64,000 bases of DNA from an uncultured Cohaesibacter sp. (GTDB lineage Bacteria; Pseudomonadota; Alphaproteobacteria; Rhizobiales; Cohaesibacteraceae), in the NCBI RefSeq assembly GCF_963682185.1, contig NZ_OY821667.1, positions 4,415,501 through 4,479,500 of the forward strand. Reading direction: 5' to 3'. Both the position numbers and the translations under genes were made by a program. Position 1 is the first letter of the stretch. Each line of letters begins with the position of its first letter. Below are positions 1 through 64,000 of this stretch, piece after piece. Below the pieces are notes generated by a model. That model made no database searches. It saw only the letters and a list, made by a program, of their open reading frames with translations, and was not told the DNA's origin.

Positions 1-92
1 CTCGCTAAGATGGAAATCTCAGCTCCCGCTTGGTGCAGTCGCATGGCCATATGACCGCCGATCGATCCGGCTCCATAAATATTGATTTTCAT
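1..92 (-). CDS. 2-dehydropantoate 2-reductase-like protein, N-terminal fragment (runs off left edge)
   Basis: Only about 30 residues lie in the window. They read MKINIYGAGSIGGHMAMRLH and continue as QAGAEISILA, an N-terminal NAD(P)-binding Rossmann strand-loop-helix with the GxGxxG pattern (GAGSIGG). This is the typical start of the ketopantoate reductase family (PanE/ApbA), which reduces 2-dehydropantoate with NADPH; many family members reduce other 2-oxoacids. The start ATG is at 92-90. The gene follows the AEC permease on the same strand after 44 bases and is probably the third gene of that unit. The function beyond the family name cannot be read from this fragment. Confidence 0.75.
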   Translation of the reverse strand, partial: MKINIYGAGSIGGHMAMRLHQAGAEISILA

Positions 93-136
93 TGGATCTC
101 TTTCGAAGGTTTGCACCCCAATTGGAGTGTGGGTGT

Positions 137-1087
137 CTATTTGAAAATTGGCCAGCTGTTAAGAAGAGCAAGCCACAGGGCGATGGTCGGCAGGCTGACG
201 AGCGTTGATATGCTGATCGCAGCAGCAGAGACAGAGGCGGGGCGCCCATATTTCTGAGCGAGCAGAAAGGCGTTCAGTCCGCAAGGCATGGCAGCAAAAA
301 TAACGGCAGTCTTGGCCCAGATTTCAGGCACGCCGAGCAATAGGCAGGCGATCAGAACCAGCGCGGGATGAATGCACAATTTGAGAGCTGACAGGATGAC
401 AACCTGAGGGACGCTTCCTATCGCTCCCTGCCGCTGCAGAACCATGCCAAGAGCAATGAGACCGCAAGGGGTTGCCGTCGCTCCGATCTTGTTCATATAA
501 ACAGAAAGCGTACCCGTTGGCTTGAAGCCAATCATATGCGCAATCACGCCTAACGCGATACCGATAAAAATCGGATTGCGGACAATGGATAAAGCCGCCT
601 TTCTCAAGGCTTCCAAGGTCAGGTCTTCAGATTCAGCTGTCAGCATGGCGGCTGCTGTCATTATCGGCATATGGAGGGCCAGAAGCATGAACATGGGCGT
701 TTGGGCTGAGGGGCCGAACGCAGCAAGGATGACCGGGACACCCACGAAAACGATATTGGATTGCCCGCTGGCAAAGCCTTGAATCGCTCCGTCCATCCAT
801 GACTTGCCCCAGACTTTCATTGTCAGCAGCATGCCAATGGCAAAGGTACTGAAAGCACTGGAAAAATAGGCAATCCAATAGGTCCAGGGACTGGCTTCGC
901 TCGCGCTATTCTGGCTTGTAACAGCATTGAATATGAGAATCGGAACCGCAATGGAAAAGACATAGTCAGAAAGACCTTTCGCCGTCCCCTCTCGCAAAAT
1001 CCTGAAATGTCCTGCCGCCCAGCCTAAAAAGATGAGGGCAAAGAGCGGCAGGACGATGCCTGCCGTGTTTAAAATCGTCGAAATCAA
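137..1087 (-). CDS. AEC (auxin efflux carrier) family permease
   Basis: This 316-residue, highly hydrophobic protein has about ten predicted membrane segments in two halves. It starts MISTILNTAGIVLPLFALIF, as AEC-family carriers do, and has the family's small-residue patches around GFASGQSNIVFVGVP and GLIALGMVLQ. The family moves organic acids, amino acids or other anions across the inner membrane; the substrate here is unknown. The start lies 6 bases downstream of the aminotransferase stop, so the two are co-transcribed. An amino acid or 2-oxoacid substrate is a reasonable inference from the aminotransferase on one side and the reductase on the other. Confidence 0.85.
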   Translation of the reverse strand: MISTILNTAGIVLPLFALIFLGWAAGHFRILREGTAKGLSDYVFSIAVPILIFNAVTSQNSASEASPWTYWIAYFSSAFSTFAIGMLLTMKVWGKSWMDGAIQGFASGQSNIVFVGVPVILAAFGPSAQTPMFMLLALHMPIMTAAAMLTAESEDLTLEALRKAALSIVRNPIFIGIALGVIAHMIGFKPTGTLSVYMNKIGATATPCGLIALGMVLQRQGAIGSVPQVVILSALKLCIHPALVLIACLLLGVPEIWAKTAVIFAAMPCGLNAFLLAQKYGRPASVSAAAISISTLVSLPTIALWLALLNSWPIFK

Positions 1088-1093
1088 TGCTGA

Positions 1094-2299
1094 TCAATCC
1101 AGTTTGCCAATAGCAGAAGCGATTTTGCCGCACCCCTTTTTGATGGTCTCCATGTCTGTGGCAATCGACAAACGAAAGAAGCCATCGACACCGAAGGCTT
1201 CGCCGCCGACGAGAATGACGCCCGTATCATCCAGAATATGGCTAACGACATCCATGCCGCTTTCAATTACCGATCCGGATGGTGTCTTTTTGCCGATGAG
1301 TTCACGGCAATCTGTGAAGATGAAAAAGCCGCCGGCTGGCTTTTCTGCCTTCAAGCCGGAAACGGAATCCAGCAGATCGGCAGCCACACTGGCGCGTTCG
1401 CTGTAGATCGAGCACATGTCATCGATAAAGTTCTGCGGTCCTCTGAGAGCGGCTGTTGCAGCAAATTGTGCAATGGAACTCGCGGAGGTGCAAACCTGAC
1501 TCTGAACGATGTTCATAGCCTTGATGAGCGCTTTGGGGCCGACACCATAGCCAATCCGCCAGCCTGTCATGGCGTAGGTTTTCGACACGCCATTTATGAG
1601 CAGAGTGCGGTCAGCCAAATCAGGTGCAATTTTGAGCGGTGGTACAGGATCACTGTCAAATCGCAGAACTTCATAGATATCGTCAGTGGCGAGCCACACT
1701 TGGGGATGGCGACGCAAGACATCGGTAATGGAGGCAATTTCCTCTTTGGAGTAAACCACTCCACCGGGATTGTTCGGCACATTGAGAATAAGCCATTTCG
1801 TACGTTCGGTGATGGCCGCTTCCAAGGCTTCTGCTGTCATGCGAAAGCCATTCTCGGCTTTGCAATCGACAAGCACAGGTTTTCCGCCCTGCATCGTGAC
1901 CATGTCCGGATAGCTGACCCAGTAAGGAGCAGGAATAATCACTTCATCCCCTTCGCTGACCGTGGCCGTAAGAGCATGATAGAGAACCTGTTTTGCGCCA
2001 TTTGAAACCTGAACCTGATCAAGGCCATAATCCAGCCCGATATCGGTTTTCATCTTTTCGATGATTGCCTTGCGCAGATCGGGATCCCCTGCTGTCTGCG
2101 TGTAACGGGTGCGGCCGGTGCGAATTGCCTCGACACCTGCATCTTGAATGGAGACTGGCGTATCAAAGTCCGGCTCACCGGCGGCCAGATTGAGAACTGG
2201 TCGGCCTTCGGCTTTCAGTTCCATGGCTCTGTTGTTGGCGGCGACACTGGGGGATGGCTTTATCCAGCTCATCCGCGTTGCGAGGTGAAGATTGCTCAT
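1094..2299 (-). CDS. Class I/II pyridoxal-phosphate aminotransferase (aspartate aminotransferase-like)
   Basis: This 401-residue protein is the usual length for fold-type I aminotransferases of the AspC/AatA group. Visible landmarks are the substrate-side loop NLAAGEPDFDTP near residues 37-48, NVPNNPGG near 173-180, and the PLP lysine at about K240 in SKTYAMTGWRIGYG. It transfers an amino group between an amino acid and a 2-oxoacid in the cytoplasm. It is the first gene of a minus-strand unit with the AEC permease and a ketopantoate-reductase-like gene, and it diverges from a LysR regulator across a palindromic region. That arrangement suggests LysR-controlled use of a particular amino acid. 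The exact substrate cannot be assigned from motifs. Confidence 0.9.
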   Translation of the reverse strand: MSNLHLATRMSWIKPSPSVAANNRAMELKAEGRPVLNLAAGEPDFDTPVSIQDAGVEAIRTGRTRYTQTAGDPDLRKAIIEKMKTDIGLDYGLDQVQVSNGAKQVLYHALTATVSEGDEVIIPAPYWVSYPDMVTMQGGKPVLVDCKAENGFRMTAEALEAAITERTKWLILNVPNNPGGVVYSKEEIASITDVLRRHPQVWLATDDIYEVLRFDSDPVPPLKIAPDLADRTLLINGVSKTYAMTGWRIGYGVGPKALIKAMNIVQSQVCTSASSIAQFAATAALRGPQNFIDDMCSIYSERASVAADLLDSVSGLKAEKPAGGFFIFTDCRELIGKKTPSGSVIESGMDVVSHILDDTGVILVGGEAFGVDGFFRLSIATDMETIKKGCGKIASAIGKLD

Positions 2300-2361
2300 T
2301 TGTCATGCTCATCAATTGAAAAACGGAATGACATATTTGGTTGCACATTGTGCATCAAGAC

Positions 2362-2397
2362 AAAAGCGAATATAAATCCGCATTTATAATCGCTTTT
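2362..2397. promoter_or_regulatory. Long palindrome in the divergent aminotransferase/LysR intergenic region (candidate operator)
   Basis: Two 16-base arms (2362-2377 and 2382-2397) flank a 4-base spacer CCGC. The arms pair with one mismatch, and the inner core is TATAAAT-N4-ATTTATA. This fits the T-N11-A layout of LysR-type operators and lies 6 bases before the LysR ATG. A second, smaller dyad, TGCACA-T-TGTGCA, lies just upstream at 2342-2354. An autoregulatory LysR site that also controls the divergent aminotransferase unit is the most likely reading. An intrinsic terminator is unlikely because no gene ends here. Confidence 0.6.
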
Positions 2398-2403
2398 TTT
2401 CAT

Positions 2404-3327
2404 ATGGAGATGAACTTGTTCACGATTAAGCAGATGGAAGCGGTCTATTGGCTGCATCGCCTCGGCAGTTTCAATGCCACATCGGAGAAGCTCCACGCTA
2501 CGCAGTCGACCATCTCTAAGCGTGTCCAGGAATTCGAGCGCAGTTTTGGTGCAAAGGTTTTCGAGCGGACCAACAAGGGTGTTTACTTGACACGCCTTGG
2601 ACACTCGCTGTTTCCGATTGTGGCCCAAATGATGGAGCTGCATGGTCAGATTGCCATGTTGGCCGGTGGCAATGAGGATTATGCTGGCACATATCGCATG
2701 GGGGTATCCGAAATCGTGGCGCTGAGCTGGCTACCGGATTTGATCGCAGCGATCCACGCCGCCTATCCGCGTCTCTCTCTGGAACCGCAAGTGGATCTTT
2801 CCATTCCTTTGATCGAACAGCTTGATTCTCATGAACTGGATATGGTGATTTTGCCAAGGATGCCCGCTTTGGCAGGGTTCACTTCAGAAATTCTGGGGCA
2901 AATTGAATGCGCCTGGCTGTGCAGTCCGCAATTATTGAAAGAAACAGATGAGACCTCGCTCGAAGTTCTTCAGGATTACCCATTCCTGATGCAAAGTGAA
3001 GGGTCGGCCATCACCGAATTCCTGAGATCATTTTTCGCTCGAATGGGCATTCGTGGTAACCGTGTTCTTAGAAGCAATAGTGCACTGGCATTGGCAGAGA
3101 TGGCCAAAGCGGGCATTGGTGTCACCTATCTGCCAAAGGAATTTTTCCGACCAGAGATAGAGGCTGGAGTGTTGCATAAACTTGATTTTCAGATCGAAGT
3201 TCCAGCTCTGACTTATGTAGCCGCTTTTCACAAAAATGACGATGACACTCTGAGCCCGAGAATTGCATCAATGGCACAGTCCTCGTTTAGAGCCACCAAA
3301 GCCCCTGTTGCACCGAAAGTGATATAA
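2404..3327 (+). CDS. LysR-family transcriptional regulator
   Basis: This protein has 307 residues from ATG 2404. An N-terminal winged helix-turn-helix at about residues 5-63 contains the LysR recognition-helix pattern NATSEKLHATQSTISKRVQE. The rest is a periplasmic-binding-protein-like effector domain from about residue 90 onward. The reading frame stays open to a TTG at 2341, but that extension overlaps the palindrome and adds non-LysR sequence, so the ATG is preferred; ATG 2410 is also possible. It diverges from the aminotransferase-permease unit, its likely target. The amino-acid ABC genes downstream on the same strand, 200 bases away, may also belong to its regulon. The effector is unknown. 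Confidence 0.9.
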   Translation: MEMNLFTIKQMEAVYWLHRLGSFNATSEKLHATQSTISKRVQEFERSFGAKVFERTNKGVYLTRLGHSLFPIVAQMMELHGQIAMLAGGNEDYAGTYRMGVSEIVALSWLPDLIAAIHAAYPRLSLEPQVDLSIPLIEQLDSHELDMVILPRMPALAGFTSEILGQIECAWLCSPQLLKETDETSLEVLQDYPFLMQSEGSAITEFLRSFFARMGIRGNRVLRSNSALALAEMAKAGIGVTYLPKEFFRPEIEAGVLHKLDFQIEVPALTYVAAFHKNDDDTLSPRIASMAQSSFRATKAPVAPKVI

Positions 3328-3330
3328 GAA

Positions 3331-3357
3331 TAGTCAGCAACACTTATATGCTGACTA
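3331..3357 (+). terminator. Stem-loop after the LysR gene
   Basis: TAGTCAGCA (3331-3339) pairs perfectly with TGCTGACTA (3349-3357) across a 9-base loop, starting 3 bases after the LysR stop. No run of T follows, so it may be a 3' end or processing structure rather than a strong intrinsic terminator. Confidence 0.4.
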
Positions 3358-3527
3358 ATTCCTGAACAATTTGCAAAAACAATAGTCGTATGAATTTTTT
3401 TCCTCATTTTTAAGCTATTAAATTCGCTTTTCTCAAATCGCACCCTGTGCCAGCTTTTATGTGACAGGTACGAACTACGTGTTAAAACGTAATTGACTTG
3501 ATCTGATCTGATAAAAGAGAACGGCGA

Positions 3528-4205
3528 ATGCAAGATTTCCTAACCATCCTATCTCCGCCCTATATCGATGAGTTTCTACAAGGGCTATGGCTAACCTTGC
3601 TGTTGACCGGGGCTTTCTTGGTTTTGGGCGGATTGTGGGCGGTCGTCCTTACCATGTTGCGTACGATACCGATCCTCAATCCTCTGATCGGTTTCTACAT
3701 CTCATTACATCGTAATATTCCGATGATGGTGCAAATGCTGTTTTGGTATTTTGCAGCACCTTCGTTGCTTCCCGATTTCGTCAATGACTGGATCAACAGT
3801 CGGGCCAGCGAGGTCTATTTCGCTATCATATCGATCAGTCTTGGCTTCGGAGCCTATGTCTCGGAAGATTTGCGCAGCGGGATCAGGTCCTTGCCGACTG
3901 TGCAATATGAAGCGGCCAGAGCTGTCGGGCTGAGCTACATCCAGTCCATGCGACTGGTTGTTGTGCCGCAGGCTGCTCGTATCTCCCTGCCTGCCTTGAC
4001 CAACCAGTTTCTGCTCTATTTCAAAGGAACCAGTATCGCCTCAGCTGTCGGAGTTGCCGAACTGACACATGCTGCCTATTCGGTGAATAACACGACCTAT
4101 CTAACTTTCCAGACATTTTCTATCGTGACGGTCCTGTATCTGGTGATTTCTCTTCTCATCATGGCCTTCAGTGCATGGCTGAATAAGGAGAGGGTGCCAT
4201 CATGA
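3528..4205 (+). CDS. Polar amino-acid ABC importer, permease subunit 1
   Basis: This 225-residue inner-membrane protein of the HisM/GlnP type has about five membrane helices. The coupling-helix region near residues 115-145 reads LRSGIRSLPTVQYEAARAVG, the family EAA motif that docks on the ATPase. It forms half of the heteromeric channel for a polar amino acid. Its stop overlaps the start of the next permease gene by four bases (ATGA), showing translational coupling. The order permease-permease-ATPase-binding protein, with the binding protein last, is less usual than binding protein first. The substrate may relate to the nearby aminotransferase cluster, but this is inference. Confidence 0.92.
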   Translation: MQDFLTILSPPYIDEFLQGLWLTLLLTGAFLVLGGLWAVVLTMLRTIPILNPLIGFYISLHRNIPMMVQMLFWYFAAPSLLPDFVNDWINSRASEVYFAIISISLGFGAYVSEDLRSGIRSLPTVQYEAARAVGLSYIQSMRLVVVPQAARISLPALTNQFLLYFKGTSIASAVGVAELTHAAYSVNNTTYLTFQTFSIVTVLYLVISLLIMAFSAWLNKERVPS

Positions 4206-4948
4206 TTGACATTATCAAGGATCACTGGCTCCTCTTTCTGATTGGGCAATATCCGCACGGCCCTCTGGGCGGTCTCGCGATGACCGTGATCATTGCGCTA
4301 AGCACGCTTGCCATCGCGTTGCCGCTATCGGTTCTCATGGCACTTGCTCGCACAAGCGGCATCGCCTGGTTATCCCGGCCCGTTCTGGTCGTGGTGACTG
4401 TGGTACGGGGATTGCCATTTCTGATGTTTGTGTTCTGGGTCTATTTCGGGGTGCCAATGCTGTTTGGCATCTCTTTGGGCGGGACTTCCACCATGATCCT
4501 TGCGCTGATCACCTACGAAGCCGCTTATCTCTCAGAGATCGTACGTGCTGGCATTCAGGCTATTCCCAAAGGGCAAATAGAAGCCTGCGATTCCCTGGGA
4601 TTGTCATGGCATGTTCGCATTCGCAAAGTGATCCTTCCGCAAGCCTTGTTCAACATGTTGCCCAGTATCGTAACCCAGCTTAGCTCTATCGTTAAGGAAA
4701 CCTCGGTCGGCTATGTCATCAGTGCTCAGGAAGTGACCTTTTCCGCAACACAGGTCAACAATATCGAATTGAACAAGCCTCTTGCCGTTTTCGCCATTCT
4801 GGCCGCTATTTTTTATGTCTTGTGCGGAGGTCTTACTTTGCTGGCCAAGGCCATTGAGATCAGGATCCTGCGCAAACGCAACCAGAATGGCAATCAGTCG
4901 ATTGATGATTTGGCCGATGTCGAGTTAAACGCAGTGGTGCAGCCATGA
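4202..4948 (+). CDS. Polar amino-acid ABC importer, permease subunit 2
   Basis: This is the 248-residue second permease of the HisQM family. The EAA-type segment near residues 110-145 reads IVRAGIQAIPKGQIEACDSL and continues as GLSWHVRIRKVILPQ. Hydrophobic helices span about residues 22-50, 60-90, 95-115 and 190-215. It pairs with the product of the preceding gene in the membrane and contacts the ATPase encoded next. It overlaps both neighbours by four bases, which favours equal production of the two membrane subunits. The hydrophilic C-terminal tail (about residues 220-248) is slightly longer than usual. Confidence 0.92.
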   Translation: MIDIIKDHWLLFLIGQYPHGPLGGLAMTVIIALSTLAIALPLSVLMALARTSGIAWLSRPVLVVVTVVRGLPFLMFVFWVYFGVPMLFGISLGGTSTMILALITYEAAYLSEIVRAGIQAIPKGQIEACDSLGLSWHVRIRKVILPQALFNMLPSIVTQLSSIVKETSVGYVISAQEVTFSATQVNNIELNKPLAVFAILAAIFYVLCGGLTLLAKAIEIRILRKRNQNGNQSIDDLADVELNAVVQP

Positions 4949-5691
4949 TCCGCTTTGAGAATGTCGAAAAATACTATGGCGAGATGCCCGCTCTGCGCCG
5001 CGTGAATGCAGAGGTCGAAAAGGGTCAGGTGATTGTCGTCTGTGGACCATCGGGTTCAGGCAAATCCACTCTGATCAGAACGGTCAACCGGCTGGAAGGG
5101 ATCGACAGTGGAACGATAACGGTTCTTGGGCAGGACATCTATAGCCGCCAGAGAAGTGTCAATGTCTTGCGGACACAAGTTGGCTTTGTCTTTCAATCCT
5201 TCGGTTTGTTTCAGCATTTGACTGCGCTGGAAAATGTGATGCTGGCGCTTCGTCATGTCAAAAATCTAAAGCGCGGTGAAGCTCGCGACATCGCCATGGC
5301 TCGGCTTGAGCGATTGGGGCTGGTGGGACAAGCCCAGCAGATGCCGAAATCTTTGTCTGGAGGGCAACAACAGCGTGTTGCGATTGCGCGCGCACTCGTG
5401 CTTGACCCGCAAGTCTTGCTTCTTGATGAGCCGACCTCTGCGCTAGATCCGGAAATGGTGGGAGAAGTTCTGCGCACGGTCGAAGAACTCGCCGCTGCTG
5501 GCATGACAATGATGTGTGTGACGCATGAAATGGGATTTGCACGCAATGCGGCTGACCGGATTTGGTTCATGGATAAAGGTATTTTGCGGTCCGATACGGG
5601 GCCGCAGGACTTCTTTTCTGGCAATGCCGGGCAGAGAGCTGAACACTTTCTCGGAACCCTCAAAACCAACCATCCCATGCAGGCCATATAG
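4945..5691 (+). CDS. Polar amino-acid ABC importer, ATP-binding subunit (GlnQ-like)
   Basis: This 248-residue ABC ATPase has Walker [10 protein letters not shown] near residues 34-42, the signature LSGGQQQRVAIARAL near 134-148, Walker B VLLLDEPTSALDPEMVGEVL and the switch histidine in CVTHEMGFAR. The match to GlnQ/HisP-type subunits is close across the whole length. It powers import through the two permeases encoded upstream and starts inside the second permease gene. The binding-protein gene follows after 89 bases. The substrate class (polar amino acid) follows from the family; the exact amino acid is not readable. Confidence 0.94.
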   Translation: MIRFENVEKYYGEMPALRRVNAEVEKGQVIVVCGPSGSGKSTLIRTVNRLEGIDSGTITVLGQDIYSRQRSVNVLRTQVGFVFQSFGLFQHLTALENVMLALRHVKNLKRGEARDIAMARLERLGLVGQAQQMPKSLSGGQQQRVAIARALVLDPQVLLLDEPTSALDPEMVGEVLRTVEELAAAGMTMMCVTHEMGFARNAADRIWFMDKGILRSDTGPQDFFSGNAGQRAEHFLGTLKTNHPMQAI

Positions 5692-5780
5692 ATTCATATC
5701 ACGAAATCCCGAATACCCAGTCGGATGCAACCAGACGGGAAATGAAAGATAACAAAACCAGACCTATGAAAGGGCACATA

Positions 5781-6590
5781 ATGTTAAAGACAGCAATCAC
5801 AGTCTCCGCAATGACCATGGCTTTGACACTCTTCTCCGGAGTAGCCAACGCCGATCAGCTCTCGGACATCAAAGACGACGGTGTCCTGAGCTGCGGTACG
5901 ATAGGAACCGTACCTCCATTCAACTTCCAAGACCCCAAAACACGCGAAATCACTGGCTACGATATTGATCTGTGCAAACTTATCGCTGAAAAGCTGGGAG
6001 TAAAGGCAGAGATCAAGATCGTGGCTGGTTCCGCACGCATCCCGGAGCTGAACCGCCGCAGCTTCGACATCATCACGGGGTCTCTGGGTTGGACGCCTGA
6101 ACGTGCCAAACAAGTAGCCTATAGCCACATCGACTATGTTTCCAACCAGATGGTCGGCGTCATGGCAGATAGCGAATTCACATCCGTGAAAGAACTGTCT
6201 GACAAACGCATAGCGGTGCAAACAGCGTCGACGTCCGAGAAAGCAGTACGCGATAAACTGCCTGATGCAAAGGTTGTCAGCTTCCAGGATGTCCCTCAGG
6301 CTCTGTTGGCGCTGCAACAAGGAAAAGTTCAGGGGTTGGGCCTTGGTGAATTGATGCTTCTCGCCTTCAAGAGCGAGGGAGCTGCCATCAAAATCTTGCC
6401 AGATAGCGTGTTGATGATCGAAAAGCAGGGCGTTGGCGTCAGAAAAGGTGAAGATGCTCTTCTCAATGAAATCAATACAATTCTGGATGAGGCGGAAGCA
6501 GACGGCACCATCGACAAGATTTTCGACAAATGGGTTGGAGCTGACTCCAAGTATAAAATGGAACGAAGCTTTAAAGTGGAACCAATGTGA
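5781..6590 (+). CDS. Amino-acid ABC importer, periplasmic substrate-binding protein
   Basis: This 269-residue family-3 solute-binding protein has a cleavable signal peptide of about 24 residues (MLKTAITVSAMTMALTLFSG, then VANA before DQLS). Typical family-3 features are GYDIDLCKLIAEKLGVK, which lines the first lobe, and a second lobe beginning near ELSDKRIAVQTAST. ATG 5781 is chosen because GAAAGGG sits 6 bases before it; the open frame upstream has no better site. It binds the amino acid in the periplasm and delivers it to the permeases encoded just upstream. Confidence 0.9.
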   Translation: MLKTAITVSAMTMALTLFSGVANADQLSDIKDDGVLSCGTIGTVPPFNFQDPKTREITGYDIDLCKLIAEKLGVKAEIKIVAGSARIPELNRRSFDIITGSLGWTPERAKQVAYSHIDYVSNQMVGVMADSEFTSVKELSDKRIAVQTASTSEKAVRDKLPDAKVVSFQDVPQALLALQQGKVQGLGLGELMLLAFKSEGAAIKILPDSVLMIEKQGVGVRKGEDALLNEINTILDEAEADGTIDKIFDKWVGADSKYKMERSFKVEPM

Positions 6591-6947
6591 GGTCTTTTGG
6601 CATTTTTGTCATGAGCGCGAGACACATGTCTGCTCAGTGATCCAGGTTGATGAAAGCACAGCGCGGGGCACCTTAGTCCCGCGCAAACCAGCACCATCGT
6701 CGCGATATCAGTTTGAAAGCTGACACGCATAGACGCCGCTTTGTGCGGCTTAGAACTCCCTCTCCAATAACGAACTTAAAATGCCGCGTCACAGGATGAA
6801 GGCCGACGTTCTTCTTGTCGGAATGTGCGCCAGACATCCAGCCTGACAAGTCAGACTTCAATTGCTTTAATTTATGAGATTTAATGACGACTAAACCGAT
6901 GGGGTTTGCTAGAATAGAGCCAGTTGATCAGGGAAGACTGGAACGAA
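6591..6947. other. 357-base non-coding gap between the amino-acid importer and the Rrf2 gene
   Basis: I see no convincing coding sequence. The gap contains a 7-bp GC-rich stem-loop at 6661-6684, two smaller hairpins (GCCGC-N5-GCGGC at 6735-6749 and a CCGAC/GTCGG pair near 6800) and an AT-rich stretch at 6860-6920. That stretch probably holds the Rrf2 promoter and includes CTAAACC...GGGTTTGCTAG, an imperfect dyad. Confidence 0.5.
6661..6684 (+). terminator. GC-rich stem-loop downstream of the amino-acid importer
   Basis: GCGCGGG (6661-6667) pairs with CCCGCGC (6678-6684) across a 10-base loop, 71 bases after the last importer gene. There is no T tract after it, so termination would need Rho or be inefficient. 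Confidence 0.4.
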
Positions 6948-7391
6948 ATGATATCGCAGAAAGCACAATATGCCTTCAGGGCGCTGCTCGCGCTGGCGCG
7001 GCTGGATGATGACGAAGTCTCCATGATCTCCGATATTGCCTCCTCTCAGAATATCCCGAAAAAGTTTCTCGAGCAGATCCTGCTGGACCTTAAACGCCAC
7101 GGCATCGTTCAGAGCCGCCGCGGGAAAATGGGGGGCTATCTGCTTCTCAAGGGAGCGAATGAGATCACCTTTGGCGAGGTCCTTCGTATCATAGATGGAC
7201 CGATCGCACCGCTGCCATGCCTGAGCAAGATGGCCTATCGAAAATGCGATGGCTGCGATGATGAAGAGGCCTGCGAAATCCGCAAAGTTTTTGCCAAAGT
7301 GGCTAATGCTACGCGCAATATTCTCGACAATACGACAATTGCAGACGCAATTTCTGACCCTGAGAAGGCTGATATCCCATTGATCGCATGA
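6948..7391 (+). CDS. Rrf2-family transcriptional regulator with four clustered cysteines
   Basis: This 147-residue protein starts at ATG 6948 and reads MISQKAQYAFRALLALARLD, the standard Rrf2 winged helix-turn-helix start. The recognition region is SQNIPKKFLEQILLDLKRHG. The C-terminal half has C-x8-C-x2-C-x5-C within LPCLSKMAYRKCDGCDDEEA and following residues. This is the position where IscR, NsrR and RirA hold an Fe-S cluster, although the spacing differs from those proteins. It lies 88 bases upstream of the sulfate ABC importer on the same strand, so it probably senses Fe-S or sulfur status and controls sulfate uptake. The ligand and the direct target are inferred. Confidence 0.88.
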   Translation: MISQKAQYAFRALLALARLDDDEVSMISDIASSQNIPKKFLEQILLDLKRHGIVQSRRGKMGGYLLLKGANEITFGEVLRIIDGPIAPLPCLSKMAYRKCDGCDDEEACEIRKVFAKVANATRNILDNTTIADAISDPEKADIPLIA

Positions 7392-7479
7392 GATAAATTG
7401 GTGTGGTTCATAAATTTCTTGACTAACACTACTAAATCGATAGAGATTAAGGATATTGATCATGTTCAGGGAGGTTTTC

Positions 7480-8496
7480 ATGACTCGATATCGAAGTATC
7501 ACCGCGGCTGCTGTCATGGCGATCGCCATAGGGTTTGCTGCACCGGTAGCCGCAGCGGATTTCACACTCCTCAATGTGAGCTATGATCCGACGAGGGAAT
7601 TGTACAAGGAGTATAATCAGCTGTTCATCGACAGCTGGAATGCAAAAACCGGAGACAAGGTGACCATTCGCATGTCGCATGGTGGCTCCGGAAAGCAGGC
7701 CCGCTCCGTTATCGACGGGCTAGAAGCTGATGTCGTCACTCTGGCTCTGGAAGCCGACATCAATGCGATTGCCGAGAAGACCGGCAAAATTTCCGCGGAG
7801 TGGCGTGAACGGCTTCCCAACAACAGCGCGCCCTACACCTCAACCATCGTCTTTCTCGTGCGCAAGGGTAATCCCAAGGGCATTTCCGATTGGGCCGATC
7901 TGGTGCGTGATGGCGTTGAGGTGATTACGCCCAATCCGAAAACATCTGGCGGTGCCCGCTGGAACTTCCTTGCCGCATGGGCCTGGGCACAAAAGGCTTA
8001 CAAGGGCGATGAGCCCAGCGTACGGCAGTATGTCAGCGATCTGTTCCGGCATGTACCGATACTGGATACCGGCGCACGCGGCGCTACGACCACCTTTGTT
8101 CGCCGTGGTATTGGCGATGTGCTGCTGGCCTGGGAGAATGAAGCGTTTCTGGCTCTTGATGAGCTGGGCGAGGGGGCATTTGAAATTGTCGTTCCGTCCG
8201 TTTCCATCAAGGCCGAGCCTCCGGTTGCTCTGGTCGATGGCAATGTCGAACATAAGGGCACAACCGAGATTGCCACCGCCTATCTTGAGGGCCTTTACAG
8301 CGAGGATGGCCAGCGTCTAGCTGCCCGTCACTATTATCGCCCTTATCAGCCAGAATTGGCTGACCCGCAGGACATGAAGCGCTTCCCTGATCTCACGCTG
8401 GTCACCGTTGATGATTTCGGTGGCTGGAAGAAAGCGCAGCCGACCTTCTTTGCTGATGGTGGCATTTTCGATCAGATCTACAAGCCGGAGCGCTAA
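7480..8496 (+). CDS. sbp: Sulfate ABC importer, periplasmic sulfate-binding protein
   Basis: This 338-residue protein has a signal peptide ending near PVAAAD. The mature start, [19 protein letters not shown], is the conserved beginning of sulfate/thiosulfate-binding proteins (Sbp/CysP). The anion-binding segments [12 protein letters not shown] and [11 protein letters not shown] follow, then [16 protein letters not shown]. It binds sulfate, and perhaps thiosulfate, in the periplasm. Start ATG 7480 has GGGAGG 6 bases upstream; two earlier in-frame starts (7456, 7462) lack such a site. It is the first gene of an Sbp-CysT-CysW-CysA operon. Sbp and CysP cannot be told apart confidently by eye. Confidence 0.93.
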
Positions 8497-8497
8497 C

Positions 8498-9355
8498 ATG
8501 ACTGCTACTGTGCAAAGCAGTAGATGGCACTTCCGCGAGCCGGGTGTGATCCCGGGCTTCGGGCTGACATTTGGCTTCGCGGTCTGCTATCTCTCATTGG
8601 TCATTCTGATCCCGCTGTCGGGACTGGTTTGGCACTCGTCCAACCTTGGTTGGGACGCCTTCTGGGCTTTGGCGAGCGATCCGCGCACGCTCGCTGCTCT
8701 TAAAATCAGCTTCGGCAGTGCCGTACTGGCTGCCCTGATCAATACGGTCTTCGGCCTTGTCGTGGCTTGGGTCCTCGTGCGCTACCGCTTTCCGGGACGA
8801 CGCATTGTCGATGCTGTGGTTGATCTGCCCTTTGCGCTGCCCACAGCTGTCGCCGGGATTGCTCTTGCAACGCTCTATGCACCCAACGGCATGATCGGCG
8901 CATGGCTGGCGGATTTTGGCTTCAAGGTTGCCTTCACCCCCGCAGGGATCGTGGTCGCGCTCGTCTTCATTGGTCTGCCTTTCATCGTCCGCACCGTCCA
9001 GCCTGTGCTGGAAGAGGTCGACCGGGAGATAGAAGAAGCGGCTGCGACCTTGGGCGCATCACGCCTTGATATTGTGAGGCGCGTACTCCTGCCCGGATTG
9101 CTTCCGGCGATCCTGACGGGTTTTGCCATGGCCATGGCACGCGGCATTGGCGAATATGGCTCGGTCATCTTCATTGCAGGCAACATACCTTATGTCTCTG
9201 AAATAGCGCCTCTTCTGATCGTTATTCGGTTGGAGGAGTTCAACTATGCCGCAGCAACCGCTGTCGGCGTGGTGATGCTATCCATTTCATTCCTCATGCT
9301 TTTGATCATCAATCTGATCCAGGCATGGAGCAGGGGGAGGTTCGGCCATGGCTGA
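8498..9355 (+). CDS. cysT: Sulfate ABC importer permease CysT (CysU)
   Basis: This 285-residue inner-membrane protein has about six helices. The coupling-loop motif near residue 190 reads [20 protein letters not shown], the EAA loop of Cys[16 protein letters not shown] is strongly conserved in sulfate permeases. ATG 8498 is one base after the Sbp stop codon; the longer open frame overlaps the sbp gene and is not used. It forms the channel with CysW, encoded by the overlapping next gene. A thiosulfate role is possible in the same system. Confidence 0.94.
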
Positions 9356-10184
9356 TCAAACCATTTCCATCCAGTCAGCGACAGCCGAAACGCCATTGGT
9401 CAGACTGGTGCTCATGGCCATTGCCTTCCTCTTTCTGGCACTGTTTCTGTTCCTGCCACTGGTTGTTGTGGTCTCAGAAGCGTTCCGCAATGGCGTAGGG
9501 GCTTGGTTTCAGGCCATTCTCGACCCCGATGCATTGGCCGCCATTCGGTTGACGTTGCTGGTTGCTGCGATTTCTGTTCCGCTAAACATGGTCTTCGGTG
9601 TCGCAGCCGCATGGGCCATCGCCAAGTTCGAGTTTCGCGGCAAGGCCTTTCTCATCACGCTCATCGACTTGCCCTTCTCTGTTTCTCCGGTCATCTCCGG
9701 GCTGGTTTATGTGCTTCTGTTCGGCTCGGGCAGCGTGCTCGGGCCATGGTTGAAGGGCTGGGGGATCGAAATACTCTTTGCGGTGCCGGGCATCACTCTG
9801 GCCACGATTTTTGTGACCTTTCCCTTTGTCGCGCGGGAGTTGATCCCGCTGATGCAGGATCAGGGATCGGCCGACGAGGAAGCCGCGCTCAGCCTTGGGG
9901 CAAGTGGTTGGCAGACCTTCCTGCATGTCACTCTGCCTAACATCCGTTGGGGGCTTCTTTATGGCGTGCTGCTCTGTAACGCCCGCGCCATGGGAGAATT
10001 CGGGGCAGTCTCCGTCGTGTCTGGCCACATTCGAGGCCTCACGGACACCATGCCGCTGCATATCGAGATTCTCTACAACGAATATAACTTTGCCGCCGCC
10101 TTTGCCGTAGCCTCGCTGCTGGTGGGGCTGGCCCTTGTCACCCTTGTTCTCAAAACTGCAATCGAGCGTCGCTATGCCGATTGA
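9348..10184 (+). CDS. cysW: Sulfate ABC importer permease CysW
   Basis: This 278-residue permease is the partner of CysT. Landmarks are [20 protein letters not shown], the EAA-type loop [20 protein letters not shown] and [20 protein letters not shown], all diagnostic of CysW. It overlaps cysT by eight bases. The C-terminal [20 protein letters not shown] is also typical. With CysT it builds the sulfate channel driven by CysA. Confidence 0.95.
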
Positions 10185-10224
10185 TCACCAAGTGCCTCTA
10201 GGCAATTTCAATGGGAGGTCTGTC

Positions 10225-11364
10225 ATGGATCTTGGCATTCAAAATGTAAGTAAGGCGTTTGGCGCCACCGCTGCTCTCAGGGACATTTCCCTCGCGATTC
10301 ATGCCGGGGAACTGATCGCTTTGCTCGGTCCTTCAGGATCAGGAAAAACAACGCTCCTGCGCCTGATTGCCGGGCTGGAATCGCCCACCGCCGGTCAGGT
10401 TTTCTTCGGCGACGAAGAGGCCTCCGGCAAGCCAATCCAGCAGCGGCAGGTCGGCTTTGTCTTCCAGCATTATGCCCTTTTCAGGCATATGACGGTGTTG
10501 GAGAATGTGAGCTTCGGACTATCGGTCAGGCCACGCGAAAGCAGACCACCCAAACGGGAGATCGAGATGCGCGCCATGGATCTCATCAATATGGTTCAGC
10601 TTACCGGCCTTGAGCGGCGCTATCCTGCCCAGCTTTCCGGCGGGCAACGCCAGCGTGTGGCTTTGGCACGAGCCATGGCGATTGAACCCAAGGTTTTGCT
10701 TCTGGATGAACCCTTTGGCGCGCTAGACGCTCAGGTGCGCAAGGATCTACGCCACTGGCTGCGCGAAATCCATGATCGCACAGGGCACACCACCGTGTTC
10801 GTCACCCACGATCAGGAAGAGGCTCTGGAACTGGCCGATAGGGTCGTCGTCATGAATGAGGGGCAGATCGAGCAGGTTGGCTCTCCTGACGAGGTATATG
10901 ATCATCCCGCTGCACCATTTGTGCATCGCTTTATCGGGGAGGCATCCGAACTGCCCGTGCATCTGGGGCAGGGCCAGATCTGGCTCGGAGAGCAGCCCAC
11001 AGGTCTTGCCAGTGATCAGATCGGGGCTGCGCTTCTCTTTTTCCGCCCGCATCAGATTGAACTCGTCGATGACGGGAGCCCATGCCTTGTTGGCAAAATC
11101 ATTGCGAGCCGCCGCATGGCAGGCACACGCAGGCTGGATCTGCTCGTCGGATCAGGTGGTCATCATGTGGAGGTGGATGTGCCAATAGAACATCCCGCCG
11201 GACAACAGGACATGCTTACATTCCGTCCCAAAGTCTGGACGCTCTTCCCCGAGAATGAGGACGAGGCAGGGGCGAGGAAAAAGGAGGCCCGCGAGGCTCG
11301 GGTGGTCTATCCGCGCAACCGGTCCGCAGGACCACTGCGACAGTATGAACCATCCTGTTCCTAG
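10225..11364 (+). CDS. cysA: Sulfate ABC importer ATP-binding protein CysA
   Basis: This 379-residue protein has an ABC domain with Walker [10 protein letters not shown] near residues 35-43, signature [16 protein letters not shown], and Walker [23 protein letters not shown]-terminal regulatory TOBE-like domain of about 130 residues follows. Start ATG 10225 has GGGAGG upstream; the earlier frame overlaps cysW. The last 30 residues are a basic and acidic tail ([13 protein letters not shown] near the end) not usual in CysA. The order and spacing complete a standard sulfate/thiosulfate importer. Confidence 0.94.
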
Positions 11365-11396
11365 TGCTCGCAAGATCTTGTCTTATCGACTATGCT

Positions 11397-11415
11397 TGAT
11401 GGGCATTGCCCATCA
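11397..11415. repeat. Short perfect palindrome upstream of the SLC13 permease
   Basis: TGATGGGCA, one base, TGCCCATCA: a 19-base perfect dyad lying 32 bases after the cysA stop. It overlaps the earliest possible (TTG) start of the next gene, which argues for the GTG start at 11445. The role is unknown; it could be an operator for separate expression of the permease. Confidence 0.3.
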
Positions 11416-11444
11416 GGCAAATCACTTGTGAAAGTAGCAAGCTG

Positions 11445-13211
11445 GTGACGATAGATCAGATCCTTATCCTCGGGCTCCTTGTCTCGATGCTCGTGGTTTT
11501 CGCGCGTGACTGGTTCAGGGTTGAAGTTGTCGCTCTGGTCGGTTTGGCGATTGGAATAGTGCTGCATCTGGTGCCCTTTGATCGGGCCTTTTCCGGTCTG
11601 GCCAATCCAGCCGTTATAACGGTGCTGGAAATCCTGCTCATCGTGGAAGTGCTAAAGACCAGCCACTTGCTGGACGGTGTGGCGGCATTCCTGAGCGAGA
11701 GGTTGAAGCGACCGCATACCATCATGCTGGTGCTGTGCGGGGTGGGCGCCCTGCTTTCAACTGTCATGAACAATATTGGCGCTTTTTCTCTGATGTTGCC
11801 CATGGTCTTTGTGCTGAGCCAACGCCATCATATTCCCCAACGGCTCCTGATGATGCCCTTGTCTTTTGCCACCCTGATGGGGGGCATGTGCACAGTGGTC
11901 GGTACGCCGCCCAATCTGGTTGTCAGCGAAGCTCTGCTAAATAGCCAGACCGATCAGACCGGGACATTTCGCTTTCTTGACTTTCTGCCAACTGGGGTGG
12001 CTATCACCATAGTGGGGCTGGGTCTGCTTGTCTGGTGGGCACCGCGCATTCTTAAAAGCGATAGGCAAGAAGACGAGGGCGAGGAGCCAATTGGACACCG
12101 CATGGTAACGGAAGTCTTTTGCCCTATCGCCGGTAAAGAGAGCTGGACGGTAGAAACCGTCGAAGCCATGATCGAGGGGCAGATAGACAGCGTCTTACGG
12201 GAAGAGCGCAGGCTCTTTCCTCTTCGGGCCGAAACGGGGCTCAAACCAGATGACCGTCTGTTGGTCGAAGCGGACGAGGGTTTGCTGAAAGAGGCCTTTG
12301 CTACAGGAAGCTTGACACCAGCGCGTTCATCGTTGGCTCGCTCCACAACAGGAGGGGCCGATCAGGTGCAAGCGCAGGCGGCAATCATGCCTTTCAGCAT
12401 TCTGCAAGGATCGGCTATTGCCAATATTGGTGAATTTTCGGAGCAGGCGATCCGCGTCATCGGGGTTGCGACCCAGTCACCACGGGTCGAGGGCTCGCTA
12501 GATGAATTCAGGCTGTCGGTGGGTGATATTCTGCATCTTGAAGGGCAGGCAGAGGCTGTGCAAGACGCGATCACCAACACGGGTCTCGTTTCGGTTGTCT
12601 CCAGCGGGGGACTCTTTTCCGCAAGAAAACACACCCTTTGGACATCGGTCATCTTCCTTTGTGGGTTGTTGGCTGCCGCCTTCGCCGATGTACCGCCTGA
12701 AATCGCATATGGTATGGTGCTGGTCTGCTATCTGGTTGGCGGTATGCTCGATATGCGGGAAGCGCTCAAGCGGCTGAATTGGCCTATCATTTTGCTGCTG
12801 ATGGCCATGCTGCCCTTGGGGGAGGCCGTTGCGACGACGGGCGCGGCAGAAACCATTGCCAAGACCATTATCGCGTGTCTGCCGGTGGCCAATGCTGCGC
12901 TGATCACAGTCATCATGATGGCGCTGGCGGTCTGTATCACGCCCTTTGTAAACAATGCGACCACGGCGGTGGTGCTTGTGCCCATAGCCATTGAACTTGC
13001 CCATTCAGCAGACCTGCCGCCGGCGCTTTTGCTGATGGCAGTCGCAATTGGGGCCTCTTGTGATTTCCTCACGCCCTTCGGACATCACAACAATCTGCTG
13101 GCCTATGCGCTTGGCCCCTATCGTTTCAGGGAATTTTTCCTCGTCGGATGGCCCGTGACGCTGACAACGATTGGCGTTGGCTCTGCTGTCTGTCTCGCCG
13201 TCTGGAGTTGA
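11445..13211 (+). CDS. SLC13-family anion permease with two TrkA_C (RCK-C) domains, probable sulfate permease
   Basis: About 588 residues from GTG 11445. N-terminal helices span residues 3-200, with SLC13/ArsB-type landmarks TVMNNIGAFSLMLPMVFVLS and GTPPNLVVSEALL. Two cytoplasmic TrkA_C domains follow at about residues 220-300 and 320-400; both end in typical segments such as GLKPDDRLLVEADEG and LSVGDILHLEGQAE. The C-terminal half of the transporter contains NNATTAVVLVPIAIELA. Proteins of this architecture include Na+-coupled sulfate transporters, and its place after cysA supports that. No good ribosome binding site stands out, so GTG 11445 over TTG 11406 is a judgement. Substrate inferred. 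Confidence 0.85.
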   Translation: MTIDQILILGLLVSMLVVFARDWFRVEVVALVGLAIGIVLHLVPFDRAFSGLANPAVITVLEILLIVEVLKTSHLLDGVAAFLSERLKRPHTIMLVLCGVGALLSTVMNNIGAFSLMLPMVFVLSQRHHIPQRLLMMPLSFATLMGGMCTVVGTPPNLVVSEALLNSQTDQTGTFRFLDFLPTGVAITIVGLGLLVWWAPRILKSDRQEDEGEEPIGHRMVTEVFCPIAGKESWTVETVEAMIEGQIDSVLREERRLFPLRAETGLKPDDRLLVEADEGLLKEAFATGSLTPARSSLARSTTGGADQVQAQAAIMPFSILQGSAIANIGEFSEQAIRVIGVATQSPRVEGSLDEFRLSVGDILHLEGQAEAVQDAITNTGLVSVVSSGGLFSARKHTLWTSVIFLCGLLAAAFADVPPEIAYGMVLVCYLVGGMLDMREALKRLNWPIILLLMAMLPLGEAVATTGAAETIAKTIIACLPVANAALITVIMMALAVCITPFVNNATTAVVLVPIAIELAHSADLPPALLLMAVAIGASCDFLTPFGHHNNLLAYALGPYRFREFFLVGWPVTLTTIGVGSAVCLAVWS

Positions 13212-13257
13212 TGTAATAGGCGAGCCCAGTCGCTAAAATGTCCCTGCCTTCGGGCAA

Positions 13258-13304
13258 AGAAAAAAGACCGGCAGAGCATTTTCTAATACATGCCGTGCCG
13301 GTCT
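13258..13304 (-). terminator. Intrinsic terminator downstream of transketolase
   Basis: On the minus strand AGACCGGCA (13304-13296) pairs with TGCCGGTCT (13273-13265) across a 22-base loop and is followed by a run of T before CTTTGC. It lies 46 bases after the tkt stop and may also stop transcripts from the converging SLC13 gene, which ends at 13211. Confidence 0.75.
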
Positions 13305-13349
13305 CAACTTTGTGGTGCCAACCCGCCTATAAGGGGGCTAACTCATGCC

Positions 13350-15353
13350 TTACAGGGCGCCCTCAACCGCCTTGACGACGGCATCGGCTGTAAAGCCGAA
13401 ATGAGCGATGACGTCATCGGCTGGGCCGGAGGCGCCGAAGCTGTTCATGCCCATGATGATGCCATTGCGCCCAACGAAGCGTTCCCAGCCGATGGTCGAG
13501 GCTGCTTCGATAGCCAATTGCACGCTCTCTTCAGAACCAAGGACAGATTGCTTATAGGCCTTATCCTGCTTTTCAAACTGCGCCCAGTTGGGCAGGGAAA
13601 CCACGGCCGTAGGAATGCCTTTTGCTTCGAGCTGCTTTTGGGCATCGACCGCGATATGGAGTTCTGAGCCCGTGGCATAAAGGGTTGCCTTGCGCTCTGC
13701 TGAAGCTTCCTTGAGCACATAGCCGCCGCGAGCGGAAAGATTTTCTTCGGCACTGGTGCGAACGACAGGCAGCGGGTTGCGCGACAGGCACATGACCGAC
13801 GGGGTGTGTTGTGCCTTAAGAGCCAGTTCCCAGCATTCCATGGCCTCGACCATGTCACCGGGGCGGAACACATTCAGATTGGGCATCGCGCGCAATCCGG
13901 GCAGATGTTCTACTGGCTGATGGGTCGGGCCGTCTTCACCAACCGTGATGCAATCATGGGTCATGACATAGATGACACGCTGTTCCATCATGGCAGAAAG
14001 GCGCACGGCGGGACGGGCATAATCGATGAAGCAAAGGAAGGTGCCGCCAAATGGAATGAGGCCGCCATGCACCGCCATACCATTCATCATGGCCGCCATG
14101 GCGTGTTCGCGGATGCCGAAGGGAACATACCGACCGCCCCAGTCGCCAGCGGCGATCGGGTGGGCCTTCTCAGCCCAAGTAAGAGTGGACCCTGCCAGAT
14201 CGGCCGAACCGCCAACCAGTTCAGGCATCATGTCGAACAGAGCGTTCAGCACTTTGCCAGAAGCCATACGGGTTGCAATGGGCTTTTCTTCAAGAGCATT
14301 CTTGCGCAGGTCTGCCAGTTTGGCGAGGGCCTCCGCAGGTAGGTCTCCGGACATGCGCCGCTTGAATTCAGAGCGAGCGCTCTCTGGAGCAGCATCAAGG
14401 CGACCCTGCCAGGACTGATGATCTTGCTTGCCACGCGCGCCAGCGGTCCGCCAGTCATCCAGCACGGTCTGCGGGATTTCAAATGCGGCATAGGGCCATG
14501 TCAGCAGATTTTGCATGGCCTTGCGGTCTTCTGCCCCGATGGCACCGAAGTGGGCGGCAGGTTTACCCTGTTTGGCAATAGAGCCGCGACCGATGACCGT
14601 GCGACAGGCGATCATGGATGGGCGCGGGTCTGACTTGGCGTCCAGAATGGCCTGCTCGATGGCGTCCGTGTCATGGCCATCGATTGACTGCACATGCCAG
14701 CCAGCTGCCGTGAAGCGTGCGATCTGGTCTTCCGATGTTGCGTGCGTGGTCTGGCCATCAATGGTCACCTTGTTGTCGTCAAACAGCATGACCAGCTTGC
14801 CCAGCCCCATATGGGCGGCAAAGGTGATAGCCTCCTGAGCGATGCCCTCCATCAGGCAGCCATCGCCAGCCATGACGTAGGTATAGTGATCAACGATCGT
14901 ATCGCCATAGTCGGCGTTAAGCGTGCGTTCGGCAAGAGCCATGCCAACCGCGTTGGCTACGCCTTGTCCAAGTGGACCTGTGGTGACCTCGATGCCGCGC
15001 AGCTGCTCATATTCGGGATGCCCTGCGGTTTTGGCGCCGAGTTTGCGGAAATCCTTGATGTCGTCAAGGGTAATGTCTGGGGAACCGGTGAGCCACAAAA
15101 GGGCATACATGAGCATGGACCCATGCCCAGCTGAAAGTACAAAGCGGTCACGATCGGGCCATTCCGGGTCGGCTGCATCATATTTCAGGATGCGGTCGAA
15201 CAGAACGGCGGCTACATCTGCCATTCCCATTGGCATGCCGGGATGGCCGGACTGGGCAACTTCCACGGCGTCGACGGTCAGAAAGCGCAGGGCGCTGGCC
15301 ATGTCATGCAGACGCTTGTCGGTCGGCTCAATGGGGGTGATGAGGGTAGTCAT
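13350..15353 (-). CDS. tkt: Transketolase
   Basis: This 667-residue protein matches bacterial transketolases over the full length. The thiamine-diphosphate site reads GDGCLMEGIAQEAITFAAHM near residues 157-176, followed by DNKVTIDGQT. Further conserved stretches are SAGHGSMLMYALLWLTG and, in the pyrimidine-binding domain, RYVPFGIREHAMAAMMNGMA. It moves two-carbon ketol units in the pentose phosphate pathway. It is the last gene in a minus-strand stretch after the TRAP genes, 135 bases from dctM, and ends before a clear terminator. Its role could include handling ribose-5-phosphate from the nucleoside cluster, but the enzyme is a housekeeping one. Confidence 0.97.
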   Translation of the reverse strand: MTTLITPIEPTDKRLHDMASALRFLTVDAVEVAQSGHPGMPMGMADVAAVLFDRILKYDAADPEWPDRDRFVLSAGHGSMLMYALLWLTGSPDITLDDIKDFRKLGAKTAGHPEYEQLRGIEVTTGPLGQGVANAVGMALAERTLNADYGDTIVDHYTYVMAGDGCLMEGIAQEAITFAAHMGLGKLVMLFDDNKVTIDGQTTHATSEDQIARFTAAGWHVQSIDGHDTDAIEQAILDAKSDPRPSMIACRTVIGRGSIAKQGKPAAHFGAIGAEDRKAMQNLLTWPYAAFEIPQTVLDDWRTAGARGKQDHQSWQGRLDAAPESARSEFKRRMSGDLPAEALAKLADLRKNALEEKPIATRMASGKVLNALFDMMPELVGGSADLAGSTLTWAEKAHPIAAGDWGGRYVPFGIREHAMAAMMNGMAVHGGLIPFGGTFLCFIDYARPAVRLSAMMEQRVIYVMTHDCITVGEDGPTHQPVEHLPGLRAMPNLNVFRPGDMVEAMECWELALKAQHTPSVMCLSRNPLPVVRTSAEENLSARGGYVLKEASAERKATLYATGSELHIAVDAQKQLEAKGIPTAVVSLPNWAQFEKQDKAYKQSVLGSEESVQLAIEAASTIGWERFVGRNGIIMGMNSFGASGPADDVIAHFGFTADAVVKAVEGAL

Positions 15354-15439
15354 GTCTTACTCCATGATAATAAAGGCAGAGTTCAAGCCTGCCTGCAAAT
15401 GATGGCGTTGCAGACATGCAAGAGAGTCACTGGTTGGGT

Positions 15440-15471
15440 GCCGCCTCTGACCAGCGAGGGCCAGAGGCAGC
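15440..15471 (-). terminator. Stem-loop between dctM and transketolase
   Basis: On the minus strand GCTGCCTCTG pairs with CAGAGGCGGC (one G-T wobble) across a 12-base loop, just after the dctM stop. No T tract follows, so it may only protect the 3' end of the TRAP message or attenuate read-through into tkt. Confidence 0.35.
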
Positions 15472-15488
15472 GGGCTTGGGGAATTGAC

Positions 15489-16784
15489 TTACATAAGGCC
15501 AGCGAGACGTGGCAGATACAGGACCAGATCGGGGAACAAGCTGATTAGGGCGAGAACGCCGATGGAGATGAGCAGGAAGGGCAGGATCTCGCGGGATATT
15601 GCCCCTATTCGGGTCTCGTTGGATGTAATGGCGGCGCCTGCAAACAGGCATAAGCCATAGGGAGGCGTCATCAGGCCGATCATCAGATTGAACACCATAA
15701 TGACACCGAAATGGATCGGATTGATGCCCACGGCGGTGGCGATTGGCGTGAGGATTGGGCCGAGAATGAGGATGGCAGGAGCAGCGTCCATGAACATGCC
15801 CCACATGAGCAGGAAGATGTTGATGATCAACAGAACCATCAGCGGGTCAACCGCATTCATGCGGATCCAGTCGGCAGCGATCTGCGGCAGATGGGCGACA
15901 GCCAGAATCCAACCGAAGATGCCTGCCGTGCCGATGAGGAAGAAGATCGCAGCTGAATCCCGCGCCACCTTGGCACCAATGATCAGCAACTCTTTCGGGC
16001 CGACATTGCGGTAAAGGAAGAAACCAAGCAGCAATGCATAGCCCACCGCGACAGAGGCTGCCTCTGTAGGCGTAAAGATACCCGAGAGAATGCCACCCAT
16101 CAGAATGACTGGCATCAAAAGGGCCGGAACCGAGGATTTGCAGATCTTGATGACTTCCTCGAGCATGTATTTGCCATGCGAAGAACGATAGCCGCGCCGA
16201 CTGGCGATGAGCCAGACAACCAGCATCTGCGCCAGGCCAAGCAAAACGCCGGGCAGGGCCCCGCCAACCAGAAGAGCCCCGGTGGAAACCTGTGCCACTG
16301 AGGCAAAAATCACCATGGGGATGGAAGGAGGAATGATGGGGCCCTGTACGGAGGAGGCCACGGTAACCGCAGCGGAGAAACCTTCTGAATAGCCATTTTT
16401 CTTCATGGCGGGAATGAGAACCGAGCCCAGTCCGGCAACATCTGCCAGAGCCGAACCGGAGCAGCCGCCAAATAGCATGGATGCAACCACATTGACCTGT
16501 GCAAGCCCGCCCCGCATGCGCCCGACAAGCAGGTTGGCAAGCGACACGATGTTATCGGTGATGCGGCAGGCGGACATGACATGCCCTGCCATGACAAACA
16601 GCGGCACTGCCAGCAGTACGAAACTGTCAATCGAGGTGAAAAACTGGTGAATGACCGTCCGCATGGACTGTTCGGATACCATGAAATAAACCAGCGAAGC
16701 GATGCCGGTTGTAAAGCTCAGAGGCACGCCCAGAATGGCGAGCAGGCCAAAAACCACCAACATAAGAGAAAAGGCGAAGGTCAT
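15489..16784 (-). CDS. dctM: TRAP transporter large permease (DctM)
   Basis: This 431-residue membrane protein has about twelve helices and is the standard DctM length. Conserved stretches are FVMAGHVMSACRITDNIVSL, SMLFGGCSGSALADVAGLGS and VQGPIIPPSIPMVIFASVAQ, all typical of DctM. It is the Na+-coupled channel subunit that takes substrate from the periplasmic binding protein. Its start overlaps the dctQ stop by four bases. The substrate is unknown, but shared RpiR-type boxes suggest a link to the neighbouring iol genes. Confidence 0.95.
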   Translation of the reverse strand: MTFAFSLMLVVFGLLAILGVPLSFTTGIASLVYFMVSEQSMRTVIHQFFTSIDSFVLLAVPLFVMAGHVMSACRITDNIVSLANLLVGRMRGGLAQVNVVASMLFGGCSGSALADVAGLGSVLIPAMKKNGYSEGFSAAVTVASSVQGPIIPPSIPMVIFASVAQVSTGALLVGGALPGVLLGLAQMLVVWLIASRRGYRSSHGKYMLEEVIKICKSSVPALLMPVILMGGILSGIFTPTEAASVAVGYALLLGFFLYRNVGPKELLIIGAKVARDSAAIFFLIGTAGIFGWILAVAHLPQIAADWIRMNAVDPLMVLLIINIFLLMWGMFMDAAPAILILGPILTPIATAVGINPIHFGVIMVFNLMIGLMTPPYGLCLFAGAAITSNETRIGAISREILPFLLISIGVLALISLFPDLVLYLPRLAGLM

Positions 16785-17341
16785 TTTTGTGTCTCCGAAA
16801 TGGGATCATCGTCATAATCGAGAAATTCCGGTTCAAGAATCCAGCTTCTGTGAAAGAAGAGGATATTGATCGAATCCAGGATCAGGTAGAGAAGAACGAA
16901 GCAGGCGCCGAAGGGAATGGCGAGAAATGGCCAGAAGAAGGATATCTGAAGACCCGGGGTCATCATCCATTCATTGGCAACGGCATATCCCCAGCCGACA
17001 TAGACCAGATAGACAAAGAAGACTGCTACGGGGAGGCGCAAAACAAAGTCATACCACATGGCTTGTTTGCGCGGGATCATGGAGATGACAATCATCAGGC
17101 GCGGATGGGCATAATGCCTATAGGCTGTTGCGGCGCCGACGCTGGTCACATAGATCATTAGATATTTGGCAGCCTCTTCGGCCCAGTAAAGTGGCATGGC
17201 GAGAAAATACCGCATGCACACCTGTAGCAACAATACGAAGAAAATACCGAAAACCAATAGTGCAAGAAATGCATTGAGAACCATATTGATGGCATCCAAT
17301 GTCTTCTCGATTTTATTTGGGGGCGTTTTGAGGTTTTGCAT
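16781..17341 (-). CDS. dctQ: TRAP transporter small permease (DctQ)
   Basis: This 186-residue protein has four membrane helices, near residues 18-40, 50-70, 90-112 and 132-155. The family pattern RYFLAMPLYWAEEAAKYLMI marks the second helix. It is the small integral membrane subunit that pairs with DctM. The short acidic C-terminal tail (DYDDDPISET) is unremarkable. It lies between dctP and dctM on one minus-strand transcript, with a stem-loop before it. Confidence 0.93.
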   Translation of the reverse strand: MQNLKTPPNKIEKTLDAINMVLNAFLALLVFGIFFVLLLQVCMRYFLAMPLYWAEEAAKYLMIYVTSVGAATAYRHYAHPRLMIVISMIPRKQAMWYDFVLRLPVAVFFVYLVYVGWGYAVANEWMMTPGLQISFFWPFLAIPFGACFVLLYLILDSINILFFHRSWILEPEFLDYDDDPISETQK

Positions 17342-17366
17342 TTCCAGTCCTCGGACCGTAGGAAAA

Positions 17367-17396
17367 AGCAGACGGGAAGCCGATTGCTGCTCCCCG
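17367..17396 (-). terminator. Leaky terminator or processing stem-loop between dctP and dctQ
   Basis: On the minus strand CGGGGAGC pairs with GCTTCCCG (one G-U wobble) across an 8-base loop and is followed by TCTGCTTTTTCC. It would favour high expression of the binding protein over the membrane subunits. Confidence 0.45.
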
Positions 17397-17411
17397 CCTC
17401 GGGTTCACAAA

Positions 17412-18458
17412 TCAGTAAACCAGATTCTGATAGTTATCTTGGATGCGTGCGATTTCATCCTGAACCATCTTCAGGACTTCAGCGCCGCCGTCGACATTCT
17501 TTTCAAACCATGCAAAGGCTGCTGGCTGGAATGCCTTTTTGAAATCAGCGATTTCTGCTGCAGTTGGCTGATAGATTTCTACGCCTTGATCCTGCAGCCA
17601 TTTGCCATCGATGATGTCCTTGAGCGGAGCAAGGGCCTCGGCACCAGCCTGAGCTTCGTTGCCAGCCTTCATGATGGCAACCTGAATGTCTTTTGGCAGG
17701 CTGTTGAACCATTCAACATTGTAGGTAACAGCACCGACAAGATGAACATGCTTGTCCAGAGTGATATATTTCTGCACTTCGTGGAAGTTCATCGCACGGA
17801 TGGTTGCCAGCGGGTTTTCCTGCCCATCAACAACACCGGTCTGCAGGGACGTATAAACTTCAAGCCAAGGCACTGGTGTTGCCTGTGCGCCAGCCGCGTT
17901 GAACATTTCGATGTGAGGGCGAACCTGCATGGTGCGCAGTTTGACACCCTTGAGATCTGCTACAGTGTGAATTGGCTTTTTAGCCGTTGAAATCTGGCGA
18001 TAAGCCTGAGGGCTGAAGAACAAGATACCAACGCCGGTTTTTTCTTCCATTTCCGTCAGGATCTTTTTCATTACAGGGTTTTCGCGGGTATAAAGCTTCT
18101 GCGCTACGGCCATGTCAGGCATGACATAGGGCAAGTCTGTAAATGTGATTTTGGGGAACAGATTGGACATCACGCCCATGGCCAGTTCGCTACCCTGCAA
18201 CTCGCCCGATTTGACCTGCTGCAGGCCGGAGAGTTGGTCGCCCAGCTGCCCGTCCGGGAAGACCTGAACATCGACACGGCCGTCTGTATAGAGTTCGACT
18301 TTCTGTTCGAAAATCGCCAGAGATGCAGATGCCGGAAGAGCCATTGGATCGGCTGGAGTGCCGCTGGCAATCTTCATGACATAGTCAGCAGCAAAAGCTG
18401 CGTTGGCACTGATGGCGAGCGCCATAGCAGTGCATGTTACCAAAGCCTTGAATTTCAT
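17412..18458 (-). CDS. dctP: TRAP transporter periplasmic solute-binding protein (DctP)
   Basis: This 348-residue DctP-family protein has a signal peptide of about 23 residues, MKFKALVTCTAMALAISANA followed by AFA and the mature ADYVMKI. Family features include QVFPDGQLGDQLSGLQQVKS and VKLRTMQVRPHIEMFNAAGA, the latter carrying the conserved arginine that fixes a carboxylate in most DctP proteins. The ATG at 18458 is preferred because GGGAGG precedes it; the longer frame adds no signal-like sequence. The upstream region carries an RpiR-type box. The substrate may be an organic acid or, less often, a sugar-related compound. Confidence 0.93.
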   Translation of the reverse strand: MKFKALVTCTAMALAISANAAFAADYVMKIASGTPADPMALPASASLAIFEQKVELYTDGRVDVQVFPDGQLGDQLSGLQQVKSGELQGSELAMGVMSNLFPKITFTDLPYVMPDMAVAQKLYTRENPVMKKILTEMEEKTGVGILFFSPQAYRQISTAKKPIHTVADLKGVKLRTMQVRPHIEMFNAAGAQATPVPWLEVYTSLQTGVVDGQENPLATIRAMNFHEVQKYITLDKHVHLVGAVTYNVEWFNSLPKDIQVAIMKAGNEAQAGAEALAPLKDIIDGKWLQDQGVEIYQPTAAEIADFKKAFQPAAFAWFEKNVDGGAEVLKMVQDEIARIQDNYQNLVY

Positions 18459-18533
18459 ATAAACCTCCCTGTGCCTAACCCTCCCGTCAGGCACGATTGC
18501 ATCAAAAGGATGCATTCTAAGACGAGAGAAAAT

Positions 18534-18548
18534 GGAACATATATTCTA
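18534..18548 (-). promoter_or_regulatory. RpiR-type box in the TRAP promoter region
   Basis: On the minus strand the site reads TAGAATATATGTTCC, 76 bases upstream of the dctP ATG. It matches 12 of 15 positions of the third box upstream of iolC (19592-19606) and shares the TAGAAT start with all three. It suggests that the RpiR regulator encoded between the two sites also controls the TRAP genes. Confidence 0.4.
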
Positions 18549-18586
18549 TCTTGGGGCAATATGAAATCTTTGATCTTAAACTAAAG

Positions 18587-19426
18587 TCATATATTCTCTT
18601 TCACAACTGATGCTGGATTGAGCCGAGTTCCAATAGAAACTGAAAGCGCTGCAGCCAGGCAAAAGGTTGCGGAATAGGTGCGAAACCCTCCAACATCTTC
18701 CTCAACGACCTCTAGGCTAACATCGGCGAGTCCGGAGAGTGGACTGAGAGGCGTGTCGGTGATCGCGACAATCTTTGCCCCGTCGCTTTTTGCCTTTTCA
18801 GCCACCTGTACGACCTCGGGTGTATAAGGCTCGAATGAAATAAGAAGCAGGACCTCTCCGGGGCGGAACCGACTGGGGATCTTTATAGACCCTACATCGC
18901 TGTGCAAAATGACGCGATGATCGAACTGCCCCAGAACATAGGCCAGATAGCTGGCTACCGGGAATGCCCTTTTTTGACCTACGACATGCATTTCAGGCAT
19001 GGAGCAGATTATTTCTGTAGCATCTTCAATGGATTGAGGGTCCATCTTACTCATAAGACGTTCGATGGAAGCTATGGATGAGTCGCAAAAATCGACAAAG
19101 AGCAGGTCTGTTTCGGTTTCTCCGCGCTGGCGCAGTGTGTTGATCCTATAGCGATATGGGGGGCGCTGCTGGGTGGCTTGGTGGCGGAAGAGCTGCTGCA
19201 AATCGGAATATCCCTGCATACCCAGAGCCTGAGCAAAGCGGATGAAGGCAGACGGTGCTATACCGGATTCCTGAGAGGCCTGAGCAACGGTCAGAAAGGC
19301 CATTGCATCGCCTTTGCGCAGGATAAAACTGGCACAGTCTTGCAAGCGTTTGGGCAACCCATCCTTGATTGCCGAGATCTTTTTTTCAAATTCTGCGACT
19401 GAGGTCGGGGCGGATGATTCGTTCAT
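18587..19426 (-). CDS. RpiR/MurR-family regulator with SIS domain (likely regulator of the iol and TRAP genes)
   Basis: This 279-residue protein has an N-terminal helix-turn-helix at about residues 1-75 (ASQESGIAPSAFIRFAQALG is the recognition region). A SIS sugar-phosphate-binding domain spans about 125-255 and includes LLISFEPYTPEVVQVAEKAK and VAITDTPLSPLS. RpiR-type regulators control inositol catabolism in many alphaproteobacteria. It diverges from iolC across a 233-base region with three copies of a TAGAAT-type box and precedes the TRAP genes on its own strand. The effector is probably an inositol-pathway phosphate ester, by analogy only. Confidence 0.88.
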   Translation of the reverse strand: MNESSAPTSVAEFEKKISAIKDGLPKRLQDCASFILRKGDAMAFLTVAQASQESGIAPSAFIRFAQALGMQGYSDLQQLFRHQATQQRPPYRYRINTLRQRGETETDLLFVDFCDSSIASIERLMSKMDPQSIEDATEIICSMPEMHVVGQKRAFPVASYLAYVLGQFDHRVILHSDVGSIKIPSRFRPGEVLLLISFEPYTPEVVQVAEKAKSDGAKIVAITDTPLSPLSGLADVSLEVVEEDVGGFRTYSATFCLAAALSVSIGTRLNPASVVKENI

Positions 19427-19500
19427 CGCATTCTTGCTCTCATAATGAGTGAATAGGGTGTGCTTTTGAAATCACTGGAGAGTATATAGGATGTTCTATT

Positions 19501-19606
19501 TTTAGAATAGAAATTTCATTCTATTTGACGCGCCCTGTTCAAAGTTTGGCACATTCTGTTCATAGAATAAAAATTTCTAAATTTTCTCTTTTAGAATTTA
19601 TATTTC
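19501..19606. promoter_or_regulatory. Three direct TAGAAT-type boxes in the RpiR/iolC intergenic region
   Basis: Copies are TAGAATAGAAATTTC (19503-19517), TAGAATAAAAATTTC (19563-19577) and TAGAATTTATATTTC (19592-19606). The first two are exactly 60 bases apart and the third 29 further. The first is embedded in AGAAT-N9-ATTCT, an inverted repeat. The AT-rich, repeated layout between the divergent regulator and iolC marks them as probable RpiR operators. Confidence 0.6.
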
Positions 19607-19659
19607 ATTGCTAGGGTCAGGTCAACTCGTCCACAACGGGAGGACACGATAGGTGAGCG

Positions 19660-21591
19660 ATGCAAAAGACACTTGATCTTATTACAATTGGGCGCAGCTC
19701 CGTGGATCTGTACGGAAGTCAGGTCGGCGGCAGACTGGAAGATATGCGATCCTTTGAGAAATATATCGGAGGAAGTCCCACCAACATGGCTGCTGGTACG
19801 GCCAAGCTCGGCGTTCGTTCTGCGGTCATTACGCGCGTGGGTGACGAACATATGGGACGCTTCATTCGCGAAGAGTTGGAGGCTCTGGGCGTCGATACGC
19901 GCGGGGTGAAAACCGATCCGGAGCGTTTGACGGCACTGGCCATTCTCGGAATCAGAGACAAGGAGCAGTTTCCCCTTATCTTTTATCGCGAGAATTGTGC
20001 CGATATGGCTTTGTGCGAAGCGGATATTGATCCGGACTTTATCGCCGAAGCACGCTGCGTCACTGTGACCGGTACGCATTTGAGCCATCTACGCACCAAG
20101 GCTGCTGTGCTCAAGGCGCTGAAACTGGCGAAAGAAAATGGAGCCAAAACTGCGCTCGATATCGACTATCGCCCCAATCTCTGGGGGCTTTCAGGGCATG
20201 GTGATGGTGAAAACCGCTTTATCGCTTCCGAAGCGGTAACGCAACAATTGCAGGAAACCCTGTCCCTGTTCGATCTGATTGTTGGGACAGAAGAGGAATT
20301 CCATATTGCGGGCGGAACGACAGCCACGCTCGATGCCCTCAAGGCAGTGCGCAAGGTAAGCGGGGCTACTCTCGTGTGCAAACGCGGCCCGATGGGGGCA
20401 ACGGCCTTTACCGGTGCTATTCCCGGCTCGCTCGATGATGGTGAGTCCGGCCCGGGGTTCCCCATTGAAGTGTTCAATGTGCTCGGTGCTGGAGATGGCT
20501 TCATGTCCGGCCTGTTGAAAGGCTGGCTTGATGGCAAGGATTGGGTCACGGCCCTGACTTATGCAAACGCCTGCGGCGCCTTTGCTGTCAGTCGTCATGG
20601 CTGCACCCCGGCTTATCCCAGCTGGGAAGAATTGCAATTCTTCCTGCAGCGTGGCGTCAAAACACCCGCCTTGCGCAAGGATCAGGAATTGGAGCAGATC
20701 CACTGGTCGACCAATCGCCACAAGGCTTGGCCTGATGTTCGCATCTTCGCCTTTGATCATCGCATCCAGCTTGAAAACATGTGTGATGATTTACAGGTCC
20801 CTCATGAGCGGATCGGTGATTTCAAGAAACTGTGTCTTGAAGCGACCATGCGGGTCTCAAAAGAGCGGGATGGCTATGGCATCTTGTGTGACAATCGGGT
20901 CGGGCAGGAGGCTCTGCATGCCGCATCTGACAAGGGGCTCTGGATCGGGCGTCCGGTCGAGCTGCCTGCATCTCGTCCGCTTGACTTTGAAAAAGAGCTC
21001 GGACCGGATTGTGGCGGCCTGAAGGAATGGCCTGAGAACCATATCGTCAAGGTGCTTTGCTATTGCCATCCGGATGATGAAGTCGCCTTGCGTGATCAGC
21101 AGGAAGCCACCTTGCTGAAACTGGCCGCTGCGGCGCGTAACAACCGGCTTGATCTGCTGGTTGAATTGATCTCCTCACCGGTTGCTCCGGTCGATGATAT
21201 GACCGCGGCCAAGTTGATCAAACGCCTTTACGATATCGGAATCTATCCGGATTGGTGGAAGCTCGAGCCCATGAAAACTGACGTTGCCTGGCGTAATGCC
21301 TGCCGGGCGATCGAGGAGCATGATCCTCATTGTCGCGGTATCGTTGTTTTGGGATTGGCTTCAGATATGGAGGCTCTGGGCCCGTCGCTCAGAATTGCTG
21401 CCGCCCATCCTCTGGTCAAGGGGTTCGCCGTCGGGCGCACCATCATGAATGCAACGGCGCTTCAATGGTTTGGCGGCGAAGTGGATGACGAAACGGCGGT
21501 ACGCCAGCTGACCGACAATTATCAAGCCCTATGTACACTTTGGGATGAAGCTCGCTCTTCGGCCATCGGGGCAAAGGATATCGCTAGTTAG
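19660..21591 (+). CDS. iolC: 5-dehydro-2-deoxygluconokinase fused to DUF2090 aldolase-like domain (IolC)
   Basis: This 643-residue protein is about twice the length of a simple IolC kinase. Residues 1-325 are a PfkB-type sugar kinase: the start LDLITIGRSSVDLYGSQVGG, KYIGGSPTNMAAGTAKLG, and the catalytic VLGAGDGFMSGLLKG near 275-289. Residues 330-640 match the DUF2090 domain found fused to IolC in many proteobacteria, thought to be an aldolase for the kinase product, with FAFDHRIQLENMC near its start. It phosphorylates 5-dehydro-2-deoxygluconate in inositol breakdown and may cleave the product. It is followed by iolB after 10 bases and lies downstream of three regulator boxes. Confidence 0.93.
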   Translation: MQKTLDLITIGRSSVDLYGSQVGGRLEDMRSFEKYIGGSPTNMAAGTAKLGVRSAVITRVGDEHMGRFIREELEALGVDTRGVKTDPERLTALAILGIRDKEQFPLIFYRENCADMALCEADIDPDFIAEARCVTVTGTHLSHLRTKAAVLKALKLAKENGAKTALDIDYRPNLWGLSGHGDGENRFIASEAVTQQLQETLSLFDLIVGTEEEFHIAGGTTATLDALKAVRKVSGATLVCKRGPMGATAFTGAIPGSLDDGESGPGFPIEVFNVLGAGDGFMSGLLKGWLDGKDWVTALTYANACGAFAVSRHGCTPAYPSWEELQFFLQRGVKTPALRKDQELEQIHWSTNRHKAWPDVRIFAFDHRIQLENMCDDLQVPHERIGDFKKLCLEATMRVSKERDGYGILCDNRVGQEALHAASDKGLWIGRPVELPASRPLDFEKELGPDCGGLKEWPENHIVKVLCYCHPDDEVALRDQQEATLLKLAAAARNNRLDLLVELISSPVAPVDDMTAAKLIKRLYDIGIYPDWWKLEPMKTDVAWRNACRAIEEHDPHCRGIVVLGLASDMEALGPSLRIAAAHPLVKGFAVGRTIMNATALQWFGGEVDDETAVRQLTDNYQALCTLWDEARSSAIGAKDIAS

Positions 21592-21601
21592 GAGGAATGG
21601 A

Positions 21602-22405
21602 ATGTCACATAATTTGCATCGCAAGCCGCAGGGAGAGAGCGGCAAGGTTCATGATGTTACGCCTGAAAATGCGGGGTGGACCTATGTCGGCTTCGGTCTT
21701 TATGACCTGAAGCCAGGCGAAACTGCCGCTGAAGCCACTGGGGATCGCGAAGTGATCCTCGTCATGGTGGAAGGATATGCGGAAATCTCGGGAGCCGGGC
21801 AGGAATTCGGTAAAATCGGCAGTCGGGACAGTGTTTTCGAACCGATCGCTCCGCAGTCTGTCTATATCCCCAATGATAGTGACTGGTCTCTGGTCGCTGT
21901 GACCGACTGCAAGGTTGCCGTATGCTCGGCTCCCGGCATGGGCGGACACAAGGCTCAGGTGCTGGAAGCTCCGCAGAGATTTACAAAAGGCAAGGGGGCT
22001 AACACCCGTTATATCTTCCCGATTGCCATGGAAGAATCTGATGTGGCTGATAGTCTGCTTGTGACCGAGTGCGTCACGCCTTCTGGCCACTGGTCTTCCT
22101 ACCCTCCACATCGCCATGATATTGATGACTTCCCGTCCATCACAAATCTGGAAGAGAGCTACTATCATCGCTTGAACCCAGCTAAGGGCTACGCTCATCA
22201 ACGCGTTTACAATGACAGTGGGTCATTGGATGAAACCTTTACGGTGCATGATGGTGAGGTGGTTCTGGTGCCGGAAGGCTATCATCCATGTGGAGCACCT
22301 TATGGCTATGACCTTTATTATCTGAATGTGATGGCTGGTCCTCTGCGCAAATGGCGCTTCCAGAACCATCCCGATCATGACTGGATTGCACAGCGCGACG
22401 CCTGA
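21602..22405 (+). CDS. iolB: 5-deoxy-glucuronate isomerase (IolB)
   Basis: This 267-residue double-stranded beta-helix (cupin) enzyme converts 5-deoxyglucuronate to 5-dehydro-2-deoxygluconate, the substrate of IolC. Diagnostic stretches are SSYPPHRHDIDDFPSITNLE, with the metal-binding histidines, and VLVPEGYHPCGAPYGYDLYY near the C terminus. Start ATG 21602 follows TAGGAGGAATGGA; the longer open frame overlaps the iolC end. An intrinsic terminator follows, so iolC-iolB form a two-gene unit. The other inositol genes (iolA, D, E, G) are not in the window. Confidence 0.95.
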   Translation: MSHNLHRKPQGESGKVHDVTPENAGWTYVGFGLYDLKPGETAAEATGDREVILVMVEGYAEISGAGQEFGKIGSRDSVFEPIAPQSVYIPNDSDWSLVAVTDCKVAVCSAPGMGGHKAQVLEAPQRFTKGKGANTRYIFPIAMEESDVADSLLVTECVTPSGHWSSYPPHRHDIDDFPSITNLEESYYHRLNPAKGYAHQRVYNDSGSLDETFTVHDGEVVLVPEGYHPCGAPYGYDLYYLNVMAGPLRKWRFQNHPDHDWIAQRDA

Positions 22406-22422
22406 TGCGTTTGCATACATGC

Positions 22423-22462
22423 AATATGGCGCGACCCCTTTCGGGTTGCGCCATATTTATTT
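22423..22462 (+). terminator. Intrinsic terminator after iolB
   Basis: AATATGGCGCGACCC pairs with GGGTTGCGCCATATT (one G-T pair) across a short CTTTC loop, followed by TATTTGGGG. It starts 18 bases after the iolB stop. Confidence 0.8.
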
Positions 22463-22534
22463 GGGGGCTTGAACGCTTCGGCGCCAGAAAAGGGGAAGGA
22501 GACTCTCTGCAAGCAATCCAGCCCAGCCAGCGGA

Positions 22535-23416
22535 TCAATTTTGCGCAGAGCTATCCCGACTTACAAACATATTGATAGTTGCTCCGAGCAAGATGGCAGC
22601 GCACCCCAGCAAAGTTGCAAAGGGCACGGTTTCATCAAAGACGAAGAATCCGATAACCGCCGAGTAGAAGAGGGAAATATAAAAGAATGGCGCAAGGAAA
22701 CTGGCCTCTGCCTTGCGACTGGCCTGTATGATGCAAACCTGACCGATGGCTGCCGAAAGGCCGATTGCGACCAATATGGTGAGTTGCGAAAGGCTGGGCA
22801 TGGTTAGGACGGGGGCAGCCAGACAAAGGGCCAGTCCTGTTCCCCAGGCGTTGCTGAAGAAAATGATCGTTGCAGCGTGATCCTCTGTGCGGCTCAACCA
22901 TTTGACGCCAACCACTTCGGCTCCCATAAAGATGGCTGCGAGCATCGCAATTAGGGCACCAAAGGATATGGTCGAGCCATCCGGATTCACGATGATCACG
23001 GCGCCAATCAAACCAACAGTCGCGCCGACCCAGCGCATTTTGCGCACTGTCTCACGCAGCAGCAGGAGCGCAAAGATCATCGCAAAAATCGGGCTGGTAA
23101 AGCCAATGGCCGTTGCCGATGCAAGCGGAATCTGTGTGACGGCCAGAAACATAAGGGCAATGCCACCCAACCCGGCAACCGTGCGGATGAAATATTTGCC
23201 GCTGTGTCTGGTTTTCAATCGCGAGCGTCGGACAAGGACGAAAGGCAGCAGAACCAGGAGCGCAACGCAATATCGAACCATCGTTGTCTGTAAAGGAGAT
23301 ATGAAAGGGCCATCCACCAAGGGCAGATATTTGGCAAAGCCATTCATGATGGAAAACATCAGCGCACCCGCCAACACCCAGGCGCCACCAATCGCATTCG
23401 ACCATCTTGTCATCAT
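22535..23416 (-). CDS. EamA/DMT-family transporter
   Basis: This 293-residue protein has ten predicted membrane helices arranged as two EamA repeats. The first begins NAIGGAWVLAGALMFSIMNG; the second starts near SFGALIAMLAAIFMGAEVVG. DMT proteins of this kind export amino acids, metabolites or purine nucleosides. The ATG at 23416 (or 23413) is used because the longer frame overlaps the LysR gene end; AAAGGAT precedes it. It lies downstream of that LysR gene on the same strand. The substrate is unknown; a nucleobase or nucleoside exporter would fit the adjacent salvage cluster but is unproven. Confidence 0.85.
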   Translation of the reverse strand: MMTRWSNAIGGAWVLAGALMFSIMNGFAKYLPLVDGPFISPLQTTMVRYCVALLVLLPFVLVRRSRLKTRHSGKYFIRTVAGLGGIALMFLAVTQIPLASATAIGFTSPIFAMIFALLLLRETVRKMRWVGATVGLIGAVIIVNPDGSTISFGALIAMLAAIFMGAEVVGVKWLSRTEDHAATIIFFSNAWGTGLALCLAAPVLTMPSLSQLTILVAIGLSAAIGQVCIIQASRKAEASFLAPFFYISLFYSAVIGFFVFDETVPFATLLGCAAILLGATINMFVSRDSSAQN

Positions 23417-23475
23417 ATCCTTTGGCTCCCTGGTGGTGGCAAGATGAAGAGCAGCTTCGTCTCCAAGGCAGTATG

Positions 23476-24372
23476 TCAGCTTTGGAGCAGGTGGCCAACT
23501 GCCCTCTTGAGGCATTCTTCAAACATGGCCAAGGGGCCGGTCGGCTTGATTTTCTCGGGTCGAACCAGTTGGTAGGAGACTGGAATACCTGGCTCGAGTG
23601 TCAGGATTTTAACATGTGCTGAAGAGGTGCGCGCGACCAGAGGGTCTGTGATGGAAACACCCAATCCGCAGGAGGCCAACATGCACCCATTGGCCAGTGA
23701 GGCTTCAATTGGGTTGTTCATGTTAAGATTGATCGCCGACAGTTCCTTGTTGAGCGAAAGCCTCAAGGGCGACGTACGGCCCGGCAGAATGAGGCGTTCT
23801 CCCGCCAGTTGCTCAAGGGTAACGGTTTCCTGACTGGCCAATCTTTGATCTGGAGCCACCACCGCAACGGCATCGCCTTGTCCCAGAAAAACGCTTTCCA
23901 GCCCGGTCGGATCATATTCGCTGCAAATCAGACCAAGATCATAGTGGCGCAGACTGACAAGTTCCAGAACCCGCTCGGTACTCTCCGTATCAAATATAAT
24001 GCTGAGCTTGGGGTGGGCTGCGAGAATCTCGGGCATCACGACCGAAGCGCAGACTTTATTGAGTGAGCTGACGGTTCCAAGCCGGATGAAGCCTTCTGTC
24101 TTGGCGTTGATATCCTGTGCGACACGGGAAATATGATCCAGCCCGACAAAAACACGTTCGACCTCATGAAATAACTGCGAAGCTTGCGAACGGGGCACAA
24201 GACGTCCGCGCACGCGGTCGAACAGGGAAAAACCGATTTCCGCCTCCAGATCGCGGATCAGGCGACTGACTGCAGGCTGAGTGATGTTGAGGCTGGCGGC
24301 TGCGGCGCTGATTGAACCTGCGATCATAACCGCCCGAAAGGCCTCGATCTGGCGCTGTTGAATGTGATGCAT
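23476..24372 (-). CDS. LysR-family regulator of the nucleoside cluster
   Basis: This 298-residue protein begins MHHIQQRQIEAFRAVMIAGS and has a LysR winged helix-turn-helix with ISAAAASLNITQPAVSRLIR as recognition region, then an effector domain. It diverges from the SBP_bac_5 gene across 135 bases, so it most likely controls that operon and perhaps the EamA gene behind it. The ATG 24372 is preferred over the longer frame, which adds hydrophobic residues that do not belong to the domain. The effector is probably a nucleoside or base if the operon assignment is right. Confidence 0.88.
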   Translation of the reverse strand: MHHIQQRQIEAFRAVMIAGSISAAAASLNITQPAVSRLIRDLEAEIGFSLFDRVRGRLVPRSQASQLFHEVERVFVGLDHISRVAQDINAKTEGFIRLGTVSSLNKVCASVVMPEILAAHPKLSIIFDTESTERVLELVSLRHYDLGLICSEYDPTGLESVFLGQGDAVAVVAPDQRLASQETVTLEQLAGERLILPGRTSPLRLSLNKELSAINLNMNNPIEASLANGCMLASCGLGVSITDPLVARTSSAHVKILTLEPGIPVSYQLVRPEKIKPTGPLAMFEECLKRAVGHLLQS

Positions 24373-24507
24373 ACAAAGTAGAATATAACATTTCGGCATA
24401 GATCGGCAAGAAAATTTGAATTGAGTTCTGGTATTTTGCGGCGTTAGGCTGCAATTGTCTGGAGGCCGTGGAGGCGCTCCGGAACATAAATTTTGGGAGG
24501 AAATTAC

Positions 24508-26073
24508 ATGGTATCGAAACCATGCGTCGCGATGACACTCGCTGCAGGCTTGCTGGCAACCTGTTTCTCTGCCCCGGCAGCTATGGCTGCTGATCTGAAG
24601 ATCGGGATCGCCGGTTCACCAACATCAATGGACCCCCAGTTCTATGTTATTGGCACCAACAGTGCCATGGCACGCAATATCTTTGATGGACTGGTCAATC
24701 AGGATGATCGTCAGCAGCTCAAACCAGCCCTTGCAACCGAATGGACCGCCGTTGATGACACAACATGGCAGTTCCATTTGCGTGAAGGCGTAAAATTCCA
24801 CGATGGATCAGACTTCGATGCTGATGATGTTGTGGCCTCTATTGCTCGCGTGAAGCTGGCCTCGGAAAATAGCCCAAGCTCTTTCATGCCTTACGTGAAA
24901 GGCATCACTGCGGTTACGGCGATTGACCCGATGACGGTCGAATTCAAGACCGAAACAGCCATGCCGCTTCTGCCCAACAACCTCTCGCGCATTGCCATTC
25001 TGCCGTCAGAAGAGGGAGAGACCCCTAGTTCTGAACTCAACACCGGTAAGGGCGTGATCGGCACCGGTCCGTTCAAATTCGTAAGCTGGATCCCGGATAG
25101 CACCATCGAGCTGGCACGCAATGATGACTATTGGGGCGACGTTTCGGAGTGGGATAATGTGACCTATAAGGTCTTTTCCAACCCATCCGCTCGTGTTGCT
25201 TCGCTTCTCTCAGGCGATGTTGACATGATCGAGCAGGTGCCGCCTGCTGATATCGGAACGCTGGAAGCCAAAGACGGCGTTGGCATCGTGAGCAACAGCT
25301 CCAACCGCGTCATGTATCTGCATATGGATCAGGACCGCGACGACTCGCCATTCGCCAAAGGCCCGGATGGAAAGAACCCGCTCAAGGATGTTCGCGTCCG
25401 CCATGGTCTCTCTTTGGCCATCAATCGTCAGGCGATTATCGATCGCATTATGGACAAACAGGGTGTGCCCGCCGGTCAGCTGGTACCTGAAGGCTATACC
25501 GGTTATGTCGATAGTCTGAAGCCGGATCCGTATGACCCCAAAAAAGCCAAAGAGCTGTTTGCAGAAGCAGGTTATCCGAATGGCTTTGATCTGACCTTCC
25601 ATGCCTCCAACGACCGCTATCCCAATGATAGCCTTGTTGCTCAGGCCATCGGGCAGATGTTCACCCGTGTTGGCATCAACACAGACATCGTGACCCTGCC
25701 AAAAAGTGTCTATTTCTCGCGCGCGTCAGCGCTGGAATTCAGCTTTATCATGGGCGGTGCTGCCGTCGAAACCGGTGAAGCATCCGGCGTTCTGGGGCCT
25801 CTGCTTGAGACCTACGGTGACAATTCCGGACGAGGAAACCGCGGTCGCTATAGCTCCAAGGCTTTCGATGAAGCCCTGCAGCGTGGCCGTAGCCTTCTGG
25901 ATGCGGATGCGCGTGATAAGGCGCTTCAGGAAGCCATGAAAATCGCCATGGATGATATGGGTGTAATCCCAGTCTTCTTCCTGGCGCATACATGGGGGCT
26001 GGAAAACAGCCTGACCTACGATGGCAGAACGGACGGCTACACACTCGCAGCCAACGTCCATTCTGCAAAGTAA
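24508..26073 (+). CDS. ABC importer substrate-binding protein, family 5 (peptide/nickel type), probably for nucleosides
   Basis: This 521-residue SBP_bac_5 protein has a signal peptide of about 27 residues (ending APAAMAAD). Conserved family stretches are GIAGSPTSMDPQFYVIGTNS, WTAVDDTTWQFHLREGVKFH and DGSDFDADDVVASIARVK. It is the periplasmic receptor for the DppBCDF-type importer encoded after two nucleoside hydrolase genes. GGGAGG stands before ATG 24508. Proteins of this family bind peptides, opines, nickel or sugars; nucleoside binding is inferred from the hydrolase and kinase genes in the same operon. A stable stem-loop lies just after its stop. Confidence 0.9.
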   Translation: MVSKPCVAMTLAAGLLATCFSAPAAMAADLKIGIAGSPTSMDPQFYVIGTNSAMARNIFDGLVNQDDRQQLKPALATEWTAVDDTTWQFHLREGVKFHDGSDFDADDVVASIARVKLASENSPSSFMPYVKGITAVTAIDPMTVEFKTETAMPLLPNNLSRIAILPSEEGETPSSELNTGKGVIGTGPFKFVSWIPDSTIELARNDDYWGDVSEWDNVTYKVFSNPSARVASLLSGDVDMIEQVPPADIGTLEAKDGVGIVSNSSNRVMYLHMDQDRDDSPFAKGPDGKNPLKDVRVRHGLSLAINRQAIIDRIMDKQGVPAGQLVPEGYTGYVDSLKPDPYDPKKAKELFAEAGYPNGFDLTFHASNDRYPNDSLVAQAIGQMFTRVGINTDIVTLPKSVYFSRASALEFSFIMGGAAVETGEASGVLGPLLETYGDNSGRGNRGRYSSKAFDEALQRGRSLLDADARDKALQEAMKIAMDDMGVIPVFFLAHTWGLENSLTYDGRTDGYTLAANVHSAK

Positions 26074-26103
26074 TAAGACCCCGCAGTAAGACCCCAAGAG
26101 CCA

Positions 26104-26140
26104 AGGGCGAAGCGATGACATCAAGTCACCGCTTCGCCCT
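26104..26140 (+). repeat. Strong stem-loop between the binding-protein gene and the first nucleoside hydrolase gene
   Basis: A 16-bp stem with one mismatch, AGGGCGAAGCGATGAC (26104-26119) with GTCACCGCTTCGCCCT (26125-26140), and a 5-base loop. No T tract follows, so it is likely a 3' mRNA-stabilising element rather than a terminator, raising binding-protein expression relative to the downstream genes. Confidence 0.7.
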
Positions 26141-26157
26141 AACAGAAAGACTATGCC

Positions 26158-27135
26158 ATGTCTGCGAAGGCATCCCCGACCAAGAAGAAATCCATCATCA
26201 TCGATTGCGACCCCGGCGTTGATGACACGTTGGCCATCCTTTTCGCGCTGGGCTCACCCGAGCTGGATGTAAAAGCGATTACCACCGTTTGCGGCAATGT
26301 ACCGCTTGAAGTCTGCACCAAAAATGCACTGAAGATACTGGAGCTTGCCGGTAGAACAGATATTCCTGTTCATGCGGGGTGTGATAGTCCGATGATTGGT
26401 GAGCCGATCTTTGGCAAATTTCACGGAGCAGGCGGGCTGGGCAAGCTGGTTTTGCCCGACCCGGTGATGCAGCCATCCCCCCAGCATGCGGTGGGTAAAA
26501 TGGCTGAATTGTTGCGCGCAGCAAAAACCAACAACGAAAAACTGACCATTTGCACACTGGGTCCGATGACCAATCTGGCTTTGCTGATCAAGGTGCATCC
26601 TGAACTGCTCTCTTCAATTGAATGCGTTGTCTCTATGGGCGGCGCTTACCGGATTGCAGGCAACCGCACCCTGACATCGGAATTCAACATGCTGGCAGAT
26701 CCCCACGCAGCCCGCATCGTTTATTCCGCAGGCCTTGATTATGTCGCCCTTCCGCTTGATGCCACGCACCAGGCGATGACATCTCCCGAGCGGATTTCAT
26801 GGTTTAAAGGCGGGGAGGCTGGTTCGCCGCTCGCTGCGACTTATGAGCTCTTGAGCGGCTGGTCGCGCAACGATCCGCGTCGCTATGGTTCAGATGGCGG
26901 CCCCATGCATGATCCTTTGGTAACCATCTATCTGGTTGCGCCACATCTGTTCCAGACCGAGCTGGCCAAGGTCTTCGTCGAATGCGACAGCCAACTCTGC
27001 TATGGTCAGACAGTGGCTGACTGGTATGGCCAAACCGGAGAAGAAGCGGATGCACAAATCGTTCAGAAAGTGAATGCAGACGGCGTTTTCTCCATACTGA
27101 GCGAGCGGATCAGATCGCTCTCCCAAGCAGGGTGA
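26158..27135 (+). CDS. Inosine-uridine preferring nucleoside hydrolase family protein (copy 1)
   Basis: This 325-residue protein has the calcium-binding signature DCDPGVDD at residues 16-23, the central VSMGGAYRIAGNRT and FNMLADPHAARIVYSAGLDY, and GPMHDPLVTIYL near residues 251-262, whose Asp is the last calcium ligand. Enzymes of this family split nucleosides into base and ribose in the cytoplasm. All visible ligands are present, so it should be active. It is followed directly by a second copy and lies in an operon with an ABC importer and a ribokinase-type kinase. Confidence 0.93.
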   Translation: MSAKASPTKKKSIIIDCDPGVDDTLAILFALGSPELDVKAITTVCGNVPLEVCTKNALKILELAGRTDIPVHAGCDSPMIGEPIFGKFHGAGGLGKLVLPDPVMQPSPQHAVGKMAELLRAAKTNNEKLTICTLGPMTNLALLIKVHPELLSSIECVVSMGGAYRIAGNRTLTSEFNMLADPHAARIVYSAGLDYVALPLDATHQAMTSPERISWFKGGEAGSPLAATYELLSGWSRNDPRRYGSDGGPMHDPLVTIYLVAPHLFQTELAKVFVECDSQLCYGQTVADWYGQTGEEADAQIVQKVNADGVFSILSERIRSLSQAG

Positions 27136-27139
27136 TGTG

Positions 27140-28198
27140 ATGGGCAAACGGATATTCCTTTCTTCGGATCCCGGCATCGATGATATGGCAGCCATTCTGT
27201 TTGCCCTTGCAGACAGAGACATAGACCTCATCGGCATAGGCGCCGTGGCTGGCAATGTCGCCATGGAAACGGCACTGGAGAATGCCCGCTTCACATGTGC
27301 GCTGGCGGTCCCGACAACTAAGGTGAACTGCTATGCAGGATCCCGTGGACCTTTGCTTCGTGAGCAGATTTACGGTGCGCACAAGGCGCTTGGCCTGTTT
27401 CGAGATCATCTCGTCGATCTTGAAAGCTGCCTACCTCCTGTCGAGGCTGGCGTGGACAATGGGGAAAATAGAGCGGCTCTGGCGATGACGCAGGCCATCA
27501 GGGACGCTGCAGCCATGGGTAACCCGATCACTTTTGTTGTGACGGGACCGATGACGGATCTTGCTCTGGCAATGAAGCTGGCCGGGAAAAGGGCTTGCCT
27601 CGAAGGAATCGAGAATATCGTTGCCATGGGGGGCGCTTTTGAGGCTCTGGGTAACCGAGCCCCATATGCCGAGATGAATATGCTCAGCGATCCACATGCG
27701 GCGCGCATGGTTTGCGAGAGCGGTATTGCCCTGACGCTTTTCCCGCTGGATGCCACCTGGACATGCCGCCTGACACATCGGGATCTGGATCAGATTGCAC
27801 GCGAAGCAGGACTCGTAGGGCAAGTTTTTGCACGTCTTTTCCGTGCCAGTGATCGCGAAAATCCTGAGCTTTATGGCGGTCCTGGCGGGCCTGTTCATGA
27901 TCTTCTGCCCGTCGTCTGGCTCGTCGCGCCCGAATTATTTCTAACCCGACACTCGCGCATTAGCGTGGCCACTGGTCCGGAACTTGCTGGCCATACGAGC
28001 TGTGTCCGCAAGAAAATCTGCAGTGATACATCGAGTAGCGAAGGGTATACTTTGCCGCATTGCATCGCTGAAGAGGTGGAAAGCGATGGCGTACGTGCGT
28101 TATTCCTTGATCATCTCAAGTCTCTCGCCCAAACCGGACGCAGGACCAAATCCAACAAGCATCAGAACTTAACAAACAGGGAGGAAGACCTGCAATGA
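27140..28198 (+). CDS. Nucleoside hydrolase family protein (copy 2) lacking the first Asp of the DxDxxxDD motif
   Basis: This 352-residue tandem homologue of the preceding gene reads SSDPGIDD where the family has DxDPGxDD: the first Asp is Ser, but D10, D14 and D15 are kept. FNMLADPHAARIV in copy 1 corresponds to MNMLSDPHAARMV here, and the final ligand region reads GPVHDLLPVVW. Both copies end their core in a similar helix (SLSQAG, SLAQTG); this one has an extra tail of about 19 residues. A different nucleoside preference from copy 1 is likely. Start ATG 27140 or GTG 27137; the stop overlaps the permease start by four bases. Confidence 0.88.
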   Translation: MGKRIFLSSDPGIDDMAAILFALADRDIDLIGIGAVAGNVAMETALENARFTCALAVPTTKVNCYAGSRGPLLREQIYGAHKALGLFRDHLVDLESCLPPVEAGVDNGENRAALAMTQAIRDAAAMGNPITFVVTGPMTDLALAMKLAGKRACLEGIENIVAMGGAFEALGNRAPYAEMNMLSDPHAARMVCESGIALTLFPLDATWTCRLTHRDLDQIAREAGLVGQVFARLFRASDRENPELYGGPGGPVHDLLPVVWLVAPELFLTRHSRISVATGPELAGHTSCVRKKICSDTSSSEGYTLPHCIAEEVESDGVRALFLDHLKSLAQTGRRTKSNKHQNLTNREEDLQ

Positions 28199-29172
28199 CA
28201 GCTTATCTTCTTCGCCGTGGTGGACAGACCCTTCTCACCTTGCTGGTGATGTCAATCCTCGTCTTCGTTGGCGTGTATCTGGTTGGCAACCCGGTGGATG
28301 TCATGATCTCCGCAACGGCAACGCCTCAAGAACGCGCCGAACTGATAATGCGCATGGGGCTCGACCAGCCGGTCTGGGTGCAATATTGGCACTTCCTCAA
28401 AGGAGCGCTATCGGGTGATTTGGGAAATTCCTTTCTCTATAACCGCCCCGCGCTGGGCCTTATTTTCGAGCGCATGCCCGCCACACTGGAACTGGCCTTC
28501 AGCGCCCTGTTCCTTGGGTTGGTGTTTGGCATTCCGCTTGGGGTGATTGCCGGCCTACGTCCATCGAAGCCGGAATCGCGCGGCATTATGGCTTTTTCCA
28601 TCCTTGGTTTCTCGCTGCCCACTTTCTGGGTCGGGCTGATGATGATCCTGCTGTTTGCTGTCAAGCTGGATATCCTGCCAGCCTCTGGCCGCGGTGAGAC
28701 AATCGATGTGCTGGGCGTGCCGCTGAGCATCTTTACCGCCGACGGACTATCCCATATCTTCCTGCCTGCGCTCAATCTGGCCCTGTTCAAGATATCGCTT
28801 GTCATCCGCTTGACCCGAGCAGGCGTATCTGAAGCGCTGCAGTCTGAATATGTGCGCTTCGCGCGGGCCAAGGGGGTGAGCGAATGGCGGATCGTCTTCT
28901 TGCATGTCCTGAAGAACACGCTCATTCCACTCATCACCGTCGTCGGTCTGGAGCTTGGCGCTTTGATCGCCTTTGCCGTGGTCACGGAAACCATCTTTTC
29001 ATGGCCGGGCATGGGCAAACTGATCATTGATGCCATCACGACGCTCGATCGCCCGGTTATTCTCGCCTACCTGATGATTACGGTGCTCATGTTTACAGTG
29101 ATCAACCTGATCGTGGACCTGACCTATACGCTGGTTGACCCACGCGTCAAAATCGATGGGGGATCAGAATGA
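28195..29172 (+). CDS. DppB-type ABC importer permease
   Basis: This 325-residue permease has a typical start, MTAYLLRRGGQTLLTLLVMS, with YLVGNPVDVMIS in the first periplasmic region and the EAA loop ARAKGVSEWRIVFLHVLKN near residues 223-241. It has six helices and pairs with the DppC-type product of the next gene. It overlaps the hydrolase stop and the DppC start. The general family moves peptides, opines, nickel and some other solutes; here the operon suggests nucleosides. Confidence 0.93.
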   Translation: MTAYLLRRGGQTLLTLLVMSILVFVGVYLVGNPVDVMISATATPQERAELIMRMGLDQPVWVQYWHFLKGALSGDLGNSFLYNRPALGLIFERMPATLELAFSALFLGLVFGIPLGVIAGLRPSKPESRGIMAFSILGFSLPTFWVGLMMILLFAVKLDILPASGRGETIDVLGVPLSIFTADGLSHIFLPALNLALFKISLVIRLTRAGVSEALQSEYVRFARAKGVSEWRIVFLHVLKNTLIPLITVVGLELGALIAFAVVTETIFSWPGMGKLIIDAITTLDRPVILAYLMITVLMFTVINLIVDLTYTLVDPRVKIDGGSE

Positions 29173-30134
29173 CCGATATGACCAGCAACATGAACGCATC
29201 GGGCCCGTCTGAAGACCTCGCCGCCCAGATTGCCGCGGCCAATAGCTTCCCGCCCGAGCCACCTGCGCGGCCCATTCGCAGCGCCATCAAGCGCGTCCTG
29301 ACAGACCCCTTGGGGCTTGTGGGTACGGTGATTGTTGTGGTGATGCTTTTGGCGGCCTTATTCGCTCACTGGATTGCGCCGCAAAACCCTTATGATCTGG
29401 CCGTGCTGGATATTCTCGATAACCGCCTGCCGCCGGGCTCGGAGAGCTTTTCGGGCATGACCTATTGGCTGGGGACGGACGATCAGGGGCGCGACCTTTA
29501 TAGCGCCATTCTCTATGGCCTCAGGACCAGTATTTTCGTGGGTATTGCCTCTGCGGGTATCGCGCTGGTGATTGGCTCTGTGATGGGGCTCGTCAGTGCC
29601 TATTTTGGTGGCCGCACCGACACGCTGGTTATGCGTTTGGTCGACATCCAGCTCAGCTTTCCTCCCATTCTGGTGGCGCTCATTCTGCTGGCCATTCTGG
29701 GGCAGGGCGTTGACAAGATCATCGTTGCCTTGGTGGTGACCCAATGGGCCTATTATGCACGAACCGTGCGTGGTGCGGCTCTTGTGGAGCGCGGGCGAAC
29801 CTATGTGGATGCGGCCCGCTGTCTGGCCCTGCCTTCGCGCATGGTGACCATGAACCACATTTTGCCAAACTGTCTGCCGCCGCTGATCGTTGTTGCTACC
29901 ATGCGCGTGGCCTATGCGGTCAGTCTGGAAGCCACTCTGTCCTTCCTCGGCATTGGCTTGCCAGTGACTGAGCCTTCGCTTGGTCTGCTCATTTCGAACG
30001 GCAACAAATATATGCTCTCTGGTGACTGGTGGATTTCAGTCTTTCCCGGCGTGGCCCTGTTGTTGCTGATCGTCGGCATCAACCTTGTAGGCGACCGCCT
30101 GCGCGATGTGCTCAATCCGAAGTTCAAGGACTAG
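29169..30134 (+). CDS. DppC-type ABC importer permease
   Basis: This 321-residue second permease has an N-terminal cytoplasmic stretch of about 45 residues with acidic and Pro-rich sequence. Then come helix 1 (GLVGTVIVVVMLLAALFAHW) and the DppC hallmark TDDQGRDLYSAILYGLRTS. The EAA-type loop VDAARCLALPSRMVTMNHIL and the C-terminal ATLSFLGIGLPVTEPSLGLL are conserved in the family. It pairs with the DppB-type protein. The next gene starts 3 bases after its stop. Confidence 0.93.
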   Translation: MTDMTSNMNASGPSEDLAAQIAAANSFPPEPPARPIRSAIKRVLTDPLGLVGTVIVVVMLLAALFAHWIAPQNPYDLAVLDILDNRLPPGSESFSGMTYWLGTDDQGRDLYSAILYGLRTSIFVGIASAGIALVIGSVMGLVSAYFGGRTDTLVMRLVDIQLSFPPILVALILLAILGQGVDKIIVALVVTQWAYYARTVRGAALVERGRTYVDAARCLALPSRMVTMNHILPNCLPPLIVVATMRVAYAVSLEATLSFLGIGLPVTEPSLGLLISNGNKYMLSGDWWISVFPGVALLLLIVGINLVGDRLRDVLNPKFKD

Positions 30135-30137
30135 ATC

Positions 30138-31145
30138 ATGACCACAAATATGACCAGCCGATCTGACTATGCTCTTGAATTGCGCGGCCTTGAAACCGTT
30201 TTTGACGGCGACAAGGGAGCCGTTGCCGCCGTGCGCAACGTCAATCTGGCCATCAAGCCGGGTGAAATTGTAGGTTTGGTGGGCGAATCCGGGTCCGGCA
30301 AGTCGGTGACAGGCCTCTCTATCATGGGCCTCATTGACCGGCCGGGCCGGGTATCAAAAGGCGAAATCCTGCTCAATGGTGAGGATCTGCGCAAAGTGTC
30401 CGCCAAGCGTCTGCGCTCTCTCAGGGGTGATCGCATGGCGATGATCTTTCAGGACCCCATGATGACCCTCAATCCGGTGCTCCGGATAGATACGCAGATG
30501 ATTGAGGCCATCACCGCCCATGATCCCCGCATTGACAAGACGGTTGCCCGCAACCGCTGTCGCGATGCGCTCGGTATGGTGGGGATTCCCGACCCCGAAG
30601 AGCGGCTCTATGCCTATCCGCATCAATTCTCCGGCGGTATGCGTCAGCGTGTCGCCATCGCGATTGCCATGCTCAACAATCCCGATCTGATCATCGCTGA
30701 TGAGCCGACAACGGCGCTTGATGTGACAATTCAGGCGCAGATCATTGCCGAGATGCAAAAGCTCTGCAAAGAGCGCGGCACGGCCCTCATCTGGATCACC
30801 CATGATCTCACCGTGGTCGCCGAATTGACCCAACGCGTCTATGTTATGTATGCGGGATCGGTTGTGGAAGAGGGCCCACTGGATGATGTTCTCGACAATC
30901 CGCTTCATCCTTATACGCAAGGGCTCATCCGGTCCATTCCAGCGGACAATGACCCCGGTTCGCGTCTGTTCCAGATACCGGGCATGACGCCCCCCATTGA
31001 CCGGATGCCCAAGGGGTGCCGGTTCCATCCGCGGTGCCCTTATGTTCAGCTTGATTGCCTGAACGACATAGAGCTGACCCAGACCAGCGCGGCGCGCTCG
31101 GTGCGGTGTGCGTATCCGATCAATCAGGGAGAACAGGTCTCATGA
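30138..31145 (+). CDS. DppD-type ABC importer ATPase
   Basis: This 335-residue ATPase has Walker A GESGSGKSVTG near residues 49-59, the signature FSGGMRQRVAIAIAML and Walker B LIIADEPTTALDVTIQAQII. The C-terminal oligopeptide/dipeptide domain ends in the cysteine cluster GCRFHPRCPYVQLDCLNDIE, usual in DppD/OppD, which can hold a 4Fe-4S cluster. It works as a heterodimer with the DppF-type protein. Its stop overlaps the DppF-type start. Confidence 0.94.
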   Translation: MTTNMTSRSDYALELRGLETVFDGDKGAVAAVRNVNLAIKPGEIVGLVGESGSGKSVTGLSIMGLIDRPGRVSKGEILLNGEDLRKVSAKRLRSLRGDRMAMIFQDPMMTLNPVLRIDTQMIEAITAHDPRIDKTVARNRCRDALGMVGIPDPEERLYAYPHQFSGGMRQRVAIAIAMLNNPDLIIADEPTTALDVTIQAQIIAEMQKLCKERGTALIWITHDLTVVAELTQRVYVMYAGSVVEEGPLDDVLDNPLHPYTQGLIRSIPADNDPGSRLFQIPGMTPPIDRMPKGCRFHPRCPYVQLDCLNDIELTQTSAARSVRCAYPINQGEQVS

Positions 31146-32191
31146 TCTCCAATAGCGAAAAACAAGAAGCGCAGGTGAAGGCTTCCCCGGATCAGCAGGC
31201 ACCCTTGCTGGAAATCGATCATGTCACGCGCCGCTTTGAGCGCAAGCCCGATTTTGCCGCCAAACTGGCCGCCCGGTTGGGCGCACCCATCAACCGCCGC
31301 ACGGTGCATGCCGTAGACGATGCTTCATTTGCCATTCATAAGCGTGAAGTGGTCGGGCTGGTCGGTGAATCCGGCTGTGGCAAGTCGACCCTCGGGCGTA
31401 TCGTGGCGGGCATTGATGACCCGACAGAAGGCCGCATTCTCTATAGAGGGCAGGATGTTGCCCATGCTTCAGGGGAAGCGACCAGAAAATTCCATCTCAA
31501 GATCCAGATGATCTTTCAGGATCCGCTCGATTCTCTTAATCCGCGCTACCGCATCGGCAAGTCCGTTTCCGAGGCTGCCCGCTATCACAAGGTCGTGCCA
31601 GAAGAGCAGATGACCGAGCATATCGAGAAAGTGCTCCTGCAATGCGGTGTTGATCCCACCACCCAGAACCGCTTCCCGCACCAGTTCTCCGGTGGCCAGC
31701 GACAGAGGATCGGGATTGCGCGTGCACTGGCGTTGCGTCCGGATTTGGTGGTCTGTGATGAAGCTGTGGCATCTCTTGACGTCTCAATTCAGGCCCAGAT
31801 CATCAACCTGTTCATGGATCTGCGTGATGAATATGATCTGGCCTATTTGTTTGTCAGCCACGATATCGGCGTTGTGCGTCATATCTCCGACAGGGTTGTG
31901 GTGATGTATCTGGGCCGGATCGTGGAGCAGGGGACAACGGCGGAATTGTTCGCCAAGCCAAACCATCCCTACACTCAGGCACTCTTAAGTGAAGTCCCCA
32001 GCCTGAAACGGCGGCATTCCTCTTTCCATACGATCAAGGGAGAGATACCTTCACCATTGAAACCACCCTCGGGCTGTCACTTCCATCCGCGTTGCCCTCA
32101 TGCCATGGAACGCTGCAAACTGGAACGGCCAATGCTCAAGGCGGTTGCTTCAGGGCATATGTCTGCCTGCCACCTCAATGATGAAGGATAG
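31142..32191 (+). CDS. DppF-type ABC importer ATPase
   Basis: This 349-residue ATPase overlaps the dppD-type stop by four bases at ATG 31142. It has GESGCGKSTLGRIVAG as Walker A, FSGGQRQRIGIARALALRPD as signature and LVVCDEAVASLDVSIQAQII as Walker B; the catalytic Glu follows the Asp as usual. The C terminus has SGCHFHPRCPHAMERC, the family's cysteine motif. An insertion of about 25 residues before the Walker A region (ARLGAPINRRTVHAVDDA) is slightly longer than average. The complete importer is SBP-BCDF, with the two hydrolase genes placed inside it. Confidence 0.93.
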   Translation: MISNSEKQEAQVKASPDQQAPLLEIDHVTRRFERKPDFAAKLAARLGAPINRRTVHAVDDASFAIHKREVVGLVGESGCGKSTLGRIVAGIDDPTEGRILYRGQDVAHASGEATRKFHLKIQMIFQDPLDSLNPRYRIGKSVSEAARYHKVVPEEQMTEHIEKVLLQCGVDPTTQNRFPHQFSGGQRQRIGIARALALRPDLVVCDEAVASLDVSIQAQIINLFMDLRDEYDLAYLFVSHDIGVVRHISDRVVVMYLGRIVEQGTTAELFAKPNHPYTQALLSEVPSLKRRHSSFHTIKGEIPSPLKPPSGCHFHPRCPHAMERCKLERPMLKAVASGHMSACHLNDEG

Positions 32192-32259
32192 GGCGGGCTC
32201 CCATCGCCCATGGGACAATGTGCCCCCAGCTTAGTGCCGTGACGAAAAGGACAAGCAAA

Positions 32260-33144
32260 ATGATTACGGTTTTCGGTTCCATCAATCTCGATATGGTGAT
32301 CCGTGTTGCGGATTTTCCCCGCCCCGGCGAGACCATCACCACCCATGGTTTTGACATGTCCGCTGGTGGCAAGGGCGCCAATCAGGCGCTTGCCGTCCGT
32401 CGGGCTGGGGGCACCGTGCGCATGGTAGGGCTGACCGGAGCGGATAGTCATGCTCAGCTTGCGCTTGCTTTGCTTGAGGAAGCCGGTGTTGACCTCACGC
32501 GCACGAGGGCCTGCAAGGAAAGCACCGGACTGGCCTTCATTCAGGTGGAAGACAGCGGCGAGAATACCATCGCCATCGTCAAGGGTGCCAATGGGGAGGT
32601 TACTCCTCAAACCGCAGACAATACACTTGGTGATCTCGCAAAGGGTGACCTTTTGCTATTGCAGCAGGAAATCCCCTTTGCAGCCATCGATCAGGCCCTT
32701 GATCTGGCAAAAATGGCCGGTGCCAAAAGCGTGCTCAATACCGCACCCTTTCAGGACGCTTACCTGCCTCTGGCCAACAAAGCCGATGTGGTTATTTCTA
32801 ACGAAACCGAATTCGATGCTCTCATGCCTGGGGCCGACCCTATGGAACAGCGGGCAAAGGCTTTCGTCGCTCAAAAGGATCGCTTGTTGATCGTGACGCT
32901 GGGTGCCGAAGGTGCGCTGGTGGTCGAGCCGGGTAAGGAACCAGTTCAGGTGCCGTCCCCCAAGTTGGACAAGGTGGTCGATACCACAGGAGCTGGCGAC
33001 ACCTTCTGCGGCTATTTCTGCCAGATGATGGCCGATGGAGCTGATCCTGTTACTGCCACTCGCAAGGCGGTCAAGGCGGCCAGTCTGGCCTGTTGCAAGA
33101 ACGGGGCTCAACCGTCCATCCCGCTCGCCGCAGATGTGGCCTGA
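32260..33144 (+). CDS. rbsK: Ribokinase-like PfkB kinase
   Basis: This 294-residue PfkB kinase opens ITVFGSINLDMVIRVADFPR and has SAGGKGANQALAVRRAGG, the ribokinase sugar site, at about residues 34-51. Catalytic TGAGDTFCGYFCQMMADG lies near 242-259. Ribokinase makes ribose-5-phosphate from ribose. In this operon it would act on ribose freed by the nucleoside hydrolases. Start ATG 32260 follows AAAAGGACAAGCAAA; it lies 68 bases after the DppF-type gene. Adenosine kinase-like activity is an alternative within the family. Confidence 0.85.
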   Translation: MITVFGSINLDMVIRVADFPRPGETITTHGFDMSAGGKGANQALAVRRAGGTVRMVGLTGADSHAQLALALLEEAGVDLTRTRACKESTGLAFIQVEDSGENTIAIVKGANGEVTPQTADNTLGDLAKGDLLLLQQEIPFAAIDQALDLAKMAGAKSVLNTAPFQDAYLPLANKADVVISNETEFDALMPGADPMEQRAKAFVAQKDRLLIVTLGAEGALVVEPGKEPVQVPSPKLDKVVDTTGAGDTFCGYFCQMMADGADPVTATRKAVKAASLACCKNGAQPSIPLAADVA

Positions 33145-33204
33145 GTTTTTTCTCGGATCTATAGTCTAGTCAGGTCCGGTTCCACTCTCTAATGGAGTTT
33201 GATC

Positions 33205-34086
33205 ATGTCTTTTCGTGGTGTCTTTCCCTATCTCGTCTCTCCTGTCACCTCTGATGGTGTCGTGATGAAGGGCATACTGACTGATCTCGTTGATCATCTC
33301 ATCGAGGCCGGCGTGCATGGGCTGACCCCGCTGGGCAGTACTGGCGAATTCGCCTATCTCTCGCAGCAGCAACGCAACGAAGTCGTTGATACGGTGATCA
33401 AGGCGAACAAGGGGCGGGTGCCAGTCATTGCAGGCGTGGCCTCAACCTCGACCGCAGATGCGGTCGCCCAGACCCGCCACATGATCAATGCCGGAGCGGA
33501 CGGCATTCTTGCCATTCTGGAAGCCTATTTCCCGGTCAGTGAAGCCGGGGTTGAGAGCTACTTTACCCAGATTGCCAAAGCAGCGGATGGCAAGCCCGTT
33601 GTTCTCTATACCAACCCGCAATTCCAGCGCTCTGACCTGACCCTGCCGGTTATCGAGCGCTTGAGCCAAATCGATAATATCCTCTATATCAAAGATGCCT
33701 CAACCAATACAGGGCGCCTGCTTTCCATCATCGAACGCACCAGAGGGCGTATGGAGGTGTTCTCCGCCTCCGCGCATATTCCCGCCTGTGTCATGATGAT
33801 TGGTGGCGTGGGCTGGATGGCCGGACCCGCCTGCATCGTGCCTAAACAGAGCATCGCGCTTTATGAAGCCGCCCAGAAGGGCGACTGGGACAAGGCGATG
33901 GAGCTGCAACGCCCTCTCTGGCGGATCAATGAAATCTTTGCCAAATACTCCATAGCGGGATGCATTAAGGCCGCGCTAGATCTGCAGGGCTTCAAGGTGG
34001 GCGATCCCATTGCGCCCCAGGCGCCGCTTTCATCAGAGGCACGCAAGGAGATCGCGCAGGTGCTCAAGGATGTCGGCGCCCTTTAA
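33205..34086 (+). CDS. DHDPS/N-acetylneuraminate-lyase family aldolase
   Basis: This 293-residue TIM barrel has the class I aldolase residues of the family: [15 protein letters not shown] with GSTGEF at about 44-49, Tyr135 in VVLYTNPQF and the Schiff-base Lys163 in [10 protein letters not shown]. The family cleaves or forms pyruvate-containing sugar acids and related compounds, and includes DapA, NanA and KDG aldolases. The presence of another dapA cannot be excluded. It starts 60 bases after the ribokinase gene and converges on the GntR gene, so it may belong either to the nucleoside operon or to the acid-use cluster. Confidence 0.85.
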
Positions 34087-34132
34087 TGGGCTTGCCATCA
34101 TCCACGCTGGTTGGCTCTCTCTGGAGAAGCGG

Positions 34133-34798
34133 TTAGCTGCTTGACAGGGTTTTCAAAAGGCTGATGCGCTGCATGCGGCCCCGCCGCACATGACGGCGGG
34201 CAGCCTCTTCAGCCGCCGTCGTATTGCCATCCTCGATAGCTTGATAGATTTCCTCATGGTCCTGCTGTGACCATGTATTGTAATCGTAGCGCCCTTGCGT
34301 CGTGCCCCGGATCATGCCTGCCGAAACAAGAAGAATTTCAGCGCTGCGCAGCAAATAGCGGTTACTGGCAATTTTGTATACACAACGGTGAAAGCGGTCG
34401 TTGATATCCAGAAAATCGGTCTCATCGGTGGCGCCTCGGCGCTGTTCATCCAGAATGCTGCGCAATTCGATGAGATCTTTGGTGTTGGCCTTTTTCGCCG
34501 CCAGCTTGGCAGCAAGGCACTCCACAGCCTCGCGCATGTCGTAGATTTCCTCTGCGCGCTCGATATCAATCTCAGCCACAACGACTCGGCCACTTTCCAC
34601 CGTGGTCAGAAATCCCTCATTTAGCAGACGACGAATGGCCTCCCGTGCAGGGGTTCTGCTGACCTGGAACCGGTCGCAGATATCAGCCTCACTGACGCGT
34701 TGGCCTGAAGTGAACGCGCCATCCCGCAGCAATTCGCGCATTTTTGCATACACTTGGTCGCTTAATGGAAGGTCTGCAATGTCCTGCTGGATTGGCAT
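34133..34798 (-). CDS. GntR-family regulator, FCD (FadR) subfamily
   Basis: This 221-residue protein has an N-terminal winged helix (residues 10-75) with ISDAD-type sequence VSEADICDRFQVSRTPAREA as recognition region. A helical FCD effector domain spans about 85-210 and contains EIYDMREAVECLAAKLAAK, the usual metal/ligand-binding fold. FCD regulators commonly sense hydroxyacids and other carboxylates. It diverges from the hydroxyacid dehydrogenase gene across 125 bases and is its probable repressor. Confidence 0.9.
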   Translation of the reverse strand: MPIQQDIADLPLSDQVYAKMRELLRDGAFTSGQRVSEADICDRFQVSRTPAREAIRRLLNEGFLTTVESGRVVVAEIDIERAEEIYDMREAVECLAAKLAAKKANTKDLIELRSILDEQRRGATDETDFLDINDRFHRCVYKIASNRYLLRSAEILLVSAGMIRGTTQGRYDYNTWSQQDHEEIYQAIEDGNTTAAEEAARRHVRRGRMQRISLLKTLSSS

Positions 34799-34890
34799 GA
34801 CGAGAAAACTCCTACAATTTCAGTCGGATATTAGATATAGCCTGACGCTCTGTGATTGTAAATGTATTTTGTATTTGACTTTATTGCTAT

Positions 34891-34904
34891 TAGTGTATAC
34901 GAAA
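34891..34904. promoter_or_regulatory. Candidate GntR operator upstream of the hydroxyacid dehydrogenase gene
   Basis: TGTATAC with the palindromic core GTATAC (34895-34900) lies 24 bases before ATG 34924, with related TGTATTT upstream near 34868. FCD regulators often bind TTGTATACAA-like sites. Only one clear half-match pair is seen, so the call is tentative. Confidence 0.35.
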
Positions 34905-34923
34905 AATGCAATTAAGTTATTAA

Positions 34924-35943
34924 ATGGATACAGTAGCAATGAGCTCTGAAATGCAAAAGATATTGGTCACACGCAGCCGTATTGACAGCTCTGCGGTGGA
35001 TCTTCTCAGGGAAAACGGCTTTGAATGCGTGTTTTCTCCTCCCTATGCCAAGCCTGAAGACGTGGTTGAAACGGCGAAAAACAACAATGTATGCGCGATC
35101 ATGGTGTCTCAGGGCAAGATTACGGATGCCGTGATCAAGGCCTCTGGTTCCGTCAAGGTCATCGCCAAGCATGGCAGCGGCGTGAACAATATCAATCTGG
35201 CGGCCGCCGAAAAACTCGGCATACCTGTATACAGAGCTGCCGGAGCCAACGCACGGGCCGTGGCCGAGCATGCCATTGCTCTCATCATCGCGCTACGCAA
35301 GTCATTGCCTTATCTTGATGAAGCAACCAAGGGCGGTAACTGGCTCAAGGGGTCTTTCATCGGCAAGGACTTTGCCGATACCAAACTGGGCCTCATTGGC
35401 TTTGGTGCTATTGGCCGCGAAGTGGCTGGCATGGCCATGGCGCTTGGCATGAAAGTCTCCGCATTTGATCCGGCTTTGCTGGCCAATGGCGGCGCGGCAT
35501 GCCCTGAAGGCGTGGAAGCGGTTGCCGATATGGATGCCATTGCCACCAAGTGCGATGTCATCTCTCTGCATTGTCCACTGGTTCCTGCCACCAAACATCT
35601 GGTCAATCGCGCTTTTCTGGAAAAGATGCCATCCCACGGTGCCATCGTGAACACCGCTCGTGGCGGCATGATCGACGAAGACGCGCTGGCCGAAGCGCTG
35701 GAGAAAGGCGTCATTGCAGGCGCTGGCGTGGATAGCTTCGAGCAGGAGCCTCCTGCCGCTGACGCCAAGCTTTTCAAGGCCCCCAATCTCATCGTGACCC
35801 CCCATGCTGCCGGTCTCACCCCCGGAGCCGAACGCAACATGGCGACGATGGCCGCCCGTTTCATTATTGACCATTTTGAAGGTCGGGAAATAAATCCCGC
35901 CTTTCTGGCAACTTCCGCCGCGCTCGGCGGTCTGCAAGAATAG
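34924..35943 (+). CDS. D-isomer-specific 2-hydroxyacid dehydrogenase
   Basis: This 339-residue protein has the nucleotide-binding LGLIGFGAIGREVAGMAMAL at about residues 157-176. The catalytic Arg is in NTARGGMID, the Glu in DSFEQEPP and the His in VTPHAAGLTPG. It interconverts a D-2-hydroxyacid and its 2-oxoacid with NAD(P)H. The closest named groups are phosphoglycerate-dehydrogenase-like and hydroxypyruvate-reductase-like enzymes, but the substrate cannot be fixed. Three nearby ATGs (34924, 34939, 34951) are possible starts and no strong binding site decides. The RraA gene follows after 8 bases. Confidence 0.88.
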   Translation: MDTVAMSSEMQKILVTRSRIDSSAVDLLRENGFECVFSPPYAKPEDVVETAKNNNVCAIMVSQGKITDAVIKASGSVKVIAKHGSGVNNINLAAAEKLGIPVYRAAGANARAVAEHAIALIIALRKSLPYLDEATKGGNWLKGSFIGKDFADTKLGLIGFGAIGREVAGMAMALGMKVSAFDPALLANGGAACPEGVEAVADMDAIATKCDVISLHCPLVPATKHLVNRAFLEKMPSHGAIVNTARGGMIDEDALAEALEKGVIAGAGVDSFEQEPPAADAKLFKAPNLIVTPHAAGLTPGAERNMATMAARFIIDHFEGREINPAFLATSAALGGLQE

Positions 35944-35951
35944 GAGAAAAC

Positions 35952-36629
35952 ATGGCTGAAGGTTTCAGAATCAAGGAAAGTTGGGACCGGGTCAATCCAG
36001 ACCTGATTGCCCGCGCTGCCAAACTGCCTGTATCCAACATTAGCGACGTCATGAGCCGCCACATAGGGGCTCCTGCCAGCATGCGCCCCCGACATCGTCA
36101 GGGCGTTCTCTCTGGCCCTGCTCTCACGGTCAGCGTTCGTCCAGGAGACAATCTGATGCTGCATAAGGCGCTTATTATGGCGCAGCCTGGTGATGTGATT
36201 GTCGTAGACGCCGGTGGTGCTCTGGACAATGCCATCATGGGTGAGCTGATGCTTGCGCGCGGTGTCGTTTCCAAGATTGCCGGTGTGGCTATCTGGGGAG
36301 CAATCCGTGACCTCGACAGCATCTGCAAGCAGGATGTACCCGTTTTCTCGAGCGGCATCAGCCATCGTGGCCCTTACAAGGATGGTCCGGGAGAAATCGG
36401 ATTTCCCATTGCACTTGGCAACATGACCGTCAATCCGGGCGATTTGATTGTCGGTGATTGGGACGGTCTTGTCTGCCTGCCCAAGGATAGCGCCGCAGAA
36501 ATTCTCGACCGTGCTGACAAGAAGCACGCAGGCGAAGAACGTCAATATCAGACGACCATTGAAGGCAAATATAATGGTGACTGGATTGATAAAAACCTCA
36601 AGGAGCTTGGGTGCGAATTCATCGCATAG
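35952..36629 (+). CDS. RraA-family protein (4-hydroxy-4-methyl-2-oxoglutarate aldolase-like)
   Basis: This 225-residue RraA/HMG-aldolase fold protein has VVVDAGGALDNAIMGELM and, downstream, GVAIWGAIRDLDS. Together they carry the Glu, Arg and Asp that place the divalent metal and the pyruvyl group in active aldolases, so it is an enzyme rather than the RNase E inhibitor. The family cleaves 4-hydroxy-2-oxoacids, releasing pyruvate, or decarboxylates oxaloacetate. It is co-transcribed with the hydroxyacid dehydrogenase and followed by the tct genes. AGGAGAAAAC precedes the start. Confidence 0.87.
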   Translation: MAEGFRIKESWDRVNPDLIARAAKLPVSNISDVMSRHIGAPASMRPRHRQGVLSGPALTVSVRPGDNLMLHKALIMAQPGDVIVVDAGGALDNAIMGELMLARGVVSKIAGVAIWGAIRDLDSICKQDVPVFSSGISHRGPYKDGPGEIGFPIALGNMTVNPGDLIVGDWDGLVCLPKDSAAEILDRADKKHAGEERQYQTTIEGKYNGDWIDKNLKELGCEFIA

Positions 36630-36692
36630 CGCCCCAAGGTTTCAATAACCCCGCAAACTATTTCATCGATATATCAGGGAGGAACCTAATCG

Positions 36693-37658
36693 ATGTTTTT
36701 CAAACCCCTAAAAACAGCCGTTGTTTTCTCGGCACTTGTTGCTGCCGCAGTTCTGCCTGTCAAGGCCGAGGACTTCCCGACCCGAGGTCTTGAGTTCATC
36801 GCTGGTTATGGCCCCGGTGGCGGGCATGACACCATGCTGCGGTCCATGGCCAAGGTCATTCGCGATACCAATCTCATTGACGCATCCATCAATGTCGTGA
36901 ACAAGCCTGGTGGTGGGGGAGCCACATCTCTTGGCTATCTCGCCAGCCACGAAGGAGATGGCCATTATCTAATGGCAGCCACCTCATCCTTCATCACCAC
37001 GCCTTTGACCGCAGATGTTGGCCTGAACTACAAGGATTTCACCCCGATCGCTCGTTTGGGTATCGACCCGACCTTGCTGGTTGTTCCAGCGTCCTCCGAC
37101 ATCAAGACCCTAGATGACATCAAAAACGCCGGCCGTGTACTCAACGTTGCTGGTGGCGGTCGTGGCCAGATCGAACATATTGCAACGATCATGGTATCCC
37201 ACGCTCTTGGCGTGAAACTGAACTTCGTGCCGTTCCAGGGCGATGGTGAAGTCGCCAGTGCGCTGCTTGGTCGTCAGGTCGATTTCGCCATGATCAACCC
37301 GGGTGCCGTATCCGAGTTTATCAAGAGCGGTCGCATGAATGCCATTGCCATCTCCACCGAGCATCGCGCAGACATGTTCCCGGATGTTCCGACCTTCAAG
37401 GAGCAGGGCTATGATGTGGTCGCCTCGGTCTTCCGTGGTGTGGTTGCTGCCAAGAATATTCCGTTAGAAGCCAAGGCTTATCTGTCTGAAATGATAGAAC
37501 GTCTGCAGGAAACTCCGGAATGGACCGAACAGTATCTCAAACCAAACGGAATCATTCCCGGTTATCTCGATGCGGATGCTTTTGCTGCCTATCTGGAAAA
37601 GACCAACAGCGTCTATGAAACCAACCTGTCCAATCTTGGTCTCCTGAAAAAGAACTGA
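36693..37658 (+). CDS. tctC: TctC-type periplasmic binding protein (tripartite tricarboxylate transporter)
   Basis: This 321-residue Bug/TctC protein has a signal peptide of about 25 residues (ending LPVKAED). Family motifs include FIAGYGPGGGHDTMLRSMAK and VNKPGGGGATSLGYLASHEG in lobe 1 and VPTFKEQGYDV near the C terminus. Such proteins bind carboxylates such as citrate, malate or aromatic acids in the periplasm. A good GGGAGG lies 10 bases before the start. Its stop shares one base with the tctB start. The substrate is probably the hydroxyacid processed by the enzymes encoded just upstream. Confidence 0.9.
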   Translation: MFFKPLKTAVVFSALVAAAVLPVKAEDFPTRGLEFIAGYGPGGGHDTMLRSMAKVIRDTNLIDASINVVNKPGGGGATSLGYLASHEGDGHYLMAATSSFITTPLTADVGLNYKDFTPIARLGIDPTLLVVPASSDIKTLDDIKNAGRVLNVAGGGRGQIEHIATIMVSHALGVKLNFVPFQGDGEVASALLGRQVDFAMINPGAVSEFIKSGRMNAIAISTEHRADMFPDVPTFKEQGYDVVASVFRGVVAAKNIPLEAKAYLSEMIERLQETPEWTEQYLKPNGIIPGYLDADAFAAYLEKTNSVYETNLSNLGLLKKN

Positions 37659-38122
37659 TGGGCACCATGAAAACTGCAGAAATTACATTTCTGGCAATTC
37701 TGGCGGCTTTTGCCGCCAGTCTTGCGATCGGTTCGCTCGATCTCAAATATGCCGACGAATTCTCCTTCGGCCCCGGTTTTGTGCCGTTGAATGTTGGTGT
37801 GCTGATCGTCATCTGCTGCGCTTTGCAGGCTCTGCGGAGCCTTGCCAAAAGCCGGAAGGAAGCGGCTGAAGCTGGAGACAGGCAAGAACATGAGGACACG
37901 TCCCCCAATATCGCCGGTCTTCTGATCACCACGGCCATCATTGTTCTTGGTGTTGCTGCCATGGCGCTTGGATCTGTGCTTGCACCCATCTTTGCCATTA
38001 TCTTCCTGCTGTCCTGGCGCGTCGCGCACCATCCGATCACATCGTCACTATTTGTCGGCGCCACCACGACCGCCGCCATCTATGTCATCTTTGCCATTTG
38101 GCTGAATCTGCCGGTGCTTTGA
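37658..38122 (+). CDS. tctB: TctB small membrane subunit
   Basis: This 154-residue protein has four predicted helices, near residues 8-24, 40-62, 85-105 and 115-152. It matches TctB in length, position and low conservation. The loop after helix 2 is charged (KSRKEAAEAGDRQEHED). It is the poorly conserved partner of TctA, and its position between tctC and tctA is the main evidence for the call. Confidence 0.85.
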   Translation: MGTMKTAEITFLAILAAFAASLAIGSLDLKYADEFSFGPGFVPLNVGVLIVICCALQALRSLAKSRKEAAEAGDRQEHEDTSPNIAGLLITTAIIVLGVAAMALGSVLAPIFAIIFLLSWRVAHHPITSSLFVGATTTAAIYVIFAIWLNLPVL

Positions 38123-38153
38123 GCCGCAGCAAACAATTCACGGGACGAAACGC

Positions 38154-39668
38154 ATGCTGGATTCGTTATCTCACCTGATGGTGGCGTTCAATCAGGTCGC
38201 CACGCCGGAAAACCTGCTGCTCATCTTTGTGGCAGGCTTGATCGGCACGCTTGTCGGTGCCTTGCCGGGCCTCGGGCCATCGGCGGGTATTGCCCTCATG
38301 ATGCCATTGACCTTCGGCATGAGCCCGATCTCGGGCCTTTCCCTGCTGACAGGCGTTTATATGGGCACCATGTATGGCGGGCGCTTGACCGCCATTCTCA
38401 TCAACACCCCCGGCGACGCCCCCGCCATTGTGACGGCCATGGAAGGCTATCCCATGATGCAACGGGGAAAAGGCGGACAAGCGCTCGGCATCTCGGCCAT
38501 TGCCTCCTTTGTTGGCGGCATTTTTGGTCTGCTGATGCTGATCTTCTTTGCGCCGATCATCGCCGAATATGCCATCTTCCTCGGGCCTCCGGAATATTTC
38601 ATGCTGATGCTGCTCGGCCTGAGCATGATCATCGTGCTGGCCGGCTCCGATCCGCTCAAGGCGCTGATCTCTACGCTGGTCGGGGTTCTGCTCAGCACCA
38701 TCGGCAGTGATTATGTCTCGGGCAATGTGCGCTTTGCCGTTGTGCCTGAACTGATCGAAGGGGTGGACTTCGTTGCTGTCATCATTGGCCTGTTCGGTAT
38801 CGGCGAAGTGCTGGTCAATGTCGAAGAACGCATTCGCCTGAATATGGGCAAGCCCAAATTCAAATTCAGCGAATTCATACCCGGACTGGCTGAACTGCGC
38901 GATATCAGTTTGCCCACCCTGCGTGGCTCGGTGATCGGTACCGGCATCGGCGTGTTGCCGGGCGCTGGCGCGACCATCGCAACCTTCATCGCCTATATCA
39001 CCGAGAAGAAGCTCTCCAAACAGCCAGAGAATTTTGGCAAAGGGGCATCCGAAGGTCTGGCCAGCCCTGAAGCGGCCAACAATGCAGCGGTTCCCGGTTC
39101 GCTGATCCCGCTTCTGACGCTCGGTATTCCGGGATCGGGTGGCACGGCCATCATGCTGGGGGCGTTGATCATGTTCGGCCTCAACCCCGGCCCGATGCTG
39201 ATGATCCAGTCAGCCGATATTGTCTGGGGCACCATTGCTGGTCTGACCATTGCCAACCTGTTCCTGCTGGGCTCGAACATCCTGCTGATCCCGGTCTTTG
39301 TGAACGCTCTGCGTCTTATTCAGAACCATCTGAATGCCATCGTTGTCGCTTTCTGTCTGGTGGGGGCCTTCTCCATCAACTATGGCACCTTCGATGTCTG
39401 GGTAACGGTTGTGTTCGGGGTCATCGGCTATCTGATGAAACGCGCCAACTATCCAACTGGGCCGTTCATTCTGGCTCTGGTGTTGGCTCCGCTGGCCGAG
39501 AATTATCTGCGTCAGTCCATCATGCTGGGGCAGGGGTCTTGGGGTATCTTCGTGCAAAAGCCGCTCACAATGACCTTTACCATTCTGGTGCTCGGGGTCG
39601 TTCTGTTCGGCCTCGCCAAGGCGCCAATCACCAGCTATGTCAACAAACGGCGCAATCAGGCAGCATAA
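38154..39668 (+). CDS. tctA: TctA large membrane subunit
   Basis: This 504-residue protein has about eleven or twelve helices. The family hallmark near residues 35-60 includes GALPGLGPSAGIALMMPL, and NTPGDAPAIVTAMEGYPM follows near 83-100. A second copy of the glycine-rich type occurs near GVLPGAGATIATFIAYITEK. It is the channel subunit of the Tct transporter, driven by a cation gradient, and it closes the operon. A strong terminator follows its stop. Confidence 0.95.
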   Translation: MLDSLSHLMVAFNQVATPENLLLIFVAGLIGTLVGALPGLGPSAGIALMMPLTFGMSPISGLSLLTGVYMGTMYGGRLTAILINTPGDAPAIVTAMEGYPMMQRGKGGQALGISAIASFVGGIFGLLMLIFFAPIIAEYAIFLGPPEYFMLMLLGLSMIIVLAGSDPLKALISTLVGVLLSTIGSDYVSGNVRFAVVPELIEGVDFVAVIIGLFGIGEVLVNVEERIRLNMGKPKFKFSEFIPGLAELRDISLPTLRGSVIGTGIGVLPGAGATIATFIAYITEKKLSKQPENFGKGASEGLASPEAANNAAVPGSLIPLLTLGIPGSGGTAIMLGALIMFGLNPGPMLMIQSADIVWGTIAGLTIANLFLLGSNILLIPVFVNALRLIQNHLNAIVVAFCLVGAFSINYGTFDVWVTVVFGVIGYLMKRANYPTGPFILALVLAPLAENYLRQSIMLGQGSWGIFVQKPLTMTFTILVLGVVLFGLAKAPITSYVNKRRNQAA

Positions 39669-39693
39669 AGACCACCTGTCTTGCAGACGCACG

Positions 39694-39726
39694 AAATGGC
39701 CAGCTCATCGGGTTGGCCATTTTTTA
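39694..39726 (+). terminator. Intrinsic terminator after tctA
   Basis: AAATGGCCA (39694-39702) pairs with TGGCCATTT (39714-39722) across an 11-base loop, followed by TTTTATT. It lies 25 bases after the tctA stop and separates it from the converging ttr/moaA transcript. Confidence 0.88.
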
Positions 39727-39805
39727 TTGGGGCAGTAAATTTTACGGGCTTGGTAAGAAGCTTGCTCCGGTTTCTTTGCTCTTGGGCTGGGCTGCGTCGT
39801 TCGCA

Positions 39806-40786
39806 CTAGCCGCCCGTTGCCGCCATGGCCCTGTCAACGGGTGCAGACGCTTCATTGAAATTATGCTGCCACGGCTTGAGAGCAATGGATTGGCGGATCA
39901 GTTCCATCAACCCGTCATCCGAGATGCCCTCGCGCAAGGGGGCCTTGAGATCTACCGAATGGCTGTTGCCAAGGCACATGTAGAGGGTGCCATTCGCTCC
40001 GAGCCGCACTCTGTTGCAGGAGGCGCAGAAATGGCGGGACAGGGGCGTGATGAGGCCGATTTTTGTTTGCGTGCCGACGATGCGCAAGTAACGGGCCGGA
40101 CCCCCGCCAGAGGCAATGTCATCCACCAGTGTGAAATGCTGCTCCAGTTGTTGCCGCACCACTTCGAGCGGCACATAGCGCGACACGGCGTCACTGCCAC
40201 CAGCCCCCATGGGCATGGTCTCGATATAGCGCAAGGTGAAGCCTTGCGCCGCGCACCAGCGGGCCATGTCGACCACTTCGTCGTCATTGATGCCCTTCAT
40301 CACCAGCATATTGATCTTGATGGGGGAAAAACCAACCGCGCGCGCTTTTTCAAGCCCTCGCAACACCTTGGCGAGATCGCCCCCATGGGTGATGCGCGAA
40401 AAACGCTCGGCATCAAGGCTATCGAGCGACACATTCAGCCGACTGACGCCCGCCTCGAACAGGGCATCGGCCTGGCGCTCAAGCAACAACGCATTCGTTG
40501 TCATGGAAAGATCGTCAATGCCGGGCAGGGCATGAAGCCGCGCAGCCAAATCCGCAACGCCCTTGCGCACCAGCGGTTCGCCCCCCGTAAGGCGCACCCG
40601 ATGCACACCCAGTTTGGCAAATGCTGCCATGATCCGCTCGATTTCATCAAGCCCAAGGCGACTGCTCGAGGGGGCAAAATCTGAACTGCCAGCAGGTAGG
40701 CAATAGAAGCAACGCAGGTTGCACCGGTCCGTCAGGGACAGGCGGACATAGTCGATCTTGCGTCCATAGGGATCGATAAAGGACAT
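39806..40786 (-). CDS. moaA: GTP 3',8-cyclase MoaA
   Basis: This 326-residue radical-SAM enzyme makes the first molybdopterin precursor. The N-terminal cluster C22-x3-C26-x2-C29 lies in TDRCNLRCFYCLPAG; the C-terminal second cluster is C-x2-C-x13-C in HFCASCNRVRLGANG and following residues. The protein ends in the conserved Gly-Gly. Start ATG 40786 is chosen; the longer frame adds non-conserved sequence. It is directly downstream of ttrA on the same strand, so cofactor synthesis is linked to production of the molybdenum reductase. Confidence 0.95.
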   Translation of the reverse strand: MSFIDPYGRKIDYVRLSLTDRCNLRCFYCLPAGSSDFAPSSSRLGLDEIERIMAAFAKLGVHRVRLTGGEPLVRKGVADLAARLHALPGIDDLSMTTNALLLERQADALFEAGVSRLNVSLDSLDAERFSRITHGGDLAKVLRGLEKARAVGFSPIKINMLVMKGINDDEVVDMARWCAAQGFTLRYIETMPMGAGGSDAVSRYVPLEVVRQQLEQHFTLVDDIASGGGPARYLRIVGTQTKIGLITPLSRHFCASCNRVRLGANGTLYMCLGNSHSVDLKAPLREGISDDGLMELIRQSIALKPWQHNFNEASAPVDRAMAATGG

Positions 40787-40871
40787 GGCGCTTTTCCTTT
40801 TTCTGCTTGGCAAAAGGGCAAAAAGGCTGCCGGAGAAGACCCCGACAGCCAAGGTTAAGGGAGGAGATGCA

Positions 40872-43800
40872 TCAAGCAAGTTTCTCGATTTTCGCAGGCA
40901 GCCCCTGACGCACGGCAGCCCCCGAGATCGGGTCCACCCAGACGCCGGGCTTGGAGCGTGTCGGGTCGATCAGGCCCAGATCATTTTGCAACACGCCGCT
41001 TGCCTGCTTCGGATCTGCGGCCATGGTGACCCCGTCGACGGTAATGTCTGCGGCCCCGAAGCGGCGATGGCCAAAGCCATGCTCGATGGCAACCGTGCCC
41101 GGCACCACCCCGTCGCGCACGACGGCCACGCTCTCGATGCTGCCACCCGGTGTGGTGAGGCGCACCCTGTCACCGGTCGTGATGCCATGGCTTTCGGCCA
41201 CATCGCGGCCGATATTGAGTGTGTTGGTCGCAACGATCCTCAGAAGTGTCTTGGCCCCGACGGAGTAGGAATTCTGCAATGGCGATTTGAAGCTGATCAC
41301 CTTGATCGGCCAGTCGCTTTGCGGATAGACCTCAGCCACCTTGCTGCCATCGGAAAACTCCGCTTCGCGCCATGTGGGCACGCCGGGCGAGCGCTTGCCT
41401 GTCATGGCATTGCGCGCACTGCCGACCCCTTCGTTATAGACAAGCATCGGCTTGCCAAATGGATGGGCGCTTTGTTCGCCCTTGTAGCTCTTGTCCTTAT
41501 TCTCGTAGCGTCCGCCCTTGGCATAGATTGCCGCCGCCTTGCGCCATTCATCCGGCTTGAGGGTTGCTTCCAGCTGATCGCGGATGCGATCAACGCCTGA
41601 TACCATCAGGTCATCGTCGCTGGCGTCCGGCACGGACGAGCCGCCGACCGTTGCCACATTCACCGCACCTCGCAGATAGAAGTCTTCGGGCCGGTTGAGC
41701 GGATGCATGGTGCCGTCCTTATCAGGGATCGCCTCATCGCCAAAACCGGGCAGGCCCATGCGTTTTGCTGTTGCGATGAGGAACATGTCGACATCAATCG
41801 GCACGCCATCGGCTGTTCTGGCGACCTTCGGGTCGACCACCGGCCAGCGGGCCGTGGTGATCTTGGTGGGAACGCCATTCCATGGCTTCACGAAGCCCCA
41901 GCTTTCATACATCACCGTATCTGGCACGATATAGTCGGCCAGCGCCGTGCTCTCGTTGATGAAAGGATCAATGGAGATGATCAGCGGCACCACCTTCGGG
42001 TCTTTCAGCTTGGGCACCAGATGCTCGATGCCCGCGATGCCATAGATCGGGTTGGCGTTGCGCAGGATGAGTGCCTCTATATTGTAGGGGTAGCCATTGA
42101 CCATAGAGGAGAACCATTCGGTCGCCAGCCCCGGTGCGTTGGGATACCATGGCCCATCGGCAGGGAAGGCCTTGCCCGCAGCTTTCTTGGCCTTGAATTC
42201 GGAGGTCTTCTCGTAAGGCACATTGCGTCCTAGTGGCAGGCCCTTGGGCTTGACGCCGCCCTTCACCTTGGCCAGATCATAGGCAGGACCGTTGGTGTCC
42301 GGATACCAGCCGCCGAGCATGAGGGTGCCGCCCTTCCAGTTGAGATTGCCAATGAGCGTGTTGAGCATCATCAACGCAAAGGCATTGTAGAAGCCCGAGC
42401 CGCTCATCATGCCGCCATGGGTGTTCACCGCAGCCTTGCGGCCATGGCTGGTGAATTCATTGGCAAGGCCGGTGATGGTTTCGACAGGAATACCGCAGGC
42501 GGCAGAATAGTCTTCATAGCTTAGCCGCCCGGCTTCCTCGCGCAGCAGAGTGAGGCCGGTCTTCACCGCAACGGGGCCTTCCTTGCTCTCTACCGTACCA
42601 TCAAAGAACAGCGGCGCAGGCTGATCGCCCACCGGCACGGGGCCATTCTCGGACGCAACCATGTAAGGATCGCTATCGTCATAGGCCTTGGCGCCTTCGG
42701 CCAGCTCCAGCCCCATGTCGGAGCCGCGCAGCAGCTTGCCCATGCGCGGATGGTCTTCATCTGCGATAACCAGATGGGTGGCATTGCTCCAGTTGGCTTC
42801 GCCCGCCGCCATTGCGGCTTTCTTGGAAGGTTGGGCCAGATAGTCCTTGTTGATGCGGTCATTCTCGAACATCCAGCGGATCATGCCCATGGCAAGGGCG
42901 CCATCGGTGCCCGGAACAATCGGCAACCAGCGAGACCGATCCCCGGACGGGCCGCTCTGGGCATGGTTGAGCACCGGATCGACCACAACATAATCAAGTT
43001 TGCCATCGCTGCGGGCTTCAGCCACCAAGGCGCCAATGCGCTTGAAGGGGTTGCCCGCATTGCCCGGTGCTGTACCGATGAAAATGATGAATTCGGCTTC
43101 CTCAAAATCCGGCTTGGCGTGTGGCATCTTTTTCACATCGCCAAACATCGCGCCAGAACCCGAACGATAGGAGCCACCGCAATAGGAGCCATGGCGAGCA
43201 TAGTTGGTTGAACCATAGGCCTGTTTCAGCCAGCGCAGATTCATGTTGTCCCGGCCATCATTGACCGAACTGAGCATGACAACACCATTGGCGCGGGGCC
43301 CCAGCTCAGGCGCATCGGCCTTGATGGGGGTCTCCAGATCGCGGATTTCCCGCAGGCCTGCCACCTTGCCCTCGCCAAACAGATCGCCGCCTTCAACCAC
43401 TTCCTCGACAAGCTGCTCAAAGCTGATGGTTTCCCATTGGCCGGAGCCACGCGGACCGACGCGCTTTAGGGGCTTGAGCACCCGACGCGGATTGTCGATC
43501 TGATCAAGCACGGCATTGCCGCGCCCGCAGGCCGTGGAGCGATGCAGCATGCCGTCGCCCGCGCCCGGTTGCCCAAGCGCAACAAGGCTTTCACGGACCG
43601 GTGTTTCATAAGGCAGAAACTCGGTGGTGCTGAGCGGGTTATAGGGATTGCCTGTAACGCGCAGCACCTTGTTGTTCGCCTTATCGACACGCACCCGCAC
43701 ACCACACATGGTGGTGCAACCGATGCACATGGCGTAGCTTACCGCCTGATCGGGGTTGAGCTCGATGTCGCCATTGGCGGCCACCTTATATTCCGGTTCA

Positions 43801-43949
43801 GGGGCGTTGCCGGTCAAATGCTTGCGTGGCACCTTGCCGGACCATTTGCCTCGGGTGATCTTTTTCACCGGCTCGGCATAGCCTGCGGCGAACGCGCCCA
43901 GCGCTCCGATAGCGACGGCGCCCTTCAATATGTTGCGACGTGTTGACAT
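40872..43949 (-). CDS. ttrA: Tetrathionate reductase catalytic subunit TtrA
   Basis: This 1025-residue molybdopterin oxidoreductase reduces tetrathionate to thiosulfate on the periplasmic side. A twin-arginine-type signal starts MSTRRNILKG. The N-terminal 4Fe-4S cluster is C75-x2-C78-x3-C82 with C141 (STACGRG); a candidate Mo-ligand Cys257 lies in RHGSYCGGSYRSGSGA. The match to TtrA is detailed, for example FEQLVEEVVEGGDLFGEGKV and the C-terminal AAVRQGLPAKIEKL. Gene order (ttrB-ttrC-ttrA with ttrSR) supports this over thiosulfate or polysulfide reductase. Confidence 0.96.
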   Translation of the reverse strand: MSTRRNILKGAVAIGALGAFAAGYAEPVKKITRGKWSGKVPRKHLTGNAPEPEYKVAANGDIELNPDQAVSYAMCIGCTTMCGVRVRVDKANNKVLRVTGNPYNPLSTTEFLPYETPVRESLVALGQPGAGDGMLHRSTACGRGNAVLDQIDNPRRVLKPLKRVGPRGSGQWETISFEQLVEEVVEGGDLFGEGKVAGLREIRDLETPIKADAPELGPRANGVVMLSSVNDGRDNMNLRWLKQAYGSTNYARHGSYCGGSYRSGSGAMFGDVKKMPHAKPDFEEAEFIIFIGTAPGNAGNPFKRIGALVAEARSDGKLDYVVVDPVLNHAQSGPSGDRSRWLPIVPGTDGALAMGMIRWMFENDRINKDYLAQPSKKAAMAAGEANWSNATHLVIADEDHPRMGKLLRGSDMGLELAEGAKAYDDSDPYMVASENGPVPVGDQPAPLFFDGTVESKEGPVAVKTGLTLLREEAGRLSYEDYSAACGIPVETITGLANEFTSHGRKAAVNTHGGMMSGSGFYNAFALMMLNTLIGNLNWKGGTLMLGGWYPDTNGPAYDLAKVKGGVKPKGLPLGRNVPYEKTSEFKAKKAAGKAFPADGPWYPNAPGLATEWFSSMVNGYPYNIEALILRNANPIYGIAGIEHLVPKLKDPKVVPLIISIDPFINESTALADYIVPDTVMYESWGFVKPWNGVPTKITTARWPVVDPKVARTADGVPIDVDMFLIATAKRMGLPGFGDEAIPDKDGTMHPLNRPEDFYLRGAVNVATVGGSSVPDASDDDLMVSGVDRIRDQLEATLKPDEWRKAAAIYAKGGRYENKDKSYKGEQSAHPFGKPMLVYNEGVGSARNAMTGKRSPGVPTWREAEFSDGSKVAEVYPQSDWPIKVISFKSPLQNSYSVGAKTLLRIVATNTLNIGRDVAESHGITTGDRVRLTTPGGSIESVAVVRDGVVPGTVAIEHGFGHRRFGAADITVDGVTMAADPKQASGVLQNDLGLIDPTRSKPGVWVDPISGAAVRQGLPAKIEKLA

Positions 43950-43960
43950 GGGCTTTCTCC

Positions 43961-45076
43961 TCAGACAGTGCGAGCGGTTTGGGCGGAAGAGGGAGCTGAC
44001 GTGTCGTCAGGCAGGTCTGCTTCGGCCCATGGCACAAAGGTGGTGTAAAGAATGAGCAGGAAGATCCAGAGCCCGAAGGTGCCGATCACTCCCATGAGGC
44101 CTTCAATACCGGTGGGCATCAGGGCGTCATAGAGGCCGGAGCCGACCTTCGGCACCGCCTGTCCGCCCATGAAGACTGTCCAGCGGAACATCCATGCAGC
44201 GTGAATGGCGATCAGCCCCGTGACCCAGCCCGAGCGAGCCGGTAGCGCCAGCGCGATGACAAAGGGAATAACGATGGCCGCGGCAGCCCAAAGAGCGATG
44301 CGCTGCCACACGGTGAAGCCGGCAACCGAGGCGAGCGCCTCAGTGTGGCTCTGGCTGATGCCTGAAAAGGCGACCGCGAACCATAGCGCGCCGATGATGG
44401 CGACCACGCCAAGAGCCAGCGCCAGCATGCGGTTCATCTTCGCTTCCACAATAGCGCCGGTGGCAAACAGGCGACCAAGAATGAGCATCACGCCAAGCGC
44501 CCCAACAGCACCGGTTGCTGCAAACTGGAAGGGGAGAAGTGGCGTGTGCCAAAGCGGACGGGAATAGACCACGGCCACTTCCATGCCGGTATAGGTGAGA
44601 ATGCCGAGTGCGGCGACGCCTGCGCCGATGCCGATGAGGCGGGCAAATCCATTGGCCGGGCTGCCGAAAGCGAGAAAGCGGAAGAGCCATGCAAAGCGCC
44701 AGTCATCCTGACCCCAGCGATAGAAGGCAGGCCGGTTCACCGCCCATGCATAAAGCAGCAGCAAAGTGACATAGGACGAGACGATCCAGGCGCCCCAAGC
44801 CATCCATGAGGTGGCATGGGTATAAACGAAGAACTCCCAGAAGCGACCCGGCTGATGCAAATCGGCCAGCAGAGCAACAGGGCCGGAAATGCCGGTCGTC
44901 ACGGCTGTGATCAGCGCCAGCCGGGCATGGGGCAGGGAGGAACCCCGCCTGAAGACAAAGGCAGGGAAGGTGAGAAACAGGGCAGTCGTGGACATGCCGA
45001 TGAGGAAGAAATATTGCACGGCCCAAGGCAGCCAGGCGGCTTCATGGACGGCACCAACAAGCTCATGAATTTGCAT
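43961..45076 (-). CDS. ttrC: Tetrathionate reductase membrane subunit TtrC (NrfD-like)
   Basis: This 371-residue protein has eight or nine helices of the NrfD/PsrC type. It begins MQIHELVGAVHEAAWLPWAV and takes electrons from the quinol pool. The region GPVALLADLHQPGRFWEFF (helix 3 border) is characteristic of NrfD-family quinol sites. Start ATG 45076 shares its A with the ttrB stop (TGATG); a GTG lies one codon before. It passes electrons to TtrB and anchors the complex in the membrane. Confidence 0.93.
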   Translation of the reverse strand: MQIHELVGAVHEAAWLPWAVQYFFLIGMSTTALFLTFPAFVFRRGSSLPHARLALITAVTTGISGPVALLADLHQPGRFWEFFVYTHATSWMAWGAWIVSSYVTLLLLYAWAVNRPAFYRWGQDDWRFAWLFRFLAFGSPANGFARLIGIGAGVAALGILTYTGMEVAVVYSRPLWHTPLLPFQFAATGAVGALGVMLILGRLFATGAIVEAKMNRMLALALGVVAIIGALWFAVAFSGISQSHTEALASVAGFTVWQRIALWAAAAIVIPFVIALALPARSGWVTGLIAIHAAWMFRWTVFMGGQAVPKVGSGLYDALMPTGIEGLMGVIGTFGLWIFLLILYTTFVPWAEADLPDDTSAPSSAQTARTV

Positions 45077-45840
45077 CACCGGCCCTCCTCGTGATGGTCA
45101 ATATTGGTCGTGAGCGGAGGACGATAGGCGGCTTCTCCAGCCACGCGCCCGTCTAGCGCCTCGTCCAGTCCGATATAATAGACATTGGGTGCGGTATGCA
45201 TTTCCGGACGCAGAACAGAGACTTCATGTTCTTTCAGCAACTTCGACACCGTGCTTTCGGGATCATTGAGATCCCCGAAAATACGAGCGCCACCAACACA
45301 GGTTTCCACGCAGGCTGGAAGCAGCCCCGCTTCGGTGCGATGAATACAGAAGGTGCATTTGTCAGCGGTCTGGGTTTCGTGGTTGATGAAACGGGCATCA
45401 TAGGGGCAGGCCTGAACGCAATAGGCGCAGCCTACGCAACGCGATGCATCCACCAGCACCTCGCCGGTGCCTTCCTTCTTGTAGGTCGCCTCGACCGGGC
45501 AAACCTCGACGCAGGGGGGCTCGTCGCAATGGTTGCACAGCCGTGGCAGCATCACCATCGCAGGATCGCGCCCTTCCTTGACGACTTCATAAACGGAGAC
45601 ATGGGTGCGGAACGAATCTTCCGGCACCGCATTCTCCATGATGCAGGCCACTGTGCAGGCCTGACAGCCGATGCATTTGCGCAAGTCAACGACCATGCCC
45701 CATTTGGGGCCGGTCGTCTGGGTGCCATCGGAGGCTGAACCGGTTGCAGCTGAGGCATTGTTGGCGCCAGCGACCGTTGCCGCCGCGCCAATGCTCACCT
45801 GTCCGATCGCTCCAAGAAATTGGCGACGAGAACTGTCCAT
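45076..45840 (-). CDS. ttrB: Tetrathionate reductase iron-sulfur subunit TtrB
   Basis: This 254-residue four-cluster ferredoxin-type subunit has a twin-arginine signal, MDSSRRQFLGAIGQVSIGAA. Four cysteine groups are visible: KCIGCQACTVAC (C56, C59, C62, C66), CNHCDEPPCVEVCP, RCVGCAYCVQACP and CTFCIHRTEAGLLPACVETC. It carries electrons from TtrC to TtrA in the periplasm. AAAGGACC precedes ATG 45840. About 200 bases separate it from ttrR; this region probably holds the TtrR-controlled promoter. Confidence 0.95.
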   Translation of the reverse strand: MDSSRRQFLGAIGQVSIGAAATVAGANNASAATGSASDGTQTTGPKWGMVVDLRKCIGCQACTVACIMENAVPEDSFRTHVSVYEVVKEGRDPAMVMLPRLCNHCDEPPCVEVCPVEATYKKEGTGEVLVDASRCVGCAYCVQACPYDARFINHETQTADKCTFCIHRTEAGLLPACVETCVGGARIFGDLNDPESTVSKLLKEHEVSVLRPEMHTAPNVYYIGLDEALDGRVAGEAAYRPPLTTNIDHHEEGR

Positions 45841-46023
45841 GGCTGGTCCTTTCACTCCGCCCCGCTTTCTGCTTGCCGACTGGTTCGGCTAACGATAGGG
45901 GCGTTGGGTCTCTTAAGGACCGTCCCCTTGCCCACCAGAAAGGCGACGCAAGAAGGGCGGCCGGTCTGTTAACCAGCCTAGAGAGAGGAGCAAAAGGAGT
46001 GAATCAGGCCAAACCCAAGGCCC

Positions 46024-46041
46024 TTAGGGGGTAACCCCTAA
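46024..46041. promoter_or_regulatory. TTAGGGG-N4-CCCCTAA dyad upstream of ttrB
   Basis: A perfect 7-bp inverted repeat with spacer GTAA, overlapping the ttrR stop codon and about 185 bases upstream of the ttrB start. It is a good candidate for TtrR binding at the ttrBCA promoter. Termination is unlikely because no T tract follows on either strand. Confidence 0.45.
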
Positions 46042-46664
46042 ATCTTGTCCCAATTGACTGTGACAAGCTGCCGCACCAGATCGGCGGGCGTCGTGGCCTC
46101 CATCTTGGTCATCAGGTTATGGCGGTGAATTTCCACCGTCTTGAGGCTGATTCCAAAGTCTGCGGCAATCTGTTTGTTCTGCTTGCCGTCCATGATGGCG
46201 CGGGCGACATCCACCTCGCGGCCCGTCAGGCTTTCGATGCGGCTGGCAATGGCGGCCTTGAGGGCTTCATCCTCAGCGCGTGCGCGGGCTTCCTTGAGGG
46301 CATCATTGATGCGTTCCACCAGCGCCATGCCGTTGACGGGTTTCTCAAAAAAATCCAGAGCGCCCGACTGGATGGCCCGCACGGCCATGGGGACATCCGC
46401 GTGGGCGGTGATGATGATGACGGGTAGGGCACAGGCGCGGCGCTTCAATTCATCCAGCAGTTCCAGACCGCTCATGCCGGGCATGCGCACATCAGCCAGA
46501 ATGCAGCCAATGAGTGCGCCATCAAGCCGGTCGAGCAAGTCTAATGCTGAGCTGTGGGTTTCGATGGTAAGACCAAGGGAAGAGAGCATGAAGCCGAGCC
46601 CGTCGCGCACGGCCCGATCATCATCAACGATATGAATGATTCCATCCTCATTGATCGCATTCAT
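46038..46664 (-). CDS. ttrR: Response regulator TtrR (FixJ/NarL type)
   Basis: This 208-residue protein has a receiver domain at residues 8-120, with acidic pocket VDDDRAV, phospho-Asp at about D58 in LADVRMPG and the usual ITAHADVPMAVRAIQSGA. A LuxR-type helix-turn-helix at about 140-205 contains VDVARAIMDGKQNKQIAADF and KTVEIHRHNLMTKM. It is activated by TtrS and turns on ttrBCA when tetrathionate is present. The start overlaps the end of ttrS by four bases. Confidence 0.92.
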   Translation of the reverse strand: MNAINEDGIIHIVDDDRAVRDGLGFMLSSLGLTIETHSSALDLLDRLDGALIGCILADVRMPGMSGLELLDELKRRACALPVIIITAHADVPMAVRAIQSGALDFFEKPVNGMALVERINDALKEARARAEDEALKAAIASRIESLTGREVDVARAIMDGKQNKQIAADFGISLKTVEIHRHNLMTKMEATTPADLVRQLVTVNWDKI

Positions 46665-48442
46665 TCAGTCTCTCCTGCAGGCAGCCAGATGGCCACTTCA
46701 AGTCCCGGTCCGTCCGATGGGGAAAAGGCGCGCATGGAGCCGCCATGGGCTTCAACAATTGATCGGCTCAGCGCCAGCCCCAGCCCGATCCCCTCGGTCT
46801 TGGTTGTATAGAAGGCTTCGGCGAAATGGCCAAGATCTTCTTCATCCATGCCATGGCCAAAATCGCGCACGCTGAGCAATATGCCCCGCCCGCCTTCTTC
46901 CTTCTCGCGCACCGTGAGGATAGCCTCGCGCCGCTCCGCTGCCACCGCGTTCATTGCGTCGATGGCATTTTGCACCAGATTGAGCACCACTTGCTGGATC
47001 TGGATGGGGTCGACACGCAGCGCAGGCAGGCCGGGAGCCAGATCGAGGATCACGCGCACTCCGGCGCGGTTGGCAGAAGCTGCGTAAACGGCGGCGCAAT
47101 CGGCGACAAGTTCGGGCACGGTGATGGTAACGGGCTTGGATTCTTTCTTGCGCACGAAAGCCCGGATGCGCTTGACGACTTCCGCTGCGCGCTGTGCCTG
47201 CTGGGCGATTTCGGTGGATGCCAGCTCCATGTCGGCACTGCTGAACCGATCAGCCTTGATGCGCAGCAGGCACCCTTGCGCATAGTTGGAAATCGCCGCC
47301 AGCGGCTGGTTCAGCTCATGAGCAATGGAGGAGGCCATCTCCCCCAGAATGGAGAGGCGGGCCACATGTTCCAACTCGCGCTGATGTTGCCGGTCGGCCT
47401 CTTCGGCGCGTTTACGCTCGGCCATTTCCTGCTTCAGCTTTACGTTGGTTTCCTTGAGGTCGCGGGTGCGCTTGCGCACAAGGCTCTCGATGCGCACCGA
47501 ATAGATGGCCCAGAAAATCAGGGCACCTGCCAGAATGATCAGCCAGTCGCGATAATCCTCGATGAAGTCGGAAAGAGAAATCGGACCGGTGCGGGCATAG
47601 GGGCCGATCTGCAATTGCCGCAAGACATCATGCACCGATTGATAATCCAGCGGCACCGTCCAGAGATTGCCTTCCTGAATGCTGAGGAGCGTCACGGCCA
47701 CTTGCTTGGCAAAGGCGGCATCGGTCTTGGGTGTTTTGGCAAAGGGCCAGTTGGGATAGATCGGACTGGAAATGGCGCAGTCGGTCGGCATGTCGTGGCG
47801 TAGCGCAAAGCCATGCAGCGCGCCGTAGCGGGCCGGATTTTGCTTCTGCAACAGCTCCAACGTGCAGGTGCGCATCACCGCTGCGTCGGCCTTGCCATCC
47901 AGCACTGCTTCAGCCACATTCTGCATGGGATAGCCGGTCTGGACCAGCTCAACCCGGCGAGGGAGCGTCGGATCCTGCTTGTGCATTTCCGCCCAGATGA
48001 CCTGAAAGCCGCCAAAGGCTTCGGTGGTCATCACCGCCAGCTTCTTGCCTACCAGATCTTCCATGCTTTCAAAGTCACCGGATGTGACCAGCGTGGAGGC
48101 CACTGGCTGGTCTTCCTCAGCAGTGGCGATGCGGCTGATATGATGGCGAAATTCCAGTTCAGCATAATTGCCCGGGTTGGTGAGCACGAAATCCAGCTCG
48201 CCAGCTGTCAGCGCCGCATCAAGACCATCAATGTCCAGAGCCTCCAGCTCAAAGCGCACATCGGGAAAGGCAGCGCTCAGGCTGTCCGCCGTCTGTGCCC
48301 AGTGAGTGAGGGAGTGCTTGGCCCCCAGATAGTCCAGCACGCCGATCCGCTTGACTGTTTCGGCCAAGGCGGGGTGAACCCAGCATAAAAGGCCGACCAG
48401 AAGCGCAAAGAGCAGGATGGGACGGGAAAAATAGCTTTTCAT
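46661..48442 (-). CDS. ttrS: Tetrathionate sensor histidine kinase TtrS
   Basis: This 593-residue kinase has a signal peptide of about 27 residues. A periplasmic PhnD-like solute-binding domain spans about 28-295, where the ligand would be sensed. One helix lies near 299-318 (DWLIILAGALIFWAIYSV), followed by a coiled coil and the kinase: phospho-His375 in SSIAHELNQPLAAIS, N-box NLVQNAIDAM and G-box GIGLGLALSRSIVEAHGG. TtrS in Salmonella has the same layout. It controls TtrR encoded immediately after it. The gap upstream (300 bases) should hold its promoter. Confidence 0.93.
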   Translation of the reverse strand: MKSYFSRPILLFALLVGLLCWVHPALAETVKRIGVLDYLGAKHSLTHWAQTADSLSAAFPDVRFELEALDIDGLDAALTAGELDFVLTNPGNYAELEFRHHISRIATAEEDQPVASTLVTSGDFESMEDLVGKKLAVMTTEAFGGFQVIWAEMHKQDPTLPRRVELVQTGYPMQNVAEAVLDGKADAAVMRTCTLELLQKQNPARYGALHGFALRHDMPTDCAISSPIYPNWPFAKTPKTDAAFAKQVAVTLLSIQEGNLWTVPLDYQSVHDVLRQLQIGPYARTGPISLSDFIEDYRDWLIILAGALIFWAIYSVRIESLVRKRTRDLKETNVKLKQEMAERKRAEEADRQHQRELEHVARLSILGEMASSIAHELNQPLAAISNYAQGCLLRIKADRFSSADMELASTEIAQQAQRAAEVVKRIRAFVRKKESKPVTITVPELVADCAAVYAASANRAGVRVILDLAPGLPALRVDPIQIQQVVLNLVQNAIDAMNAVAAERREAILTVREKEEGGRGILLSVRDFGHGMDEEDLGHFAEAFYTTKTEGIGLGLALSRSIVEAHGGSMRAFSPSDGPGLEVAIWLPAGETE

Positions 48443-48742
48443 GATAGTGGTTGGCCGCCCTCAATCCTGTTTCCTGAATCCACGTCCGAAACGTGGTCGG
48501 TGAAACGATAATGCTTTTGGTCGCATTTTCATAGCGCGTAACAACCAGAGTTGAGAGCCCAGCAAGGCGCAAACAGAACGTCTTCAATTGTGGTTATCTG
48601 AGAAACCGCTGCGCGTTTGCGGCCGGGGGCTGTTAGGCACAGATGTTAAGCGAGGTGACGCAGACTCCAAAACTAAAAACCGACCTAATCTGGTTGCTCA
48701 GATAAGGCCGGCTGATGATGTCAGGATAAAATTGATTGCGTG
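48443..48742. other. 300-base gap between ttrS and the small Cys-rich gene
   Basis: The gap has no supported coding sequence; ORFs crossing it lack family character. It contains a minus-strand terminator-like stem-loop near 48670-48711 that belongs to the Cys-rich gene, and presumably the ttrS promoter closer to 48443. I could not identify -35/-10 boxes with confidence. Confidence 0.5.
48670..48711 (-). terminator. Intrinsic terminator after the small Cys-rich gene
   Basis: On the minus strand CCGGCCTTATCT pairs with AGATTAGGTCGG (one wobble, one mismatch) across an 8-base loop, followed by TTTTTAG. It lies about 32 bases after the stop at 48743. Confidence 0.6.
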
Positions 48743-48994
48743 CTACTGTTGGCTGATCAAGCTGTCCAACAGCTTGTTGCACTGTTCCGAAATGCTTCTT
48801 TCGTTTTCTTTCAGGCACATGACGAGGCGCCCTTCACCGGGTTGGACCGCACTGCAATAGGCTTTTACATCTGCTTTGCAGGCTGATTTGATTTCTCGCA
48901 TCTGCGCAATGGACATGGAGCCCTGCGCGAAGGCTTGAAACGAGCACAGAGAGAGCAACGCGGCCAAAATGGCAAAGGTGGTTTTTCTTGTCAT
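48743..48994 (-). CDS. Small secreted Cys-rich repeat protein
   Basis: This 83-residue protein has a signal peptide (cleavage after SFQAFA) and a single Cys-rich unit: SACKADVKAYCSAVQPGEGR, then VMCLKENERSISEQC. The four cysteines, spaced as in the eukaryote-like Cys-rich (GLG1-type) repeat, suggest two disulfides in the periplasm. The function is unknown; small bacterial members have been seen near metal- and stress-related genes. It lies 98 bases downstream of the histidine kinase gene on the same strand and may be part of that regulatory unit. AAAGGGA is a good binding site. Confidence 0.75.
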   Translation of the reverse strand: MTRKTTFAILAALLSLCSFQAFAQGSMSIAQMREIKSACKADVKAYCSAVQPGEGRLVMCLKENERSISEQCNKLLDSLISQQ

Positions 48995-49092
48995 AAAACA
49001 TCCCTTTCAAATATGTCATGAGTGACTGAAGGGAGTTCTAAAGCATCTGTTTTGCTCGCATTTGTCCATGGAATTTCAAAATGTAACAGATG

Positions 49093-50460
49093 TTATTCTT
49101 CCGTGGATCCAAGTCGTTGCGAGAGGAGGGGCAGGGATAGCACAACCCGGCCATGGCCCTCAGATGTGGCAGACAGGGTTATCTTGCCGCCATGGGCACT
49201 CAATAGAGCCTGAACCACGGCGAGACCGAGGCCAGCGCCTCCTGTCTTGCGCGCACGGGATGGTTCGGACCGGGTGAACGGCTCCAGCAAAAGCGCGTGT
49301 TCACTTTCATTCTCGCCAAAACCGGGGCCCTCATCCTCGATGATGACATAAATGCCATCGGTGTTCTCCTTGACCTGAACGTGCGCCTTTGTGCCATATT
49401 TGATCGCATTTTCAATGACATTGACAAACACACGGCGCAAGGCAAGCCGATCCCCCAACACAAGAATCTCCTCCGTTGCGGGCACTTGCTCAAGGGTTAC
49501 CTGTTCTCCGGCCTGACGGAAATCGGCAATTTCGCCACGCAACAATACTCCGATATCGAGCAGTTCCTCGTTGAGGGCACCCACTTCGGCGCGGGAAGCC
49601 ATGAGCGCATTGTCCAACAGCTCGATCATGTCCCGAATGTCAGCTGTTGCTCTGAGGCGGTCCTGTTCTTGGGGCAGTTTTTCAACGCGCAGATGCAAGC
49701 GCGTTGCGAAGCTTCGGATATCGTGCTGTATGCCCCCGATGAGGGCAACGCGAGAGCGCGCCAGTGTGTGAAGCCTTACCTGTAGGCGATTGAAAGCGGC
49801 CGACAATGCCGTGACCTCAGGGGTTGCGGTTCTGAATTGGGGCAGTTCCACCATCTCGCCCGTCGGATCAATCTTTTCAACAGCTGCAGCCAATTTGGCC
49901 AGCGGGCGGATTTCCCTGTGCAGCAGAAAGAAAGCCAAGGCAGACAAGATCGCTCCCAAAAGTCCGGCATAAATCCCCGCTGGCACGCCGCTTCTGGTGG
50001 ATATGAAGGAGGTCTTCACCTCTACGATCATGAGGTTTCCATTTTGAAGCCGTATCCAGAATTCGAGAGGAAAGACAACGCCTGCAAAGAGTCTGGCGCC
50101 CGGGCGACCTTTCAGGCTTTCATTGGGCTGTATGCGGATAAGTTGTGCGCCCAATTGGATACGGTAGGGCGCAAACTCTTCCTCTTCCAGCAAATTGATG
50201 TCTGTGTGTGGTTGCTCAGAGGGAGGATGGATCTCCACTGATATCATCGCAGATGCCATGGCCTCAACCAGAGTCGTGATTTCTGGCGGCCCGAGCTGGT
50301 TTGCCAATGTGGCCAGCGCCTTCAACTGTTCAGGTTTGGGGTTGATCTGTCTCTCGGAGCCCCTGCCAGACCAGTAGAAGGAGGTGATCAGGACGATCCA
50401 GAGGACGACAAACAGGCTGGTGCCGATTGCCAGCAATCGCGAGGTGAGGCCAAAACGCAT
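49093..50460 (-). CDS. Sensor histidine kinase (EnvZ/PhoR type) of unknown stimulus
   Basis: This 455-residue protein has helix 1 at about 9-29, a periplasmic region of about 130 residues without a recognisable domain and helix 2 near 161-181. HAMP follows, then the kinase core: phospho-His246 in IGGIQHDIRSFATRLH, N-box VNVIENAIKYG, G1 EDEGPGFGENE and GGAGLGLAVVQALLSAHGGK. It is co-transcribed with the OmpR-family regulator two bases upstream. The divergent exporter operon is the likely target. The signal is not known; no close named homologue is obvious. Confidence 0.9.
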   Translation of the reverse strand: MRFGLTSRLLAIGTSLFVVLWIVLITSFYWSGRGSERQINPKPEQLKALATLANQLGPPEITTLVEAMASAMISVEIHPPSEQPHTDINLLEEEEFAPYRIQLGAQLIRIQPNESLKGRPGARLFAGVVFPLEFWIRLQNGNLMIVEVKTSFISTRSGVPAGIYAGLLGAILSALAFFLLHREIRPLAKLAAAVEKIDPTGEMVELPQFRTATPEVTALSAAFNRLQVRLHTLARSRVALIGGIQHDIRSFATRLHLRVEKLPQEQDRLRATADIRDMIELLDNALMASRAEVGALNEELLDIGVLLRGEIADFRQAGEQVTLEQVPATEEILVLGDRLALRRVFVNVIENAIKYGTKAHVQVKENTDGIYVIIEDEGPGFGENESEHALLLEPFTRSEPSRARKTGGAGLGLAVVQALLSAHGGKITLSATSEGHGRVVLSLPLLSQRLGSTEE

Positions 50461-50462
50461 TG

Positions 50463-51188
50463 TCAGGACACCTGCTTGACCGGTACAGATAACAGATAGC
50501 CCCCATTGCGCACGGTGCTTATAATCTCGCCGCCATTTTCCAGAGGCCCCAGCTTCTTGCGCAGACGGGAAACCAGAATGTCCACGGATCTGTCAAAGGG
50601 GTTGGCCTGTCTCCCATGCGTAAAGTCCAGTATCTGATCCCGTGAGAGCACACGTCTTGGCCGAAGAACAAAACAGGCCAGCAGCTCGAACTCGGCGCTG
50701 GTCAGGGCAATCTGTTCTTGCTCGGATGTGTGCAGTTGGCGCGCATCCAGATCAAGCACGAAGCGATCAAAGGCCATCCTGCGGCTTTCAGGACTGCTGA
50801 GGGACTGGTTGCCGATCCTGCGCAATAGGGCGCGGGTGCGGGCCAAAAGTTCGCGGCTGGAAAAAGGCTTGACCACATAGTCATCTGCACCGATTTCAAG
50901 TCCCACGACACGATCTAGCTCTTCTCCCTTGGCCGTCAACATCAGGATCGGCAATGCGTAGCGCGCCCTCAAGCGCCGACAGATCGAAAGCCCGTCCTCT
51001 CCGGGCAACATGAGATCTAAAATGATGAGGTCGGGAAAGTTCTTTTCCATCTCCAGATTCATCTCGATCGCATCCTGAGCGATGGAAACACTATAGCCTT
51101 CCTGTTCGAACAACTCAGCGATCAGCGACCGTATATCGTCATCATCATCAACGATCAGAATGCGTTTGCTTTGAGTATCCATGTGCAT
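50463..51188 (-). CDS. OmpR/PhoB-family response regulator
   Basis: This 241-residue protein has a receiver domain with VDDDDDIRSLIAELF at the acidic pocket, phospho-Asp about D58 in IILDLMLPGEDGL and the conserved Thr/Lys region. A winged helix at about 140-240 contains LTSAEFELLACFVLRPRRVL and FDRSVDILVSRLRKKLG. Two starts are possible (51188 and 51182); neither has a strong binding site. It diverges from the small repeat protein and exporter operon across 281 bases, so it probably controls them. Confidence 0.92.
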   Translation of the reverse strand: MHMDTQSKRILIVDDDDDIRSLIAELFEQEGYSVSIAQDAIEMNLEMEKNFPDLIILDLMLPGEDGLSICRRLRARYALPILMLTAKGEELDRVVGLEIGADDYVVKPFSSRELLARTRALLRRIGNQSLSSPESRRMAFDRFVLDLDARQLHTSEQEQIALTSAEFELLACFVLRPRRVLSRDQILDFTHGRQANPFDRSVDILVSRLRKKLGPLENGGEIISTVRNGGYLLSVPVKQVS

Positions 51189-51469
51189 CTTTCTGGGACT
51201 TGCCTTCCATCAACCAGCTTTTCCAGCCAACGGCCCTATGGTGCGATGTGAGCGCTCTATCCGGGGGAATTTTCAACATATGCTGGTCTCGTCGATCGAA
51301 AAAATCAATCGCTTTTCCTTGTCATTTACAAATTGATACATGCCAGAAACATATTGGAACAGCTTGAAAAGGCTCATTCATTTTGAAGAAAAGCGAAAGC
51401 CTCATCTTGGTTCTACGGGCTGCAAATCAGCTTTGCCCCTCAACATGAACCCAAGATACAGGATCAGGA

Positions 51470-51772
51470 ATGAGCAAAAAACTGACAATTGCATTGATGA
51501 GTAGCATGATTGCCCTCGCTGTGACGAGCCAGGCGAACGCGTGGACACGTAGCGGCACCGTTACAGGGCCGCGCGGTACGTCCAGCGTGCAGGCGTCCGG
51601 CAGTTGTGCCAATGGCTCCTGTAGCAGACAGGTGACCCGAACCAATCCTTATGGCCAAACGAGCACCCGCTCTGGATCTGCTACATGCGTAAATGGTGTT
51701 TGCACGGGCTCGTCTACGACCACCGGCCCCTATGGTGGTACTGTAACTCGGCAGGGAACTGTTACCCGCTAA
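51470..51772 (+). CDS. Small secreted protein with tandem Cys-Asn-Gly/GPYG repeats
   Basis: This 100-residue protein has a signal peptide of about 24 residues (MSKKLTIALMSSMIALAVTS, then QANA). The mature part is made of repeats: a partial unit (TRSGTVTGPRGTSS), then GSCANGSCSRQVTRTNPYGQ and ATCVNGVCTGSSTTTGPYGG, each ending in Thr/Arg-rich sequence. Four cysteines in CxxGxC or CxNGxC pairs suggest two disulfides. The same repeat occurs at the C terminus of the SH3 protein encoded at 55130. The function is unknown; the position beside an exporter and two-component system suggests an envelope role. Confidence 0.8.
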   Translation: MSKKLTIALMSSMIALAVTSQANAWTRSGTVTGPRGTSSVQASGSCANGSCSRQVTRTNPYGQTSTRSGSATCVNGVCTGSSTTTGPYGGTVTRQGTVTR

Positions 51773-51782
51773 GACCCTGCCT

Positions 51783-51830
51783 GCCCGGCAGACATCCGCA
51801 CCACTCGGATCCTCTGCCGGGCTTCCTTTT
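51783..51830 (+). terminator. Terminator or attenuator between the small repeat protein and the exporter genes
   Basis: GCCCGGCAGA (51783-51792) pairs perfectly with TCTGCCGGGC (51813-51822) over a 20-base loop, followed by TTCCTTTT. It lies 10 bases after the stop. Partial read-through would explain why the small protein precedes the exporter genes on the same strand without overlap. Confidence 0.7.
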
Positions 51831-51845
51831 CCGAAAGGTCTCCAA

Positions 51846-53222
51846 ATGCTTGACGCCATTTCCGACAAACAGTTCAAGGTTGGCGGATTGTCAGAGACAG
51901 AGGATCTGCCCCTCGTCGCTCCCCAGACAGATGAAGCCCGGAAACCAGAGGCTCCTCCTGCTTCAAAAAAGCCATTGCCTTCTTCGCTTGATCACAGCAA
52001 CAGCAAGGAAGCCCATTCGGGCGGCTTTCCTGTTCGTCCACGAGCGAAAGACCGTAATAGGAGAAAGGAGTTTCTGTTGGGGGCAGGGATGCTGCTTTTT
52101 GCCGCTTTCTGCTGGCTTGGTTGGCGCTATGGTGTGCCCCATACTGTGCCGGTGGAGCGAGCTGAAGCAAGCTTGTTTTATCCTGAAATCACTGGACCTG
52201 GTACCCTTGATGCGACCGGCAAAGCCAGCATAGCGAGCAACGTTCAGGGGCGTCTCCTGTCGCTTGATGTGGATGAGAATGATGCTGTTAAAGTCGGTGA
52301 TCTTCTGGCTCGGCTGGATAATGAAGAGGCGACGGCTCAGCTTGCTTCTCTGGAAGCCAGCTATGAAGCGTCGCACCATACCGTAGTGATGGCGAAGGCT
52401 GACTTGAAACAAACCCTTGTCAGCCTTGAGAACGCCAAGTCGGAATTCGAACGTCAGGTTCGTCTGCTTGAGACAAAGACAACCAGTCGCTCTTCTTATG
52501 AGACAGCCCAAACGGCATTGGCCCGTGCTGAGGCCGATAAGGCCAAGGCGGAGGCGACAGTTAATCAGAGCCAGTCTCAAATGATGGCTGCTGCCAAAAA
52601 TGCCGAGGCTCAGAGGGCGCAGCTTGACAAATACCGGATCAGCGCCCCCATCACGGGCATCGTCATCAACAGAAGCAAGGATATTGGCGACACTGTCAAT
52701 GTGGGCTCAACTTTTATCGAAATCGTAGATCCAAGCTCAATCGTCATCACAACGCGCTTTGATGAGAGCCTGATCTCCAAGGTCGCGCTGAAGCAAAAGG
52801 CATTCGTTTCCTTTTCTGCGAACCCGGATGCTCCGATTTCTGCCCGTGTTACCCGTATCGGACGACTGGTCGACGAGGAGACCCGCGAGTTTGAAGTGGA
52901 TGTAAAGCCCGATCATCTGCCGTTTCACTGGGCGGTCGGTCAGCGTGCAACCGTGAAATTGGAACTGGAAGCCCATCCCTTAGCCATCGCAATTCCTGCA
53001 GTATCGCTTGTTTACCGGAACGGACAGTCCGGCGTTTGGCTCTCTGAAAACGGGCGAGCCAGATGGCAGCCGGTTACTCTTGGAGCGGTTGCGGGAGAGC
53101 GTATCGAAATTCTGTCTGGACTATCCTCTGGCGACAAGTTCGTTTCCCTTCCCGGGCGTTTATATGCGGGCAGGCGTCTCAGGCCTTTGGACGCGCAATC
53201 GAAAAGCTTGGAACGTTCATGA
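51846..53222 (+). CDS. HlyD/MacA-type periplasmic adaptor with long cytosolic N-terminus
   Basis: This 458-residue protein has about 75 polar N-terminal residues (Pro-, Lys- and Asp-rich), one membrane helix near 76-96, a lipoyl/beta region near 110-155, a coiled-coil hairpin near 160-275 and a beta-barrel domain beyond. GYETA-type sequence (SYETAQTALARAEADKAKAE) is in the helical hairpin. Such adaptors link an inner-membrane pump to the outer membrane. The pump is encoded next: a MacB/FtsX-type permease and an ATPase. The N-terminal extension is longer than usual for the family. Confidence 0.88.
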   Translation: MLDAISDKQFKVGGLSETEDLPLVAPQTDEARKPEAPPASKKPLPSSLDHSNSKEAHSGGFPVRPRAKDRNRRKEFLLGAGMLLFAAFCWLGWRYGVPHTVPVERAEASLFYPEITGPGTLDATGKASIASNVQGRLLSLDVDENDAVKVGDLLARLDNEEATAQLASLEASYEASHHTVVMAKADLKQTLVSLENAKSEFERQVRLLETKTTSRSSYETAQTALARAEADKAKAEATVNQSQSQMMAAAKNAEAQRAQLDKYRISAPITGIVINRSKDIGDTVNVGSTFIEIVDPSSIVITTRFDESLISKVALKQKAFVSFSANPDAPISARVTRIGRLVDEETREFEVDVKPDHLPFHWAVGQRATVKLELEAHPLAIAIPAVSLVYRNGQSGVWLSENGRARWQPVTLGAVAGERIEILSGLSSGDKFVSLPGRLYAGRRLRPLDAQSKSLERS

Positions 53223-54385
53223 ATCTGGCAATCAAAGACATTCGTTATAGTCTTGGGCGCTTTGTGTTAACTGCGGCAGGCGTTGGCTTCTTGATAACGG
53301 CTTCCATCGGCATGGTTGGTCTCTATCGCGGTATCGTGGCTGATGCCTTGCTGTTGATAGAACATATCGGAGCCGATCTTTGGGTCGTGCAGGGGGGCCA
53401 TTCCGGACCTTTTTCTGAAAGTTCGGCAATTTCAACCGATATGGATCGAAGGGTTGAGGGCGTCTCTGGTGTTGCTTCTGTCAGGCGCTTCACCCAGACC
53501 AGTCAACAGGTCAGTTTCTCGGGACGCGAGGTGCGCGCCACGATTACGGCGATCGATTTCCCCCGAGACAGTGGCAATTGGCTCAAACTCAAGGCTGGCC
53601 GGTATCTGTGCAATGGGCATTACGAGGTCATTGCCAATGACAATCTGGGCTTCGCGCTTGGAGACCGCATCACCGTTGGACGTGACCTTTATACCGTTGT
53701 CGGTTTGACCTCTGGCATGGTGGATATGGGGGGCGATGGCCTGATGTTCATGACCGTCAATGACGTCATCACCATCATGAAGCGTCGAACCAATGAAGAG
53801 ATCCTGCTGGCGCGCAATTCAGATCTTGCTGCAGGGCTTGATAGCACAAGTGGGACGGAGACGTCGCTTGACAGTCAAAAGATCGCAGCGGTTCTGGTAT
53901 CGCTCACCTCGGCAGCCAGGGAACAGGCCGTGCGGGATGCTCTTCTCGCTTGGGGAGACGTCAATGTTATGAGCGAGCAGGATCAAAAGGATCTACTGCT
54001 CAACCAGCGTCTGCTGCGGTTGCGGATACAGATACTGGCCTTTACCGGCGTTTTACTGGTGGTCATGGCAATCGTCATTTCCCTGATCATCTATATGCTG
54101 ACCATAGAGAAACTGCATCAGATCGCCATGCTCAAGTTGATCGGTGCACGGAACTCTGTGGTGATCGGTATGATCGTGCAGCAGGCTTTTCTGATCGGAA
54201 TAGGAGGGTTTCTGTTTGGCATCGGATTGGCGCGCCTGATCTTTCCCCATTTCCCACGGCGAGTGGTGATGGATCTGCAAGATTTGGGGCTTCTCGCTCT
54301 GACCATTGCCATCATTTGCGCCTTTGCCAGCCTGATGGGAATTTCCCGTGCATTGAAGGTGAGAGCGCAGGAGGTGCTGTCATGA
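53219..54385 (+). CDS. FtsX/MacB-type ABC permease (DevC-like)
   Basis: This 388-residue protein starts MNLAIKDIRYSLGRFVLTAA; the ATG overlaps the adaptor stop by four bases. It has helix 1 (about 10-35), a large periplasmic domain (about 36-255) and three C-terminal helices (about 278-385). The layout is that of DevC, MacB and LolC/E permeases, which move or release substrates in the periplasm without a classical channel. VQGGHSGPFSESSAISTDMD lies in the periplasmic domain. The longer ORF upstream is rejected because it reads inside the adaptor gene. Confidence 0.88.
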   Translation: MNLAIKDIRYSLGRFVLTAAGVGFLITASIGMVGLYRGIVADALLLIEHIGADLWVVQGGHSGPFSESSAISTDMDRRVEGVSGVASVRRFTQTSQQVSFSGREVRATITAIDFPRDSGNWLKLKAGRYLCNGHYEVIANDNLGFALGDRITVGRDLYTVVGLTSGMVDMGGDGLMFMTVNDVITIMKRRTNEEILLARNSDLAAGLDSTSGTETSLDSQKIAAVLVSLTSAAREQAVRDALLAWGDVNVMSEQDQKDLLLNQRLLRLRIQILAFTGVLLVVMAIVISLIIYMLTIEKLHQIAMLKLIGARNSVVIGMIVQQAFLIGIGGFLFGIGLARLIFPHFPRRVVMDLQDLGLLALTIAIICAFASLMGISRALKVRAQEVLS

Positions 54386-55095
54386 CGGTCACTCCGGTTC
54401 TGTCCATCTGTGGTGCCAGCCGTATCTATCAAAGTGGTGATAGTTCCGTGCGGGCTCTGGACGATGTCTCCATGAATATCATGCCCGGTGAGGTTGTCGG
54501 CATTCTCGGTCCCAGCGGTTCGGGAAAGAGTACTTTGCTGCTGATTGCGGGGCTGCTGGAGCCGCCAACTCTGGGAGAGGTCTATATCGGCGGGGAGCGG
54601 GTGTCCTATCCCAATGCCATGCTCGATAGCCTGAGGGCATTTCGGCGCCACAATATCGGTTTTGTCTTCCAAAAAGCCAATCTCATTCCCTTTCTGACTG
54701 CGATGGAGAATGTATCTTTGGCGCTGCAAATCGACGATGTTTCTGCCCGTGATGCCAATGACTATGCCAGATGGCTGCTTGGCAGTCTGGATCTGGCCCA
54801 TCGCGTGGACAACCTGCCCAAGCAACTTTCTGGCGGTGAACAGCAACGTGTGGCCGTCGCCCGAGCCCTCGCCAACGACCCGAAGCTGATCCTTGCAGAC
54901 GAACCAACGGCAGCTCTGGATGGTGAGCGCGGCAAGCAGGTGATCGGTCTCTTTCGTCAGATCGCGACCCGTGCCGATGCAGGCGTCGCTGTCGTCACCC
55001 ATGATCCCCGTGTGCTGTCCCTGTTTGATCGCAGTTATGAGCTGCGGGACGGGAAAATCGTAAATGGCAATCAAACCCGTCAGCAAACAACCTGA
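54382..55095 (+). CDS. ABC exporter ATPase (LolD/MacB/DevA-like)
   Basis: This 237-residue ATPase has Walker [10 protein letters not shown], the signature [19 protein letters not shown] and Walker [20 protein letters not shown] with the catalytic Glu. The switch His is in [12 protein letters not shown]. It is most similar in plan to LolD/DevA ATPases that work with FtsX-type permeases. ATG 54382 overlaps the permease stop (TGA at 54383-54385). It is the third gene of the tripartite exporter. Confidence 0.93.
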
Positions 55096-55129
55096 CTGAA
55101 CCTGAACTCGTAAACCAATCGGAGAGCAA

Positions 55130-55795
55130 ATGATGATCCGAAGACTATTGATCGTGCTGGTCTTGTCCCTCCTGGGAGGACGACTGGCCTCGGCTGCGAC
55201 GGCATCCGTCGTTGTCACCAATCTCAATTTGAGGGCTGGGCCCTCGACCCAATATCCTGTGGTCACGGTGTTGCCTGCGGGCGGGCGCGTGCTTACAAAT
55301 GGCTGCCTGGCGGATTACAGCTGGTGTGATGTAACCTTCGGAACCTATCGCGGTTGGGTTGCAGCCCGGTATATTCAAGTGATTTATCAAGGCAATCCGG
55401 TGATTATAACACCTGCGGTGGCTCCCGCTCTAAGAGTTGCTGTGGTGCAGTTCAGCAGGGCCTATTGGAACCGTTATTATCGCGGATATCCATGGTATGG
55501 CCGCTGGGGTGTTTATGCTGCACCACCTCCGGCTCCGGCTCCGGCTCCTGCTCCGGCCCCAGCTCCCACAACGGGGGCTGCTCCTCCTCCGCCCCCAGCT
55601 CAGCCCGGAGTTGCCGTCAATCTGAATGGTAGCTGCGCAAATGGTGCCTGCAATGGTACGCGCACAGTTACAGGGCCTGCTGGCTATAGCGCCACGCGCT
55701 CACGCAGTTGCAACAGCGCAGACCGATCATGTTCTGTAACCCGGTCCGGGCCTCGCGGAGGCAGTTATTCCGGCGTAAGAACATTTAATCCTTAA
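55130..55795 (+). CDS. Secreted SH3-domain protein with Pro/Ala linker and C-terminal Cys-Asn-Gly repeats
   Basis: This 221-residue protein has a signal peptide of about 22 residues. A bacterial SH3 (SH3b/SH3_3) domain spans about 23-85, with NLNLRAGPSTQYPVVTVLPA and GWVAARYIQVIY. A Tyr/Trp-rich stretch (YWNRYYRGYPWYGRWGVYA) and a Pro/Ala tract near 126-155 follow. The last 58 residues hold two repeats like those of the 51470 protein: GSCANGACNGTRTVTGPAGY and NSADRSCSVTRSGPRGGSYS. The SH3 domain suggests peptidoglycan contact. It is the last gene of the exporter operon. Confidence 0.85.
   Translation: MMIRRLLIVLVLSLLGGRLASAATASVVVTNLNLRAGPSTQYPVVTVLPAGGRVLTNGCLADYSWCDVTFGTYRGWVAARYIQVIYQGNPVIITPAVAPALRVAVVQFSRAYWNRYYRGYPWYGRWGVYAAPPPAPAPAPAPAPAPTTGAAPPPPPAQPGVAVNLNGSCANGACNGTRTVTGPAGYSATRSRSCNSADRSCSVTRSGPRGGSYSGVRTFNP
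55528..55566 (+). repeat. GGCTCC-type simple repeat encoding the Pro/Ala linker
   Basis: The segment repeats CCGGCT- and CCTGCT-like hexamers that encode alternating Ala-Pro. It may vary in length between strains by slippage, in steps of two residues, without breaking the frame. Confidence 0.6.
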
Positions 55796-55818
55796 GAGGA
55801 AAATCGAAAATCTCAAGC

Positions 55819-55856
55819 AAAGGCAGCCGGGTCTATCCATCCTGCTGCCTTTTTCC
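55819..55856 (+). terminator. Intrinsic terminator after the SH3-domain gene
   Basis: AAAGGCAGC (55819-55827) pairs with GCTGCCTTT (55844-55852) across a 16-base loop, followed by TTTCCGTTTTT. It closes the exporter operon 24 bases after the last stop. Confidence 0.8.
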
Positions 55857-55997
55857 GTTTTTGTAAACTTGTTCTATCTATCTGAAATTACGCCAAATTT
55901 ATCCATCATTTGCATCGCTTTCGGAAAAGAGGTCGTGCTTTTCCACGCGCGATTTTGCCTTTTGTCCAAGGAATGCAGAATCCCTCTTGACCAAAAG

Positions 55998-56029
55998 ATT
56001 TCTATAATAGATATATCAATTATAGAAAT
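55998..56029. promoter_or_regulatory. 32-bp palindrome just before the FAD oxidoreductase gene (candidate IclR operator)
   Basis: ATTTCTATAAT and ATTATAGAAAT are perfect 11-base arms around a 10-base spacer AGATATATCA, itself palindromic except for its end bases. It ends 11 bases before ATG 56041 and touches the GGAGGAAAG ribosome binding site, so a bound repressor would block both transcription and translation. The IclR regulator encoded in the same operon is the best candidate binder. Confidence 0.65.
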
Positions 56030-56040
56030 TGGAGGAAAGC

Positions 56041-58311
56041 ATGATTTTGGAGGATGCCACAGGTCCACGCGACCTTAAGACAGTGGACCTTGAGGCCGAT
56101 CTGGTTGTCGTAGGTGGTGGACTGTCTGGAACATGCGCGGCAATTGCCGCTGCCAGAGAGGGCGTGAAGGTGGTGTTGGTGCAGGACCGACCGGTGCTGG
56201 GTGGCAACGCCTCAAGCGAAATCCGGCTCTGGATTCTTGGTGCTACGTCCCATGGCGGCAACAACAATCGCTGGGCGCGCGAAGGCGGCATCATCAACGA
56301 GATCCTGCTGGAAAACCAATATCGCAATCATGGCGGTAATCCGGTCATTGTCGACACTATCATCCAGGACTGGGTGGCTCGCGAAGACAATATCACCGTG
56401 TTGCTCAACACCGTCGTGTTCCATGCCGAAATGGATGGCAGTCGGGTGCAGAAGGTCCATGCCTTCAACTCACAGAATGGTACCATGTATCACCTGCAAG
56501 GCGCATATTTTGCAGATTCCAGTGGCGATGGCATTCTTGTACATCTCTCCGGCGCGGCCTACCGCATGGGCGCTGAAGAAGCCTCCGAATTTGATGAGCC
56601 CATGGCTCCTGGTGATGACTATGGCGCGCTTCTGGGCCATTCGCTCTACTTCTATTCCAAGGATGTGGGCCACCCCGTCGACTATGTTGCTCCGGACTTT
56701 GCCTTGCGCGATGTAGAGAAGTTGATCCCGCGCTATAAGAATTTCATTGCCTCCGAGCAGGGCTGTTCGCTCTGGTGGATCGAGTGGGGCGGGCGGCTTG
56801 ATACCATTCATCAGTCAGAACAGATCAAGGCTGAGCTACAGAAAATCGTCTATGGCGTTTGGGACTATATCAAGAATTCAGGCAACTTCCCCGAAAGCGC
56901 CAACCTGACGCTGGAATGGGTCGGCACCATCCCCGGCAAGCGCGAAAGCCGTCGCGCAGAAGGGGACTATATCATGCGTCAGCGTGATATCGTTGAGCAG
57001 ATCGCGCACGAGGATAATGTTAGCCACGGCGGTTGGTCTATCGATTTGCATCCGGCTGATGGCGTCTATAGCCAACGCGGCGGCTGCAACCAATATCATG
57101 CCAAGGGCGCCTATGGTATTCCGTTCCGCAGCATGTATAGCCGCAACATTGACAATCTCTTCATCAACGGGCGTCTTCTGTCTGCCTCGCATGTGGCCTT
57201 TGGCTCAACCCGCGTGATGGCCACATCCTCCGCTGTGGGACAAGCCATCGGCACAGCGGCCAGTCTCTGCATAAAACAAAAGATCTCTCCGCGGGCGCTC
57301 GCGCGTTCCGAGAATATCCGGCTTTTGAAAAACCGCTTGTCCAGCAACGGCCACTATGTGCCGCTTTATGATGCGTTGGCAGAGGATAATCTGGCCCAAG
57401 GCGCCAGTCTTTCCGTTTCCAGTGAGCGGGCGCTCGATGGACTACCTCATGATGCGGGCTGGAAGCCCCTTGTTGCCGATTATGCGCAGCTTCTCCCCGG
57501 GCCGCTCGATCATATCATTTCGGTGCCTGTGATGGCCGAGATGGATACAGAACTGACTGTCGAGTTGCGGTTGGCGCAAAAGGCGGGCAACCACACCCCA
57601 GATGAGTTGGTCAAGAGCATCAGTTTTGCGCTCTCCCAAGGGGAGGGGCACATCGATATACCGCTCACAACAAACGGCAAGGCGCAGTATCTCTTCGTCT
57701 GCTTCCTCAAGAATGAGCATGTTTCGGTGGGGCTGAGCAATGCTTTGCTGTCTGGCCTGATCGCTGTGAAAAAGGGCGGACTCAAGAAAGTCAGCACGCA
57801 GGCCCGGCAGGAAGCGCCTGAAGGCATGGGCGTGGACAGCTTTGATTTCTGGGTGCCAGAGCGGCGCCCGGCTGGCAAGCTCATTGCCTTTTCAAGCGAC
57901 AAGCAGCAAAAGCCGTTGCATGTGTTTGCCAAGGAGAACTTGCTCAAGGGGCCTCTGCGGCCGACCTCCGGCCCCAATGCATGGGTCGCTGCATGGGAAG
58001 ACAAGGAAGCCACTCTATCGCTGGAATGGCCAAAGCCTATCAACGCCAAGACGCTGATCCTCTACGCGGATTGTGATTATGATCATCCGCTGGAGAGCGT
58101 TCAGTATCATCATCACGACCGCATCATGCCGCATCTTGTCCATGAGGGTGAAATTCTCGCCGATGGTGAGGTTATCGCCAGCTTCTCTGGAAACAGACAG
58201 GCGGTTCTGCGCTTTGCCTTGCCTGAAGGCGGGACGGTTCAGCGGCTTGAAGCGCATTTACGCAATACTCAAGGCCAACCGGTCGCACTGCTCGGTCTGC
58301 GAGTGGAGTGA
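56041..58311 (+). CDS. FAD-dependent oxidoreductase of the FAD_oxidored family
   Basis: This 756-residue protein has N-terminal FAD-binding LVVVGGGLSGTCAAIAAARE at about 23-42 and GGNASSEIRLWI, typical of FAD_oxidored proteins. Further conserved parts are YFADSSGDGILVHLSGAAY and the C-terminal Rossmann end (NIDNLFINGRLLSASHVAF and ATSSAVGQAIGTAASL). The last 250 residues (about 500-756) are a beta-rich region with no catalytic motif that I recognise. The family oxidises sugars or polyols in cases studied; here the operon encodes a CUT1 carbohydrate importer, so an imported sugar derivative is the likely substrate. The electron acceptor is unknown. Confidence 0.85.
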   Translation: MILEDATGPRDLKTVDLEADLVVVGGGLSGTCAAIAAAREGVKVVLVQDRPVLGGNASSEIRLWILGATSHGGNNNRWAREGGIINEILLENQYRNHGGNPVIVDTIIQDWVAREDNITVLLNTVVFHAEMDGSRVQKVHAFNSQNGTMYHLQGAYFADSSGDGILVHLSGAAYRMGAEEASEFDEPMAPGDDYGALLGHSLYFYSKDVGHPVDYVAPDFALRDVEKLIPRYKNFIASEQGCSLWWIEWGGRLDTIHQSEQIKAELQKIVYGVWDYIKNSGNFPESANLTLEWVGTIPGKRESRRAEGDYIMRQRDIVEQIAHEDNVSHGGWSIDLHPADGVYSQRGGCNQYHAKGAYGIPFRSMYSRNIDNLFINGRLLSASHVAFGSTRVMATSSAVGQAIGTAASLCIKQKISPRALARSENIRLLKNRLSSNGHYVPLYDALAEDNLAQGASLSVSSERALDGLPHDAGWKPLVADYAQLLPGPLDHIISVPVMAEMDTELTVELRLAQKAGNHTPDELVKSISFALSQGEGHIDIPLTTNGKAQYLFVCFLKNEHVSVGLSNALLSGLIAVKKGGLKKVSTQARQEAPEGMGVDSFDFWVPERRPAGKLIAFSSDKQQKPLHVFAKENLLKGPLRPTSGPNAWVAAWEDKEATLSLEWPKPINAKTLILYADCDYDHPLESVQYHHHDRIMPHLVHEGEILADGEVIASFSGNRQAVLRFALPEGGTVQRLEAHLRNTQGQPVALLGLRVE

Positions 58312-58348
58312 TCAAATCCAGAAGAACTCTCGGGAGGAGTATCGGGAA

Positions 58349-59632
58349 ATGAAAAGAACAAAGCTTACCAAGCTGGCTGCAACGGCTGCACTGTCCGTGC
58401 TTGCCATCGGCGCACTCACCGCCGGTGCATCGGCCAAAGACCAGGTTACCTTTCTGAACTGGGTAACCGCCGAACCCAGCAATGCTGCCATTGTGCAGGG
58501 GCTGATTGATCAGACCGGCGTCAAGGTCGATGTGCTGTCCAGCTCATGGGGCGACATGCAGAAGAATGTCTTCCTGCGCTTGCGCACCAAACAGGATCTC
58601 GACGTCTATCAAAGCTCTGCCAAATGGCTGCCGACCTTTGCTCAACTGCCAAATCTTGTCGACTTCAACGAACTTTATGGCAAGGACACTCTGGAAAGTC
58701 AGTTCCCTGCCGCCGTTCTGGCCGCTGGCCAGTTCAAGGGCAAGCAATATGGCATGCCGTGGAATATTGGCTCCATCAGCCTAGTTTCCAATAAGGCAGT
58801 GTTGTCGGCTGCAGGTGTTGAAGAAGCCCCCAAGACCCTTGAAGACTTCATCGCTGACCTCAAGAAGGTCAAGGCTGCCGAACCGGACAGCACGCCTTAT
58901 GCCATGATGACCAAGGACAACAATCTGATTTCTTCGGATTTCCAGCTATGGCTCTGGGCGCATGGTGGCTCTATCTTCGATGAGAATGACAATCTGACCA
59001 TCAATTCCGATGCCACTGTCGCAACGCTCAATTTCATGAAGGGCCTCATTGACGACAAGCTCGCATCGCTTGATACAGACCGCGGCGCAGCAAGACGCCA
59101 GTTCGGACAGGGCAAGACAGCCTTCTATTTCGATGCGCCAGTTGCCAAAGGATTTGCCCGTGACTTTTCCGGTCAGGGCGAAGCCTATGATGTCAATGTC
59201 TACCCGATCGAGACTCCTGTCCTCAAGGAGGGCATGACGCCGCATTCTATGGAATGGGGGCATCTGCTGATCATGCTGAAAACGGATGCAGCCAAAGTGG
59301 ATGGTGCCTTCTCCAAGGATAGCCCCGCTGCAAAATTCGTCTCGGGATTGACGATGAATGACGCCGTGCAGCTTGAATATTTCGCCAAGCTCGGCGCTAT
59401 TCCTGTTACCAAGACCGCTCGCGCGGATGAAGCCGTCACCAGCAACCAGTTTATCGTTGACTGGAACAACTCGCTTGGCTTGCCAAAACGCAATGAATTG
59501 TCTCCACTGAAGAACAGCTCCAACTATGTTGCTATCGTCAGTGAGGAAGTGCAGTCGGTTATTCTGGGCAAGAAAGACGCCAAAACGGCCGCCGCTGACA
59601 TGGAACAGCGCATCAAGCGGATCATGAAATAG
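58349..59632 (+). CDS. CUT1-type ABC importer, substrate-binding protein
   Basis: This 427-residue family-1 solute-binding protein has a signal peptide ending ALTAGASAKD. Conserved segments include LKTKQD-like sequence FLRLRTKQDLDVYQSSAKW and GKQYGMPWNIGSISLVSNKA, then MAWAHG-like LWLWAHGGSIFDENDN. It captures an unidentified carbohydrate and delivers it to the following two permeases. The long open frame upstream overlaps the oxidoreductase and is not used; ATG 58349 has GGGAGGAGT upstream at a longer spacing and GGGAA close by. Confidence 0.9.
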   Translation: MKRTKLTKLAATAALSVLAIGALTAGASAKDQVTFLNWVTAEPSNAAIVQGLIDQTGVKVDVLSSSWGDMQKNVFLRLRTKQDLDVYQSSAKWLPTFAQLPNLVDFNELYGKDTLESQFPAAVLAAGQFKGKQYGMPWNIGSISLVSNKAVLSAAGVEEAPKTLEDFIADLKKVKAAEPDSTPYAMMTKDNNLISSDFQLWLWAHGGSIFDENDNLTINSDATVATLNFMKGLIDDKLASLDTDRGAARRQFGQGKTAFYFDAPVAKGFARDFSGQGEAYDVNVYPIETPVLKEGMTPHSMEWGHLLIMLKTDAAKVDGAFSKDSPAAKFVSGLTMNDAVQLEYFAKLGAIPVTKTARADEAVTSNQFIVDWNNSLGLPKRNELSPLKNSSNYVAIVSEEVQSVILGKKDAKTAAADMEQRIKRIMK

Positions 59633-59655
59633 GCTTGGTGAGACAGGAAGGATCC

Positions 59656-60588
59656 ATGGATATGGTTTCAAACAATTCAGCAGCGGCAGGCCGAGCTTCT
59701 GGCAGGAAGAGAGGCAGCCTGAAACGGGCAGACAGGCTTTTTGCCTATGCCATTCTGGTGCCAGCCATGATCGCCTTCGGGGTCATGGTCGCCTATCCGT
59801 TCATCGATGCCATGTCCATGGCCTTCTATCAATATACGATCTATGACATGGAGCCGACCTTTATCGGCTTCGACAATTTCGTTACCATCCTCACGGACCC
59901 ATATGTGCTGGGCTCGTGGGTGACAACGGCAATCTTTGTGATCGGCACAACGTTGCTGACCATGGTTCTTGGCCTGTGCTGGGCCTTGCTGATGTATCAG
60001 GATTTCCGCGGGCGTGGCGTCTTGCGCACCATGACATTGTTGCCATGGATTCTGCCGTCTACCGTTTCGGCGTTCATCTGGGCGTGGATGCTCAATGGCA
60101 AATATGGCATCGTCAATGTCATGCTGCTGAGCATGGGCATCATCAGTGATCCTGTGCAATTCCTTTCCAATGATGTGGGCGCGATGATGGCGGTGATCCT
60201 GACCCGTTCATGGATTTCCATCCCACTGTTCATGTCCTTCTTCCTTGCCGGACTGCAAGGCATGGACTTCCAGCAGATCGAAGCCGCTCGTATCGTCGGG
60301 GCATCCAATTTCACCATCGTGCGCAGGCTTATCCTGCCGCATCTTAAGCCGGTCTTTCTGGTTACCGGCGCGCTTGGCATGATCGGCAATCTGCAACAGT
60401 TCGATATCATCTATGCCCTCACGGGTGGCGGGCCAGTCCGCGCAACCTCGGTGCTGTCGATTGAAGTTTTCCGGCAGGCTTTTGAGAACTGGGATCTGGG
60501 CATGGCCAGCGCCATTGGCGTGCTGTGGGTGTTCACCCTGATGCCCATTGTCGTCTACTATCTGCGTAGCCTGTTCAAGGAGGACTGA
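59656..60588 (+). CDS. CUT1-type ABC importer permease (MalF/UgpA-like)
   Basis: This 310-residue permease has six helices after an N-terminal charged stretch. The EAA loop near residues 205-230 reads FQQIEAARIVGASNFTIVRR, as in UgpA/MalF. TLLPWILPSTVSAFIWAWML is also typical. GGAAGG precedes ATG 59656. It pairs with the following permease. Confidence 0.93.
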   Translation: MDMVSNNSAAAGRASGRKRGSLKRADRLFAYAILVPAMIAFGVMVAYPFIDAMSMAFYQYTIYDMEPTFIGFDNFVTILTDPYVLGSWVTTAIFVIGTTLLTMVLGLCWALLMYQDFRGRGVLRTMTLLPWILPSTVSAFIWAWMLNGKYGIVNVMLLSMGIISDPVQFLSNDVGAMMAVILTRSWISIPLFMSFFLAGLQGMDFQQIEAARIVGASNFTIVRRLILPHLKPVFLVTGALGMIGNLQQFDIIYALTGGGPVRATSVLSIEVFRQAFENWDLGMASAIGVLWVFTLMPIVVYYLRSLFKED

Positions 60589-60591
60589 GCC

Positions 60592-61428
60592 ATGTTTGAA
60601 CTTCGCACATGGAAAGAGAAACTCGGCTTTTCCGTCCTGTTGGTTTTGATTGCCTTCTTTCTTTTCTTCCCGGTCTACTGGGCACTGATCAGTGCCTTCA
60701 AGGATAATGGAGAACTTTACAGCCTCGAGCCGTCTCTGTTTCCGGCCCATCCCTATCTGGGGCATTTCATAACTGCCATTATGGAAGGCAACATTCTGAT
60801 GCAGCTGGGCAATTCTCTGATTACATCCAGCTCTTCTGCATTGCTCAATGCCATTCTGGCAGCACTGGCCGGGTATTCCTTCGCCAAGTTTGATTATCCG
60901 GTGAAGAAACCCCTGATGCTGCTGATCCTGTCAGCTCAGATGTTCCCCTTTGGCGTGTTGCTGATCTCCATCTATCCGATGCTGCAGGCTGTGGGATTGC
61001 TGGATACCCGTCTGGGACTGACGGTTTCCTATATCGTCTTTGCCCTGCCGGTCTCCACTTACATGATGTATAGCTATTTCAAGCAGGTACCGAACGAGCT
61101 GATCGAGGCCGCCAAGGTGGACGGGGCGAGCAACTTCAAGATTTTCCGCCGCATCGTTATGCCGATTTCTCTACCTGCCTTCATCACTGTGACGCTTTAT
61201 GCCTTCATGTGGTCCTGGAATGATCTGCTCTATTCAATGACCCTGATTACGTCAGAAGAGAACAGAACCATTGGACCCGGCCTGCTGCTTCGATATATCA
61301 ACGAGAATAACGCCGACTGGGGCGGAGCCATGGCGGCATCCTTCCTGGCCGCAGCGCCGGTCGTACTGGTCTTTGCCATCCTGCAAAAACAGTTTATCGG
61401 TGGCGTGACATCGGGCGCAGTGAAATAG
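60592..61428 (+). CDS. CUT1-type ABC importer permease (MalG/UgpE-like)
   Basis: This 278-residue second permease has six helices. It contains FPVYWALISAFKDNGELYSL at its first helix end and the EAA-type loop NELIEAAKVDGASNFKIFRR near residues 163-182, as in MalG/UgpE. The partner channel subunit is encoded just before it. The IclR gene starts 14 bases after its stop. Confidence 0.93.
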   Translation: MFELRTWKEKLGFSVLLVLIAFFLFFPVYWALISAFKDNGELYSLEPSLFPAHPYLGHFITAIMEGNILMQLGNSLITSSSSALLNAILAALAGYSFAKFDYPVKKPLMLLILSAQMFPFGVLLISIYPMLQAVGLLDTRLGLTVSYIVFALPVSTYMMYSYFKQVPNELIEAAKVDGASNFKIFRRIVMPISLPAFITVTLYAFMWSWNDLLYSMTLITSEENRTIGPGLLLRYINENNADWGGAMAASFLAAAPVVLVFAILQKQFIGGVTSGAVK

Positions 61429-61442
61429 GCAAGGGGGGTATC

Positions 61443-62153
61443 ATGTCGTCTCAACCCAATCAAAGTCTGATCGACGGAATACGGTGCTTTCAGGAGTTGA
61501 CCATCGCGGGGCGCCCGCTTGGCAACAAGGAGCTGTCGGAAAAGCTTGATCTCAATATTATCAAGGTCAATCGTCTGCTACGCACTCTGAAAAGCATCGG
61601 CATGGCCGAGCAGAATGCCCAGAAGAAATATATGCCCGGCCCGGTCGTGCATGTGTTGGCAGCTCAGAGCTTTCATTCCTCAGCCCTGTTTCGTGCAGCA
61701 ACAAAGGTGGCGATCAATACGCCTTTTGATGACAGGACATTGGCTATCGGTGTGCTTTGGCAGGATTCCGTCGTTTATATGTATCACGCCCTTGCCCATC
61801 AAGATCCGGCCGATGGCCTCGGGGGGTATCATCTTTATCCCTCGTCGCAATCCTCCATCGGCATGGCGCTGTTGGCTGAGATGAGCGACGAAGATCTGGC
61901 ACAGACCATCGATCATTGGCAGGCCGAACAGAAGCGTGCCATGTTTGCCGCCATCGCGAACGTTCGCGCCAAGGGCTATGCCTGCTGCACAGGGCCGAAT
62001 GGCAAGATCAATAACATTGCCAGCACCTTCTTTGTCGGCGGCGCCAAGGCGGCCATCGCCTTTACCGATTTCGAAGTGGAAGCTGACGAATTGGAAGAGC
62101 GTGTCGCCGAGCTGAAGAAGCTGGTGGCAAAGATAGAAAATCATGATCAATAA
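61443..62153 (+). CDS. IclR-family regulator inside the transporter operon
   Basis: This 236-residue protein has a winged helix at about 10-70 (LGNKELSEKLDLNIIKVNRL as recognition region). The IclR effector domain spans about 85-230, including YPSSQSSIGMALLAEMSDED and GKINNIASTFFVGGAKAAIA. IclR effectors are often sugar acids or aromatic acids. It is placed between the second permease and the ATPase genes, with the same 14-base spacing on each side. It probably binds the palindrome before the first gene. Confidence 0.9.
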   Translation: MSSQPNQSLIDGIRCFQELTIAGRPLGNKELSEKLDLNIIKVNRLLRTLKSIGMAEQNAQKKYMPGPVVHVLAAQSFHSSALFRAATKVAINTPFDDRTLAIGVLWQDSVVYMYHALAHQDPADGLGGYHLYPSSQSSIGMALLAEMSDEDLAQTIDHWQAEQKRAMFAAIANVRAKGYACCTGPNGKINNIASTFFVGGAKAAIAFTDFEVEADELEERVAELKKLVAKIENHDQ

Positions 62154-62167
62154 ATGGGAGGGACACC

Positions 62168-63292
<1,125 letters not shown>

Positions 63293-63322
63293 TATTCCGG
63301 CCTCAAGGTTGGCTAAAAAGAA

Positions 63323-63353
63323 AGGCGCCTGAAACGATCAGGCGCCTTTTTTT
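63323..63353. terminator. Bidirectional intrinsic terminator between the importer operon and the cytochrome gene
   Basis: AGGCGCCTGA (63323-63332) pairs perfectly with TCAGGCGCCT (63338-63347) across an AACGA loop, with a T run after it and an A-rich stretch before it. It can act on both converging transcripts. Confidence 0.9.
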
Positions 63354-63377
63354 GTCGACCAGTTGGTTAAGGCAGCA

Positions 63378-64000
63378 TCAGTGGCGTACGGCCTTGACCG
63401 CATCCGCTGTTACCGCACCGGCATCATTGCCCCAACCCTTGCGCAGGAAGGTGGCGAGGGCTGCAACATCCTCATCGCTCAAGCGCTCGGCAAAGCCTGG
63501 CATCTTCAGCTTTTCAGGGCGTTTTGCCGTTGAAGGCATTTCCGCACCATAGAGGATGGTCTCGATAAGGCCCGTGGTCTGATCAGAGGTGACGAGCGAG
63601 TTATCACTCATCGCCGGGAAGACTTCTGCCGCCCCTTTGCCGTTGGTCATGTGACAGGCCGCGCAATTGTCCATATAGAGCATTTCGCCTTCATCAAGGC
63701 CGATGCCCTTGGCCAACTTGAGCGAAGTAGCATCCGTAGCCTTGTCGATCTGACGCGGAGCGCTGAGGCTCTGGTCAGGAACAGAGGGAGCCGGCTGCCG
63801 CTCGCCTTTGACGATGTGATGCAGATAAGCAACCATCGCCTCGGCGTCCTCGTCGGTCATATATTGCAGGGAATCCTTGACCGCCAGTGCCATTTCACCG
63901 GCAACGGCCGTGTGAGCATTGCGTCCGGTGGTCAGGTAGGCTTTGAGGTCTGCGGCAGACCATCTTTGTGCAGCAGAGCTGGCGCTGCGCAGGTCTGGCG
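63378..64000 (-). CDS. c-type cytochrome, C-terminal part (runs off right edge)
   Basis: The frame is open from the right edge to the stop at 63378, about 207 residues. It has one complete c-type heme site, CAACH in MDNCAACHMTNGKGAAEV, and the axial Met candidates downstream. Before it lies RWSAADLKAYLTTGRNAHTA, typical of the second and third domains of membrane-bound dehydrogenase cytochrome subunits such as gluconate or alcohol dehydrogenase. Other heme sites would lie outside the window. Function: periplasmic electron transfer; partner unknown. Confidence 0.8.
   Translation of the reverse strand, partial: PDLRSASSAAQRWSAADLKAYLTTGRNAHTAVAGEMALAVKDSLQYMTDEDAEAMVAYLHHIVKGERQPAPSVPDQSLSAPRQIDKATDATSLKLAKGIGLDEGEMLYMDNCAACHMTNGKGAAEVFPAMSDNSLVTSDQTTGLIETILYGAEMPSTAKRPEKLKMPGFAERLSDEDVAALATFLRKGWGNDAGAVTADAVKAVRH

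What the first reader, a model, noticed from the sequence alone, without database searches (positions are those of the whole stretch)
48743..55795. Two-component-regulated HlyD-FtsX-ABC exporter bracketed by secreted proteins that share a repeat
The sequence shows a histidine kinase and OmpR regulator diverging from an operon of a small secreted repeat protein, an HlyD adaptor, an FtsX-type permease, a LolD-like ATPase and an SH3-domain protein. The first and last proteins carry the same Cys-Asn-Gly/TGPxG repeat, which suggests they are parts, substrates or sensors of the same system. Adaptor-permease-ATPase sets are known (DevBCA, MacAB-like), but I do not recognise this combination with the repeat proteins. 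The exported substrate and stimulus are unknown.
Basis: partly seen in the sequence, partly recalled or inferred. Interest (0 to 1): 0.7.

Follow-up and report, generated by a model that had tools for sequence, protein, structure and literature searches.

The report
Sensor module with secreted repeat proteins
A bacterial two-component sensor appears to switch on a set of small secreted cysteine-containing proteins through a shared DNA operator, and an ABC exporter next to them is an optional add-on; neither the signal nor the job of the small proteins is known.

Summary
The gene layout is real, and so is the repeat shared by the small protein (51470-51772) and the SH3 protein (55130-55795); in the own genome only these two carry it at E<=0.001. 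The interpretation needs turning round. In 297 genomes of the order the repeat follows the two-component system (25 of 29 repeat genomes hold this kinase family), not the exporter: 17 of 29 have no exporter relative at E<=1e-15. A third secreted protein, 48743-48994, belongs to the set. A direct-repeat operator (TTACA-N5-TTACA) lies between the regulator and its divergent partner. Independent copies lie before 25 of 41 SH3-repeat genes and 0 of 58 permease genes. Outside the order the layout recurs, with the operator at 6 of 6 loci that hold the regulator. Sister systems carry operator-like sites too, several with an EF-hand or Met/Gln/Gly-rich secreted protein in the same slot. Most likely this is an envelope- or ligand-stress module whose main output is the secreted proteins, with a MacB-like exporter as an interchangeable effector. 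Signal, cargo and protein function remain unknown.

The parts
48743..48994 (-). Cys-rich: small secreted protein, 83 aa, PF00839 cysteine-rich repeat, four invariant cysteines in 12 aligned relatives
   Evidence: recurs at many module loci
49070..49089 (-). weak operator-like site 76-95 bases before the Cys-rich gene; the matching site in the sister species scores higher
   Evidence: score 10.1 in the window, 15.1 in the sister genome L038; below the cut-off of 11, so only suggestive
49093..50460 (-). EnvZ-like sensor histidine kinase, 455 aa; extracytoplasmic region about residues 32-165 (read from the sequence) without a Pfam name; H246-D247 invariant in 10 aligned relatives
50463..51188 (-). 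OmpR-family response regulator, 241 aa
51323..51342 (+). predicted regulator operator, direct repeat CATTTACAAATTGATACATG
   Evidence: score 27.6; this site was one of the training sites
51344..51363 (+). second, weak operator-like stretch 21 bases on
   Evidence: score 10.5 in the window; 12.9 in the sister genome L038
51470..51772 (+). Rep1: small secreted protein, 100 aa, C-x4-C / GPxG repeats, four invariant cysteines; unnamed family
51783..51822 (+). 15-pair hairpin with a T-rich tail between Rep1 and the adaptor gene; possible terminator or attenuator
   Evidence: z = -3.43
51846..53222 (+). periplasmic adaptor (HlyD / RND_mfp type)
53219..54385 (+). MacB_PCD / FtsX permease; start overlaps the adaptor stop
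54382..55095 (+). ABC ATPase; start overlaps the permease stop
55130..55795 (+). SH3rep: secreted SH3_3 domain, Tyr/Pro/Trp-rich linker, C-terminal tail with the Rep1-type repeats

Best explanation
This is a self-contained sensor-response module. An EnvZ-like kinase detects a stimulus in the cell envelope and phosphorylates an OmpR-type regulator (inferred from the families). The regulator binds a 10-base-spaced direct repeat between its own gene and the divergent operon (site found by computation, binding inferred). That switches on small Sec-exported, disulfide-type proteins (Rep1, the Cys-rich protein, SH3rep and, in relatives, a possibly Spy/CpxP-like LTXXQ protein), which act in the periplasm or on the peptidoglycan. 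They are the conserved output and perhaps also feed back on the kinase (inferred, by analogy with CpxP, recalled). The adaptor-permease-ATPase set is a MacB-like pump placed behind the same promoter in about a third of the systems; it would clear periplasmic molecules. Stimulus and cargo are not determined.
For: Of 35 kinase hits at >=298 bits in 297 order genomes, 32 have at least one of Rep1, SH3rep or Cys-rich beside them and 11 have the exporter. Kinase family and repeat co-occur in 25 genomes (34 and 29 of 297). Operator: de novo total score 1003 against 437-446 in three shuffled sets; a site >=11 lies within 300 bases of 62 of 66 module regulators, 42 of these sites being the training set. 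The matrix then finds sites not used to build it: before 25 of 41 SH3rep, 7 of 17 LTXXQ, 2 of 6 distant Rep1 and 3 of 46 Cys-rich genes, against 0 of 58 permease, 0 of 58 ATPase, 0 of 65 kinase and 0 of 50 separately placed adaptor genes. Outside the order, 8 of 385 genomes searched hit, one being the window's own; of the 8 loci from the other 7, the 6 that hold the regulator (4 of them from one family) have the operator at 27.5-31.0 and the order RR-HK / Rep1 / Cys-rich; 2 loci from one genome have neither regulator nor site. The exporter label needs 12 changes, at least 9 on well-supported branches, on the kinase tree.
Against: No expression, binding or phenotype data exist here. Sister regulators without these genes also carry operator-like sites (10.7-20.9 at 12 of 12 loci), so the operator is not specific to the module; 4 of 66 module regulators (L065, L075, L078, L231) have no site >=11. 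In the window the Cys-rich gene has only a weak site (10.1), and 43 of 46 separately placed Cys-rich genes have none >=11. The LTXXQ gene was not seen in the window locus, PF07813 matches only 9 of 17 members (best 1.7e-5; the two scores shown, 17 and 18 bits, are under the cut-off of 24.3), and its model found no significant fold match. Three of the 35 kinases have no small-protein gene beside them on their contig (one at a contig edge). A pattern scan of the own genome shows no excess of sites. 'Envelope stress' rests on families, not on a measured stimulus.
Confidence: 0.62

Rival explanations
1. Metal or cation module: the stimulus is a metal ion (or thiol stress) and the divergent secreted protein is a metal-binding buffer or co-sensor; the C-x4-C repeats, and in sister systems EF-hands or Met/Gln/Gly repeats, are the ligand sites.
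For: Among the 10 sister loci of lower kinase score (L240-L249), 5 have a secreted EF-hand protein diverging from the regulator (L242, L248, L249 by Pfam; L244, L245 read from the sequence; L242, L244, L245 are one genus) and 2, of one genus, a Met/Gln/Gly-rich secreted protein (L240, L246, read from the sequence; no Pfam match above cut-off). A YHS-domain protein lies near in L247. For L241 (contig edge) and L243 nothing was found. Two of three plasmids looked at carry a distant exporter relative near arsenic or cadmium/copper genes (not).
Against: No metal gene was recognised in the window module; the cysteines may be plain disulfides; the plasmid exporters have a TetR-type regulator gene beside them and only about 36% identity.
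Confidence: 0.25
2. Exporter-centred reading: Rep1 (and Cys-rich) are Sec-exported disulfide peptides that the MacB-like pump ejects from the periplasm, as MacAB does with enterotoxin STII, and SH3rep anchors the pump at the peptidoglycan.
For: Same operon in the window; STII precedent in the MacB review (PMC5985334, passages seen); small secreted cysteine proteins beside a MacB-like pump.
Against: 17 of 29 genomes with the repeat have no relative of the pump at E<=1e-15; 6 of 59 permease loci have none of the small proteins (L081, L097, L098, L102, L103, L106; some on short contigs).
Confidence: 0.15
3. Feedback reading: Rep1 and/or Cys-rich bind the kinase's extracytoplasmic domain and hold it off until they are titrated away, as recalled for CpxP on CpxA, FeuN on FeuQ and ExoR on ExoS.
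For: Rep1 and Cys-rich are what remains beside the kinase at many loci without the exporter.
Against: No interaction evidence; the layout would also fit a plain output. The CpxP, FeuN and ExoR roles are recalled, not tested here.
Confidence: 0.3
4. Haem or porphyrin detoxification by an HrtB-like pump.
For: The window permease matches PDB chain 7w78_B at 5.5e-5 over 87 residues (that this is the HrtB haem exporter is recalled); a haem receptor gene is a neighbour in L051.
Against: The profile search ranks LolF chains first and has MacB close by, so the match is generic to the superfamily; the haem receptor was seen at a few loci only.
Confidence: 0.05

Closest known systems
MacAB-TolC / DevBCA-type tripartite ABC exporters
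   Same: adaptor plus MacB_PCD/FtsX permease plus ABC ATPase
   Different: permease and ATPase on separate chains unlike MacB; the MacA, MacB, DevA, DevB, DevC and LolD models match below their curated cut-offs; sits with repeat proteins; no outer-membrane channel gene was recognised in the ORF list (by eye)
EnvZ-OmpR / CpxA-CpxR envelope two-component systems
   Same: domain content; the best NCBIfam models are EnvZ and OmpR; a possibly Spy/CpxP-like LTXXQ gene under the same operator in relatives
   Different: scores far below the equivalog cut-offs; no counterpart of Rep1 known to me there
CenK-CenR and EssS-EssR of Alphaproteobacteria
   Same: alphaproteobacterial OmpR-type envelope regulators
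   Different: CenR operator is TGA-N8-TGA in Rhodobacter (PMC9275681, passages) and an inverted AGTCAC-N6-GTGACT repeat is reported in Sinorhizobium (PMC9561847, passages); here TTACA-N5-TTACA. EssRS is described as widely conserved (PMC10746171, passages), this module is patchy; EssRS sequences were not compared
BceAB-BceRS
   Same: MacB-superfamily pump linked to a two-component system (PMC5985334, passages)
   Different: ten-helix permease; there the kinase needs the pump to sense, here the kinase family is often found without the pump; Gram-positive, no adaptor (recalled)

Membership tests
MacB superfamily permease | MacB_PCD and FtsX domains above Pfam cut-off | tested here: met
   50.0 against 27 and 32.4 against 25.5 bits
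MacAB | MacA and MacB equivalog models above cut-off | tested here: not met
   MacA 71.6 against 342; MacB model on the ATPase 200.2 against 966
DevBCA | DevA, DevB, DevC models above cut-off | tested here: not met
   201.2/295.8, 39.9/129, 27.6/290.35
Tripartite exporter | works with a TolC-type outer-membrane channel | not tested
   none recognised by eye in the ORF list; the genome was not searched for TolC
RND/HlyD periplasmic adaptor | TIGR01730 above cut-off | tested here: met
   163.2 against 94.9
EnvZ / OmpR equivalogs | equivalog models above cut-off | tested here: not met
   EnvZ 141.8/415; OmpR 236.5/331
OmpR-type two-component system | Response_reg plus Trans_reg_C; HATPase_c plus phospho-accepting His | tested here: met
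   H246 invariant in 10 kinases; HAMP just under its cut-off and no HisKA match
CenK-CenR | operator TGA-N8-TGA | tested here: not met
   de novo operator TTACA-N5-TTACA against the published motif
Cpx-type system with CpxP/Spy protein | LTXXQ-family protein in the regulon | tested here: inconclusive
   LTXXQ-like gene in 19 loci, near-identical ones included; 9 of 17 members match PF07813, those shown below cut-off; operator before 7 of 17; no fold match; not seen in the window locus
FeuPQ-FeuN / ExoR-ExoS-ChvI | periplasmic protein that inhibits the kinase | not testable with these tools
   needs a deletion or a binding test

The most novel reading that the evidence does not exclude
A widespread alphaproteobacterial class of two-component systems with a swappable slot: one operator type and one divergent position, filled by different secreted ligand-binding proteins (C-x4-C/GPxG repeat, EF-hand, Met/Gln/Gly-rich) that act as periplasmic co-sensors and set which ligand the kinase reads; effectors such as the MacB-like pump are plugged in behind.
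Probability: 0.3. Interest if true: 0.75.

Novelty: new variant of a known kind. Interest (0 to 1): 0.55.

Why it matters
It gives a predicted operator and a small set of target genes to a two-component system for which six searches for this module, its parts or its layout found no description (one open-access library; hits judged by title and abstract start). It points to a secreted protein family (Rep1) for which 15 members gave no convincing Pfam, NCBIfam or PDB match (best E-values 0.0018, 0.016 and none), and it ties bacterial PF00839 cysteine-rich proteins, which have no role that I know of, to a regulator. The module sits in Rhizobium johnstonii 3841 (L064) and other culturable strains, so the prediction can be tested with single gene deletions. 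Near-identical copies in several genera indicate that it moves between bacteria.

Tried and rejected
Exporter as the core: rejected, see the co-occurrence counts. Genome-wide regulon: a 15-base pattern with one mismatch gave 34 hits in the own genome against 43 for the reversed control, so no wide regulon is visible. A second, palindromic site (G000 133052, also in G149) lies before a different response regulator; sites in L250 and L255 lie just behind KDG kinase/aldolase-like genes (names by eye), not before them; both were left aside. HvfA-like metallophore: 14.5 bits against a cut-off of 95, rejected. SH3rep structure: pLDDT 49, too poor for a fold search; only the repeat tail (blocks of about 59-72) suggests beta strands. 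LTXXQ structure: pLDDT 73 but no significant match. Hairpin after Rep1: 18 of 37 loci at z below -2, so common but not general. CenKR and EssRS as the identity: the CenR motif differs; EssRS was not compared by sequence.

Limits: the motif finder is my own script with mononucleotide shuffles as control; of its 44 sites I put 42 into the matrix and left out those of the two sphingomonad loci L080 and L114. The random-window rate of 2.6% includes true sites. The 41 SH3rep genes include a second fragment in L095. Start codons of several relatives are guesses, and some LTXXQ sites fall outside the scanned 30-260 bases for that reason. Fisher values ignore relatedness, and the 29 'repeat' genomes include some (G183, G223) where only the SH3rep tail was hit. 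The named loci were found through the permease, so they over-represent exporter loci. In the kinase tree L100 and L101 count as exporter-bearing although the pump is over 5 kb away, L177 was skipped (fragment), and L116 counts as 'none' although pump remnants are there. Fourteen near-identical loci of 95 were dropped and in the operator count.
Full report
What is there. The window is part of a 5.39-Mb single-contig genome of the genus of Cohaesibacter haloalkalitolerans: G149, a genome of the window's own genus, has an 88% identical permease on a contig of 551,965 bases, the length of the C. haloalkalitolerans JC131 contig found independently. Between 48743 and 55795 lie eight genes. On the minus strand: the Cys-rich protein (PF00839), an EnvZ-like kinase and an OmpR-type regulator. 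On the plus strand: Rep1, adaptor, permease, ATPase and SH3rep. Adaptor and permease, and permease and ATPase, overlap by a few bases (junctions). A strong hairpin with a T-rich tail separates Rep1 from the adaptor gene (z = -3.43), so Rep1 may be made in excess over the pump (inference).

The repeat. Rep1 and SH3rep share a unit with C-x4-C and GPxG turns. In the own genome only these two proteins carry it at E<=0.001 (single-sequence search). Rep1 has four invariant cysteines in 15 relatives and an A-x-A signal-peptide end (read from the sequence). Its 15 members gave no convincing Pfam, NCBIfam or PDB match. The model of SH3rep is poor (pLDDT 49), but the repeat tail, at roughly 59-72, is drawn as beta strands.

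What travels with what. The permease has relatives in 37 of 297 order genomes; 15 are at least 50% identical (own genome included) and the others at most 41%. The Rep1 profile hits 29 of 297, in some only through an SH3rep tail; the kinase family at >=298 bits is in 34 of 297, with 35 hits. Overlaps: kinase and repeat 25 genomes, close exporter and repeat 11, close exporter and kinase 12; the 22 genomes with only distant exporters overlap with each in 1. Of the 29 repeat genomes 17 have no exporter relative at E<=1e-15. I fetched neighbourhoods for many of these. At most of them Rep1 diverges from the same regulator-kinase pair, often with the Cys-rich gene behind it (L176-L188, L194; exceptions L186 and L189 show no pair). 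Of the 35 kinases, 32 have at least one small-protein gene beside them and 11 have the exporter; those without are G174, G272 and G232, the last at a contig edge with Rep1 and Cys-rich on another contig. Ten related kinases of lower score (L240-L249) have none of Rep1, SH3rep or Cys-rich. In G058 the regulator pair with Rep1 and the exporter with SH3rep and Cys-rich lie in two places. On a kinase tree of 63 rows the exporter label needs 12 changes, at least 9 on well-supported branches. The pump is therefore a movable addition.

Other recurring neighbours are a fatty-acid-hydroxylase superfamily gene (22 loci; the L064 member has PF04116 at 108 bits and the OlsE model at 75.8 against a cut-off of 475) and an LTXXQ-like secreted protein (19 loci, near-identical ones included; 9 of 17 members match PF07813, best 1.7e-5).

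The operator. In 44 dereplicated regions between the regulator and its divergent partner an own motif finder found CtGTTACAAAtTGtTACAaA, a direct repeat of TTACA at 10-base spacing. The total score was 1003, against 437-446 in three shuffled sets. Spacing and form are those of OmpR-family operators (CenR has a 10-base-spaced direct repeat of another sequence; PMC9275681, passages). A site >=11 lies within 300 bases of 62 of 66 module regulators; 42 sites were the training set, and L065, L075, L078 and L231 have none. The matrix was then used on genes outside the training regions: 25 of 41 SH3rep, 7 of 17 LTXXQ, 2 of 6 Rep1 and 3 of 46 Cys-rich genes have a site at >=11 in the 30-260 bases upstream, against 0 of 50 adaptor, 0 of 58 permease, 0 of 58 ATPase and 0 of 65 kinase genes; random windows 2.6%. 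In the window the main site is 51323-51342 (27.6), with weak stretches at 51344-51363 and before the Cys-rich gene at 49070-49089. SH3rep of the window has no site of its own; it follows the ATPase gene by 34 bases. A check outside the order: 8 of 385 genomes hit with Rep1 at E<=1e-8, one of them the window's own. The other 7 gave 8 loci; 6 loci hold the regulator (4 of the 6 genomes are of one family), all 6 have Rep1 and then Cys-rich diverging from it, and all 6 have a site at 27.5-31.0. The other 2 loci belong to one genome and show neither regulator nor site.

Results that limit this. Sister regulators without these genes also have operator-like sites, 10.7-20.9 at 12 of 12 loci. So the operator belongs to a wider regulator subfamily. 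In that subfamily the divergent slot often holds other secreted proteins: EF-hand proteins in L242, L244, L245, L248 and L249, Met/Gln/Gly-rich ones in L240 and L246. Pfam confirmed EF-hands in L242, L248 and L249; L244, L245, L240 and L246 were read from their sequence. The pattern scan of the own genome shows no excess of sites. The exporter locus of G058 (L044) has no site >=11.

How it most likely works. Shown computationally: layout, co-occurrence, operator, independent operators before SH3rep and LTXXQ genes. Inferred: the kinase reads an extracytoplasmic cue; the regulator binds the operator and drives both directions; the secreted proteins act in the periplasm; the pump, when present, clears periplasmic molecules as MacB does (mechanism in PMC5985334, passages). 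Whether Rep1 is output, buffer or feedback partner is open. The recurrent secreted, in part ligand-binding, protein in the same slot makes a co-sensor or buffer role attractive.

What it is not shown to be. It passes the general tests for a MacB-superfamily pump and an OmpR-type two-component system but fails the curated cut-offs for MacAB, DevBCA, LolD, EnvZ and OmpR, and its operator is not CenR's. Six searches of the held library for this module, its parts or its layout returned no description of it (two of them returned nothing, the others listings that I judged by title and abstract start, except PMC5985334, of which I saw passages).

Mobility. Aureimonas, Consotaella, Shinella and Pseudochrobactrum records share 12 kb at 99.95-99.99% identity; in three of the four the SH3rep gene lies 1.7-2.8 kb further from its operator than in the fourth, in L060 because of a stretch that matches ISPme1. 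Two sphingomonad records share 17.7 kb at 99.96%. Plasmid copies exist in Rhizobium ruizarguesonis and R. gallicum.

Noticed in passing
L059, L060, L061, L062: Four genera carry the module with 99.95-99.99% identical DNA over 12 kb; in three an insertion (in L060 it matches ISPme1 copies on plasmids) separates the SH3rep operator from its gene. Suggests a recent mobile element.
   Followed up: partly
L281, L282, L283 (plasmids): 207 plasmid records hold a relative of the permease, 205 of them under 60% identity. In two looked at (L281 E. coli, L282 Rhizobium) the order is TetR - adaptor - permease - ATPase - cytochrome, near arsenic or cadmium/copper genes; in L283 (Acidiphilium) neither TetR nor cytochrome is next to it.
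   Followed up: partly
L240, L242, L244-L246, L248, L249: Sister two-component systems diverge from secreted EF-hand or Met/Gln/Gly-rich proteins and carry operator-like sites.
   Followed up: partly
L116:3650-5515: In Rhizobium sp. BK316 the exporter genes are in pieces while kinase, regulator, Cys-rich and SH3rep score as whole.
   Followed up: no
L051:1367-5925: A haem/haemoglobin TonB receptor between two RTX-repeat proteins lies beside the module in one genome of the genus code of Acuticoccus; related genes in L178 and L179.
   Followed up: no
L081:12474-12503: Two strong overlapping operator sites (25.7 and 28.1) near an exporter that lacks the regulator pair nearby; target gene not identified.
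   Followed up: no
43961-48442: NrfD-like membrane protein, ferredoxin-type iron-sulphur subunit, response regulator and sensor kinase with a binding-protein-like domain: resembles a tetrathionate reductase locus (recalled, not tested).
   Followed up: no
L250, L255: Good operator-like sites (30.6 and 28.9) just behind KDG kinase / aldolase-like genes in both Cohaesibacter-like genomes; target unclear, perhaps another regulator's.
   Followed up: no
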